Part shown: piece after piece, positions 1 to 64,000 of the stretch
How the letters are laid out: each line of letters opens with the position of its first letter
How positions within the stretch are numbered: position 1 is the first letter of the stretch
Assembly: GCA_039566865.1 (NCBI GenBank)
Contig: CM076951.1
Span: 18,237,484 to 18,301,483 of the forward strand
DNA length: 64,000 bases
Source: Aurelia coerulea
Taxonomy: Eukaryota; Cnidaria; Scyphozoa; Semaeostomeae; Ulmaridae
Reading direction: 5' to 3'
Notes under the pieces: model-generated
What the model was told of the DNA's origin: nothing
Databases searched by the model: none
Seen by the model: the letters and a program-made list of their open reading frames with translations, nothing else
Translations under genes and position numbers: made by a program

Positions 1-2
1 GG

Positions 3-149
3 TACGGGGAAAAGGAAGAGGAGTTGTTGGACGAGCACAATGATATCCAGTTGTTATTAGGAGTCAAGACTTCAGACTTCAGTTTTCATGATCGAAGATT
101 GCTAGCAAATTTGATCAAGGATTTTAGGCCTTTTCTGGAGGATTTTTAG
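3..149 (+). CDS. C-terminal end of an unidentified gene
   Basis: An open frame enters from the left edge and ends at a TAG at 147-149, giving about 48 residues. The peptide is charged, with an acidic stretch (EKEEELLDEHND) followed by a hydrophobic/basic stretch ending FRPFLEDF. I do not recognise the family. It could be the last exon of a gene starting outside the window or a retroelement remnant. No splice acceptor can be judged because the left side is cut off. Confidence 0.35.
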   Translation, partial: YGEKEEELLDEHNDIQLLLGVKTSDFSFHDRRLLANLIKDFRPFLEDF

Positions 150-885
150 ATGAAGCATTTTTATGAGAATTAACTTTGAGAATGATCTGACCGATTTTAA
201 AACATTAAACGTTCTTATCTAAGTTTATGTGTTAGCTATCCAGATGTTATGAATTTATTAGTTGAATGATATAGGAATGTGATTAATGCTTTGAGAGCTG
301 CAGACTTTAAGATGTCTAAAAAATGTGCATGACTCACCTTGTATGTAATCTATCTTAGTGACTGTACCACTGTTTAAAGAGCGACCATGGTGGCAGAGTC
401 TATGACAAAGCACATGCGCATGTCTTTTGCGATAAAGATTGCTTGAAAGTTGCACGTAATATCCTCTCTGTCCACAAGGACGAGACCGAGGTTTAGTCCA
501 GTCAATCTAAGGTCAAAAATGGTAGAACCTCAAACTAATTGCAACAGAAACGAAATGAAGTGTTTTTTGCTAAATAAACTATGCTTTATAACATATCAAA
601 AGTCCTAAGAAATTCTAGAAGTGGAAAGTCTCCAAATTGCGACCTGGATTAAGGTGGTCTTACCTTAAATTTTTTTTCATAGATTTTAACAAATAAATCA
701 AATTCGAAATGGTGTATGGGGACTATGGGTTTACAATAATTCTTTGCAGTGTTCGATTAAAACTACCAAGACAACCACTCACTCTTAAAATATAAAATAC
801 TTATTTAACTTTGTGGTTACTTGTTTCTATAGCCAAAATTGATTACGTTTGATGTGTACTTTATTTCGGAAAGTACTCTGCAAAG
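150..885. other. No gene recognised
   Basis: AT-rich DNA with no coding frame, terminal repeat or tandem repeat that I can support. Confidence 0.5.
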
Positions 886-3160
886 GTGCATGATGGAATC
901 AACAATGCAAGTAAAGTACGCGGTGACATGATTAATGTTACAGCTGGCCAATCAGTTCACAAAATTTGTCGTGCAAATGTCACAAAACCCCAGAATATAG
1001 CAGCGGCTACGAGAGACACTTCTCAAACTAGAGGCAAGCGCTTACTTCGATCCGAAGCTCAGACATTTGACTTCAAAGAGCACTGTCTGTTTTGTGGCGA
1101 GGGGGACCACTACCAAGGCAAAAAGAAGGATTTTGTTCTCGTACCCGTGAGGACCTTTGAATTTCAGAATACAGTGTCCGAAATATGCAGTTAAAGAAAT
1201 GATGAGTGGGCAAGAAAAGTTTCTGAAAGAATTGAATTGGCCATCGATCTGCACGCTGCAGATGCTTCGTACCACCAAAAGTGCAGTGTAAACTTCAGGA
1301 CAAAAAAAGAAATCCCTTTGGTTTTTACATCCAACCAGGAAGGCACAGCACCTTAAAAGAAGACGAAGCGTGGCAGACCACTGGAAGAAGTGTGAAATGA
1401 TGCCTTTGAAAAGGTTATGGAATTTTTTGAACAAAATTACGAGGAACAGCTCGCTGTTAGAGATTTAGTTGAAAAAATGGCAGAGTTCCTTCAGGAATCT
1501 GAAATTAGTCCATACAGTGCTATTTACATGAAGAAGAGAATCAAGGAACGTTTCGGAGATGATGCTATTTTTACCGAGCTTGAAGGAAGACCTGACGTTG
1601 TAACAATGCGACCCTTAGCTGCAAAGATTCTACAGAAGTTCTATAACGAGCCAAAGAACGAGGATATCAAGGAAGAGGAGATGAGGATAGTAAAAACAGT
1701 GGCAACATTTCGTGTTCAAAAGAGCGAGCCAGGCCATTACGCTTGATGCAAGTAGGTACCCAAAAGCAACAGATGGAGACATGCATGTAGATCCCCAGCT
1801 GTTATTTCAAAGACTTGTTGCTGTTAAAAGTTACGCCAGTGAAGATACATCAAGGCTTTTCAATTACGAGCTTTGCTCTGTCCCAGCATCTTTATTTGAA
1901 ACAAATGGCCTTCTGAGAAAAGCTAACAAGCCAGTGCTGGCGAGTGCCATCAGAAAATTGGTCGACACAGAGAATGAAATACCATCGCAGCCGGTAAAGT
2001 ACGTCTTAGATGGGGGTTCTCTGCTGCAACGAATTTCTTGGAAGCGCGGAACATCGTATGCCTCTATTATCGATAGTTATTTGGCATATGTGAAAAGGAA
2101 GTATACCAAAGCAGTCATAGTTTTTGATGGGTATACCGCTGTTCCTTCCCCTAAGGACATGACCCATGAACGAAGAGTTGGCTTGTCGTCTGGAACAACG
2201 GTGAAATTCCAAGAAGATATGCTGCTGACCCTGAGGAAAGAAATCTTTCTTGCAAACAAAGAAAACAAGCGAAGATTTATCAATATGCTTGCAGCAAAGT
2301 TGAAAGGCGAGGGGTGTGATGTCTACCATGCTGATGCTGATGCAGATCTCCTCATTGTTCAAAAAGGGATAGAGGTCTCAGTGGAAGCAGAGACGGCGGT
2401 GATTGGCGAATACACAGATTTGTTAGTTTTGCTCCTTTACCACGCAAACAAAGATTCTACTTCTACTCTGAGCCCAAGCAGAATGCTAGATGTGTAAATG
2501 TCTGGGACATTACGTGTTGCAAGGAATCGTTAGGCAGAGATATATGCAATAACATTTTGTTCCTACATGCCATTCTTGGATGTGACACAACATCTAGCTT
2601 GTATGGCATTGGCAAAGGATTATCGTTGAAGTTATTCCAACAAAATGAACATTTGCGACGACATGCATTAGTTTTCCAGAATGACCTCGCTACCTTCGAG
2701 GAAATTGCTTCTGCAGGTGAACATGCTCTCGTTTGCCCCTATAGAGGAAAGGAAGGTGAAGGACTGGATGCCTTGCGTTATAGTATTTTCTGCGATAAAG
2801 CTGTTTCTGGTAAATCTGTAATCAGCCCTCAGGTACTTCCACCAACGTCTTCGGCTGCGATGTATCACAGTTATTGAGTTTTCGCCCAAGTGATGCAGTG
2901 GAAAAATAGAGATGTGAATCCTACAAAATGGGGCTGGATCATTGAAAATGATGCCTTTGCAAACTGATCTTCCATACGCACCGGAAGAGCTCCTCAAATT
3001 GATGAGCTGCAACTGCAAAAAGGGATGCTCAAATCTTCGATGCAGTTGCAAAAAGAATGGCTTGAAACGTACACCGGGTTGCGGAGAATGTCGCGGAGTG
3101 AGCTGCGAAAACGCCATACAGGCAGATATGGAAGACATGGAGGACAGTAATCTTAAATGA
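886..3160 (+). pseudogene. Degenerate XPG/PIN-like nuclease with C-terminal CXC cysteine cluster
   Basis: The family can be followed across several frames. At 1060-1310 are a Cys motif (HCLFCGEGDHY) and the family hallmark DLHAADASYHQKC. A helical region follows at 1417-1740. A PIN/FEN1-like core lies at 1985-2450 (VLDGGSLL, VIVFDGY, an acidic DADADLLIV patch and TDLLVLLLYH). A helix-hairpin-helix (LGCDTTSSLYGIGKG) is at 2575-2625. A Tesmin/TSO1-like cysteine cluster (CNCKKGC, CSCKKNGL, CGECRG) is at 3007-3110. The pieces lie in different frames, with shifts near 1195, 1740, 2465 and 2880, and there are in-frame stops near 1195 and 1355. The reading frame is therefore broken. Related proteins are multicopy in cnidarian and other invertebrate genomes; function is unknown, a structure-specific nuclease being the domain-based guess. 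The same family is captured in the hAT element at 27.5-31.3 kb. Confidence 0.75.
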
Positions 3161-3203
3161 CTTAGTTTGACTGCCGTTTTTCTGTTTTTAGATATTTAGA
3201 TAC

Positions 3204-3227
3204 TTTGGTTTGGTTTGGTTTGGTTTG
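3204..3227. repeat. (TTTGG)n microsatellite
   Basis: About five perfect TTTGG units lie just after the pseudogene, with a further partial copy at 3231-3240. Confidence 0.85.
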
Positions 3228-3647
3228 ATATTTGGTTTGGATTAAAAAACAATGGTCACAAACTTAAGTGTAGTAATTACGCTCGATAGTGCAAACATCA
3301 AGATACTGTCAGAAGCGAAAATCATTTTGTAGATAGAAGAGAGGCTTAACCATTGTAAAGTTACTAGGCGACTCTAAAAACATCTAACTTGGCTTTTTAA
3401 TGCAAGGAGCTATGTTTTGCAGCATTCCTAACATCTCGAAATTTTGCTGATGTACCACCTTAAGTGGTATCGTAATTACCCAATGTTCCACTCCAATAAT
3501 TTTTTAGGACTTTTTTGTGCAAGTTGTACATGCATTTTGTAATCTTTTTAGCATGTTTCCATTTCTGTTGCAATTTGTTTGAGCTTACACCACAACTTGA
3601 CTGGACTAGTTGTAAAGATCCTTGCAATCGACGAAAAGGGCAAGGAT

Positions 3648-4090
3648 CAGTGGCGGCTGGTGCTATAGGGCACTTGGGGCAGTGCCCCACCAGCAAATCT
3701 CAAAGAAAAGTAAAAAATCATCACAAAATCAACAAATAATTTTGTGTTTGATTCGAATAAAACATCGGCACTGTATTGGAACTTGTTGTGTGAGCCCTAT
3801 CAAAGGTGTGGGCGTGGCGTCGTTGTTTCTATTGATAAGTGACGTCTAATGTCTATCGATATTGATAGAATCGGCTTCTCTTTGAGGCTATCAGAGACGC
3901 TGCGATTTCTTTGACCTACTTTCTCTTTGTCTCCATGTTTCTGGGCAAAGTTTTTTCTGCCCCTCTCAGATCCTTATTGTCATGCGCACTACAGTGTTTT
4001 CGTGGTTTTCGTCATTCCATGAAGTTAGCTGATTGGTCAATTTTCGCAAAATATGGGCAGAAATAAATTTGCCCTCCCCACTCAACAACA
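3648..4090. mobile_element. hAT-like terminus, unpaired remnant
   Basis: It starts with CAGTGGCGGCTGGTG followed by paired GGGGC/GCCCC words, the typical look of hAT ends. The same CAGTGGCGG start is proven at 41154. I found no matching right end or target duplication, so the right limit is only a guess and the copy looks truncated. Confidence 0.35.
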
Positions 4091-4860
4091 GCAACATCCA
4101 TCGGTGCTTCAAACATTTCGTAGTTTCGTAGGCCTGTTGTTGTGAAAGAACGATCGAAATGTGATAGACAAAGAGTAGACAAACGAAGAGAAATTAGAAG
4201 TAAAACGTTTGGGCCAGCAGATTGCCCAGAATTTCAGTTGAAGTAATCATCGCGTGGATTTACAAGGAGCTCGTATTCAAGGTAAGACTAAGACTGGTTT
4301 ACAGGTTGCAGCGAGTTTTTGGAGGGCCTCCTACTGTTTCCTATCCTTGCCTCTTTGCTTGTTGGCGAGTCTCAACCAGAAAAAACTTATACAAAGTACG
4401 GTGCTTGCGACTGATGTACTGGTGTCTATTTTGTTGCGATTTAAAATGTTTGTTGCATTCTTCAGAGAGAAATAGCACTTTTTACAAAATTTGAGATCAA
4501 AACAAGGAAGTATAAGAAACATATAAGAAACTTTTGCCAGAAAAATGGCCAAAAAATTTAAGAAACTGCCTACCATCACTGGACCTTAGCATGAATCTAC
4601 GTTACTGTAGACTCTGTATCTTGAAGCTGTTTTCGCTTTATTGTATTGAAACAAACATGAAAACGGAGAAAAGAGCCCGGGTGGGACTGCACATATTTTG
4701 GGTAAAATGACGTGACATCGGGAAGGGTATAAATTTTCGCGATTTTGATCGAAGGAAAGGTATTGATTTTCCTAATTTTCGTACAAGGAACGGTATCGAT
4801 TCTCACAATGTTGGTATAAGCACGAGATCAGATATACATTTTCAGAAAATTGGTATAAGG
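4091..4860. other. No gene recognised
   Basis: Short open frames occur here but none shows a recognisable domain. Repeated ATAAGAAAC words near 4510-4530 resemble those in the TACACG elements at 41 and 52 kb. Confidence 0.4.
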
Positions 4861-4946
4861 TCGGAAAATTGGTATAAGGAATTAGCATGTTTTTGAAGGT
4901 GTACTTTTTCGGAAAATTGGTATAAGGAATTAGCATGTTTTTGAAG
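4861..4946. repeat. Tandem 48-bp duplication
   Basis: A 38-bp segment (starting TCGGAAAATTGGTATAAGG) at 4861-4898 is repeated exactly at 4909-4946. A shorter relative (AAAATTGGTATAAGG) precedes it at about 4845. Confidence 0.85.
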
Positions 4947-5470
4947 CTTTGATGGTACGTCCTCGACCAAATCCTGGTCAAGTCATCCTTTAACCTTGGC
5001 GGGGCATCGTTTCAGCGGGGTCGTTACTCGGGGGGGGGGGGGGTGTATACAAGGAACAAGTGAAAAATATAATGAAAGAAAGTGTCTGCTAGATTGCTTT
5101 TCAGATTGCTCTTACTAAAAATGAAGTTTTTCAACTAATTCTTGCTATAAAGTTTCTTATCAGTTGTAAATGAAACAAAAAAACCTGTCAAACTCACCCA
5201 TGTCAATTGTTAAAAGACATCTCCGACCTTTTTAGTAGAGCATATAAGGCAGGTAAAAAAGTCGGAGTTGAGAAACGTCAGGTCGAGAAAAGATTTTCCC
5301 CCCCCCCCCCCCCCCGATGCAAGATCCAATACACAAATATTCTCGTAAGAAATTAAGAATTGGGGCCAAGTTTCTCAACGTTTTCAGATTTTCTCCTTGA
5401 ACAGTTCAAGACATGATTTTTCAAGCCGTTGCAATGAAATTAAGAATTGGGGCCAAGTTTCTCAACGTTT

Positions 5471-5690
5471 TATTACTCAAATTTCAAATTACTCAAATTT
5501 CAAATTATTGAAATTTAAAATTCGATATTACTCAAATTTCAAATTACTCAAACAAAAATGCTTTCTTAATTTGTTGACGATCTAAATGTTGAGTTTCTCA
5601 TAAGCATTTTCTTATGAAGAAATTATGTGTAAATAACGGGGCAGTTTCTTATAAGCAGTTTCTTATGAAGAAATTACGTGTAAATAACGT
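5471..5690. repeat. Two short tandem repeats (ATTACTCAAATTTCAA and a ~55-bp unit)
   Basis: At 5471-5550 the word ATTACTCAAATTTCAA recurs with small changes. At 5586-5690 a unit of about 55 bp is duplicated, containing TTTCTTATGAAGAAATTA and GTGTAAATAACG. Poly-G (about 5030) and poly-C (about 5300) tracts flank the area. Confidence 0.7.
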
Positions 5691-5844
5691 GGGAATATTC
5701 AACATTGCCTGATTGCCACTGGATTCAAATTCAGGGCCTTCTTTAACATACCAGCTAGCTAGGCAATTGGTCCCTTGTTTGTATCTATTGTTTTTTCCTG
5801 TAGAAAATGTAGACAATGAAATTCAATAAATTGGGAAAAAATCG

Positions 5845-6070
5845 GACCATTTCATCTGAAAAGTCCGTGTTTTTTAGTTCGGACATGTCCGAGTTTTCTT
5901 CTAGAGCATAGGAGAAATTTGATAAGTTGGAGAAGGGAAAAGTCCGACCATTTCGTCTGGAGAAGTCCGTGCTTTCGAGTTTGAACTAGGGCTAATTCAA
6001 AAACTCGGACTTAGAAAACTCGGACAATCTGGTCCGAGATGTCCGAGAAGTCCGAGTTTTTGACCTGGCC
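5845..6070. repeat. Cluster of TCCGAG/CTCGGA words in direct and inverted orientation
   Basis: Two diverged direct copies carry GACCATTTC(A/G)TCTG and AAGTCCGTG. They are followed by several AACTCGGAC and GTCCGAGTT words facing each other at 6010-6060. No coding frame is present. It is probably a decayed element. Confidence 0.6.
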
Positions 6071-6201
6071 CTTTTGGTCCTTTGACAGACACTTTTATTG
6101 TCAGTAGGATGGGTCCATACTCAAAATAGTTTTACAAATAATATATATATAATCCCAGCCAAAACTCTTGAGAAAATTTGCATTATGGAGGAAATTTCCA
6201 G

Positions 6202-6250
6202 TTAACCCTATCATGACTGGGGGGCTCATTCACCCCCCCCCCCACATACT
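6202..6250. mobile_element. TTAA-type MITE end, left side only
   Basis: TTAACCCTATCATGACTGGG is followed by a G-run and an 11-nt C-run, the layout of the complete TTAA elements at 45.0, 48.8 and 54.9 kb. No matching right end was found nearby. Confidence 0.45.
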
Positions 6251-7690
6251 TAACTGAGCACTGCTCCAAATTGGTTCAACGAACCAGGAAATGGTTTTTT
6301 TGACTTTTAGTTTCTATCCTTTTGAAGTGTGATTTTGTGTGAAATTAAAAGAAAAAAATTCAGGGCCAACTTTTAGGTAAGCTGCTTATGGATGTAATTC
6401 CAGATCACCTCATAATCCTTTGATGGTATCCTTTTTACTTTCTATACTTATAATCTATAAGGTCTCTTTAATTTTTTCCAGGAACAATAGACCAATTATG
6501 TGTCACGGGACCTCATTAATGACGTCATCTTTTAGAAAATGGCAAAAATTAGTTAGCAGTCTTTCTGTAAGGATATTTCGACCCCAAATGTTTTACATTG
6601 GCAATAAATAGATTAAAGCTGATCAACAGGGTTTTTTCACCTAAGCTATGTAATTTTGTTTGAATTTTGTTCACCATTGGTCGCAAACGGTATAAGATTC
6701 CCTGGGGGTATCCTCACATAGTACTACTAACAATCAGTCGAGAATCTGTTTTACATTGAGAATTTTTGACTTGAAAGTGTTTAGTTTGTCAAGATATTAT
6801 CAAAATTTCACCAAATTACTATTCTCAACCCCCTATTTCCTTCTTCCTTCCGACTCATTTGATTACTACTGAGAAAAAATGCTGATGTCAGCATTTTGCA
6901 ATAGGGTCATTCTATGTCAATGTATAAGGCAAAAATTCAAATAGACATCCACCACAAGATATCTTACTTAGATTTTGTAATCATGCTCTACATACTAACA
7001 TATATACACACAACAAATTTCAGATCAATACCTCTAATGGTTACAGAAATACGATTATTTAATTATTACCCCATTTTCGCAAAAATACCCTTTGCAAAAA
7101 TACATTTTGAATTTCTTGTTATGCGAAACCTTAAATTTTAATTTTCATTCAATTCCATTTTACATGTAGCACATCAATGAAAGTAAGTATTTTGATGTTT
7201 TCAGGTATGGGGATTTCAGAAAAAGCATTTTAAACATCACTGGAACAACAGAATATTCTCATTTTGCCAATTAAAAATGTAAAGTACAAACAAATATTAG
7301 CGCTAAAGACAAAAAATACTTAAAAGTTGATGGGTGACTTTAATCTGTCTGATAGGGGTCACCAGAAAGATTTTTGGCATGTTGATTCAGGACATAGTAA
7401 CCTATATTTTCACCAAGTTTCGACTTGGTGTCTGCCCTCAGACCACTGAAAATTTGGTTTCAAATTTGAGAAATTTTTGAAAAATATCTGATGCTGAAGC
7501 TCAAGGTCAACTAGATCAACTAGCAATGTATGCTCTAATTATTATGAAATGGTAGCATACAATGTCTATGTAGTGCACATGCATAGATCATGGTCTTATA
7601 TCTGAAGGAAACATTCCTCATCATCATGACTTTCATTCCCAATGGTGTTTTGCAAAAATGCGAAATCATGCAATTTACTTTTTACAGAAT
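6251..7690. other. No gene recognised
   Basis: AT-rich DNA with no recognisable coding, terminal repeat or RNA gene. Confidence 0.5.
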
Positions 7691-7698
7691 ATGTACTT

Positions 7699-10205
7699 TT
7701 ACTTCAATTTGTTCAGTTCATCTTCAATATATATTATCTCATTATCATTTAAGTGGTATTGACGTCCAGTAATTGTCATTGGTGCATTAATTCTACAAAG
7801 GATATTTACAGATGGTGCAAGGCAAGTGTCTTCTCTGGCTGGCCAGCAATAAGACCTGGATGGATAATGTGGATGCATAAACTTAATTTTAACATCTTTG
7901 TTTTCTTTATCAACTAATTCTACTAGTCCAATCCAATATTCATCATCATATAAAACCACCACAAAGTCAGATTCTTTAACCTCTGTAACTTCATATGTTG
8001 AATGTTCTGGATTTTTTTACCCAGAACTAAATCATAGTGCATGGTGTATTCCTCCTCCTCTGAAACTCTTTTCACAGCCATGATTTGTTCCGACATTGGT
8101 ACAAAGTGGTGGAAACTTCTTGTCCCAGGCAGTTTATTGGCTGTACTGAATCTCGTTTCGAGGTCTGTTCTAAGCTCTTCCATTTCCTGCCTTTCGATAA
8201 AGAAAGAATGAATCCCCTTAACTTCTTCTTTGCAGAACTTAAAAAATTGTTCTGCCATTAATATCTGACCAGACAGTGGTCGCTGCAGACTGGCCCTTAA
8301 GGGTTCCTCCAAGGCCATCACATGGAGATCTACCATGGCTCGTTGCAAAAAAAACCAACTGCATTCCACTCCAAAATCTCTTTGATGTAGACATAGATTG
8401 ATGAAGTTCTTGTAGTTTTTATACTGTCCAGCACAACCATCACTAAAATAGAAAACTTTAGCAGGATCTTTGCAAATTCTTTCTTTTATGAACTCAACAG
8501 ATTGAGCCATTACTTTGTACACAAATGGAGTATCATGGGTCAGATCATCAGATATAAAGCACAAGGAGTGTTCTTTGAGCTCAGTTCCTTGGCAATAGTA
8601 TATAACGATTGTATGTAAGGTGCAGGATTGCTGATTCCAATGGTATCCTTGTACTTCATCTTGAATAACAAATTTGTAATTTTCGGCAAAATCACCCAGG
8701 ATGATAGCTTCATTTTCTTTCAGATCATTTTTGCACTTCTTTGAATACTTAGCTTGATATTTAGCTATATAGGAATGAGCAGTAAGATTTTTCAGTTTTT
8801 CAACAACTAGGGCAACAAATTCAGTAACTGGCAAAGACTGCCGAACAAGCTCTGATCTATTAACTGTCGTCCATTGTTGAAATTCTATCCTCTCCTCCTC
8901 AATCTCTGTTGTATTACTTGAAGGTGTTGTGGCGCAGTGGTGTAATCCTCTGACTTTGCAGCCAGAACAGTCAGGCGGAGTGGGTTCGATACCCGGTAGG
9001 ACCCCATCACTTGAGCGTCATGACAGGGGTCGCGGACTCGATTAGGTCTGCTCTATTTCTGCGATCCCAGTGCTTGGCGCTGAAAAACGCAACTTCACCT
9101 TCACCTTCACCTTCGCAACATCTTGAAGCTCTTCTCCCTCAGATTTCAGCTGCTGTAGCAGATAATCCTCTGCTCTGGCTTCTGGAGGACAGTTAGCACA
9201 ACGATGGATCATGCATTGCTTTGATTCTCGATCACAAACCATTAAGTCAATAATTTTATTACGATCTTTATCCAGCTTTACTGCACTCAACATAAGTTCA
9301 ACATTTTGATGAATTGTGCATACGCAAACACTGTGTCTACCAGAGCGTCCAACTAGTATGCACCACTTTGGTCGTAAACTGCAAAATGTGGAGAAACCAA
9401 TCTTAATGTCCTGATGTAAGCCCTTAAAAATGGTATATAGCTCTTGTAAATTGCAGAGAAGAAGCCTCTTTTGGACCAAGACATTTCTTTTGACGCTAAC
9501 AGTATCCTTTTTGCCAGGCATCTGCCTACTAAATTCATCATCACAATATAAGTCAACCACCCTCCTTCTGATATTTTCTGATAAATTCTTGCCTTTCATC
9601 TGATTCGGCATTTCAAAGACTCCCTTTTCAGCAGCAATCTTCCTCCCTTGTCTCACCATGTATTCAGAAACATGGAATTCATTTGCTGTGTGCTGTATGG
9701 ACCAAGAATGGGGGGCCATTGTAAGGATTTGAATTTTCTTTTGACGATTGGATATTTTTGATTTTTTCCTTCATTAGAGAGACCAGGATGTTGAAATCAT
9801 TAGCCTTCTTCTTCAATTCTGCATAGTCACTTGGTACTGCACTTTGCATTGGTTTGATTGATTCAGGCATCACATTTATTACTTCTGCCACATGTTTCTG
9901 AATAGTTTCACCTTGCTCTTTAAGTTTGCTCTGCACCTGTTCAATCTTTCTTTTACCATAGGCAATTTTAGAATGACTTGGAACTGCATGAAGCTTCATT
10001 GGGCTAATATCCATTCTTTCTAAACTCGAGTCAACATTCTCCCTAACTTTTTCTCTTTGAAAATCTGCTTCAAAGCATTGCTCACTGTCACTGTTATATG
10101 TGTCATCTGCTGCTGCTGACTCTATCTCTTCATCATCAGCATTCTTCATCCTTTTCAAGACCTCTCCACGACATGTTGGGCATAGTTTTTTTTCCTGGTA
10201 TCACT
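7699..10205 (-). pseudogene. Frameshifted member of a multicopy animal family with DDE-like motifs
   Basis: Read on the minus strand. LCPTC (10183-10169) begins a probable zinc site, followed by an acidic and coiled region to 9750. From 9737 comes APHSWS, then EYMVRQGRK, SRQMPGKKD, RLLLCNLQELY, LRPKWCIL and HSVCVCTIHQNV. After the SINE it resumes with QQWTTVNRSELV. The presumed catalytic-like region reads GDFAENYKFV and FSDGCAGQYKN, then, in another frame at about 8350-8300, ATSHGRSPCDGLGGTLK. The tail (WIGLVELV, KFMHPH, TGRQYH) ends near 7699. Frames change near 9750, 8350 (an 8-base A run), 8295 and 7950, so it is not translatable as it stands. Family function is unknown; transposon origin is my inference from copy number and the D/E motifs. 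Confidence 0.7.
8924..9121 (+). mobile_element. tRNA-derived SINE inserted in the pseudogene
   Basis: A pol III A box (TGGCGCAGTGGT, 8930-8941) and B box (GGTTCGATACC, 8983-8993) lie 42 bp apart, as in a tRNA. A tRNA-unrelated body follows, with a (CTTCAC)n tail at 9091-9117. The 7-bp word CTTGAAG flanks both sides (8917-8923 and 9122-9128), a likely target duplication. It interrupts the minus-strand gene between its two halves. Confidence 0.8.
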
Positions 10206-10229
10206 ATAACATTGTACATCTTGTACTCT

Positions 10230-10589
10230 TTAGAAGCTCCCAAAAGTGATCGCTCTAAGTGATCCTTTGGCTGGCTTTTTATGTTTCAAAAATGGGTCAC
10301 CATGAGTACTGAATTGCGAAATAAGGTACCATGAGTCATGAATTGCGAAATATTGCAGGGGAACACAGTTAAAAAGAAATGCCATATCATGATGAAGAAA
10401 AGGTTGAACGAAAGAAAATGTAAGCAATTATAACAACGAGAATTTTCTTAACAATCGAAAACTTTTAAACACACTTTTGAAAAAACCAGATGTGTCAGTC
10501 ATGCAATTCTCTGTTATAAACATCCCAAAACAGGCAACTGCTGGAAAATGAGACAAACATATGCGAGCTGGGGCTGAGCAATATTCTTA
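10230..10589. other. No gene recognised
   Basis: Contains a diverged direct repeat (ATGAGT...GAATTGCGAAATA, 10300-10355). Nothing else is supported. Confidence 0.4.
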
Positions 10590-10591
10590 TA

Positions 10592-11555
10592 CCGGGTGTC
10601 CCAAAAAAAGGTAACAGATTTGATTGGGGCTAACGATATGAATTTAAGTCGAATCAATCCCTGATCAGTTTTGAAGTACTCTTAGGTAGTTAACTTGAAG
10701 ATTGATGCCTTATTTGCTGATATTGGTGCATCACGAGTTGAAATATTAATCCTAAAAGTCCAATTTTGCCTCGTACTCCAAACCAGAGCTTTTGGGGTTT
10801 GGCCTAAGCTGTTAACTCGCTGTGTTGTGGAATCTCCTCAATCATAGCCAAGTACAAACAAGAAACCTCGTGCTTAGGAACACATTTTAGTGGAAATCTG
10901 ACTCTGAACTTTACAATCAGATTAAAGAATTTAGCCCCGAAGAGACCCCTTTCTTGATTCTACAAAAACTTTAAATTACACCTGCCTGAGAAAAGTTGTC
11001 CATCAGCGAAATAAGTCCCGTAGGTTTTAACACATAGACTATCTTGCAATCATCATTGCTTGAATGAAATGTTTCTTGCATCATCTCTCACGAAATTATT
11101 ACGAAACAATCAATCGTATATGCCCAAGGGAACATAAAAAAATCTCATTCGTGCTTTGCTTGGTGTACTTTTGTAAATGCATTTTGACTGGAGAAAAATA
11201 TTCCTTGGTGACTGTATTCATTAATTTGTTTGTTAGTTTTCAGTTTTTTACGTTCTTTTCAAACGGGTACCCAAAGGACCGATCCTTGTCCAAAAACGTC
11301 TTTGACTGAGGAGATTCCCCTAACAAGCGCGTTAGCAATTTAGGCCAAAACCCAAAAGCTCTGGTTTGCAGATGGACGCAAATTTTGGCTTTTGAGAATA
11401 ATATTTCAACTCTTGATTAACCAATATCAACAAACGAGGTATTAATCTTCAAGTTAACTATCGAAGAGTACTTCAAAACTTATTTGGGATCGATTCGACT
11501 TATACTCTCATCGCTAGTCCCCATCAAATATGTTACCTTTTTTTGGGACACCCGG
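10592..11555. mobile_element. TA-flanked MITE, 964 bp, long imperfect inverted arms
   Basis: The ends are CCGGGTGTCCCAAAAAAAGG and its reverse complement, flanked by TA on both sides (10590-10591, 11556-11557). The arms remain self-complementary for hundreds of bases: CCAGAGCTTTTGGG near 10780 pairs with CCCAAAAGCTCTGG near 11350. The TA target suggests the Tc1/mariner group. No transposase is encoded. Relatives lie at 20185 and 21848. Confidence 0.8.
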
Positions 11556-11817
11556 TAATATATTAAGATTTGGATAATTTTGAGCCTGAATATTCTTATA
11601 AACAACATTCTTATAAAAAAAGTGTAATGCTTACTTTGCATCCTTTACTCTTTTCCACGAAGATTCTGTGAATTAATTATGTGATATTTTTGATTCCTTG
11701 TCGTAAATTCTGTTGTGCATTACACACAAACGCTCTTGTGTCAAAGATTGATTTTCTGCCACTCCGCCATTCTTTCTTCGTTTTTTGAGACTCAAAACTA
11801 ATTTTAAGGGCCTGTTT

Positions 11818-12267
11818 ATATGAGGCGGGCCTGTTTATATGAGGCGGGCCAGCCCGCCTAACCAGCCACGCCTAGGTGAGATCTGAGTGAACAAAGACAT
11901 CCTTTGTTAAATAAAGTTGTGTTTATATGAGCAGCGGGCCAGCCCGGTCAGCCGAGATCTGTGAGTTGGGTAGGCGGGATCCCGGTGAAGCGAGCTCATA
12001 TAAACAGCGTCAGGCGTGCTGGCCCGGTATAATTGATTGATTGATTTGCGTAATTGATTTGCGTAGGCGAGATTGCATTGTTTAATTTGAAAGTGGTTGT
12101 CTGGCCATTGTCTTTCAAAATCCCTTGATACGTCATAACATGCAGCATTACGAGGCCAGCCCGTCTGGCCGGGATAGTTTTCACTCATATAAACACAAAC
12201 TAAAATCATCCCGCCTAGACGAGCCAGCCCGGTCAGGCGGGCTGGCTCGCCTCATATAAACAGGCCC
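11818..12267. mobile_element. PIF/Harbinger-type MITE, 450 bp
   Basis: Terminal repeats GGGCCTGTTTATATGAG and the exact reverse complement of their first bases are flanked by the 3-bp duplication TAA (11815-11817, 12268-12270). GGG ends with a TAA target are typical of PIF/Harbinger. The left end is itself duplicated in tandem (21-bp unit). The interior is rich in GCCAGCCCG words and has no coding. Confidence 0.85.
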
Positions 12268-12463
12268 TAAGTCCATCTGACTGGAAGACCTTCATGTCAT
12301 TGCGGTAAAATAGATGAAATTATTCGATATATGGCGTACAGCTAATCAGATGGTTTCCTATCACCTACTGAAGCAGACATATTGATTTAGCCTCGAATTC
12401 GCATAAACTCCAGCCGACATGTTGTTTTAACCTCGGTTTCGTAAAAAAACCTCCTGTTTTAAA

Positions 12464-12552
12464 ATGGCGACTGTGCTCCGAGAGCGAGAACCAACGCTGC
12501 TAGCTAATAACTTGATGGAATGGCCTCTGAAGAAATTCAGCATGTCCAACAG
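12464..12552 (+). CDS. Possible first coding exon
   Basis: AAAATGGCG is a good start context. The frame runs about 30 codons (MATVLREREPTLLANN...) and ends exactly at AACAG/GTAAAT, a good splice donor. No downstream exon was identified, so this is a weak prediction. It may be the 5' end of a gene or of a degraded transposon gene. Confidence 0.25.
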
Positions 12553-15500
12553 GTAAATTTATGTTTATTAAGATCTAAAGAAGGTTTTTTTGCAAAAATT
12601 ACATTGCTCGCAAATTTTGCAGGTGTGCGCAACCCTAGCGACCTGACTATTAGGAAGTAAGCCTACAATCGAGCAGTCAGCAGTCACAAGATCATCAGGC
12701 ATCATGAGTCACATACCTGGTCAACTCATGACTTGCGTGCTAGCTTCCCACCAATCAGAATTGTGAGAACCTCCCCCTTTAGTGGGTAGTAGCCTTATTT
12801 GGGTATATCTTTAACCGGTATATAAGGTCTGCATACCATAGAAACAGCACTTTTTAGTCTCATGGCCTGCTAGCGGAGTTTTTCTGAACCTCACCCTCCC
12901 GCCACTTTCTGTAATAGTATTTCAGTAGCTGAACTTAATCATTAGGGGACAATTACATAACAATTGTATGTAATTATTCGTAGTTCTGTTGATAGTATTA
13001 ATTAGGTTTGTGGTATATTATCTGGTTATGTGTGTTTAATTGTGGTTCAAGAGAATTTAACTTTTGCCCAACACTGCCTCTTTACTAAGACTCCTCTGAT
13101 TTAGAATATTGTACAAGAGGGTATGACCCAAAAGAAAAGCGGGCTGGTAAAATAAATTTACCGGTGCATTCGCCAAAGGCCCCGCCACACCCTCAACGGA
13201 CACGTGGTCATATTTTTTGATAATTTTTTAATTATCTTTACATAAGAGCCTGGAAGCAAATATCATCATTTTTAGAAATGCAAAGAGCTCCTTCCAATGA
13301 ATTATCTTTCAAATTTGACCCAACGAGACTGCACTTTGCTAAAATGTGCAACTGTTTGCAAAAAAATATCCTGAAAATCATCCAAATGTTACACCAGATT
13401 GTAGCTGTTTCTTCCTGTGTGCAGAATGACTTCGTACAGAATGAGCTTATCACTTTGTGCAAAACATAAAAATTCCAAATAGGGTCAGCCTTACAATTTC
13501 AAAGACATTAAAAGGATACATATACTTGAAGACCTACCAAAGCCATAATGCAGAAGCCTGCAATGACCATCAGCAAAATGATGATGATGAAAAATGGCCA
13601 GGTCCCCGTACCTTCAGAGCAATATCAAGAGCTTGCTCATTTCACGTGGCCCTGAAAAATGTACCATCCCCGAGGCGAGGTACAATGGGCACAAACACAT
13701 GGCCTTGATGAGCTGCTCCGTATGTTCCTCCGAAGTTCGGGAAACTAACATCAAGCTAGCCAACATCTCTGGTCATCTCTTGCGGTGATTTCTTTTCTGC
13801 CGAATTATCATTCCCATCATTTCGAAAATATATTGTTGATTGCTTTCTCTCCTTACAGTTGCTGTATAATGGTGACATGACGTTGCAAAAGTTCTCAGCA
13901 AATAGTCAGTTGGCATGCCCCGAGGTGTTTCTATACACGAACAGAGCATTTGAATAGAAGTTGGTGTGAATAGCAGGAGGAAAGGCGCATGTTTCTAGAA
14001 GAAAGAAAAATACATTTATTGTTACAGTAAATCCCCGCATATATAAGAACCTACTTTTTTTAAATCCAAGCAATATTGAAATATATTGAAATATATTGAA
14101 ACCTACTTTTTCCTCTTCCTCTTTACCTCATATTTATGGCTTTTCTGCAGCTTTAATTGCCAAACAAATTTCGTATTACTATGGCAGATGCTTTTACGAA
14201 TTGTTTGATATATATCAGTTAATGTTTGGATTCATTATTTTCCAACACGGACGCAGTTTGTTCAGAAGATCCGTCTTCCTTCATCCCAGCAAGTTTTGGG
14301 CAGGCATTTTGGCTACGCGCTTTTGAGGTGGCCTCATTTGTTGGTGTTTTTGCAGCCTCGTGTGCAGGTAACATCAGAGATGACATCGGAATGAGTCAGG
14401 GAAGGCTTCCATCTTTCGACTAAACTTCAAGCATTGATTATCAAGATTCTGGAGCAGTAAGTGCACTTCCTTGACATTTTTCTCAGGTTTATATGTATTT
14501 TACTGCAAAGTTTAGTTGACCATCGTTTTTAACTGCCTTTTTTGTCTTAGAAGGCATCTTTACTTTCTTATGTTGTCCTAAGAGTTTCCTAGAGATTTTT
14601 AAACATGAATTATAGTGCATTCAAAAATACAGTGAATCAACTGTTTCTCACTCCAATTTCGTCATTTGAAGTGTCACTGGACTGGGTTGAGTCAAAGATG
14701 ATGCAAGAAGCTACAGTACAACCACCATCAATGAACATAATCTAAATTATCGCAAGCATGACCATCGCTGAGTTAGAAGTTACAATTTCCTTCTAGCTTT
14801 CCAACATTTGATAACTCCTCATGTTGAGTCTGTACGCAGGCTAACATTTGCTGGACAAAAGTAGAACAGCTTTGGTGGAAAATCTAAATTTACGGTCTTT
14901 TGATGATATATCTGATGGACATAGGTGAAACGACTTACTGTATGTGAAAGTTTGAGATATTGGTCTCTTTTTTGTGTATATCTAGCAGACAATGGTAGAA
15001 CCACCGCGTAAATTAGAGGATTTTGATTATAAAGGAGAGTAGCATAAGGAAATTTGATTTTGTGACCAAAATGACAAATAGTAAAACTATACATTCATTT
15101 GCGAATCTCTTTTTAGAACGCTATGCATTATTGTGTACAGTTATTTGCCACCATCTTCAATGTAACTGTCTATTCCTTTGGAAAAAAATGTCATCAAATA
15201 TCTTAAAGTGCTTGCCCAACCCTAAATGACCGAAAGGAGCCCTGACCGGAGCAAGATTCGTTTTTCGACTGTTGTTCTCTGGAGTTTTTTATGCATTATT
15301 GGCCAAAATCTCCGACCGTTTTACAAAGCGCTCTCAGTTTCTTTTCGAGAAAAATGGCACATTTGTGCAAAGGTCCGGCTGCAGAATTGAGAGAAAAAAA
15401 CAGAATGTTGAATGAACTAACAAACTTAAAAGTATATCACACCCGAAACCCCAGAGCCCCCTCCACCCCTACCACCCCTCCCCCATTGTCCCCAACCTCT

Positions 15501-17242
15501 CCCAAATCCTCTGCCCCCCCATCTCTAGCCCTACCCCTCGCCATTTCCCTTCTAAATAAATCTAATATGAGGTCAGTCAACGCATCAGCTCTACCTGAAA
15601 TGAAAAAGAAATAGTCGTAGATTGTAGAATGGGAACAAACATTTGCATGTAAATGTGAGAGGGGGACAAACGTTGCATCAAATACTGTATTCAAGAATAT
15701 CTTCAACCCCCTTCCTGCAAGAATCAATTACCAGTCCCCTACATGCTTCCATAGTGTAATTTTAGTTGTATAATGTCATTGCAGGTAACGGGAAAAATTA
15801 GTACAAAAGGTAGGAAAACGTGTCAGCTAAATTTTCGAACACTTCGGCATGCAACCAGCGTCGATCAAGAAATACAACCAGCGACGATCAAGTACTTATT
15901 AATACAATCAACTTTGTTTTGCAAGCAAGCATACAAATTGTTTACGTACCATTTACTGCGGGCATTTCCGCTTGTTGTGGTGGCTGGGGCCGAGCCCCAG
16001 GTGCCGCCGGATCCTTGTTTGCTTCTCCATTAATGCCAAAAGAACACAATTACAATCATTTTGTAGCATTGCATCAAAGTACTCCCCCCCCCCCCCCCCC
16101 ACAGTGTGCCCAGATCTCCAATTTCGAGAATAAATTCATAGCGCGAGAAAGAAAACTGATACAAATATGAAGGGCTCGTTACAAAGGTTTTCTAAAGGAG
16201 GACATGACATGAAGGATATCTTACAATTTTCCGAAATAGGGGGGTGCTGGGGCAAATTTCCTTATTTGGGCGATTTTGACAAAATAGCACTGTATTGAAT
16301 TTACTGCTGGTATTTTCTGAGAAGGTTTCAAGAGTGCATCAGGGATCAGCAATGGTAAAGACTACTAGTGAAAAAACTACTATTTACGAGGTCTGGGACC
16401 CAATATTCCCATGGGAATATGTAGTGGTTTCATGTCCATCTTTCTGTACTAGATTTCTTTATTTTCCGAAAATGTATTCTTTATTACGTAAAATTTTTGA
16501 AGACTAGGGTGTTCACTATAACCATTTCAATATAAATCTCAAGGAATAAAGAAAAAACGTGTGAACCTGCTTGTTTGAATTCGAGTTGTTTACTACCAAG
16601 AACTGAGTTGCTTTCGACAAAAAAGTGAGGTTTTATTTGTTTACTGCAAATAATTACCATATTTCTTGCACCTTTCTTTTAATGTAATTAGTGAATTTGA
16701 AAATTTAATATTAGTTGCAAAATATGCAGGAGAAAAATAGCTTTCTTGGGTGGCAAAAGCAATTGTGAAGTGGAGTTAGAATCCATTAGAAAGCTGGAAC
16801 AAACATGTAAGGTCATTTCAAAGTGGGCAATGTGCACGGGCAGGGCAAATTTCAGTAAAAAAGAACATTCATGGCATACAGTAAACAAATTTGCAAAAAG
16901 GAAAGGATATCTTTATAAGATATACCAGCGTCGATCGTTGGATCCGAAGATGCTTGTGGTGACGAATAAATTAATAAGTTTAAAGGCAGAAACACCGCAA
17001 TACAACAAAAAAACAACAGCAAATGGTTGAATAAATTTTATGCCAATTTACCAACAGTAAAAACCCGCACATAAGAACCTAAGATTTTGAACTTAGCCTG
17101 TTTAGGTTCTTATGCCATGAGGCACATCCAGTAATCAGGGTGTAGGTTCTTAACATAGGGAAATTTGTGAATCTAAATCTTAGCCAAACCTATTTACACT
17201 CTTGGCCCTATCCATTTCAACCCGAGCTTACCCAGTTTACTC
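12553..17242. other. 4.7 kb without a recognisable gene
   Basis: Short frames are present but none carries a domain I recognise. Notable bits are an ATATATTGAA triplicate at about 14080, a CCGCATATATAAGAACC word near 14035 echoed by CCGCACATAAGAACC near 17065 (perhaps ends of a repeat family), a low-complexity C-rich tract at 15450-15540 and a poly-C tract near 16085. Confidence 0.4.
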
Positions 17243-17503
17243 TATGGAGTTAGTTACTGGACAAATTAGTTCAACATGTTTCGGTGAGTTGAATTGCATA
17301 TAGGTGAGGGTAAATTCGTTCTTCGGTGAGGAACTGCTGACTTCGTTGAGCTGAATTTCTCTTCGGTGAGGGACTCTTCCCTTCGTTGAGGACGCATTAT
17401 TGTTTCGTTGCGGAGGCGTTTATTTTGTGCACTTTTCGGTGAGGAGGTGGTCGGCAATTAAGGGGGCGTGTTTAGCCTTTGACTGACAGCTACTTGCAGC
17501 CTG
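17243..17503 (+). repeat. Left terminal inverted repeat with phased TCGGTGAG motifs
   Basis: Matches the reverse complement of 27216-27486 almost base for base. The main difference is a 10-bp insertion in the right copy near 27405-27415. It contains a run of (T)TCG(G/T)TGAG-like words spaced close to 20 bp apart, likely transposase-binding sites. Confidence 0.95.
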
Positions 17504-17844
17504 CATGATTTGATAACAATCCTTGCGCGATTAATGCTTAAACAATGTGTTTACTCTTGCTTAGAGTTGATTGCAATCCTTTTTGTTTTATTTTTACTCC
17601 TTCTGTTTCATTTCATCTCTTTGAATTTGTTGTGATAGTATTTCCACACTATGATAAAAATTTTTCGTCAAATTTTTCTTGATAGCGGAGCCAATTGCTA
17701 TCCCATTTTCCATGTTTCCTCTTACGTGTAGGGTAGGCCTAGGCCTTCTACTGTTGAATTTATAAGTATCGAAAAACAACTGAAGTAAGCTCGCCATTTG
17801 ATCGCTCAAATAAAACACGAAAAGCTGCTTCCCATCACGTCATC

Positions 17845-19320
17845 ATGGCTTCGCCATCACGGCCTCCAGAAGAGAATTTACGTACTTTTCTTGTTACAAA
17901 TTTGAGAGAAATAAGTAGAGAACTGGAAAATTTTCCGTTGGTGGAGCAATCTGTGATAGATTATGCTTTGTATAGACTTGAGCAAGTAGTAATCATGTCA
18001 ATTGAATGTCAAAGAACATGGCCTAATGTTATCGACGATACAGCACTTGACCTGATTCTACGGGTATACTGGGACTTGGATGATCATGCAGCAAAAGAAA
18101 ATATTAATATCAACGAAGGTAAGCGTGGCAGAGCAGCCATTGATATTCCCAAAGAGACACTGGAATTGTATCTTAAGTATGGATTTACAAAAACTAAGAT
18201 AGCAGAATTATTTTGTGTCAGCACTAAAACGATTTCACGGAGAATTGAAGCGTTTGGTTTGCAGGATCATATCGTTGAACACGCTGAAATATCTGATCAA
18301 GAGCTCGAAAAAATCATTGGGGAAATATTCTTGCAGTTTCCTAACTGCGGAATTCGAAGAATGAAGGGATTCCTCTTTTCAAGAGGGCTCAAAGTCCAGT
18401 GGGCACGAGTTCGGGAATCTATGTGGCGCGTTGATCCAGCTGGTCTTCTGTTGAGAACGACCCAGTTAAATACAATCAAGCGAAGGAAATATCATGTGCC
18501 TGGAACATTAGCTTTATGGCACCTGGACGGGAACCATAAACTTATTCGATGGCGTTTTGTAATCCATGGCTGTATAGATGGATATTCACGTCATATTGTT
18601 TTTCTTCAGTGCTCTACTAACAACAGAGCAGCAACAGTGTTAGATCTCTTTAAAACAGCCGTAAATCGATATGGCCTTCCATCAAGAGTAAGGGGGGACC
18701 AGGGCGTAGAAAACGTGGATGTTGCACTCTACATGTTTAGCCACCCTCTTCGAGGAACATCAAGGGGGAGCTTCATTTCTGGGAAAAGCTGTCATAACCA
18801 AAGAATAGAACGGTTCTGGCGGGATCTTTTCAGCGGCTGTCTTTTCCTTTATTATTATTTATTCTACTTCCTGGAAGAGCAGGGATATCTCGACATTAGT
18901 GATGAACTTGATTTATTTTGCCTTGAATTTGTGTATCGTCCAAGAATAAACTGGCACCTTTCCATGTTCCTTGAAGGATACCATAACCATCCCATTAGAA
19001 CTTCCAATAACATGACGCCGTTGCAACTTTGGGTACAGGGACAGTTAAACTATCAGCCAACGCACACAGATATCCCTGTGAACACAGATATTGAAGAATA
19101 TGGAATCGACTGGGATGGTCCTCTACCCTCTGCCAGATATGATGGCCCCAACTATGAAAACGACGGTGTTATAATTCCAGACCTCAGTTGTCCTTTATTG
19201 AACATTGAGCAAGAACTTACCAGATCAGTAAACCCTTTGGGAGAATCCGAATCAAATGGTATCGACATCTATCTGCATGCAAGAGACCTTATCAAAGCCA
19301 GAATTGAAAGCGCTGTTTAA
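17845..19320 (+). CDS. DDE integrase-like transposase (rve-type core)
   Basis: A 491-residue open frame, uninterrupted. A helix-turn-helix lies at about residues 108-138 ([21 protein letters not shown]). The integrase core has D228 (LWHLDGN), D285 (RGDQGVEN) and E322 (NQRIERFW), with 36 residues between the second Asp and the Glu. Nearby signatures [10 protein letters not shown] and NNRA are typical of the integrase-core proteins found in fish and invertebrate genomes. The start ATG at 17845 lies 341 bp inside the left terminal repeat and is the first in frame. It should bind the element ends and catalyse cut-and-paste strand transfer in the nucleus. All three acidic residues are present, so activity is plausible. 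Confidence 0.9.
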
Positions 19321-20184
19321 GTTGTTCTTTTAAAGGACATATGTCACGTTAGCAATTGGTTAATACAACAAACAATTTTGGAGTGGAATTCCATTGTTTC
19401 GTGACTTTTTATTTCTGTTTCATGAATTTTTATTGCAATGAAAATTCAGCCTCGATCCTGTGGTTTGTGATAAACAATAGAGAGAATTGTATTGCATGAA
19501 CCAATCAGCTTCATGACATATGCCCTGATGTGCGTCCATAATTTACGCGCAAAAATATACAATCAAAACGACACCTTGAAGGGTTTAAAATACGCACATT
19601 TTTATCTTGCTACATAATACAAGTCCTTCAAATAAGCATCCAAGTGGTTATTTATCAGATTAATTCCAAATTCAGTACAATTTCAATGGCAGTTGCACAA
19701 CTTTTATGCAGCACATAAATTCCCCATAGATCCATTTAAAAAATATGACTTTGTAGTATCAGGGATCCTGGGGATCTGATGAAGAGTTAAGCCCGAAACG
19801 TTGTAACTATTCTTGGTCTTCATACAAAGTCTTTTTCTAAATGAATTTATGTTTTATCGACGCTATTGACGTACAACACACACGACAACTTTGTTTTCTG
19901 AAGCTTTGCAAACAAATCTCTTTTATACCCATACCGCCCTTCCGCATGCACCTGGTGTATATCACCATATCTATTTTGTGTTTCTTGTAAGTCGTAACCC
20001 TAAAGAGGCGCACACAAACTAGAAGGTAATAGATCTGAAAATCTTTATTCAGACTGGAGGCTAAGAAAATAGATGCTTTCCAGCAACATTTGATAAATGC
20101 AAATGGCTACGTGAAATGCAACAGAATTCTAAATATCAATATAAAAACTAAGATAATTGAAGTGCATACACTATATACTAACTA

Positions 20185-20535
20185 TGGGGTGTCCCAAAAC
20201 AGTATCAGCGTTTGAACAGTTCCTGCGAATGAGAATTTTTATTTTCATTTTATGGCATCGATGAGATCTCAACTTTGCATGTCCGAGTCGGGTATGTATT
20301 CACAGAGTAATTCAACTAAAGAGGCAAAATTTGTGAGGCAGCCGAAGACAGATGGTTAATTCAATCACCATCTGCTGCCTCAGGAATGTTGCCTGTTTAA
20401 ACCCGATTTGGACATGCGAAGTCGCAAAATCTAAGTTAAGATCTCATCTATATCATAAATTGAGAAGAAAAGTTTTTGAAGCCAAGGCTCCTTCGCAGGA
20501 ACTGTTCAAACGCTTAAAATTCTTGGGATAACCGG
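20185..20535. mobile_element. TA-flanked MITE, 351 bp
   Basis: Ends TGGGGTGTCCCAAAAC and CTTGGGATAACCGG are imperfect mirror images, flanked by TA (20183-20184, 20536-20537). The arms pair further inward (GTTTGAACAGTTCCTGCGAA with its near complement at about 20500). Same family as 10592-11555. Confidence 0.7.
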
Positions 20536-21847
20536 TAAAATTATTTGAACAAAAGCTAATGCAAAGAAAACCATAACCTTGCCCCGCATCAGCCATAGAT
20601 CGAATAGTTAAGAATGAGAATACGACTCCACGTTAATCACTGCAGTGACATTAAAATCCACGATTCACTCTGAGGGCAGGGGCGGGACAGGAAGAGGAGT
20701 GTATTATATGTATACTTGTACATAAACACTGATTCCAAGACAAGGCTTTTGTAAGTTGAATATATTCAATTCAACTTTTTTCATACTAGTTGTTGCCTTT
20801 TCATACTAGTTGTTGCCTTTTTTCATACTTCATACAGCACTAAGAGTAATTACAGGTATATATAAAAAAAGATTTGTATCCTTTACGACCAAAGTAAAGC
20901 ATAGCTTATCTAGCTTTCGCCGTTGAATTAAATTACAAAAAAGAAAAGTAAAATATGAGTAAATATCGAAAATTACAGCATTGTCATAATAGATATATAA
21001 TGATGAAAGATTAATTGTTCATAAAATGATAATTCTAATTCTGAATATAAAGGAGCAAGCCGCAAAAACGCGCGGACCATTAACGTCCTTGATTATCTAC
21101 GAAACTCTAAAGATAACTACAATGCCCGCTTCCGCTTCAGACATATTCAAGAAAGTGGGTGCAACTTGACCACCCCCATTCCCACTGTGGCCCCCCTACT
21201 GAAATAAATGAATTGCATATTTAGTTAAATTCGTTTATGATGCAAAGGTACGTTGATTAAAAAGAGTTCAGTACTTTATCTCGCATTACCAGTTTACAAG
21301 TCTTTAGCGAAGGTTTCTAATTTAATTTTGTGAAAGTAGTTATACTTCAAAGCAGCCTGCGTGAATCCTAAGCAAAAATGTGAAATTTTGATGAGGCAAT
21401 GGATGGGATTTTTCTGTTTTCTTTTTTCAAGCAAAATTAATTCATCTTGTATCAAAATTTCTTGCTTTGCTTACGATACCTAAATATCTAAAGTCCCTCA
21501 AAAGCAAGGTTAAGATTTTCAAATTGGTATTTCAGAACGTGAAGGCAAGAGGCCGCTAATTTGACTGCCACATGCGATGTATGGGCCGGCAAAATTGAAT
21601 TCCAAAATTGAAAATGTTTGCGACATGCGACATACCAGTGAACTCTAGAATAGTCTAGGAGCAACAGAATTTTTCAAGGGCTTGATGCCATTTCGGAGAA
21701 AAGGGATAATATAGTAGCACAATATAGAATAGAACTGTACTTCAAAAATTTACTGTACAGGAAAACAAAAGCCACACTGTCTCTGAATCAGGTCCAAATA
21801 TCAAATTGGTGTATACTTAAATAACTTTTCATTTTCCTATTACTATA

Positions 21848-22551
21848 CCGGGTGTCTCAAAAAAAGTACCCGCTTTTGACTGAACAAGGGAACACAACGA
21901 TAACATTCCGGGACTTTTTGATTCATGGCTACATTTGTTGGTCTTCAACTTAAATGCACATACCTTGCATTTGGAAATCGATCACCAAACACGGGAGATA
22001 TGAGTTGATAAGGTCAAAATTTGGAGTGTACCTGAAACCAGAGGTTTTGAGACACCACACAGGCATTTTGCAAACGAATTTTCAACTTTTACCTTTAGTT
22101 TTTATTTTTGAAAAGATTTATACCTAGAATTACTTCAATTTTTCTTGAAGTGACTTTTCTTTTGAGGAATCGGTCCTTGAATTGCATTCGATCCCAAGTG
22201 TTTTGTATCAAAGAAGAGGAAAAGGAGCACATGCACGCTTATTTTGGAGACGTGGCACGACTTTATCATTCTTACCACATTTTTAGTATAATCGTTTCAT
22301 CAGGGACATGTCCATGCGTCTTTTATTCTTTTCGAAAGCCAAAATCTGAAAACTAGCGTTTACAGGTGCTTTGCAAAATGTCCATGATACAAATCATGGC
22401 TAGGCCCTTTTTCAAAACGATTTCTAAATGCAAGGTATGTGCATCTAAGTTGAAGATTGAAAAATTTAGCTGCAAGGTCGGGGAGCAATGATATCTTATT
22501 GTTTGGTTCCTATTTCCAGTCAAAAAGGGGTACTATTTTTGAGGCACCCAG
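21848..22551. mobile_element. TA-flanked MITE, 704 bp
   Basis: Begins CCGGGTGTCTCAAAAAAAGT and ends with the near complement (TTTTTGAGGCACCCAG), with TA on both sides (21846-21847, 22552-22553). Subterminal arms repeat GTATGTGCAT words in inverted orientation. Non-coding. Confidence 0.75.
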
Positions 22552-22713
22552 TAAGTCATAAAACCATGATGTATTTTGCTTTTTTTGCAAGTATTCTAAT
22601 CAGCAAAGCCCTATTGTTTCTTCAGAAAATGCTGCTGAGCAAGTTGCCTCTGCTCGACATAAATGTTTCAAAATGACATATATGATATAGTACTGAAATT
22701 TTTATACCTAAAG

Positions 22714-25700
22714 TCACGGATTTGGGAAGCCCCGTCTGGCATGCTTAATAGCTGCAACCATTGCCTGTTCAAATTTCTTTTCCGACGAGTGAACTGTAGG
22801 GAGTCTGAGTATCATCAAACATGCAGATGCAGTTGGCAAGGAATAGACATCGTCGTCTGGTAGGAATTCTACCTTTATCGTGATGGACACTCCAGGCTGT
22901 GGTGTTTCCCATCCAGTTGTAAAAGCCAACATTGCCTTGACTCTAGACTCATCGTCGTCTTTATCCACTGCTTTATTTCCATTGTCTATGAATTTAAGGA
23001 ACCATCCATAGGCTTGCTTTTCCGAAAAATTTGATGGCACTGTCTCCTGGAGCAGGGATTTGAAGTCTTCTGGACCGAACAAAATTTCTTTAACAGAAAG
23101 AAGCTCCTTGAATTGATCTGGATATTTGCTGATGAAAGTAAAGAAACCCAACGTGTCTAGTCCATGTCTTATTTCCTTAATCAGTTCATTTCTTGAACGG
23201 ATAATTTCATTATACATTATCTCCTGAATAAAGGAGCTCTTGTTACAATTTTGTATTGTTTCATGAATTGGCCAGTGCGAAGAGTTCACTATTTGCCAAT
23301 ATGCATCGGACCTTTCAGATGAAGCGAACACATCTTTAACACTCTTTTCATCCATGGCTAGATCTAATTCTTCAACGAGATAATGAAGGTTCTCTGTAGC
23401 AGCATTTAATGGAATGTCGTGTTTGCTTAAATGGCTATATACCGCATCACTGCTCTCCCCGAGCAAAGCTGAAACAACGGATGGAGCCAACTGTGGAAGA
23501 TTCTGTGTGGGCCCACCTTGCACAACGGTATGCACAACCATCATCCCGCACAAGCGAAAGAGAAACATTTTAGTTACGTCCTTGATAGGAACTAAACGTG
23601 TTACATTTCCCTCAAATAATCTTTTCTGCACATGCTCCCAGGCCATATTGAAAAATTCTATCTTGACAGAGCCTCCATCCAAACCCTCTTCATCTTTGAA
23701 ATTCACTTCGAACGTCTTCGCCAAATCACTGGCATCTCCAGCTACTTTTCTTTTGTAGTACTTTAGTACGTCGGACCAAATGGTATCCCTATCAACCTGA
23801 ATTTCCTCGAAACCAACTTTAGAAGTGAAATGCTGAAAATCTGATAGCAGCGAATTCAGGTTTGGATGACCGGAAATAGGAATTGAACGATCATCAACCT
23901 TCCTTCGTTTTGGCAAAGCTTCTTCAGATATAGCGCTTGTCGTTGCTTTTGGTGCTTCTTTTTCAGTATGAAACGGAATTTCTTCGAGTAAATTATTAGC
24001 TGCTTCTTCAAGAGAAGAGCAACCCATGACAGCAACATCAACCTGGCTTTTGGTATGGGATGGGAAAAGGTTGATTAGCTCTTTTTTCCATTCTTGTTCC
24101 CTAGATGACTTTTCTACATCCAGTTTGCAAATATTTGGCACCTCATAAATTTGCTTATCTTCGTCCTCGATTTCTTTCGTGCCGTCGTTAATCTCTTCGT
24201 CAGACCATTCATCAAACATTTCATTTCTTGTTGTGCTGCTACAGGTTGAGTCCCCTTTTGTACATTGCGCCATGTGACTTCTCATGGAAGCTAAGGGAAC
24301 CTCCCTGCAACAGTTCCTGCAATTTGTTTTTATGTAATCATCTGTATGCGAAATAACCTTTGATAATGGAAGGTTAGATTGCATTGGACGTACGTACAAC
24401 AACGTGTTTGTACTTACTTGTTCTTTTAAGTGGGGTACCGTGTAGCCTTGAGGAGACATGCTTATAAGAACAAGAGGACTGTTCACTCCACCCCTATCTG
24501 CACGCAAAAGCTCGAATGCACCACCTTGAGATTTCAATTTGGGGTACACTGTTTCGAGAACTTGACGGACCTTTCCATGACTTGATCTTTTGTCGTCGAA
24601 AGTTATTTTCCTTTTCCCCAGGCCTGCTTCTTTCAAAGAAATTAGGCTCGATGTCGTCGGTGTTCTCGTGACCCCTTTCTCAGATAGCAGGCAGAAGTCA
24701 TGAGTCCAAGAATCTTTTGGCTGCACGAATATTACATTTTTCTGCTTTCTTTGTGGCTTTTTCCTCTGTAATATTTGACGGCTGCCTCCACCACCAATGC
24801 TTGGAAATGCTCTCCTGGTAGCAAAGGAAAGAAATTAATTAATTAAACGCAAACAATTTCCAATGTCAATATTTTCGCATATTTCAAACAAACTAAATTT
24901 TAAAGTCTGAATTTTGTTGTTGTCTGAAACATTTGCAGTGCAGAAAAGTTGAAGTCAGTATTGATCTTTGACCAAATAACGGAGCCCATTATGTGAGCTA
25001 CTCAGAGGTACCACCCAGAGCAGTACAAAGAAAGCTGTAAAGTCCAAAGGAACTTTGAACATGAATGGTGATTAACTGTGTCTGACTGAAAATTGAAATT
25101 CACTGCTTAAATTGAGACCAATATTTCATTGAGCAAGATCAATATTGTAATCATGCGAAGCTGTCTTGCAATTTGCAAATAGTTGTCACATTTTAATTGT
25201 TTCAAACTCAAGGCATTTATCTCTCAAAGCATTTGCAGACATTCACTTAACTTTATTAACAGCTAGTTTTACTGCTTAAAGATGTAATTTCTTGCCCTCA
25301 AAACATTTTGCATTGTTCAAAAATCTTGTCATTAAAGATGGGGGCAAAGTTATACAATGATTTTCATATAGACGTTAGAACTGCCGAAAACAAGAAGGAT
25401 TTTAAGAAAACATGGCAAGTAACTCAGTAAAGTAAACTTGGCTTTTTAAGATCATCATGCACTTTTAATGGGATATTTATTCACAGTTATATGTTTTTAA
25501 TATTACCTTTTTCTTTTTAAGCAGGACAGGCATTGAAAACAGCAAGTTTGTTGAAGCTTTAATCCTGTCCTGCTGTCAAAATATTCGTATTATAATTTGG
25601 TCCTTTCGTGCATGAATCCTAAAATTGGAGTTGTTGCTGTTTTTGTTGTTGATTTTGGCGTCGGAAAATTTTGGTTCTTCGCCCCCCTATGAATTCAAGG

Positions 25701-27142
25701 CTGATGTCGGGCCTGGGCATTATTGAGGGAAAACTTTCCTTACACACGTACACCATCAGTTAGGATCCTGCCAGCATATCTTGCGGTCAACTCTAGCGAG
25801 TGCTTAAATTCACTCTCCAAAAAATCACGTACACCTTTGGTAAAATCCTTTTGTTTTCAGGAAAAGTCCGTGAAAAATCCTGAAAATCCTATTGCTTGAA
25901 AGAATCTCGTACGATTTGTTTGGGAAAGCCCGTACACGCATAATCCGCATTGTGTTGAAGCTATTGTTGTTTTTGTAGTTAGAAAAATTTTGGAGTACTC
26001 CATTTGCGTCATAACCTCGCATGCATGTCGTCTACCGTAAGAGATGGTATGTTTTTAACAAAGAAGACCAATTAGTAATAATACAAGAACTGACGTAAGT
26101 TGTAGTGAGATAAGTATTTGATGACAAGAGAACATAAAAAAGGTTAGGGCCATTTCTATGGTTAGGGCGTAGAAAGTTATTGACGTCTTATTGTAAGTTG
26201 AGTTTGACATAGTTGTGTTGAGATGAGATAAAAAAGATGTAGTCGAAAATGATAATTGAAGATGGAATCCAAAAACGTACAAGTGTGTATTTCTTCGAAT
26301 GAATCTTCAATCCTGGACAAAATATTCGTAACCAAGTTACTTTTTTGGTGATTATCTCAGTTCTTCTCACTCTTACATTTGCACCACCCCCTTTTACCCC
26401 CGAAACAATGATGGTTGGCTGGCATCTTGAAGCTGAAAACTTCCAAGCAACATTGTATCAGGGGTAAAAGGGGGGTTGTTCATTTGAAATCATAGAATCT
26501 TACGTACGTTGTTCCGATATATTTTGTCCATGATTGTTGGTTTGGAAGCGTGTATCGAATTAGCGAAAAAATAGATTGCGATCTATAAAACGCTTTTCTG
26601 AAAGTGTGATACGCCCCGTAAAGGATAGCAACAATCTTAAAATAATGGCTCTCAAGCAAAATTTACGATGTTACTTAAGGAGTATGTAAGATGTATTGCT
26701 CAGAACAAGGTTTCAACCTATCCTTCGGCAAAGCGATCACCAACAAAAGAGATCACAAATAGAATTTAGTGATAGGTTCGATAAGCGAATTTAGTTGAAC
26801 GGCACATATAAAAGTAAAGGCAAATGTTATTAAAATGTTATCGTAACAACCGGGAGCTTACCTGAAATCCTGGTTGATTGCTTCAGCGTTTCCAGATGAA
26901 AAGCGCGTCAAAGAAGTGCTTGGAAATGTGGCACGCGGTGTTGGAATGCCAATTTGCGACGGAAAGCGAGTTGGTCTTGCTTGTCGCATTGGTGGTACAA
27001 ACGGTGGTATATCTATATGCGAAGAAGAATGGCCATCGTCAGCCCTGTGGCTACTTTCTTCCAGTCTTTCAATTCGCTGAATCGCAGTTGCGAGCTTTTC
27101 AGCTAAATCTTCGTTCTTTTCTAAGTTTTCGTTACCCTCCAT
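22714..27142 (-). CDS. CUE-HECT E3 ubiquitin ligase encoded by the large transposon
   Basis: Two exons join in frame: 27142-26862 (donor CAG/GTAAGC) and 24814-22714 (acceptor TTTGCTACCAG/G), giving 793 residues. Exon 1 has a short coiled coil and a Pro-rich tract. After a basic stretch (QRKKPQRKQK) comes WTHDFCLL, a C2HC zinc-finger-like site at about 259-278 (CRNCC...HMAQC), an acidic linker, and a CUE-like ubiquitin-binding domain at about 337-373 (LINLFPSH...CSSLEEAANNLLE). The HECT domain covers about 430-790, with LDGGSVKIEFF, MLAFTTG and the catalytic-type Cys about 759 in LPTASACL. HECT proteins take ubiquitin on this Cys before passing it to a substrate. The start ATG is 73 bp inside the right terminal repeat. 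The role in transposition is unknown. Confidence 0.85.
24815..26861 (-). other. Intron of the HECT gene
   Basis: GT at 26861-26860 and AG at 24816-24815 on the minus strand, with a pyrimidine-rich acceptor. No other coding was recognised inside. It contains one small inverted-repeat element (26383-26477). Confidence 0.75.
26383..26477. repeat. 95-bp inverted-repeat element in the HECT intron
   Basis: CACCCCCTTTTACCCC at the left is mirrored by GGGGTAAAAGGGGGGTTG at the right, with pairing continuing through CAATG/CATTG and CCAAC/TTGG words. It would fold into one long hairpin. Confidence 0.7.
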
Positions 27143-27215
27143 CTCGAACGAAACACCCCCTTATCTGTTATCATCTTACTTTTGTGCAGAAAATCAATGC
27201 TCTCGTAAAAAAATA

Positions 27216-27486
27216 CAGGCTGTAAGTAGCTGTCAATCAAAGGCTAAACACGCCCCCTTAATTGCCGACCACCTCCTCACCGAAAAGTGCACAAAATAAA
27301 CGCCTCCGCAACGAAACAATAATGCGTCCTCAACGAAAGGAAGAGTCCCTCACCGAAGAGAAATTCAACTCAACGAAGTCAGCAGTTCCTCACCGAAGAA
27401 CGAATTATGAACGATTTACCCTCACCTATATGCAATTCAACTCACCGAAACATGTTCAACTAATTTGTCCAGTAACTAACTCCATA
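27216..27486 (-). repeat. Right terminal inverted repeat
   Basis: Reverse complement of 17243-17503, carrying the same phased CTCACCGAA words plus a 10-bp insertion. It ends CTCCATA, 16 bp before the hAT element. Confidence 0.95.
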
Positions 27487-28267
27487 CTCCCTACGTTGCC
27501 TCCAGGGGCGCACATTAGGGGGGGTGTGGGGGGGTGAGACACCCCCCCAATAATTTCTGAGTCGGTCCAAAAATTTTCTCAAAAAGGAAAAGTCGGTCCA
27601 CGACAAAATCGGATGGACCAACTTCGTGGACCGACTTCGTGGACCGAATTTTTCATGGACCGACCAACCACGACGAAGCTCGAAAGGTCCACAATAGTTT
27701 GAATCAAAGTTGGTCCGATTTTAAATCTTTTGGGCAAAAGTCGACCCATGACGACAGTTAGAATATTCACAAGAAGTTCTTGACAATTAGTAGGAGCGTC
27801 GTTCTAAGCCAAAGCAGAAGATGGCATTTAAAAAAATTTCTTAGATGCATTACAAAAATTGCACAGGCTTCCATTTTTAGGGGCAAGCAATCATTGGCTT
27901 TTAAAAAGCGGTCTAACACAAAATGGAAGATGTTTGTTGTGCAAAGATTGTCCCAAGGAACAATGCTGTTACAAATACTCAAAATTTCTAATCTGGCACT
28001 GGGGTGCCGGTGGTGGTAGTTATGTGGCGTTGGAAAACAGACACTTGTGTATGAATCCCAAAGAAGAAAGGAGACATGGGTTACAAATATTATCCATCAA
28101 AGTGGTAAACGCTTCTACCAAAAGCTAACACTGCTGACACTATGATCATAAGGGGAAACCTTCTTAGAGGACAAACACACTAAAACAAGTCGCTTTTGCT
28201 AGGCTTGCCGGTGAAGAAGTCGTTGTTCTTAAGATTACGCCTATACTTAAAACTCCAAGTCCGTGAT

Positions 28268-28525
28268 GCATTCTAAGCCAAAGTAAAGGATCTTTCTTCA
28301 AAAATTTTTCTCGTTCGCTGATTTATAGCATAAATGTCAAAAACGATAAAGGTTTCCTTGTCACTAAAGTCAAGCATGATATTGGGAGATTCATTCTAAG
28401 CCAAAGTAAGGGATCTGTCTTCAAAAATTTTCCTCGTGCGATAATTTATAGCATAATTGTCACAAAACGATCAAGGTTTCCTTGTCGCTAAAGGCAAGCT
28501 TGATATTAGGAGATGCATTCTAAGC
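28268..28525. repeat. 123-bp tandem repeat inside the hAT element
   Basis: The word TTCTAAGCCAAAG recurs at 28271 and 28394 and, cut short, at 28517. Units share CTTCAAAAATTTTTC and TTTCCTTGTC. One more unit sits in the same orientation at 31022-31160, and a diverged one at about 27800. Related GCATTCTAAGC words occur in the hAT MITE at 41.2-42.0 kb. Confidence 0.8.
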
Positions 28526-29215
28526 CAAAAGGGCTCCGTCAACCAGTCAAGTGTCAAATCTTCCAACCAGCCATGATTGGCTGGTTCTTCAGTATCAATG
28601 ATGTTTGGCGATGCTTGTCTCCATATTTTTACTACAAAGTTTGCGTGATTTATGTGATTTTCGAGGCTGCCTTTACATTGGGGCAGCAATGATAGATCAA
28701 CAAATTTAGAATATAGCTCTTCTTGCTTCATTCTCTGACATTAACCGTTTCTCCCCATACAGACTGCAAACAAACGTTTCCAAGCCAAGGAGCAAATTAG
28801 CACTTGCACAATTTTCCTTAGGTACCAAGCTCTGCAAATATTTCTTGAAATTTTTCCTTGCCTTTCATGAGCTTCCAAAATGCAGGCTTTCCTTTCCGCA
28901 AGAAGGACGAGATGTAATCATTTCCCAAAAATTCATGCAGGCCAAGGAGGGATTGCTTTGTAACTGAGATAGCTCAAATGCATCTAGATCAAGTAGCCGC
29001 CTGTATTTCCCTGTTCTATTATCGATGAAGACATTTACATTTTCAGCTTCGTTGGCTAACAGATGATAGGAATATCAACATCCCAAGAACTAGAGCGCAC
29101 AATGCAAAGTGTCTCCTGCGCATTATTCATCCGAAGGGCATGGTGAAGTAGGTAGCAGATCTTGGTATCAGCCTCCTCGTGATTTTTGTTTAAGTCTTGT
29201 ACCTGAATAAGCAGT
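28525..29215 (-). pseudogene. Captured XPG/CXC-family segment, left arm
   Basis: On the minus strand the frames give EEADTK-like sequence, DVDIPI, LLANEAENVNVFIDN, GKYRRLLDLDAFEL, then LLGLHEFLGNDYISSFLRKGKPAF (helix-hairpin-helix region), KFQEIFAELGT and, from 28731, MKQEELYSKFVDLSLLP through HINHANFVVKIWR to WLEDLTLDWLTEP. This order matches the C-terminal half of the pseudogene at 0.9-3.2 kb up to the cysteine cluster. Small indels and stops break it. It has no insertions, so it serves as the empty-site reference for the right arm. Confidence 0.7.
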
Positions 29216-29314
29216 CTAAGCAATGGACTAGTTTACTTTGCAAGACCACGAGGAGGTTGATACCAAATCTGCTACCTACTTCACAGTACCCCTCTGATTG
29301 ATAATGGGCAGGAG

Positions 29315-29760
29315 CCCAGGGGGGTACTCCAATTGTGGCCTGACAGGGGGGTCCAGTCAGGGTTAAAGAGGGCCAAAGCAAAAAGTTTGAAAAATACCCT
29401 CAAATGGTAGCATCTTTTTACAGAAACCCCCAAATGGTAGTTCGTGGACCTAAAATTGGGCCATCTGGTAGCATCTAGCAGTGACAATTTTCTGCAGCTT
29501 TTCAAAATTTTCTATTGTAAAAACTGATTGAACGAAGCAAGAAAGCTTCAAAATTCATTGATAATTATTGCTGCAACGACCATATCGCCGTGCGGAGGAG
29601 CCTACTGAGTTGAAATCTTATAACTGGCCAGGAATCTTGGAATGCCCCCAACTGGTAGTATATGTTGACAAATAAGGCCATTTCGTAGCCATTTCGTAAG
29701 ACCCTCAAACCGACTGGACCCCCCTGTTAGGCCATAATGGGAGTCCCCCCCCCCCGGGGA
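29315..29760. mobile_element. Nested inverted-repeat element, 446 bp
   Basis: Ends CCCAGGGGGGTACTCC... and its near mirror, with about 50 bp of terminal pairing that includes GACAGGGGGGTCCAGTC. CAGGAG flanks both sides (29309-29314, 29761-29766). The uninterrupted left arm has CAGGAG once at the matching place, confirming the insertion. It contains C/CCAAATGGTAG words. Superfamily not assigned. Confidence 0.75.
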
Positions 29761-29940
29761 CAGGAGACAGTTTGCTTCTTTGTGCTCAAGTTCAGGAGAT
29801 GTTGATATGCCTAGCATCATGTTAGCCAACAAAGCTGAAAATTTGCATCTCTTTATCGATAACGGAACAGGGAAATACAGGGGACTACTTGATTTAAATG
29901 CATGTGATCTATCTCTGTTACAGAAGCAAGCCATACTGTT

Positions 29941-30361
29941 GCACAGGGCTCATATGTTGGTCCGCTGCTATTCTTAATCTACATTAATGACCTTCCATTT
30001 GCTCTGCGAAGTTGTAACGTAACGATGTATGCAGATGACACCAGTCTTTCATATGCAAAAATACAGAAAAAATAATTCATTGAGACTAAGAAACACCGAG
30101 GCTGACTTGCGTGTTCCTCACTTCAAAACGTCGAATGGGAAGAGTCTATTTCATTTCGTGGGCCTAAGAGTTGGAACCAATTCCGCTTAGATGTCAAACA
30201 TGCACCCTCCCTTCTTACATTCAAAAAGTAGCTGAAAGAGAAATTGTAGAGGGTAGCTTGTTTACTTTCCTTTGATTTAGATTCGTTTTATGTAATATTT
30301 TTTGCATGGCCCCCTTTAAAGCAGTCTCTGTAGACTAATAGAAAATGAAAATGAAATAAAT
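29941..30361 (+). mobile_element. Truncated LINE fragment
   Basis: Reverse-transcriptase motif [18 protein letters not shown] followed by MYADDTSL (29950-30060). A jump then leads to the C-terminal signature SLFHF...RGPKSWNQFRLDVK and LLTFKK, shifted in frame, and an A-rich 3' end (AATGAAATAAATAG). A 5'-truncated, internally deleted non-LTR retrotransposon. Comparison with the left arm confirms it is an insertion. Confidence 0.75.
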
Positions 30362-31334
30362 AGGAAGCCCTTCTTGGCCTGCATGCATTTTCGGGGAATG
30401 AACATCTCGTCCTTCTTGCGGAAAAGAAAGCCTGCATTTTGAAAGCTCATGAAAGGCAACGAAGAATTTTAAGAAATATTTGCAGAGCTTGGTACCTAAG
30501 GAAAATTGTGCAAGTGCTAATTTGCTCCTTGCCTTGGAAACGTTTGTTTGCAGTCTGTATGGGGAGAAACGGTTAATGTCAGAGTATGAAGCAAGAAGAG
30601 CTATATTCTAAATTTGTTGATCTATCATTGCTGCCCCAATGTAAAGGCAGCCTCGAAAATCACATAAATCACGCTGACTTTGTAGTAAAAATATGGAGAC
30701 AAGCATCGCCAAACATCATTGATACAGAAGAACCAGCCAATCATGGCTGGTTGGAAGATTTGACACTTGACTGGTTGACGGAGCCCTACCCGGAGGATAT
30801 TGCAGAGCTATTTTTAGTGAACAAAGAAAGAGAAACCGCATCAGAAGAAGAAATTGAATTAACCAAACAGTTTCACAAAATTTCTTGATTTTTTATTTTC
30901 TAACGCTGAGCAAGAGGAGAGAGATGATAACAAAAATGTTATCCCCCCCTGAAATTTCCTACTCCCCCCAAATGTCGAGAAAGTCACAATTTTCACTAGA
31001 AAGGTGACTGCAACACCAGGTGCTAACAAAGTAAGGGATCTGTCTTCAAAAATTTTCCTCGTGCGATGATTTACAGCATAATTGTAACAAAACGATCAAG
31101 TTTTCCTTGTCGCTAAAGGCAAGCATGATATTGGGAGATGCATTCTAAGCCAAAATAAAGGGCGTAGCCCCGAACATTTTCCTGGGGACCCCCTCATTTC
31201 AATACCTCCACGTAATTTACCCTAGCCGCACCGCTGCTTGCTATACGTTCAGTCGGTCCAAAAAAAATGTAGTCGGTCCAGAGCATGTTGACACCCCCCC
31301 AAACAAAATTTGAATGTGCGCCCCTGGTTGCCTC

Positions 31335-33440
31335 AAAACGACCATGTCCATGTTGTTTAGTGTGTGGAGAAGTAGGAGATGACGCACAAAAACGTGCACC
31401 ACAATTTTAAGGCTGAAGAGATGAAGATAGCATCAATGTACATGTTAATGGTTTCCCTGAAATGCATACAGTGTTTGTTATGCAATACTGTTCATGGAAG
31501 AATGCAATATCGAAATTCATAATATGGTGATAAGCTCTAATTATTCTATTGTTAAAAAAAGCGTTGCACTTTACCCCCCCCCCCCCCTTCCACTCCTTTC
31601 AACCCCTGCCCATCAACCACCTTTTTCAAATTTAAGTTTAGGATGAGCTAAGGCTGGTATTGTATTGAGGAAAGCATCATCGTATTAAACGAAACATTTT
31701 CCTACAGGTAGTGCAACATAAACGGAACATATGAGAGCAAGAACTTTTGTAATTTTGACGCCGGAAGCACTGTCTTGAAGCAATTCCCCACACTTTGCCC
31801 TAATCCCCCTTAAGCGAAATTAGCATTTTCTACTCCCTCGAAGTGCATGCAATAACAAGGAAGTAACGGCATATACCCGCAATGACCCGCATTTTTTGAA
31901 ATCTATAAAATGTAACAAGATGTTACAGACGGCGAGAAAGAAAATAAAAACTCTCTATGTCACACGTTTGCTCCCAAAATTGAAATCATTTCATTGCCAA
32001 TATCAAATTCTATTGATGATAGTTATAAAGCTTATTTCCCCAGCTTTTGAACAAGCCTATTGCAATCGCTGTAACTTTAGGGGAAGCGAATCAATGATAA
32101 AATGTTTGATGCATACTATTTGAGACAAAAAGCTGCTGGAAGAATTCGTTCAGTTAAGTTTTGTGAAACTTGCAACTTTGAAGTGCTGTATCTCTGGAAC
32201 GGATGGATATTTTGAAGTCTGGTTTTTTGCACCTTTTAGTACAGGGTATATGCAATTGAAAAATATCCCTTAAAGGTTCAAAATCAAAAACTCGAAAATT
32301 AATTTTTTCCCACCCTGGGCACACTGTGCCCCCACAACCCCTGGAGAATTTAACCATCTGAAGTGTGTGGTCTCTATGGTAAATGTTATTAGTTGGAGCC
32401 TTTCTTGTAATTGCTAATTGTATGATTCTTATCACAAACATACTTGTTTTCTAGAGGAATGTGCAATTTCCTTTTACAAATTTCAGGCAAAAAAACCAAC
32501 AATTCACGACGACCTTATACTGCAGGCCAGCAGGTCAAGTAATCTGCGGGTCAAACACGAAAGCAAACATGCAGGCAGGGCCAAGGTCAAAGGTGCACAA
32601 ATGGTCAGAGGCAATCCCTTTGATGATATTGATCTATTCTTGGACTATCACAACAATTTAACAAGCTTTTGTTTCAATGTCTTCCATTCTTATCATCCTT
32701 GTCCGTTCATGACATTGAAATGCTTTGTGCCAAAGAATTTCCTACTGTTCAAATCGTCAACAAAGCCAATCTAAGAATGCAATTTGCGTATAGACTGATT
32801 AAATCCCAGTCTCAGTTTTCTGCACTGAATTGGATGATGAAATAAAAATATAAACATCAGATTGAAAAGGTTGAATGAAGATAAGGAATCACGTTGTTAG
32901 TCTAGTGGGTGTACACAGAATTGCTTCACTCATTCGAAAAGGAGTTCAAGATTTTTCAGAACGAAAGAATTCTTACTGATTTTTGATGGATTTATCTTGA
33001 CAACAAAAGGATTTTGACCTAATGGGAGTGAAATGCGCCTTGGTTTCAAGGGGCATTTCACTCCCAAAAAGCTGCTACTCTTTTGACCGAAATCCTTTAT
33101 GTTTTCAAGAAAATCCATACAATTTTGCAAGATCCTTTTGTTCTTTTGTTCGGACGTGCTTGGCGTAAGGAATACATTGCCGGCTATTTTCCTACTGTGT
33201 ATGAAGCCATACTGAGCCCTTGGCCCTGGTGATGACGTCGCCCGTCTTGAAAGTGATTTGCATCCCCTTCCTTTCAATTCCTTTCAGTTATCTTTCTTTT
33301 GCAATCCTCTCTTGTGATTTTCTATGCAATGGGAAATTATCTCTCTGTTCTAAAAAAATTCATGGCACATTTATGCACTAGATGTTTGCAGTTTTAAGCA
33401 AAAAGAAACCTACTGTTCCAAAGTGCAGCAATACTCTACT
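31335..33440. other. No gene recognised
   Basis: Contains a poly-C tract at about 31575, a T/C-rich stretch and the hairpin at 33024-33065. Short frames lack recognisable domains. Confidence 0.4.
33024..33065. repeat. Near-perfect 42-nt hairpin
   Basis: GGGAGTGAAATGC pairs with GCATTTCACTCCC (13 bp). One G.G mismatch follows, then CCTTG/CAAGG (5 bp) around a GTTT loop. Confidence 0.85.
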
Positions 33441-33446
33441 AAAAGA

Positions 33447-34140
33447 TTAATTCTTACCTAATTTAATCAAATACATAAAACCCTGAGTTTTTTTGTGAAT
33501 AATAGATACCATGTACCCATCTAATATGAAAATTGCATGGTTTTTATCGGTGAAAGTATTTTCAAGTGCTGTATGCAAGGGAATGAATGGTGAATCATTA
33601 TCATCTTGTGTAATGTTTACGAACGTTACAAAAATGTTTACAGCAAGCACGTTATAAACGTTGTCAGCGAAGGTGGGAAAAATATTGCTCGGGAGAAGAG
33701 AGATGTAAGCGATTTTTCCGTTGAAGTTGCGATTACCAAAAGGGTTGAGATTGATGATGATATGAAAAACGAACGACCCAGTTTTATTGAGAGAATGGAC
33801 TCTGACAGAAATAAAGAAAGAGCCTTGCCAAATATTTCCCAAATTGAGCATCCTGGATGATCAGATTCATTTAATTTGCTGTTTGTTTCAGTTGTCTTTG
33901 AAGTAGTAGCTTTTGTTGTCACAATGGGCAATTCACTGTTTATAACCACAAATTGGTGATTCACTTTTTCTTTCCACCATGGGAAAGTCACTGTTGTTAG
34001 GTGTCTCAGTGGGAATTTCTGATATATTGGCTTTTGTTGCTATAAATGGCAATACCACAATGGGTTTATACGTTTCATTTGTTGCCACAAAGGGCAGGTC
34101 ATTGCTGTTTATTTGTGAAAGTGTAAGAAATGCTTAGGTA
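33447..34140 (-). pseudogene. Degraded coding fragment, possibly cysteine-protease-like
   Basis: On the minus strand the piece at 33620-33450 reads NIFVTFVNI, SPFIPLHTALENTF, HAIFILDGYMVSIIH and TQGFMYL. This resembles the region before a DSH motif in viral/transposon-type papain-fold proteases, but the diagnostic DSH is missing. Upstream (34140-33850) repeated peptide-like units (LPFVATNET, LPFIATKAN) suggest a low-complexity repeat region. The frames are broken. The assignment is tentative. Confidence 0.3.
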
Positions 34141-34936
34141 GGCCTAGGCCTTCGTTGATGACATCTTCCTGGAACCTGTCCCTCCTCTCTTATTTACTAT
34201 GAAATGAGATGTAAAAAATTATTTGATACATACTAGAGTCCTTGAACATTCCCTTCTTCTTCTCGCAATGAACGATAGCCAACTTCTTGCATCCAAAATC
34301 AAAGTGGTGGTGGGTGGGCAGCATTTCTATGGTAGGCAGTCAGCAAGCACGATGCTAGGAATTCTGTTGTTGTTGTTGTTTGGTTTTATACAAACATTCA
34401 CGGTGATCAACACAGGAATTTCAATCAACCCCTCTAAATGGCTGCTACCTGCATGCACTAAGCTGCAATAATACTCGCTAAGCTTGAGTGCCTTCATAAT
34501 GTCCCATAACTCATCGCGTTCAGCTAATTTATTTGTTAGCTTTCTCATTCCGGGTTTTAACATTCCACATTCCTCGATGAATGCTTTGAGTCGTTGGAAC
34601 AAGCAAGCAAGCACTATGAATTTGGGTCCGGCGTTAGAACCATAATTCGCAATTGCGTAGCTACCCTTAGTGGACAATAATTTCAAATCCTTGAGAGCTT
34701 CATCAACATTTTCCGATAATACCTTTGGCGGTACATAATCACGAGAAGCGAATCGATTTGTACATATTCAATGGAACTGACGGCACTTAGTAAGTTTCCC
34801 ATTGGCTCAAACAATACAGATTTACATTCCAATATCCGCCAAACATCAAAACAGTAACAATCTCACTCCACCTAATCATGCGGATAAATATTCCTCCCGA
34901 AGCTTTTCGTATTGAGTTACAAACTTGATTAACTTT
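34141..34936. other. No gene recognised
   Basis: A minus-strand frame of 119 codons (34686-34327) ends in a poly-Asn tract from a TTG repeat. No domain was recognised. Confidence 0.35.
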
Positions 34937-35572
34937 TCACATTGACTTTTCGCTAACTTTATGATGTACCTTCCCGAGATGGAGTTGTTCAACCCTAATC
35001 AAAATTATCATGCTAGCAGGAGTACCCGATTTAATGAAAATTTCTATATTATGGGTAAAGCGATAAGCTCTACCAAAATCAGAAGCAGAAGTAACGAAAA
35101 CGTCTTCATACTCAGTCAGCAAATCAATAAGATGATTCTTTTCCTGTTCAGAAATTTTGCAATTGGTGATATCAGTGCCATCAATCCAGGAAATAGAAGA
35201 AATTTTACATGTAGACTCACCTTATTTTGTCTGTAAATCTTCTTTCTCCACTGTTTTGGCCATTCCAACGCAAGTACCTGAAAATATTTTAACTGGAATG
35301 ATGGTTGGGTTAGCAATTTTAATAGGCATTTCACCATTCCTTACATTGGCTATACAACAAGCAGGATAGAGAGAACAAATCTGGCTGGCATCTGGCAGTG
35401 GAGATGAACCCATAGCACAAAATTCATCCTCGCAAATCTCTTCAATTTGTTCTGAATTGCTTTTGCTGTCCTTGCTGATTAAGAACGATGGCTTTACCCT
35501 TCCTCCTGCTCTGTCCGTCTCTCTTTTAATATCCACACCTTTAGCATCATACCTGAAAATAATTGATTCCAT
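34937..35572 (-). pseudogene. Ty3/Gypsy retrotransposon pol fragment
   Basis: One frame with a single internal stop (TAA at 35224-35222) runs from 35572 to 34937. It carries the protease-to-RT linker signature (VRNGEMPIKIANPTIIPVKIF, GTCVGMAK) and then ISEQEKNHLIDLLTEYEDVF, SDFGRAYRFTHNIEI, the conserved block just before the reverse transcriptase of Gypsy elements. The RT itself is not found downstream, and no LTRs were identified. A truncated remnant. Confidence 0.65.
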
Positions 35573-36363
35573 ATTAGATCAAATGGAAGATTCTTGTTTT
35601 TTTTAACCCTGTCAAGCCTAGGGGGGCTGAATCAGTGAGAGAGTGTGTGAAATAGAATACAACAAATGACTTTTATTTAACATAAAAATGATTTTTAACG
35701 GCATACAGATACAGTAGTTTGTGAACTATGTACACTAACGTCATGCGTGTAAGAGGGAGGAGGGCTTGCTGATGTCTCATTTAGTTTGATGTATCATTCC
35801 AGCCCCATCTGTTGGAGGACACTCTAGTTTAGTTTTAGAGTGTTTACAAGAGAACCTATAGGGTTTACTTGGGGGGGGGGGGTGTAAAGTGGGTCAGCTG
35901 GGGTAAAAGTTGTCATTGTTTTATTGCTGGAAAGCAGTAGACCCTCGGCTGATAAATCAACATGTCAAGTAGGGTAGTTGGAACAGTTGTCGCTGAAGGA
36001 AAAATGTGAACGAATATCTCTGCAAGATTTATTACCTGTTTCATCCCAGAATTGCCCCCCTTATAAATGCAGGTACCCTCCACTGAAAATTGTTTTTGCA
36101 CCTCTCCTGAAGTGTAAAGCTACAGTATAAAGTATGTACATTATACCCAACAATGTTAAACCAAAATAGATTAATTATGATGAATCTTAAAATCCATACA
36201 CATAGACTCATTCATGCGAGATAATGCAGTCACCTGTTGCAGTTGAAGCATATAAAATCTGCTGCCCCTAGCAGCTTTTACCCCACCCTTACGTTTTGCA
36301 CATTTTGCACTGTGCCACCATTGGTTGCATTTGTTTCAGCAGACAATTTCACCTGACTCTTTG
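35573..36363. other. No gene; one lone TTAA-type MITE end at 35603
   Basis: TTAACCCTGTCAAGCCTAGG at 35603 resembles the left end of the TTAA elements elsewhere but has no mate. A 14-nt G-run sits near 35870. Confidence 0.35.
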
Positions 36364-36420
36364 CAGGGGCGGATCTAGGGGGTGGCGAAGGTCGCTCAAG
36401 CCACGGTCAGATTTTCAAAG
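36364..36420. mobile_element. hAT-like terminus, unpaired
   Basis: CAGGGGCGGATCTAGGGGGT is a typical hAT end. The sequence after it repeats GAGCCAC(G/A)-type words (about 36397, 36652, 36662, 36722). No right end or target duplication was found. Confidence 0.35.
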
Positions 36421-39270
36421 ATTCAATTATTCTTCAACATTCTATCAAAATCGCGAAAAGATATTCTAAAACAAAATCGACGTTAGAATTGTCTCGGCAG
36501 CGCTCAAAAGAAAGCATTTTCCTCATCCAACTCAATGAATAAGGGCCACTAAGTCCAAAATCGTAACCACTCATACGGCAGCTGCAAGATCCTTACAGCC
36601 AATCACTGAATGACTTTTAAAAGATTTGAATATTGGCGGGAGCCACACTTGGCAGATCTGAGCCACGGTCTTCAGGATTCAACCAATCATCGTGCAGCAA
36701 ATTCAAGTGAAAAATGGCGGGAGCCACGGACAGCCACTCTTCATTTTGAAAAACAGAGCAGGCCAATAGAAATTCAGATGAGCCAACCATCTACCAATCA
36801 AGTGAAACTGTCTCCCAGTCTTCACTTGTTCTGCACAATCTGATAGAATTATGATCTCTCGTGTCCTGCATAATGGCGGCTCACAGTAAAAGTGTCTGGC
36901 CAAAAGTTGCTGAGTATCTTAGAAGAAAGGCACACGGAAGTCACAAGGAGAGCTCGAATGTTTACATCGACAATGCCTGCAGACCATGGAGATGCTAACA
37001 GCTGCCTGAAAATGTACCAGTTTAGTAAAATGCCATTTCTGATGGCTCAAAGCTGGACGGTGTCGTCGTACGCTATCTATGGCCTAGTTCAGTCCCGAGT
37101 GCAGTAGGTTGGTATCACTGATCTAAGTCGGTATATTATCAAATATCATCAAGGGCAAAAATTGCGGTTAGAACTGTATTTCATTTGACATGTTTGATCT
37201 TTGATCAGAGCTTGGGACTTCCTGTGAGCTTTATGGTTTTAAAAAGATAAATATTTCGGAACAATCCAGGCACGAGCACGAGCTTGTCAAAAGCAGTCAG
37301 CAGGTATCTCTGTATTGTTTTCTACATTCGAGAATTCTATAGAATTTTATTTCTATGCCCTAAACAAATATCTATTATAAGTAGAAGTTTCAAGACAGTA
37401 AATAATTGAATTATCTGTCGATCAGAAGATTTTTCTTGAATTTTGAGACAGATAGTAAGATCAAATATCAAATCTTCCATCGAGGAAGGAAAATCACCTT
37501 CAAAATTTTGAGGAAGCTGCAAGCATTGTTTACAAGAAACCGCTAACAACTGTGTACGAAACTGCAATTTTGAAACATATAAAAACATTGCTATTTAATC
37601 TGGGATAAAATAGTTTACCTATACGGGAACGATTAGGATTCTGTAATAGTCTCAATGAATGAGTCATCCTAGGGGGCGTACTTGACTTCGGGCTTGACTT
37701 TCAGTTGTAAGGGGGTGTGCACTCCTCCAGAAAAGATTCTTTTTACCCGGCTTTAGAATTTTCCCTCTAAACGATCTTTGCCCTTGTTACAGGCAGGGCA
37801 ATGTGTTCCTGAATCTTTTATCTTTTCGTCAAGACTTCTTTAGACATGGTTGACACACTTACCAGTCCTGAGAAAAAAGTGGAACCTTATATGATATGGA
37901 GTTTGTTACATATTTTTCATTGTGTTGTACTGTATGTCCCATTGTAATGTAAAATAAGGATGCTTTTTCCTTTGTTTTTGGTGCTCAAAGCAGTCAGTGT
38001 TTGAAAGATTAAGAGAGGCTCTACGCTAACCGGCAGCCCTTGCTTAATGATATCTCATAAGGAATACAACAAAATTGCAAAGAAAAAAGTGTAGTGTGCA
38101 GGTATAGAGTAGTTTCGGGTATCATGGAACACTAAACAGAAAAAATTAATTGTGAACATAATTCATGACACATTTGGCCACACTTGATATCAGCAATTAG
38201 GCCTAAGCATGCTCTAATGTTTCATCAGTATGCCCTGATTCTCAAACGTTGTTTGTTGATAAACAAGACAAACAAATTAACACGGGTTGAGTTGGGCATT
38301 ATGGAACACTGTCGGGTATTTTGGAACTAAGCTATTTCTATTGTTTGTATACTGGTTAATGTTTGAGATATCTCAAGAAAATGGCAGCCAGAAATCACTT
38401 TCATTTGATGTCCTTCATTATCAGTGATCTGGAGAGTACACAAAATGCTATGAGACATGACACCAGCAAGTCTTAAATATACTTTCTACCAAGTATGGTC
38501 CAAATTGAATGAACATTACCTGTTGATAATTAGGAGAGTATTTTGTGCTATATGGTTAAACCATTTTGGACCAAAATGGGCAACTGCTGTTTCCAAGAGC
38601 CTTAAAGTAAAATCAGCTGGCAATCGCAACAGTTTCAAAAATATGATAAAACAATGGAATGGGCCTGCCTGAAAATACAATGCTTGTAAAGATAATTATA
38701 TCATGTACATCTTGTCCATTTAGGTCCATGTTGTTTTGATATTTACGTATGTATTTACGTATTAATTTCCTTAGTTATTTTTCCATTTTTTAGTAGACTC
38801 GATTTGGATTAGTTCAGCGCTTAGAGTTCAAATTTATCAGGCACATGTTAGCTCCCATGGTGCCCCCATAACATTATTAGGGAAAGTTGGTCACATGTAT
38901 CTCTGAAATATGGGTTACACTAATCTTTTTCGAGAAGAAACTGAGGTCGGAGGTCGTTAGGTAGTTTCTTATATCTTAGGACATTTCGCTACTAAAGTTT
39001 GAAAATTTGGTTTTTTCCATTTTTAATACTGAAAATGTAGAATTAATTTCGTTTTGTTAGAAGGGCTTCCAAATGATTTAATAAGATCTAAAACAATAAG
39101 TAATAACATAATTGGCACTCAAAAATTGGACACGGTACATTAATAGCAACGGTAATAGTATTTTTGAAAGAAAATTACAAAAGTTTCTTAGCATTTTGAT
39201 ACAGGCGATGGGGTGGTATTTTTCAAAATTTTAGCCTACTGTTTCTTATGAGCTGTTTCTTATCAAAATG
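36421..39270. other. No gene recognised
   Basis: Contains a short start-like frame (ATGGCGGCTCACAG, 36871, 38 codons) of unknown value. Repeated (T)GG(G)TAT(C/T)(A/T)TGGAAC words occur at 38115, 38297 and 38326. Otherwise nothing supported. Confidence 0.35.
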
Positions 39271-39426
39271 CAGGCCCGTAAGGAGCGGGGGAGGGGGCAG
39301 GGGGGTTAAGCCCCCTAATAATTTTGAAAACAATCGTGCCACGCCACAAGTATTAATTTTAGATGTATTGTTCTCTATTGTTTTAAGAACAATCAACCCA
39401 ATCAGAAGCTGCTTCCTACGGCCCTG
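39271..39426. mobile_element. Short hAT-like MITE, 156 bp
   Basis: CAGGCCCGTAAGG at the left matches the complement of CCTACGGCCCTG at the right. Flanks TCAAAATG and TAAAAAGG agree at 6 of 8 positions, a plausible worn 8-bp duplication. Non-coding. Confidence 0.5.
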
Positions 39427-40954
39427 TAAAAAGGTGAGTGCACATGCATGATACGAGAAAACAAATGCACACAAATGCACATTCTGAGATGCAATATTGT
39501 GATCATGGGATTTACCAAAGACAAGTGGGGTCAATGCCCGGGTCAATGTGTGGTTTGAGAGAATGGTTCTATTAACATTCCCAAAATTATCACTCTCTCT
39601 TTCGAGATCGCCTTACCCCATATATCTGCCAATTACCACCTTTACAATACACATTACGAACAAATATGTTATCAAAAAGCTGCCTGCTAAATGATTTTGC
39701 AGTCCCAAACTAACTTCCAAAGAGGATGGAGAAGCCAGAATCAAGTCTAGATATTGAGATTGTGGAGATGGAATACAACGTGGCTGGCATCACGACGTCA
39801 TTGCAACAACTTGAATCACCAAGCAAGGTAGAGAGGTAAAATATTTAGACCATGTAGTTAAATGCTTAGGCCCAGTGGACAATGGGTTGAGGCTGGATCA
39901 AAATTTGTCTGCTGGTTAGAAGATTTGAAATACCATGCATTTTGCGTTTGTTGTGGCATCCAGAAGGTAAAATTTCCTTGCAGCAGTGACTGCCTTATCT
40001 TACTTTGGAGCGAAACTTCTGTGTTGGCCGCCATTACAAACAAAACGCTGGAAGGAAAGTAATGGGTATTCCCCGAGGGTCTGGTCCGTTAGGGTCCGGT
40101 CCTACTGGTCCTGGGTCTGGTTATTCCGTTATGCCGACAAACTTAGCTAACACGTTCACTAATTTTAATTATTCTTATGCCTATGACCGAAGCGGTGAAT
40201 TCAAGACAAAATAGAGCTTCTGTTATCTAATGTTCTTATGTATGGTCAACAAAACAAACAGACTAATTGCTTGGTTGTGCCCAGATCATTTGGAATGTAA
40301 AGTTCTAGGCTTACATCAAGATTTGTTTTATGGGGTATTTCAAATACGAAATTATTGTAATTTTTGAAGAAAGAAGGAACTAACCGAGTCTGTTTATTTT
40401 TTAATGTGAAATAACACTTATCATATCTGAAATATGAATTAGCTAGACTCTTTTGTTAAACATCAAGAGCACCTTTATAGAACTGTGACTATGAGATATT
40501 GACATTATCAAAAAAGGTTCTCCTAAATAAAAAGAATTGTTCAGGCGAAACTAAACAATCATCAACAAAACAAACAGCAAAACATCACCATTAATTAAAG
40601 AACAAAACACAAATGATTTAATGCATCAAATTTAGATAACTGGATGAAACTTCAGTGCAACTGTCAGTCAAGGAGACAATACAGAAAGACAATTCATTTA
40701 CTATTTTTCTAGAATATTACGTCACTGTGAGACGCCATATATATATAATGCATTTATGTCTTTAGATAAATGATAATCATCATCACTTTGATTATCATTG
40801 TATTTTCATCATCGTCAATTAAACTTATGAGAAGCTCAGAATTTCTATCCAGTAAGATTTTACAGTCAAATTTGTAAGAGCACTGTTTTTGGCAGAAAAC
40901 AAAGAAAATGATGAAGTCATCAAATGTACTATAATTGGAGTAAAGTAACTTGAA
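39427..40954. other. No gene confirmed
   Basis: A plus-strand frame at 39862-40062 with several Cys (FCVCCG, PCSSDC) is notable but unrecognised. The rest is AT-rich. Confidence 0.35.
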
Positions 40955-42185
40955 TACACGAATTTTTTTATAAGAAACTGCCCATAAGAAACTCAACTCT
41001 CACATCGCCAAAAAATTAAGAAACTCCAGTACTGGAGAAATATGACTTAAGCAACTATTTGTTTTGATAAAGGAAATCCTCAACCTATTTTTAATTTATT
41101 CTTGCTTGTTTCCAGTATCATATTACTCGTAGGGTACTTGGGTAATGTCTAAACAGTGGCGGAAATTATGGGGGTGTTGGAGGGGCAATTGCCCCCCCCC
41201 CCCCCAATTCGATAAGACTCAGAAATTTTCTTAAAAGTCGGAAATTCCGTAGTTGGGACTGAAACTGTAATGAAGAAACGAGTCACCGTCAAGAAGTGGA
41301 CGAGTTTTTATATAGAAAGAGCAAACGAAATGCACAAACTCAAAAAGCACATTCTAAAGTTTTTATTCACTTTCATTTATTTCAAAAACGAGAAAAAAGT
41401 TCTTGGGTATAGGTCAGTTAGAGAGTAGCAATATTTCCGCGAGATGTTGCAGCTTTGGGAGAGGCATTCTAAGCCAATGTAAAGGTTGGAGTTCTTTAAA
41501 TTTTCCTGGACGCGACATTAACACAAACTATCAGCGAATTGCCGAATTTTCAAAGTTTCCATGTTTGGGGCGGGGGCAGGCAAAACCTGAATTGCGACAG
41601 AAAAAAATTCCAGGGGATGCTACTCTAAAAACATGTTTCAACATTATCAAAATCCCAATTCAGTACTGGCAAACATAGGGTCATGAAAGGCATTCTAAGC
41701 GAAAATAGAGGGAGTTTCCTCAACAATTTTCCTGAGGGCTTCGCCCCTGGCGTCCTCGTAACTATTGGGCCTACCGACAGTACGTTCATAATACATTCTT
41801 GCCTTTTTCTATCAACTGCTGAATATAAATAGTTTTGAAATCTGATATACAATGACCTTAGCACATTTAAGGACACAATTTATGTCAGATCTAGGTCTTC
41901 CAGCGAAATACCTGAGAACAAAAGCATTTCCTCCGACTCGGAAAATTTACGGCTTGCCCCCCCCCCCACTCAAAAAGCTGAATTTCCGCCACTGTGTCTA
42001 AACATTGGAAAGGCTTAAAAAATCTTGTTTTGAAGTGTTCACGAGGGTGCAGGTAGTGAACATGAAGATTGTTGGGGAACCTCTAAGAAACTCGTAAGAA
42101 ACTCTGAGTTCTCAAAATCTGAAAATATTAAGAAACTTTCAGTACTGGACCAAATTCTTAGTTTCTTATAAAAAAAATACGTGTA
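40955..42185. mobile_element. MITE with TACACG ends, interrupted by a hAT MITE
   Basis: Ends AATACACGAATTTTTTTATA and the mirror TATAAAAAAAATACGTGTATT. Several AAGAAACT words run inward at both ends (CAGTACTGG and CCAGTACTGG near each). The hAT MITE at 41154-41994 lies inside. A second copy of the family is at 52570-52992. Confidence 0.65.
41154..41994. mobile_element. hAT MITE, 841 bp, perfect 8-bp target duplication
   Basis: Terminal repeats CAGTGGCGGAAATT / AATTTCCGCCACTG and the exact duplication TGTCTAAA (41146-41153, 41995-42002). Poly-C tracts sit just inside each end. The interior contains GCATTCTAAGC words shared with the 3.8 kb hAT element. No transposase. Confidence 0.95.
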
Positions 42186-42594
42186 TTGACTTTTCAAATA
42201 AAATTAAATCAGAGGGCCAATTTCCTTCCTTTTCTACCTTTGTCAATTCAGCCTCTGAGTGGGGCTAACTTTTTGCACTCCCCGGCGTGAGGATGCTTGG
42301 AAAAGTCCGATCCAGAAGGGGATGAAGTTTGAGTAGGATTACGAATATTTCGAACAACTTGTTGACTCGAACGAAATTCATTCGCCCCTGAGAGATCAAG
42401 TTATTGAGGTTTAACGATGGATTGATAACTTAGTCCATAATCTAACCAAAAAAACACAACATAGAGCACTGTCACGAACTTCAACACGTCAAGACTCGCG
42501 TGATTTCATCTTCAATTTGCACCTTCGTGGATGAATATCAAACTATTGGTCGAGAAAATTTGTAAAATATGACTCGGATCACTCAGGCAATGAA
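42186..42594. other. No gene recognised
   Basis: Unique-looking DNA between the TACACG element and the satellite. Confidence 0.4.
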
Positions 42595-44815
42595 TGAAGT
42601 AGCTAAGTTTTTTTATTCTTAGTCAACTCGTTCACTAAATCTTAGATTTCCCTACGGAAGGAATATTCGTTGAATTAGCGAACGAAGTAGCTAAGTTTTT
42701 TTCTTTCGTGGGAATTGCAGGATTCTTAGCCAACTCGTTCGCTAATTCTTAGATTTCCCTACGGAAGGAATGTTCGTTGAATTAGCGAACGAAGTAGCTT
42801 AGTTTTTTTCTTTCGTGGGAATTGCAGGATTCTTAGCCGACTCGTTCGCTAATTCTTAGATTTCCCTACGGAAGGAATATTCGTTGAATTAGCGAACGAA
42901 GTAGCTAAGTTTTTTCCTTACATGGGAATTACAGGATTCTTAGCCAACTCGTTCGCTAATTCTTAGATTTCCCTACGGAAGGAATATTCGTTGAATTAGC
43001 GAACGAAGTAGCTAAGTTTTTTTCTTACATGGGAATTGCAGGATTCTTAGCCAACTCGTTCGCTAATTCTTAGATTTCCCTACGGAAGGAATATTCGTTG
43101 AATTAGCGAACGAAGTAGCTAAGTTTTTTTCTTACATGGGAATTGCAGGATTTTTAGCCAACTCGTTCGCTAATTCTTAGATTTCCCTACGGAAGGCATG
43201 TTCGTTGAATTAGCGAACGAAGTAGCTAAGTTTTTTTCTTACATGGGAATTGCAGGATTCTTAGCCAACTCGTTCGCTAAATCTTAGATTTCCCTACGGA
43301 AGGAATGTTCGTTGAATTAGCGAACGAAGTAGCTAAGTTTTTTTCTTACATGGGAATTGCAGGATTCTTAGCCAACTCGTTCGCTAATTCTTAGATTTCC
43401 CTACGGAAGGAATATTCGTTGAATTAGCGAACGAAGTAGCTAAGTTTTTTTCTTTCGTGGGAATTGCAGGATTCTTAGCCAACTCGTTCGCTAATTCTTA
43501 GATTTCCCTACGGAAGGAATGTTCGTTGAATTAGCGAACGAAGTAGCTTAGTTTTTTTCTTTCGTGGGAATTGCAGGATTCTTAGCCGACTCGTTCGCTA
43601 ATTCTTAGATTTCCCTACGGAAGGAATATTCGTTGAATTAGCGAACGAAGTAGCTAAGTTTTTTTCTTACATGGGAATTGCAGGATTCTTAGCCAACTCG
43701 TTCGCTAATTCTTAGATTTCCCTACGGAAGGAATATTCGTTGAATTAGCGAACGAAGTAGCTAAGTTTTTTTCTTACATGGGAATTGCAGGATTCTTAGC
43801 CAACTCGTTCGCTAATTCTTAGATTTCCCTACGGAAGGAATATTCGTTGAATTAGCGAACGAAGTAGCTAAGTTTTTTTCTTACATGGGAATTGCAGGAT
43901 TTTTAGCCAACTCGTTCGCTAATTCTTAGATTTCCCTACGGAAGGCATGTTCGTTGAATTAGCGAACGAAGTAGCTAAGTTTTTTTCTTACATGGGAATT
44001 GCAGGATTCTTAGCCAACTCGTTCGCTAAATCTTAGATTTCCCTACGGAAGGAATGTTCGTTGAATTAGCGAACGAAGTAGCTAAGTTTTTTTCTTACAT
44101 GGGAATTGCAGGATTCTTAGCCAACTCGTTCGCTAATTCTTAGATTTCCCTACGGAAGGAATATTCGTTGAATTAGCGAACGAAGTAGCTAAGTTTTTTT
44201 CTTACATGGGAATTGCAGGATTCTTAGCCAACTCGTTCGCTAATTCTTAGATTTCCCTACGGAAGGAATATTCGTTGAATTAGCGAACGAAGTAGCTAAG
44301 TTTTTTTCTTACATGGGAATTGCAGGATTCTTAGCCAACTCGTTCGCTAATTCTTAGATTTCCCTACGGAAGGAATGTTCGTTGAATTAGCGAACGAAGT
44401 AGCTAAGTTTTTTCCTTACATGGGAATTACAGGATTCTTAGCCAACTCGTTCGCTAAATCTTAGATTTCCCTACGGAAGGAATGTTCGTTGAATTAGCGA
44501 ACGAAGTAGCTAAGTTTTTTTCTTACATGGGAATTGCAGGATCCTTAGCCGACTCGTTCGCTAATTCTTAGATTTCCCTACGGAAGGAATGTTCGTTGAA
44601 TTAGCGAACGAAGTAGCTAAGTTTTTTTCTTACATGGGAATTGCAGGATTCTTAGCCAACTCGTTCGCTAATTCTTAGATTTCCCTACGGAAGGAATATT
44701 CGTTGAATTAGCGAACGAAGTAGCTAAGTTTTTTTCTTACATGGGAATTGCAGGATTCTTAGCCAACTCGTTCGCTAATTCTTAGATTTCCCTACGGAAG
44801 GAATATTCGTTGAAT
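42595..44815. repeat. 107-bp satellite array, about 20 units
   Basis: The word AGCTAAG or AGCTTAG recurs every 107 bp (42689, 42796, 42903, 43010 and on). The first unit is short (88 bp), lacking the ATGGGAATTGCAGGA part. Each unit has an imperfect 24-bp inverted repeat (TTAGCGAACGA facing TCGTTCGCTAA) around a T-run. Variant units (TTTCGTGGG, GGCATG, TTTTTAGCC) recur exactly 749 bp apart, i.e. seven units. Confidence 0.97.
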
Positions 44816-44899
44816 GGATTAGTTGTATGTGTAATATGTATAGCTAGGTATCACAATCAAATATAAATAAGGCAACAAACAAATATTTAACTTTGTCAA

Positions 44900-45790
44900 A
44901 TCTTAATCTTTGTGAATGCCTCCTTCTCACTTTCTCGCCTTTCTGCACCTTAATTGTCACCTTCATCATCCTCTTCACAATTTTCACCATTGTGAGAAAT
45001 TTAAAAAGTAACTATTACATAATCTAGTTTTCTTACTTAACCCTATCTCACCTGGGGGGGGGTGGATTCCACCCCCCCAACCAAACTTTTATTTCCCAAT
45101 GCTAGAATATGCAATGCAGGATGCCAATACTCCGCTACTTTGACTTTATATCTATACTGTATCGAATGATGACAATTTCAAGATGCTAAATATAGCCTCG
45201 TAACCATGGCAACCAATGTTTTACTGTGTAGTCAACAAAATTTGTATACTTTTTTTAAATTGTTGCAAATTTCAATCTCAAATATATGCTAAATTGTACT
45301 TACACATGTATTTGATGATATCCAACTCAATTTGAAACAAAAGATTTCAATTTAGTGCCTCATTTCATTGTTTAAATCATGTTGGTAATAATCATGATAA
45401 TCATAACTTAAAATCTTCTTATTGTCATAGCAACGAGAACAATAGAGATAATTTGATTTAATCATGTGATTTTGATTGTTTGCATCAAAGTATATATATT
45501 TACCAATTCTAAAGATTGTAGCTACTACAACAGCAAAGAAAAAGAGGGGGGGGGGTGGAATCCACCCCCCCCCCCCTCAGGTATTGACCGCTTCAAAACG
45601 CCCAGGTGAGATAGGGTTAAAAACAGCTTACATTTATATTTAAAATCATGAAACCTGAATCTTTGTGAATACCTTCTTCCCACTTTCTCGCCTTTCTGCA
45701 CCCCATCGTCACCTTCCTCACCCTCTATACCATTGTCATACTTGGGAGAAATTTAAAAAGTAACCATCTCATAATCTATTACTCTTCCTC
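44900..45790. repeat. Diverged duplicated segment flanking a MITE
   Basis: 44905-45015 and 45660-45770 share CTTTGTGAAT, CACTTTCTCGCCTTTCTGCA and GAGAAATTTAAAAAGTAAC. The minus strand of both gives acidic peptides (EGDDG-like followed by basic RRESEK-like), so they may be duplicated exon regions of the minus-strand gene next door. Confidence 0.6.
45041..45616. mobile_element. TTAA-type (piggyBac-like) MITE, 576 bp
   Basis: Perfect 16-bp ends CCCTATCTCACCTGGG and its complement, flanked by TTAA on both sides (45037-45040, 45617-45620). Just inside each end is a G-run/C-run palindrome around TGGATTCCA or TGGAATCCA. No coding. Confidence 0.9.
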
Positions 45791-45804
45791 AAACGTAACA
45801 AAAT

Positions 45805-47087
45805 TCAGTTTTCATGAATAACTTTGTGAATAAATTTTGTATGTCTAATCACGATATTTTTATTTTTAATGATACGATTAATACAACCATAGCCAAGTTT
45901 CCATTGATGTAACATAATTTCATTTGTACCTGCTTGTCTTGAGAAAAAATATCCTTGTTTCTGGTCATGTTGGGTTGATAACAATGAAACATATTGAACT
46001 AATTTAATAAAATTGCTTATTACTTGTATGCCATCTGATTTGAATACTTCTGAGGTGAAATTGTCATTTGTGGCCACACTGAAAAAAGAAAAGATGTGGG
46101 ATGCAGAGTAGAAGGCATCAGGTGGAATGAAAACATCGTATTGATGAATTCATTAGAATCTAAGGTGACATCTAATTTTGAGATGGACTTTAAGCGGAAA
46201 CAGGAGGGGTCAATTGCAAAAATGTATCAGAAAATCAGCCATATCATCTAAATAATGATCAATTTCTCAATCTGCCCTTGTTGTGAACCCTAAGCACAAT
46301 ACGTGGTACCTCGTGGCCACTGTTATTGCTAGTTATTGACAGTATTCGTCCTCTGTTTGTTAACCAGAGTTACAAAGTTATGACGCAGCAATTACCTGTG
46401 CAATTGCAGGAGTTTCTGGAATTCTTTCCACACAAAAATATCCTTTAATGTCCTAAAGTGAGAAGAACGGTGGTTACATAAGAGATCACAGTGATCTAAA
46501 ATTAAATATCACATGCAAATGCTTGTGAAGAACAATAATAGGAATCTTTTGCAAAGGAATTTATCGTTATCGCAAATCTAAGGTGAAATCTAATTTTGAG
46601 ACGGACTTTAAGTTGGGAAGACCGGGGTCAATTGCTACACTTTTTGAAAAATCATCAATATCGCCTAAATAATGATCAATTGCGCTCAATCTGTTCTTGT
46701 TGAGTACCCTAAACCCAATATGTGATACTTCTTGACCACTGTTATTGCTAGTTATTGACAGTATTCATCCGCCGTTTGTTTACAAGAGTTGCAAATTTAT
46801 GATGCAGCAATTACCTTTTCATTATATCCAACTGTATCTGAAACCAATACAGAACCATTGGCAGCAGCACCACCAGCACCATAATCACCACCGTCGCCAC
46901 CACCATCACCACTGTCGCCACCATCATCACCACCGTCACCACCACTGTCACCACCGTCATCACCAGCACCATCATCACCATCATCATCAACGCGGTCACC
47001 ACCACTTTCACCACCGTCATCACCATAAAAATCTTCATCATAGTCACCATCATCATCTTCTTCTGCTTCATCTTGCAGTAAGAGGTC
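45805..47087 (-). CDS. Predicted minus-strand multi-exon gene with Asp/Gly-rich exon
   Basis: Three exon-like pieces. 47087-46815 (acceptor TTGCTTTACAG/G, donor AAAAG/GTAATT) encodes 91 residues: DLLLQDEAEEDDDGDYDEDF, then a long GGD/DDG repeat made of GGTGAT-type codons, then AANGSVLVSDTVGYNEK. 46452-46396 (acceptor CACTTTAG/G, donor CACAG/GTAATT) encodes DIKGYFCVERIPETPAIAQ in the same phase. 46077-45805 is a 90-codon frame after TTTTTTCAG ending in a stop (FTSEVFKSDGIQVISNF...), but its phase does not follow cleanly. No family is recognised. The joins are inferred from splice signals only, and the upstream exons are unknown. Confidence 0.4.
46150..46820. repeat. Tandem duplication of ~250 bp, offset ~415 bp
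   Basis: 46155-46410 and 46570-46825 share AATCTAAGGTGA, ATAATGATCAATT, CACTGTTATTGCTAGTTATT and GCAGCAATTACCT. Each copy ends at a splice donor of the minus-strand gene, so an exon-plus-intron unit seems to have been duplicated. Confidence 0.75.
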
Positions 47088-47784
47088 CTGTAAAGCAAAA
47101 AGAAGCTTAATATGAAACAATGCCCGGCGAACCAGAAAAAAGTTCGCACTCTTGAAAATTCATAGTATCAAGAGTACTGGATGGATTGGAATGAATCAAT
47201 ATTTGCTTGACAGCCAAAATATTGAAGTATTTTTGTGATTTTCCTCGCCTTATTACTAGCACTAGTACAGTTGGTAAATTCAAGTTTACAAAAACTTGCT
47301 GGTTGCGTCAAATCATAAACGATTTCTTGCTCAGAACAACAAAAAAATGCTATCTCTCATGCGTAAGAGATATCGTCTGCACATTTATTGCCATGGGACT
47401 GAACAGTTTTGGTATCTGTGTGAGAATCTATGTCTTATAGCTCTTGAGAGAGGTGAACACCAGTGTGTATTGTTCGGTGCGAAGAGAGTCCTCACGCTTT
47501 GATCAAGTGTTTTAGGCCCTTTTTGAGTCATTTTGCAATCATGCCATTTCTGTAAATTTGAATTTGCCTACATTTGCAGTGCCCGTAACAAGAAAAGAAA
47601 AGTCACAAATATACTAATTATAATTTAATATATTATGATAATTTACGAAGTTTTTACAAACTTTGCAAAAACTTTGCGAAGTTTTTGCAAAGTTTTTTTC
47701 AATGTTTCCAATACACACATAGACAATGCCGAATGCATGGTAAACAACTAATTTAAGCAAATTGAGCCAAACAAGATACTTTTA

Positions 47785-48271
47785 GAAAAACTTCGCAAAT
47801 TATCAATTGGGCCCCCTGATTGATAATTTGCGAAGTTTTTCAAAAACGGTCCAGAAATTGCTAGTAAACAGTAGAGAGCATTGTGCCTCTGTGGAACATT
47901 GTCAATCACGTCAATCACCACCCAATCTACTCTCTTTCCAGCTATTTCAGCCTGTTTTTATGATGAGACTAGCAATCTCCACGTGATTAGGCCCAAATTT
48001 AAAGTTGTTCAAAAACAACAGGCAAACGCATGCGAGTTCTTTTATTTGCCCCTAAAGCAGCTTGCCTTGGTACTTTCTTCAACGTAAGACACAGCAACAC
48101 CAAGTATCGGACACATTTAATGGCATTTTTGAAAAACTTCGCAAATTATCCATTGGGCCCCCTGATTGATAATTTGCAAAGTTTTTTAAAAATGGCCCAG
48201 AAATTGCCAGTAACCTGTGGAGAGCCTCGTTTTTTAAAAAACTTTGCAAATTATCAATCAGGGGGCCAATT
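47785..48271. repeat. Duplicated 57-nt hairpin (GAAAAACTTCGCAAATTATC family)
   Basis: At 47785-47841 a perfect 23-bp stem surrounds an 11-nt loop TGGGCCCCCTG. A diverged copy is at 48131-48187 and a half copy at about 48233-48271. Sequence after each (CAGAAATTGC(T/C)AGTAA) also matches, so a larger unit (offset 346 bp) was duplicated. Confidence 0.85.
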
Positions 48272-48370
48272 TAAACATTTCATGTTATGCTTGATTCAGG
48301 AAATGCTTTGGCACTTCTTTTATTCAGGCCCCTTTTAATTACTAATTCTTTGATTCTCTTCATTTGCCAG

Positions 48371-50035
48371 GGGTGATGATGCCACAATTGCAAATAACAA
48401 AGGTGCAAAACAGGTTAAGAAAGCTTTTCGAAATAGCTTTGCAAAACTTGGACGCTTCCGATCCATAGTAACGAAGATACCTGCTTGTGTATTAACTGCT
48501 ACAGCAGACCAACAGACACAGAAGAGAATAGTTAAGTCCCTGGCATTAAAGAGATATACATTCATCTGCCAAAGCCCTAATAGGCTCAATGCCAGGCTTA
48601 GTGTAACAAAAGTAAAACAACTTAATCCTGCAAGAGATCTTAAATGGCTAGAAACAAGCCTTAATGAAAGAGGAACCAGTCATGGTAAAACAATCATTTA
48701 CTGCAAGTCTTTGACGACCGTTGCACGTCTATACGGGTATTTTTCACATTCTGTTTACCCCAATCCACATGGGGGTGGGGGTGGATTCCACCCCCCCCCC
48801 TCAAGGTTTTATTTGCCGGGTTTTAAACGACATTTGCTATGTCCCCCAGCCTCCCTGACTTTTACTAATTATCTATTAGCCACATTTTGGTGAAAAAATT
48901 TTTGAACAATAGGACTCACAGGTCACGTGACATGTCCATATTTGGAAAGAGGTAGCAGCAAAATCATTGTTTTCAATGATTTCAATGGAATTATTTGATT
49001 TAATTATGAAGTATTGTACAGCAAATGAATCAGCAAACAAAGGGCTTCAATTTGATAACGGAATTTCTGGAATTTGATGATGTAGGCATTTTTTGATAAT
49101 GACGTCATTTTGGCCGCCATTTTGGACAAATTTGCAATTTTTTCAAGATTTTTCGAACTTTTTCAATGAAAAACACTCTAATGATACATTTTTCATAGAT
49201 AATCACCATTTTGCAGGATCTTTTGGTCTCTTTTTACATAGAATAGATTCATCGCACACATGACCTCATAGGAATTGGCTAATTTCTGCCAAAATATCAC
49301 TCCAAAACCGTTATTTTCAATAAAATAATACTTCATTATCACACATGTTGACAAACTGAGCCAAAAACTGCATAAAGTTCAAGCAAAATCTTCATTAAAC
49401 TTGAATTCAACTTGGAAGCCTGATTTTCACAGATTTTCAGCTTTGTGACGTCGCTGTGATATCACAAGGCGTGGCAGCCACACCCAAATTACGCTACGAG
49501 CTACAAATTACCTGTTCTATAACTGTGCCAAGTTGTATTGAATTCGGATGAGACTAAGGCAGTTTTCAGAGGGGGGGGGGGGGGGTGGACAGGACCCCCC
49601 CCCCCCCCATAAATGGTAGCTCGAAAAAAGCCCATATGGATTAGGGTTAAGGGAGATGAAAAGTTAGTTGCACTGTATCACAGCAAAACCCATGATCACA
49701 TTAAGGAAAGGGTCTTTCAGTCATTCCTTGCACAAGAAGGAAGCATACAACTTGTCATTGACACTTCCTCATTTGGAATGGGTGTCAACATCAGGGGTAT
49801 TGGCAGAGCAAGTCGTGATGGGAAAGATTATGAGGCAATTCTGTACTGCTCTGGCCAACAACTTGGCAACTGTAGCAAAGAGATAAAATCATATGGTAAA
49901 ATTTTATCTGAATGTTTGAGGCTAGCCCCTTATGAAGCTTATGACAAGAAAATTGAAAAACCAAATATAGACCATAATTGCTGCTCAAAATGTCATGTTG
50001 AATGTGAAGTGTCTATGAAAACAATGAGCTTCTAG
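48371..50035 (+). pseudogene. RecQ-like DNA helicase fragment split by a MITE
   Basis: After an acceptor (CATTTGCCAG/GG, 48370) the frame reads KAFRNSFAKLGRFRS, LTATADQQTQKRIVKSL (helicase motif III), and KTIIYCKSLTTVARLYGYF (motif IV region). Beyond the MITE it continues GDEKLVALYHSKT, VIDTSSFGMGVN (motif V), IGRASRDGKD (motif VI) and a zinc-type NCCSKCHVEC tail to the stop near 50033. Walker A and DExH motifs would be upstream and were not found. About 25 residues usually present between motifs V and VI are missing. This is a RecQ-type family that is multicopy in invertebrates. DNA unwinding is the family activity; this copy is almost certainly dead. Confidence 0.75.
48758..49646. mobile_element. 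TTAA-type MITE, 889 bp, inside the helicase
   Basis: The left end CCCCAATCCACATGGG and right end CCCATATGGATTAGGG mirror each other with a few changes, next to TTTA (48754-48757, a worn TTAA) and TTAA (49647-49650). G-run/C-run palindromes lie inside both ends. Removing the MITE with one TTAA keeps the helicase frame. Confidence 0.8.
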
Positions 50036-51973
50036 ACCATGACATTTGAGTTGTTTACAAAAAGAGACTCATGCCGAGGACAGTGCAAAAAGAACACGCT
50101 TTGTTCTTGTATTATGGTATCGTAGAGTGGTTATGAATTTGCGTTTGTAAAAAACAAAATGTCTCCTTTCTTTCTGTTCTCTATCTGAATTAAATACCAC
50201 GAATACTGACACACTAAACTCTCTTGCTCTCCGTGGTATTGCCCGTGTAGCATAGTAAAGTAGTTTGTACGTAGTGTAGTGTCTTAACCCTATCTGGACC
50301 AGGCTTTTTTGAGCATCCTCAGGCCGAGGGGGGGGGCTAATCTTATTTTACTCTAATTGTTGTATTTTCTATGACGTCATCAATTTCCTTTGTTTTAGGC
50401 CAAATACAGTACTCTTACAGATTTAACTGTAAAAACTTTCATACGAGAAATATCATGCTTCTTGTAACTTTAAATAACAGATGAAATATCTAATTTTCTG
50501 AAAAACATAATTTTTGAAAAAATTATGAAATTTATAAACTTATATTTATTACCTAAATTCATTAGATATATGAAGTCATGAATGACGTAATACAAAAGAA
50601 AAACCAAAGAAATAAGTTATTTCCATATTTTCTTATTGATTTATGATTGCTCTGAAAATTTCATCCATTTATCTCACTTCTGTCAAGAATGATCTTAGTT
50701 TGGAGTTATAAAGGGTTTGACCGTAAAACAAACAAGATATTAAAACTACTCTCTGAAAAAATTGTTATATTTCCAAAAATACATGACATATCCTGTAGAA
50801 ATTTTTGTGAAAGATGCGAAAAGGATAGTTAGGAAAAGTCTTAAGTAGCTCGTATTGTAAGATTTTAAATTTTAAATGCCCCGCATCGAACGGGGCTTCC
50901 TTAGAACAATGCACGCAAAGAGGACAAAAGGTGCTGTGGGCAAAAAATCTCAAGAAATTTCAGCCGGTTTACCATCAAAAACAAGTTAAAAAAAAACCAG
51001 ATTATCCTGAATTTACAAAGCAATTGTCTTACTGGCCAATCAGACTTCATAGAAGACAAAGCAATTCAATTCAATGAGCCCATTTGGATTGAAAACTGGT
51101 CAGACAGGTTCTTCTCTAGACTCATTCCAAAAAGTCTTTTGCTTGGCTCCCCTGCAGATTTGTCACTGCAATAGAGGCGTTAGCGACAACGAAAACAACG
51201 AAAGTTAGAGGTACTTATGTAGTGGATCTAGCAGGTTCCTCTCCTTGTTGTTGTGCATGAACTTTGTTGTATTCATTGAATGAAATTGGTCACAGCATAG
51301 ACCAGGCTAGGAACGAGGTACAGGTCACTTCTAATCGGAGAAATTTAGATGGGTATTTTGAGGTACCTATGACCCTAGGCATCTTGGAAAGTAATGGTGA
51401 TCTTCCAAACCTCAGTCATGCACAAAGCAGCCACCAAGTCTCGTTATGTAAATGTTTCCTTTTCTTTGTAAATTCTGACATCTGATTTGGGATGGAATCT
51501 AGTATAGTATCCAGTAGTTTTTAAATTGTTTGTAGTGTAGTTGTATTTAGTTTAATGTTGCGTGTCTTTTCATATTGGCCATGGGGTAGTCATAGTCTTC
51601 CGCTCCCCAATAGTCTTCCGCTCCCCAATAGCTTGACAGGACTTTTAGACTCATGGTGCTCAAGGAATAATGAGCGCTTGATTGTTGGGGATTGCATCAC
51701 TCTGACCTTTGCAGATGCTGTTGGTGAAGTCTGCAGCTGAACATCGAAATAGATGTTGTTTTTGTTTGATGTCTTGGTGGGGGATACATATGATATGTAT
51801 CCTTCAATATCTAGAAATGACAACACATGTTAACAAATTGCACGATAACATTCTGATAAGCAGGAAACGTTAAAGCATGTTGCAGGTAAGGCATGAGATC
51901 AAATAATTTATTTACTCAACAATGCATATATGTAAAACAATTTTGGCAAATGTAATCAATTGTTGGGTGATAT
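50036..51973. other. No gene; one lone TTAA-type end at 50284
   Basis: TTAACCCTATCTGGACCAGG at 50284 followed by a G-run is a MITE end without a visible mate. An 18-bp unit (AGTCTTCCGCTCCCCAAT) is repeated at 51595-51631. A frame at 51264-51485 is unrecognised. Confidence 0.4.
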
Positions 51974-53426
51974 GGTAAAGTGCGAGTTGCGAGTTGCAGT
52001 TGCGAGTTGCGAGTTGCACTTATTTTGCGAGTTGCGAGTTGCGAGTTGCACTTAATTTGCGAGTTGCAAAGTCAAAAGTGCGAGTTGGAAACTCAAAAGT
52101 GCGAGTTGGAAACTCAAAAGTGCGAGTTGAAACTAAAATTACGAGTTGCCTGTTTTCTTTTGAATTAATGCATTTTTCGCCAAATAAAACTATTTTTTGA
52201 AGCTGCAATTGACTTTGGAACTGTTTTATGGATTTCCCTTTGAAACCAAGCGTTTTTAGGCCATTGTAATTTTCTTTAAAAGAAGCAAATTATAAGAAGC
52301 TACGGGGGCCTTACAATTTGCAGCTTTTATTCCCCCCAAGTTGTTCACGAATGTCACTGTAATGCAGTAAATTGGGGACTTGCCTTAGTTGTCTTAAAAG
52401 AATCACGATCTAACTTTTTTCTTTTATAAGAAACTTGGATAAGCCCATAGTACAAAAAGTTTCTTATGAAATAAATTAAGAGATAAAGCTTGCTACGGCT
52501 GCCCAATTAATTATTGTCTGTTCAAATAATATCTGAAACGCGTCTCAACAAAGGCTGCATAACTTTCTGTACACGTTTTTTTCTTATAAGAAACTTTCAT
52601 CAGCACATAGTACTAAAAGTTTCTTAATTTCGCATGAAAATTTCGGTGTTTTAGTAGTAAAAGTTTCTTAATTAGTTTCTTATTTTTTTGGGCCTAAAAT
52701 TGCGGTATTGTTCGAAGTTGAGCCTTCTTCTCGACAAAGGGCTTCCATTTTGCATTGACATTGTCATCAAGGAGAAGGCATGCACATCAAGGCAAAAATT
52801 TACCAATTTTGCAGTTAAAAGTCAAGAAAAGACGAAGGCACCTTTGTCAGAGACATATAATAAGACAGACATACAGAAATAAAGTTTTAGAGTTTCTTAA
52901 CTGTTCTTGAGTGTAGTACTAGAGTTTCTTAAATTTTTGGTCATTGTAGTACTAATTTCTTATAAACCAGTTTTTATAAAAAAAAACGTGTAGTCGCAAG
53001 CTTTTGCTCAACCCTTCCTTCTTTTGAAATAATGGGTTTACGCGTAGGCTATAGAAGCGATGGGAGGTAAATTCGAAGTTAAGAAACTTTTCCATCTTTA
53101 AGAAACTTTTCAATCAATACAGCCTATATTACCAACTCAAGAAATACCAAAGAGAATAATTGTTCTTCCCTTAGGCCTTATTAACCGAGCTCAAAGCAAA
53201 TCCTTTATTAGCGGCTCTCCGTGAATTAAAAAAAAAACAGTTCTTTATACTCCCCTGATCTTGACAAAGGCTCTCCAAAAAATCGCGGTGTTTTAGTTGC
53301 AAAAGATGGAAAATCTGAGGTTTTTATTACCGAACTCGCAACTCGCATTTTAAATGTACCAACTCGCATTTTTCACTTTTAACTCGCAGAAAGCATCAAC
53401 TCGCAACTCGTAACTCGCACTTTACC
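51974..53426. mobile_element. Foldback element with GCGAGTT minisatellite ends
   Basis: The left end begins GGTAAAGTGCGAGTTGCGAG and continues as GCGAGTT-rich repeats to about 52150. The right end is the mirror: AACTCGCA-rich repeats from 53333 to CGCACTTTACC at 53426. Between them lies a TACACG MITE (52570-52992) and AAGTTTCTTA words. No clear target duplication, no coding. Confidence 0.7.
52570..52992. mobile_element. TACACG MITE, 423 bp
   Basis: Begins TACACGTTTTTTTCTTATAA and ends with the mirror ATAAAAAAAAACGTGTA. It contains repeated AAGTTTCTTA and AGTACTA words, like the copy at 40955-42185. Confidence 0.65.
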
Positions 53427-53880
53427 AATCCACATTGTTGGTTGTTACAATCTCAAAGCAAACTTTGCTAGACTTTGCTGCCTTCTTCCTCTTGACAATA
53501 CTTCGTGATTTTTCAGTAGATAAATCAATGTTTTGCATGTCTTAATTCTGCACTTTTTAATCTCAGTTCTTGTTGGTTTGCTGATCAAGCACAGGTCTGC
53601 TGCAAAATTTGAGACACTTTATGTAGGGGGGATAACAAATTTGGGTCATTGGCAAATGGGGGCTATAGCAAAGGAGAATCTGGGGTCTATAGGGTTATAC
53701 GCACAGTTCGCAAATCTGTACAGGAAAGGGGATGTGAGAAGCCTGGAAGGATGATGCAATTTCAAAGCGTTTTAAGGAATGAAACAAATATCACTGAAAT
53801 TCCTCTTGATCCATTTTTTTGGAAATCGATTTAACATTTTGTAATATGATGATGCTGGCACATTTTTCCTTGAAGAACAT
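53427..53880. other. No gene confirmed
   Basis: Short overlapping frames around 53640-53830 are unrecognised; they may be the upstream part of the fragment that follows. Confidence 0.35.
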
Positions 53881-53884
53881 TTAA

Positions 53885-54159
53885 AGGGTTTTCTTTGAAA
53901 GATATCGCAAGGAAAACAAGCTGTTATCTGCTGTCCAGTGTGATCTTCACATTCCTTCTTTTATGGCTGCTTGCAGAGCTCTTGGTATGATTGACAAGCT
54001 CATAACTGGTCCTTTGTGGAGGATGATTGCAAAAGAGGGTCACATACTTGACATGAATGCCTACTACCAAAGACTATTTGATTGTTTTATTTCTTGTGGG
54101 GACAATGCATCAGAGTTTATGTTGGGGAATATTTGCATCTTTGGAGAAGGAATATCTTA
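53885..54159 (+). pseudogene. Fragment of a multicopy, transposon-like gene
   Basis: The frame RKENKLLSAVQCDLH, AACRALGMIDKLITGPLWRM, GHILDMNAYYQRLF, ASEFMLGN resembles a conserved block (LW...ILDMN..YQ) that I recall from uncharacterised multicopy proteins of cnidarians. It stops at 54159. The fragment that runs off the right edge (63784) may belong to the same kind of gene. Function unknown. Confidence 0.4.
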
Positions 54160-54345
54160 ATAGGTCCTCATCCACTTTCGCATCGACACTCTCATCCAAG
54201 ATTTCGTACTCATTATCATTTTCATCTATAATTTCTTGATTATCCTCACTTTCAGGCTCTTTCTTTTGATCATAATTCTCTTTGTCTGTGTCAATGTCTA
54301 ATACATCTGATTCCTTGTATGTACCTGATTTATCTACAGAAGGAA
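54107..54345 (-). CDS. Acidic open frame on the minus strand
   Basis: About 78 codons without a stop, rich in Asp/Glu (VDKSGTYKESDVLDIDTDKE, PESEDNQEIIDENDNEYE) and ending IPQHKL. It could be the linker exon of a degraded gene cut by the LINE at 54342. Unrecognised. Confidence 0.25.
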
Positions 54346-56053
54346 GAGCTCAGATGTTTACGCAATAAATCGAAATGCCTTGGAATGTTACTGGATAGCC
54401 AACTCTCTTGGAAACTGCAGATAGAGAAAGTAAAGACAGACATGAGTTGTAAAATAAAGAAATTAAAGATGATGAGATATCTACCCAAAGAAGTGCTCTC
54501 TACTATATATTTCAAAGCCATCTTGCCTGCAGTTATTTATGGAATTTCTGTTTGGGGTAATAACAGCTCTTGTAAAATGAACGAATTAGAATCATGCCAT
54601 ATCAGAGCTGCAAGGATGATAAACAAAGTTCCAAAGACAATAAAGAATGAGGACGTCTTAAAAACCGTAAAATGGAAAGACCTCTCATACATGTACAAAA
54701 GGAGACTCGCTTGCATTTCACACCAAGCGTATAATGACAATGTGATTGAAGAGATCCAAAGCCTGTTTAAAAAGAAAGATTATACACGAAACATGAGAGA
54801 CTGTATCCAGTTCATATTACCTAGACCGAAATCCAACATTGGAAGAAGCTCTTTTAAGTACAGAGCAGCACTTGTATGGAACAATCTCCCTGTAGACCTA
54901 AAGAAGGTCACTAGCTATGACAGTTTTAACCCTATTCGTACTGGGGGGGGGGGGGGCGTTTTTCGCCCCCCCTACCAGTTTTTGCTGCATTACGCTAAAA
55001 CGACAAGAGATATAACCACCAGTTTTGGTGACTTTTACTCAAATTTCATAGGCAATTAAATTCTTAACATTTCATTGTTCTACCTCTGATCATGTGACCA
55101 CAGTAATACCATATTTGGAGAGTAGTCAACAAAAAAAAGCTTAAAATGTCCGTAGTATTCGTGTCGTTTGCTTGATCGATCTCAAACATGCACCATTCGA
55201 TTGCATTTGATGAGTACGTTCATTTGATATATAAATTATTCATATTTGCTGATGTCAGCAAAATTTAATATCTATGACGTCATTCACATTTATGACGTCA
55301 TTTACCTAATAAAGAAGTGTCAAATATGAATTTTTTTAGTCTAATTTGCTTCATCTTATTAATTTAATTCATTTTGAGTCTATATTTACCAGATAAAAGG
55401 GCAGGACTGGCAAAAACCTACGATGAAAGTAAATGCATGCAACAAAAGGATAATTTAAGGCTAATTGTGCTAAAAATAGAAACTAAAAATTTTTGCAAAG
55501 TATGTCCTTTTGAACTATGACATGTTTCCTATTATTTAAAACAAATTTGGAGAAAATCGGTTGAGTGGTTGATTAAATAGAATTTTTCTGGTTAAGAAGG
55601 TATTAATTTGCCAATTTTCGTCAGTTTTTCGGTTGCCTAGCAACGAATCACGTGACTTATTAATTGCCATTGTTATATTTGAATAGCCAATTGTCTAAAG
55701 AACAATAGGGGTAAGTCTCATTGTTATATCTTTTGTAGTTTTGGAGAAAAAGAGGGGGGGCGAAAAACGCCCCCCCCCCAGTACAAAATACCTAAAAAAT
55801 CGCCCAGTACAGATAGGGTTAAAAAGAGGCTATCAAAGAACAGCAGAAGTTTGGAACAAATATCTTTTACCAATTTCTCATTTAAACAAAGGGACGAAAA
55901 TTTTAATTATTTTTAAATAAGGTAATCAGATTGTAAATAGGCTTTAAGTTTCAGTTTCTTTTATCTTTAATTTGCAGGTCCACATCAGCTTTTAAGCTGC
56001 CTTGATTATGACCTGCGTTAACAAATAATAAATGTATGTATGTATGTATGTAA
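54342..56053 (+). mobile_element. 5'-truncated LINE with (TGTA)n tail, split by a MITE
   Basis: The C-terminal part of a non-LTR reverse transcriptase: CLGMLLDSQLSWKLQIEKVK, TIYFKAILPAVIYGISVWGN, ESCHIRAARMI, then SSFKYRAALVWNNLPVDLK and SYDSF up to the MITE. Coding resumes after it with KKRLSKNS. The 3' end has a possible stem (GCAGGTC at 55975, GACCTGC at about 56010) and a (TGTA)n tail at 56032-56051. Only the region after the catalytic YADD box is present, so it is a dead copy. Confidence 0.8.
54930..55818. mobile_element. TTAA-type MITE, 889 bp, inside the LINE
   Basis: Ends CCCTATTCGTACTGGG and CCCAGTACAGATAGGG are near-perfect mirrors, flanked by TTAA (54926-54929, 55819-55822). G-run/C-run palindromes around CGTTTTTCG and CGAAAAACG lie inside each end. 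Rejoining the flanks with one TTAA restores the LINE frame (SF then KKRLSKNS). Confidence 0.9.
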
Positions 56054-56807
56054 AATGTTTACGATCCTCAAAAATATCGTAACATTTTGGCATCAGCTCC
56101 CTGATATGTACATACTGGATACACACATTTTTTATAAGAATATATAAGAAATGGCAGGCTCATTTTTTGGAAGTTGAGGTAGAGAAACTAGACCTCTCTA
56201 TATACCTCAAAGTCCTGTATGCCCTACCCCCATCAGGGAAAGTTATGTTGTACTCTGCTAGGCCTACATATACATAGATATATGACCTGTAAGAATGAAC
56301 TGATAACTGTCAATATTGAATATCCTGTGGTGCTGCCGTTTCATGGAAATTTTCGCAAATTGAGGTGAATCAAAACTTGAAAATTTTGCAGAATGTGATG
56401 TGGGGAGAACTGTTAAGTTGGTCAATCGACAGTCGGATGATCCCATGATTTTGGTTGTTTATATAGCACAGGCTCATTAGTGCCACAGGCCTATTTAGTG
56501 CCACAGGCCTATTCATTGGCTGCAGCAGTGCTTTTTTGGAAAAAGTATTGATTGAAGAGTACTATTCGTAAATATGGACAAGGTCCAAGGACTTTCCTAT
56601 CTGACCCTTTTCTGTAACTCCAAAGCAGTACATCATATCAGTTTGACTAAGGATTACCAACAAATTCTATGTTCATGTATGCATATATGATATGTATTTG
56701 TAACATTTGCCATTAAAATTAAGTGTATTTTAAAGTTTAGGAAAAAATACCATCCATGCATAAATCATGGTATGATTTCTAATTTATTTTGTTCTGTTCT
56801 CCTTTAG
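56054..56807. other. No gene recognised; lone TACACAC end and a short tandem repeat
   Basis: TACACACATTTTTTATAAGA at 56120 looks like one end of the TACACG family. A 21-bp unit containing AGTGCCACAGGCCTATT is repeated at 56476-56511. Confidence 0.4.
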
Positions 56808-59800
56808 AGCTTAAGGTTTCCAGAGAAAGTTAAGGAGCCAGGGCGCTTTCATATTGATTGGCTGAATGAAGATCCTCCTGGATTTGAGGCTAAGTTTATT
56901 GATGATGAAATAGGTAAGTTTTCACATTTTGAATACTTAAAGATGAAGTAGCCCCTTAGGTTTCCTTAATCAGCTACAACCAAATAGGATAGGCTGCTCT
57001 GATATGTCAAATTATCTCACCAACAAGCAGTGTATTTGTAAAGTAAGAGTTGCGAGTGGTTGCTTTTGGTGAGTTGCTAGTTGTTTGGTAAAATCAGAGA
57101 TTTAAGGAAAAGTTTCTTAGTGTTCATCAAATTTAATTTCAGAATTTAGCATAATTCGTAAACATAGGTTTTTCTTTTGAGCTCAGATAATTACCGGGAA
57201 GAACAAAATCATAGAAATAAGATTTTTCTCTTTGGTTTTAGTATTCAGATTGGTAATTACTTTTTATCTGAAACACTTTGCAGCTCATAACCAAGATGGA
57301 TAAAGTTTCTTAACTTCACATTGACTGCTGATAGCTTATTAGAGTTTCTTGATTTTCTGGATCACCAGTACAGTTGCATGTAAATGGGTGCTAATGTTAG
57401 AAAAATGACTGCAAATGACTGAAAAATGACTGTTCAGTTAAGTGTCTTCTCTCTCTTTTGCTAGGATATGGAGTATTCACAACCAGAAAATTTCGCAGGG
57501 CTGATTTTCTGTTGTGCTACTCCGGTGATGTGATCACCAAAGACGAGGCCAGAAAGAGAGAGAAAAGGTACAGCAAGGAAAAGAAAGGAAGTTTCATGTA
57601 CTTTTTCCGTCACGATGCGATTGAATATTGGTAAGATTGTGAATCTTTAGCTTCATTTTGGATGAAAATCTAAGTTCATAGTATCACTGTACTCCTTTTG
57701 GTAGACAGCAAATGATGTCCACTGCTCCCTTGCTCTCCATTCTCTTGCTTTGCTGCAAAGCAGCATGCATGCAATTAACAAGTGGCATCCATTAAATACT
57801 CTGTAACGTCTGCCCCCATAGATTCTTTCTAGATTCTGTTTAAGGTAACTCTACTTTCCGCTCTAGTGCGCAGCGAGATGCAGTTTCACAAAACCACTCT
57901 CCTCAGAAAACAGTTAATTTCTCCCATATTATTTGACCTATCGAAAAGCGGTAGAAAGGATGTTGCTCTGTAATAGTCTGGGCAACCGAAAGATGTACAA
58001 ATGGCAATGTTTTTGTCAATGCTGGCTTCGCAAATCCTGGTTCAAATCTTTTTGTTGATTTCAGAAAAGTGGATTTATCTCCAAAATTACTCGAAAAATG
58101 TTCGATTTTTTGGTCGTTCCATCTTTAGCTAGGTATAGTTGATCTACAACTTTGCAAAGTCTGATTGAAAAAGCTAGGCTGGATTTCCTTTAATCAAATT
58201 TTATATTTCTGTTTACTTTTTGACATCAAAGGGGAAAAGCGTTGGTCAACAGATTAGTTCATGCAGAAGCAGGGGCGGACTGGCAGTATAATAAGGGCCC
58301 GGGCGATTGAGCCAGAAAGGGGCCCAATACAAAGGCAAGCGAAACGAGCAGAAAAATTTGGGGGGGGGGGCCAGGGTACTCCTTCAAAAGAAATTTGCAG
58401 ACAAGCTCTTTAGACACCCAAAGCATGGTTTTGTGAAATTGCTGGTTACGGTCAGTAACTTTTAATCAATAGACGCAAATCATACTTTTACGAGCGCACC
58501 AATGGAAACATGTCTGAAAGTTATTTCAAGCCTGAGCTTTTGCAAGCTTACTTCATAGCATGGTAATCTGTTGAACAAAGCTTCTCCCTTTGCTGTCGAA
58601 AAGTAAACAGAAACATACAATTTTGAGGCTAGGCTAGATTTCCTGCAATCAAAATTGTATGTTTATTCCACCTCATATTCATTGGAGAAATTTCTCTTTT
58701 AAGGACTTCTTTATTTCAGCATTTTGCTGAGTTTTCAGATCATGTGTTTTTCCAGGGTTTATTTGAATTTGATGTATATTTAGGTCCATTGATAAAAAAT
58801 TTCCCATAAAAATTAAAAGAGTAAACATCACAAGAATGCTTTTATTACAGGCTTACATCTCTTCTTGATTATTTATCTACTGAGTGAGCTGCATTTCATC
58901 TCTTCATCTACATCTACAGCCTTGCATCTCTTCTTGATTACTTATTGATTGAGCTGCATTTCCAAGACATTCCCATAAGGAAACCCCTTTAGTTGTACAG
59001 TCAATTTGTGTCTTTGTACTGACAAAGTATATAAAGTAATATTAATGCACTTTGTAAAGTCTTATTTCATTTACACCACACGATGGTAAGATCTCCTGCT
59101 GTTATCAAGAAAATAACTATATGTTGAAGTTGAAGTATTCGAAACAAAATCATGATATCAGCAATTATATCAATATACTGCTATTTCAGATTTTTACTGA
59201 GACAAACTTTGTCCATTCAAGAGTTTAGTTCAAATTTGCTTGACATTGATGCACAGAATATTTTTTAGCATTGATGCAACATCAAATGATGGAAGGCTTG
59301 GGCGACTGGTAAATGATTCATTTAAACCCAACTGCATCATGAAGAAGGCAACATCAAGCCATCTCCCAAGCCTTTGGCTGTACGCTCTGAAAGATTTGGC
59401 AGTAGGGACTGAGCTCCGGTATGACTATGGAGTTCCAAATCTTCCTTGGAGACAAAAGGTACAGTATAGCCCTCTATTTATATGGCAAAACAAGTATTAT
59501 TAAAATGAATGGTGAAGAATGGGAAACTAACAGGAGTTCAGTTCAGTTTAACTTATATATTTAATGTATCTGAATAGCACTTGAATAAAGCGAACACAAC
59601 TGTAACTTCCAGGGCAGTAATGGTATCAGAAATGCAACAACTGACCAAGCCTTCTCTTTAAATTATATTGTTGTTGTGGAAAGTTGGTGAGGAATAAATG
59701 CAAAGTGCCAAAGTCTAAATATTTGCTGTGGTTGCTCACTTCATTCTGATGCCAATTTGAATTTTACATGCACTGTTTTCATAGCATCTCTATTGTTTAG

Positions 59801-59902
59801 CATATGATTAAATTTTGAAACTCCAGTAATGTTTTCTTCTTCCAGGAGAGAAAGGACAGAAAGAGGAAGATTTCTGGAGGCAATCAGAGCAATGTTTCTG
59901 GG
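56808..59902 (+). CDS. SET-domain lysine methyltransferase, KMT5A-like (four exons seen)
   Basis: Exons with good splice sites: 56808-56913, 57475-57630, 59279-59459 and 59846-59902. Phases agree throughout. The joined frame gives a SET domain: GYGVFTTRKFRRADFLLCYSG, DEARKREKRY, GSFMYFF (substrate/SAM region), YWCIDAT, GRLGRLVNDSFKPNC and LAVGTELRYDYG. The order and the CIDAT...RLGRL spacing resemble KMT5A/SETD8 (histone H4 K20) enzymes. The usual NHS is NDS here, which could weaken cofactor binding. Exon 4 is basic (ERKDRKRK). No start exon was identified upstream and no stop exon downstream, where the Harbinger cassette begins. It may be a host gene or one of the dispersed SET copies known in invertebrates. 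Confidence 0.75.
57040..57360. repeat. Worn copy of the GCGAGTT/AAGTTTCTTA repeat in SET intron 1
   Basis: GTAAAGTAAGAGTTGCGAGT near 57037 and AGTTTCTTA words at 57112, 57304 and 57350 resemble the foldback element at 52-53.4 kb. Confidence 0.4.
58180..58650. repeat. Inverted repeat in SET intron 2 with a hAT-like end inside
   Basis: 58190-58265 is mirrored, with changes, by 58555-58625: TTTCTGTTTACTTTTTGACA faces TCGAAAAGTAAACAGAAACA, and CAACAGATTA faces TAATCTGTTG. Between them CAGGGGCGGACTGG (58270) looks like a hAT end, followed by GGGCCC words and a 12-nt G-run. Confidence 0.6.
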
Positions 59903-60027
59903 GTAATTCTGATATATTTCAAGTTTACCTCTTGTGCCATTCTTTGATCCAGTTAAAGTGATTTCAATAGCACTGGGCTCCATGTAAATTTTTACTGGAG
60001 CGAAGCAGGCAAATCAGGATTCGACGA

Positions 60028-61185
60028 ATGATGTCTCATGCATCTGCTCTTATGACTGCCAGATCGATACAGTTGCAAATAGCGTCTATTCAATATTTTG
60101 AAAGGATCTATCAGAATCGTAGGGCATGGGTTTATCACAGGCAAGAAAATGAATTTGATGTTTATTATCAGGCTGACCCAAATACAAGTAAAGATTTGGA
60201 TCCTAACTATTGGATCACCAATTATCGTATCAACCGCGAGACATTTGACTTCATTTGTCAAGTTGTACATGAGTATATGGTGAAAGAAGAGACAAATATG
60301 CGTGCAACAATCCCAGTACAAAAAAGGGTTGGCGTTGCACTTTGGTGGTTGGCAAACGGAGGTTCCTATAGATCTATTGGTCAGACTTTTGGTATTTCCC
60401 GCTCAATCGTTTGCCGAATTACGAAGGACTTTATCGGCGCACTCGTTTATCTCAGGGACGAATTTATTTCTTGGCCCCGAACACCGGAAACTTGTGCAAG
60501 ATCAGTAAGCACGTTTAAAGATCTATCCCCTCTGCCCAATGTTTTTGGGGCTATCGATGGGACACATGTGCAAATTATTGCACCAGAAAATAGCACTGTG
60601 GACTTTTTTGATAGAAAGCAGCATTATAGCATAGGTTGCCAAGGTATTTGCGACGGCAATCTCAAGTTTTTGAGCATGTCTACGGGTTTTCCTGGGTCCG
60701 TTCATGATGCACGTATACTTCGAAACACTTGGGTTTTTAGAGAAGCGAATAGGCAGCAAATATTGACCACGCCCACATTTCAGCTAAATGGGACGACCTG
60801 TATCAAGCCGTATTTAGTCGGCGATGCAGCCTATCCTCTTGCAGACTGGCTCATTAAACCTTTTCCCCAAGTCCAAAACATGGATAATCAACAACAATTG
60901 TTCAATTTGGCTCTGTCACAGGCCAGGGTTTCCATAGAGAGAGCATTTGGAGTTTTGAAAGGCAGGTGGAGAATTTTGTTAGGAAAGGTCAATTTGGAGC
61001 CTTCCTTTGCTTCGGATGTTGTTATCGCATGCAGTGTTCTTCATAACATTTGCCAGGAACGGAATGAGCCTATCCAAGAGGTACACGACCCATACACTGA
61101 AGAGGACAACCAAGGCCTGGAAACACGTCAGTCGTCAGATGAAATCAGACAAAAGCTTCTTAACTATGTTGTTCACCAAAATTGA
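60028..61185 (+). CDS. Harbinger (HARBI1-like) DDE transposase, intact
   Basis: 385 residues without interruption. A helix-turn-helix lies at about 108-132 (ANGGSYRSIGQTFGISRSIV). The catalytic triad of the DDE_Tnp_4 fold is visible: D177 in GAIDGTHV, D266 in VGDAAYP and E304 in VSIERAFGVLKGRW. Accessory FPGSVHDARI is at 221-230. Length and motif order match animal HARBI1/PIF transposases, which cut and paste at TWA targets with help from a Myb-like partner. Two ATG codons start the frame (60028, 60031). The gene lies 125 bp after the last SET exon, on the same strand. Confidence 0.92.
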   Translation: MMSHASALMTARSIQLQIASIQYFERIYQNRRAWVYHRQENEFDVYYQADPNTSKDLDPNYWITNYRINRETFDFICQVVHEYMVKEETNMRATIPVQKRVGVALWWLANGGSYRSIGQTFGISRSIVCRITKDFIGALVYLRDEFISWPRTPETCARSVSTFKDLSPLPNVFGAIDGTHVQIIAPENSTVDFFDRKQHYSIGCQGICDGNLKFLSMSTGFPGSVHDARILRNTWVFREANRQQILTTPTFQLNGTTCIKPYLVGDAAYPLADWLIKPFPQVQNMDNQQQLFNLALSQARVSIERAFGVLKGRWRILLGKVNLEPSFASDVVIACSVLHNICQERNEPIQEVHDPYTEEDNQGLETRQSSDEIRQKLLNYVVHQN

Positions 61186-61770
61186 ATAGACTGAATTTTA
61201 ATTTGGGAACAAATGATGCACCGGTTGTAATTTGTAACTTTGTAATCTGTATTTTAGATTGTGATTCAATAACAAGATAGCTCTTTAAAGTAAAGTCATT
61301 GACACATCTAGCACATTGCTCGACAGAGAAACATTTACAGAAGAAACATAAAGGATTGAATTCAAGCTATTGTTTCCAATTAATGCTCCTTTGATAGAAT
61401 AAAAATAATGCTGCTGAAATACACTCATTTGTCAAGAAAAACCACAACAAAAAGCATCCATCAAAACAAGTACAGAAATTACACTGAACATGCAGTCGAG
61501 GAAAATTCAGAAATTTACTTAGCACACTAGTTGGGTCGGCAGTACGACCCCCCCCCCCAGTGATTGGTTTATTTTTGGAAACCTTTAATTGAAGATTTTG
61601 GTAGCGGATGTGTCAAAAACAAACTTTCTGTGTCATTGCTGAAATCTTGAATAGTTTCTCGTATCAAAATGGGCGTAATGTATGCCTTCTTTTAGGCCTA
61701 TATCAAGATTAAGTTTTAATCAAAAGTGTTTTCAATATAAACAGGAACAAAACGAAGGTCAGCTGTATGT
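61186..61770. other. Intergenic stretch between convergent Harbinger genes
   Basis: No coding. Contains an 11-nt C-run near 61550. Confidence 0.6.
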
Positions 61771-62865
61771 CTAATCACTTTCACTTTCACTTGGAGAAGA
61801 TTCGTCTCTTCTTTCTCTTTTTCCTCCTCTTTTTCCGTGTCTCCCCTTGGCAAATAGATTTGCAACACACAGCAAAGTATCAGCTGTGTGCTTTCTGCTG
61901 CTCTCTTCGATCTTCTGCATACCTTCTATAAACTGTGTCATCGTTTCTTGCTGTTGTTTTTGTATTTCACCAAGAAAGTCAATTAGCTGAGTTGCAGCTG
62001 CAGATTTGGAAGCTTTCTTCTTCTTTGAGCGTTTTGGCTGTGTTTCCTCTGTATCTTGACTTGCTGCAAGATCATTTTGTGCAGTTGGGGTATTGATGTC
62101 AGTTTCATCAGCTGGTTTGTCAGTAACCAGTGCAGTTGCCTCTTCAAATTCAGCAGGGGGATGTCGTTGCCCGCTCTCCCGAACTTCACCAAGTTGCACT
62201 AAGCTTCTTGTGCCGAGCACTTCATCGAAAATATCGTAGTACTTGGGCAAGTTTTTTCCAGAGCCGCTCTTTTTGTTTTTGTCCTTGGCATCTTTGTACC
62301 TGTCCCTTAAATTCCTTAGTTTTTTCTTTACTTGATCGAGAGTTCTTTTCTTGCCTTTCTTGTTCACTGCTTCTAGAATGCGTTTCCAGGCCACAGGATT
62401 CTTGTGACTTTCTAAATCAACGAAGCTTTCCCTCCAAGAGAAGACGAGTGCATCTGTTTCTGCTGTTGTCCACCTATTTTTACCTTTTTCCGGATCCTCA
62501 TCTCTTTCTTGTGTTCCTTCTGATCTTGAGCGCAAACTTTCTTGTGTAGCAACATTCGGTTGTATGCTGTCACTTTGATACTGGCTTTCGAAGAAGGAGG
62601 GCTGGAAAACATGTCTTTGGACGTTTGGAACAAAACCTTGAAAATTGTTTAGGCCTTGAGCCATGGGAAAACCGCGTGGTTGAAAATATGGTATAGGCGT
62701 GCTTGTTCTTCTGTGCGGCTGTATTGGAGGTTCTGAAAACAAGGATGGTGAGTTTTGGTATGACGAGTACAGATCTGGATCTTGTGAGTCTTCATAATCG
62801 TATTCATTGCGATTTTCCTGGTTGTCTGAGAATTCTTTGTTTACAAAATGTCGGAAGCCTGCCAT
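61771..62865 (-). CDS. Harbinger Myb/SANT-like DNA-binding protein
   Basis: 364 residues, one exon. An N-terminal low-complexity region (Gln, Pro, Ser, aromatic) precedes a trihelix Myb/SANT-like domain at about 130-220 (NRWTTAETDALVFSWRESF, KRTLDQVKKKLRNLRDRYKD). A basic KRSKKKK signal lies near 280, a coiled coil at about 290-335 and a Lys/Arg then acidic-Ser tail (RRDESSPSESESD). This is the second protein of PIF/Harbinger elements, which binds the element ends and helps bring the transposase into the nucleus. It is convergent with the transposase and fully open, so the cassette is young. Confidence 0.85.
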   Translation of the reverse strand: MAGFRHFVNKEFSDNQENRNEYDYEDSQDPDLYSSYQNSPSLFSEPPIQPHRRTSTPIPYFQPRGFPMAQGLNNFQGFVPNVQRHVFQPSFFESQYQSDSIQPNVATQESLRSRSEGTQERDEDPEKGKNRWTTAETDALVFSWRESFVDLESHKNPVAWKRILEAVNKKGKKRTLDQVKKKLRNLRDRYKDAKDKNKKSGSGKNLPKYYDIFDEVLGTRSLVQLGEVRESGQRHPPAEFEEATALVTDKPADETDINTPTAQNDLAASQDTEETQPKRSKKKKASKSAAATQLIDFLGEIQKQQQETMTQFIEGMQKIEESSRKHTADTLLCVANLFAKGRHGKRGGKRERRDESSPSESESD

Positions 62866-63043
62866 TTTGATACCCTGACTACCCCTGGTGCCTGGGTGAT
62901 TGCTTCGTTTTCAAAGGACTGCTTTACTGAAAGATCACCTATCATCAAAAGATTACAGTAATTGGTTGCTGCTGCGACATGCAAAAGGAAACATGAGCCG
63001 GAAGAGAAAGAATTTAACACCAGTTGGCACATCTCCCACTGCC

Positions 63044-63774
63044 TTATGCATTTTTAAGCTCTCGTGTAGATGGGGCCATAGTATTATAGGCATACATAGA
63101 TGCATGGGAATGTTTCAAGCATTTTGGTAAATCATTAATGTAGACCAAAAAGAGGAGGGGCCCAAGACAGGATCCCTGAGGAACTCCGCAAATTGTAGGC
63201 TCGGTACTAGATATTTGTCCGTTAACCCTACAACATTGCCTCCTGTCGGCAAGGTAGGAATGAAACCATTTAAATTCCTTCCCTTTAACACCATAGAATT
63301 TGAGTTTACTCAATAGAATCTTGTGATCTACTGTGTTGAAGGCTTTCTTGAGATCAATATAGACAGCTGCCGTATATAAACCCTTATCGATATTAAGGTA
63401 CCAACCATTCGTGCACCTGAGCAGACTTGTAAGGGTTGAATAGAGTGATTGAAAACTTGACTGATCCGAAAATATTAGTTTGTTGTCGTTGAAATAGGAA
63501 TACAACTGGTTGAAGACTAATTTTTCAAACAGACGCGAAACGATGGGGAGTACTGAAATCGGTCTATAATTAGACTTATTATCAGTGGACCCTTGTTTGA
63601 AGATAGGCGCAACTCGTGCAGTCTTCCATTTGTCATGAAAGCGTCCAACAGACAGGGACCAGTTGAACAGCAGTACAAGGGAGGGCGCCAAAATTTCAAT
63701 GCCAGTTTTTAAGAAAAAGCTGGAGATCATATCAGTACCAAACCCATTGGATGTTTTGATTTTCAAAAAGCTTT
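63044..63774 (-). mobile_element. LINE reverse-transcriptase fragment
   Basis: The minus-strand frame reads KIKTSNGFGTDMISSFFLK, FHDKWKTARVAPIFKQG, NYRPISVLPIVSRLFEKLV, YIDLKKAFNTVDHKILLSKL, ICGVPQGSCLGPLLFLVYIN and SHASMYAYNTM. These are the RT blocks of CR1/jockey-like LINEs. The catalytic YADD box reads YAYN, so both aspartates are replaced and the enzyme is dead. The N-terminal endonuclease is absent. The frame ends where the Harbinger region begins. Confidence 0.8.
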
Positions 63775-63783
63775 GAAAACTTT

Positions 63784-64000
63784 CGCCTTGTCGAGGGGGG
63801 AGAACGTAAACAAAGATGAAACAATTTTATCACCAAAATTTACTCCTTACATGCATGCCTTTTTGCATCATGTCCATGAATTTTTGAGACTACATAGAAA
63901 CATTAATCTGTTTAACCAACAAGGCCTTGAGAAACTCAACCATAACTCAACAAAGTCCTTCTTCAGTGCAACGTATCAAAGAGGTATTGAAGCATTTACT
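63784..64000 (+). pseudogene. Partial coding sequence running off the right edge
   Basis: An open frame (LSRGENVNKDETILSPKF, TPYMHAFLHHVHEFLRLH, NLFNQQGLEKLNHNSTKSFF, ATYQRGIEAF) continues to the window end. The TPYMH..L.HV.EF...QQGLEKLN pattern is one I recall from uncharacterised multicopy, transposon-like proteins of cnidarians. Its left side abuts the LINE fragment, so the gene is probably truncated. Function unknown. Confidence 0.45.

Follow-up and report, generated by a model that had tools for sequence, protein, structure and literature searches.

Does a HECT ubiquitin ligase gene that lies next to a transposase gene, between long terminal inverted repeats, belong to the transposon that encloses it? 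We addressed this question for a locus of Aurelia coerulea contained in a window of 64,000 nucleotides, positions 18237484-18301483 of contig C9, by which we mean the whole stretch of DNA that was analysed. An earlier reading made from the letters of the window (the sequence-only reading) had claimed a 10.2 kb transposon with its own ligase, and had suggested that selection keeps this ligase in the element, where it might modify a host restriction factor, the transposase or chromatin. Our analysis leads us to the view that the locus is probably a complete IS3EU-type DNA transposon that moves by cut and paste, from a lineage that has carried a predicted E3 ligase since before the families described here split, and that the ligase probably acts for the element.

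Structure of the element

The boundaries of the element and of its parts are collected in Table 1. The terminal inverted repeats are ~270 bp long and their arms, when 17243-17506 is aligned with 27213-27486, are 94% identical over 274 alignment columns, the single insertion being one of 10 bp in the right arm relative to the left. The proposed 10.2 kb transposon, with long inverted repeats around two genes, is confirmed. The two 9-mers that recur within each arm are absent from the rest of the window, and profiles of the transposase and of the HECT protein find no match in the 53,756 window bases outside the element. Besides the frames of the two genes, the one frame of at least 120 codons between 16000 and 29000 has 123 codons and lies on the strand opposite HECT exon 2. 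Open runs reached no more than 208 codons when the element was simulated 200 times with a first-order Markov model; those observed are 491 and 706.

No 6-bp target duplication is present at this copy, where the flanks read TTACTC on the left and CTCCCT on the right. Duplications of other lengths were considered and rejected, as the only candidates, CTC and its extension to TACTC by inclusion of the element's terminal TA, are both weak.

The gap between the two genes holds open frames of 50-89 codons, and the two foldback repeats inside it (20192-20528 and 21838-22560) resemble nested small elements. Rfam returned no match within the window. Searches with the first 27 repeat bases in viral contigs, for relatives in viral and in bacterial and archaeal contigs, and for HECT among phage records found no match or relative, which is little informative given that these collections hold no eukaryote genomes.

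Table 1. Features of the element, in window positions
Feature	Position	Strand	Description
Whole element	17243-27486		10,244 bp; TATGGAG at 17243, CTCCATA ending 27486
Left terminal inverted repeat	17243..17511	+	Begins TATGGAG; four TTCGGTGAG and two TTCGTTGAG motifs
Transposase gene	17845..19320	+	ATG at 17845, stop ends at 19320; 491 aa; integrase-type DDE core rva_4
Noncoding gap between converging genes	19321..22713	.	Two foldback repeats inside
HECT exon 2	22714..24814	-	C2HC finger, CUE-like bundle (predicted), HECT domain; Cys759 of joined protein
HECT intron	24815..26861	-	Predicted; 2,047 bp, GT..AG
HECT exon 1	26862..27142	-	Begins at ATG; basis splice sites and frame
Right terminal inverted repeat	27208..27486	-	Terminates CTCCATA; same six motifs as left arm

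The two genes and their predicted products

The transposase matches Pfam rva_4 (E 2.9e-79), and the catalytic triad that the sequence-only reading assigned to it (D228, D285 and E322) is intact at exactly those residues. Its rve score lies under the Pfam cut-off, neither OTU nor Ulp1 gave a Pfam match at E up to 1, and a PDB sequence search with the transposase returned no matches.

The second gene had been described as a two-exon gene, joined in frame, for a 793-residue CUE-HECT protein. Its frame, its HECT domain and its cysteine stand. The two exons of the predicted product join in frame to give 793 residues, the HECT domain scores 46.8 bits against a Pfam cut-off of 23.9, and Cys759 aligns with the catalytic cysteine of E6AP. 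The protein resembles E6AP/UBE3A in having this cysteine within LPTxxxC and a Phe four residues before the C-terminal end, and differs from it in that the sequence match is limited to two stretches of ~60-75 residues, the N-terminal half here containing a C2HC zinc finger, which had been missed, and a predicted CUE-like bundle. The CUE assignment stands as a predicted bundle, as Pfam CUE does not match this 793-aa protein; among ten relatives it is above the cut-off in one, under it in six and absent from three. The three-helix bundle is confidently predicted; compared with known structures, it matched CUE and UBA chains moderately well, and a KAP1/KRAB entry ranked first. Taken together, the predicted bundle and the relatives support a putative CUE-like domain. 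For the HECT part, AlphaFold gave a model of no use (pLDDT 36). Pfam scans of the transposase and HECT proteins revealed neither a kinase nor a TET gene. The HECT protein may resemble the G2E3-like genes of invertebrates.

Each gene had further been said to start just inside its own terminal repeat, which is correct for the HECT gene, with its ATG ~65 bp inside the repeat, and not for the transposase gene, whose ATG lies ~330 bp inside.

The same gene pair recurs in the genome

HECT profile matches in the assembly (574 Mb, 294 contigs) number 132, many of them as single long open frames. From these we picked 24 loci by hand, 20 and then 4 more, and fetched ~10 kb around each; the set is therefore not random, consisting mostly of near-full-length single-frame matches with those resembling exons of host genes excluded, and all of the comparative evidence comes from one genome. 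Surveyed with profiles built from the fetched loci and from this element, 21 of the 24 loci have beside the HECT gene a transposase of this kind that converges on it (16 in the first survey, L018 by way of its neighbour L030, and the 4 later loci), or 22 of 25 when this element is included, and the orientation is convergent in 22 of 22 pairs. The remaining loci are L017 and L021, which belong to one family, and L025, where no converging transposase was found up to ~13 kb past the end of HECT; the only transposase match close to L017 is a weaker one on the same strand, in L029.

Inverted repeats around both genes were resolved at eight further loci (L009, L010, L011, L012, L014, L015, L016 and L033), giving elements of 6.7 to 8.8 kb that represent five families, L009-L012 being copies of one. 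Exact 6-bp duplications flank six of these eight: AAAATG (L010), CTTGTC (L011), AGCGAT (L012), TGTTTC (L014), CTATTC (L015) and CTGCGC (L016). None is present at L009 and L033, as in this copy. The start TATGGAG is found in seven of the eight and the full pair of ends, TATGGAG..CTCCATA, in six, with one base changed in L012 (GTCCATA) and TATGACG..CGTCATA in L015. The nearest sister families share almost the same start, which reads TATGGAGTCAGGTACTGGACAAATTAGG in L036 and TATGGAGTTAGTTACTGGACAAATTAG in this element. At 17 more loci or joined stretches the fetched sequence showed no clear ends, except for L033, which was resolved later; some of these stretches are too short and some of the elements may have decayed. 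Broken copies do exist, for example L012 and L013 in their HECT frames and L036 in its transposase.

These loci bear directly on whether the pair arose by chance, either through a host HECT gene trapped once between repeats or through two separate elements that came to lie side by side. The analysis covered one copy of this exact family, with apparent small foldback elements nested inside it, as such an accident would allow, whereas the same converging pair stands at 21 of the 24 other HECT loci fetched, eight times within inverted repeats, the trees of the two genes are congruent (see below) and the HECT gene starts close against its own repeat. On the strength of the recurring pair, the eight resolved elements and the congruent trees we reject chance capture, to which we assign a negligible probability. 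Segmental copying of paired loci is likewise disfavoured, by differences of 46-82% in the HECT protein between most families. The sequence-only reading had also named two outcomes that would speak against it, namely repeats that never contain the HECT gene and a syntenic host HECT gene that lacks the repeats, and neither was seen, although three of the 24 loci lacked a partner within reach.

Co-inheritance and selection

For the comparison of the two genes we compiled a set of 16 families that have both, leaving out L009, L010, L012, L019, L026 and L036 as extra family copies. Across this set HECT and transposase distances are strongly correlated (Mantel r 0.884, p 0.0001), with r 0.864 in a smaller set of 12 families, and the two trees have 9 of 13 internal splits in common, where 2000 label shuffles gave at most 3 and on average 0.18. 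A mismatch concerns L015 and L028, which are sisters by HECT and not by transposase, and is due to a swap, or else to long-branch attraction. All 16 families keep the catalytic cysteine of HECT as well as the first Asp and the Glu of the DDE triad; the second Asp is kept in 15, the exception being L018, in which Asn replaces it and a stop lies inside the transposase frame. The element is very probably real and its two genes co-inherited. Distantly related elements in the genome carry the same pair, so that the two genes have apparently stayed together over a very long period. As physical linkage alone suffices to produce parallel trees, this congruence says nothing on the target of the ligase.

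The HECT gene is constrained between families. Relative to the sister family L033 its pN is 0.236 and its pS 0.84, and other between-family pairs give pN 0.25-0.38 and pS 0.79-0.85, with synonymous sites saturated throughout; for the transposase, the comparison with L033 gives a dN/dS of 0.088 at a dS of 2.5. Near-identical HECT copies within other families give dN/dS of 0.33-1.39, based on few changes, and one pair is identical. Selection is thus seen between families and not among recent copies, so inserted copies drift as transposon copies do, and the constraint is a long-term one on those copies that keep moving.

The near-neutral ratios between recent copies are also what would be seen if the HECT gene were a passenger of little or no use to the element. 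However, drift is expected in recent copies in any case, and a passenger fits poorly with a between-family pN far under pS and with a catalytic cysteine retained in every family; furthermore, a useless 2-kb gene would be expected to have disappeared from some of them. We therefore regard this explanation as improbable. The earlier suggestion of a ligase kept in the element by selection has gained support from the paired loci, the eight sets of enclosing repeats, the six exact duplications and the constraint on HECT between families, and a ligase that acts for the element is, from these sequence comparisons, the likely reading.

Relation to known transposons

IS3EU elements have TA..TA ends, repeats of more than 30 bp and usually 6-bp duplications (excerpt of PMC10045372), and the fungal families that carry TET genes end in TAYGG..CCRTA and hold an alpha-kinase gene oriented opposite to the transposase, with a TET/JBP gene lying between the two (excerpt of PMC12730594). 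The present element resembles IS3EU/GingerRoot elements in its TA..TA ends, its repeats, at ~270 bp well above 30 bp, and its integrase-like DDE transposase (excerpts of PMC10045372 and PMC12730594). Its relatives have the 6-bp duplications, which this copy lacks, and here, as in IS3EU elements, a second gene faces the transposase. That gene is an alpha-kinase in the fungal TET-carrying families (excerpt of PMC12730594), whereas here it is a HECT ligase. Judged by its TATGG..CCATA ends, the element fits the IS3EU superfamily, which the sequence-only reading had not named, as a putative member, its likeness to IS3EU proteins being judged from their description.

Ginger1 transposases contain OTU or Ulp1 domains, for which a role of the ubiquitin pathway in transposition was proposed by their authors (excerpt of PMC2836005). 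In common with Ginger1 and Mutator-like elements, the element described here is a DNA transposon that carries an enzyme of the ubiquitin or SUMO pathways. In those elements the OTU and Ulp1 enzymes take ubiquitin or SUMO off, and in the case of Ginger1 they form one protein with the transposase (excerpt of PMC2836005), whereas here a separate gene encodes the predicted ligase, which would attach ubiquitin. HECT does not occur in the available portions of PMC12730594 and PMC2836005. In the open literature we found no description of a HECT-carrying transposon; Repbase and most subscription journals lie outside that scope, and a record held only in a database is quite possible. A ubiquitin-attaching step of the kind that this lineage may have built in is, to our knowledge, known from no other transposon. 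The element belongs to a widespread two-gene lineage and is real and intact, and the predicted ligase is a standing part of this IS3EU-type lineage.

A proposed model for ligase function in transposition

We propose a model in which the promoters of both genes would lie inside the near-identical terminal repeats. The transposase would bind the repeated TTCGGTGAG motifs and would cut and join the ends, the cuts being staggered by 6 bp. Aided by its CUE-like and zinc-finger modules, the ligase would ubiquitinate a nuclear protein, allowing transposition to succeed. Integrase-type joining complexes are very stable, and for this reason the target that we put first is the complex of the element's transposase with DNA, which once spent may be marked by the ligase for removal, with repair to follow. 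This choice of target is a tentative one, possible rather than probable. In a third choice, the ligase would call in repair.

The second choice of target would be a host silencing or restriction factor, tagged by the ligase for destruction in place of the transposition complex. Cargo of this kind has precedent in the TET/JBP genes of fungal IS3EU and other elements, which are thought to undo methylation silencing (excerpt of PMC12730594), and the distance tables show HECT diverging faster than the transposase, as a gene engaged in an arms race might. The faster change may equally reflect weaker constraint, and with pN remaining far under pS between families we consider an attack on host defence somewhat unlikely. 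Keeping the removal of the spent transposase-DNA complex as the preferred reading, we also put forward, as a conjecture more doubtful than not, that the whole IS3EU-type branch would need an E3 ligase of its own in order to move, whether through ubiquitination of this complex or of a host block, and that such elements would be among the chief origins of single-frame HECT genes, which are many in genomes of this kind.

Implications

Transposon enzymes that remove ubiquitin or SUMO were known before (excerpt of PMC2836005), and the lineage described here carries a predicted enzyme that would attach ubiquitin and that it has retained while the 16 families sampled in one genome diverged. As a natural two-gene element, it makes the part played by the ubiquitin system in transposition testable. 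Finally, our observations suggest that many of the single-frame HECT genes so far taken for host genes belong to transposons.

Repeats and mobile-element genes in and around the element

The two foldback repeats that lie inside the element carry ends that resemble GGGTGTCCCAAAA or GGGTGTCTCAAAA, ends that are present too in L015, a related element of the same genome, and these repeats are probably small elements nested in the transposon. A segment of the HECT intron, 25809-25920, is a dispersed repeat with matches of 81-83% in three other stretches of the same genome (L005, L023 and L032).

Immediately next to the element, at 28530-30787, stand inverted arms of about 428 bp each that are 96% alike. 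TATGGAG/CTCCATA is found within these arms, oriented outward, and is probably a chance occurrence there. Elsewhere in the window a tandem array of about 2.2 kb (42615-44815) has a period of 107 bp and copies about 97% alike, and a Harbinger-type gene pair occupies 59971-62910.

Foldback repeats and mobile-element genes, in window positions
Feature	Positions	Strand	Match
Foldback repeat 1, inside element	20192-20528		
Foldback repeat 2, inside element	21838-22560		
DDE_Tnp_4 transposase, Harbinger-type pair	59971-61185	+	
Myb/SANT protein, Harbinger-type pair	61771-62910	-	
Reverse transcriptase fragment	63044-63826	-	RVT_1, E 8.7e-23

HECT loci that depart from the intact pair

In the pair formed by L018 and its neighbouring stretch L030, the HECT frame is open over 654 codons; the transposase is interrupted by a stop, with its second catalytic Asp replaced by Asn. 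Three further loci (L017, L021 and L025) hold HECT frames like that of the element, with no converging transposase found within about 13 kb, and may be decayed elements, larger elements or genes left behind.
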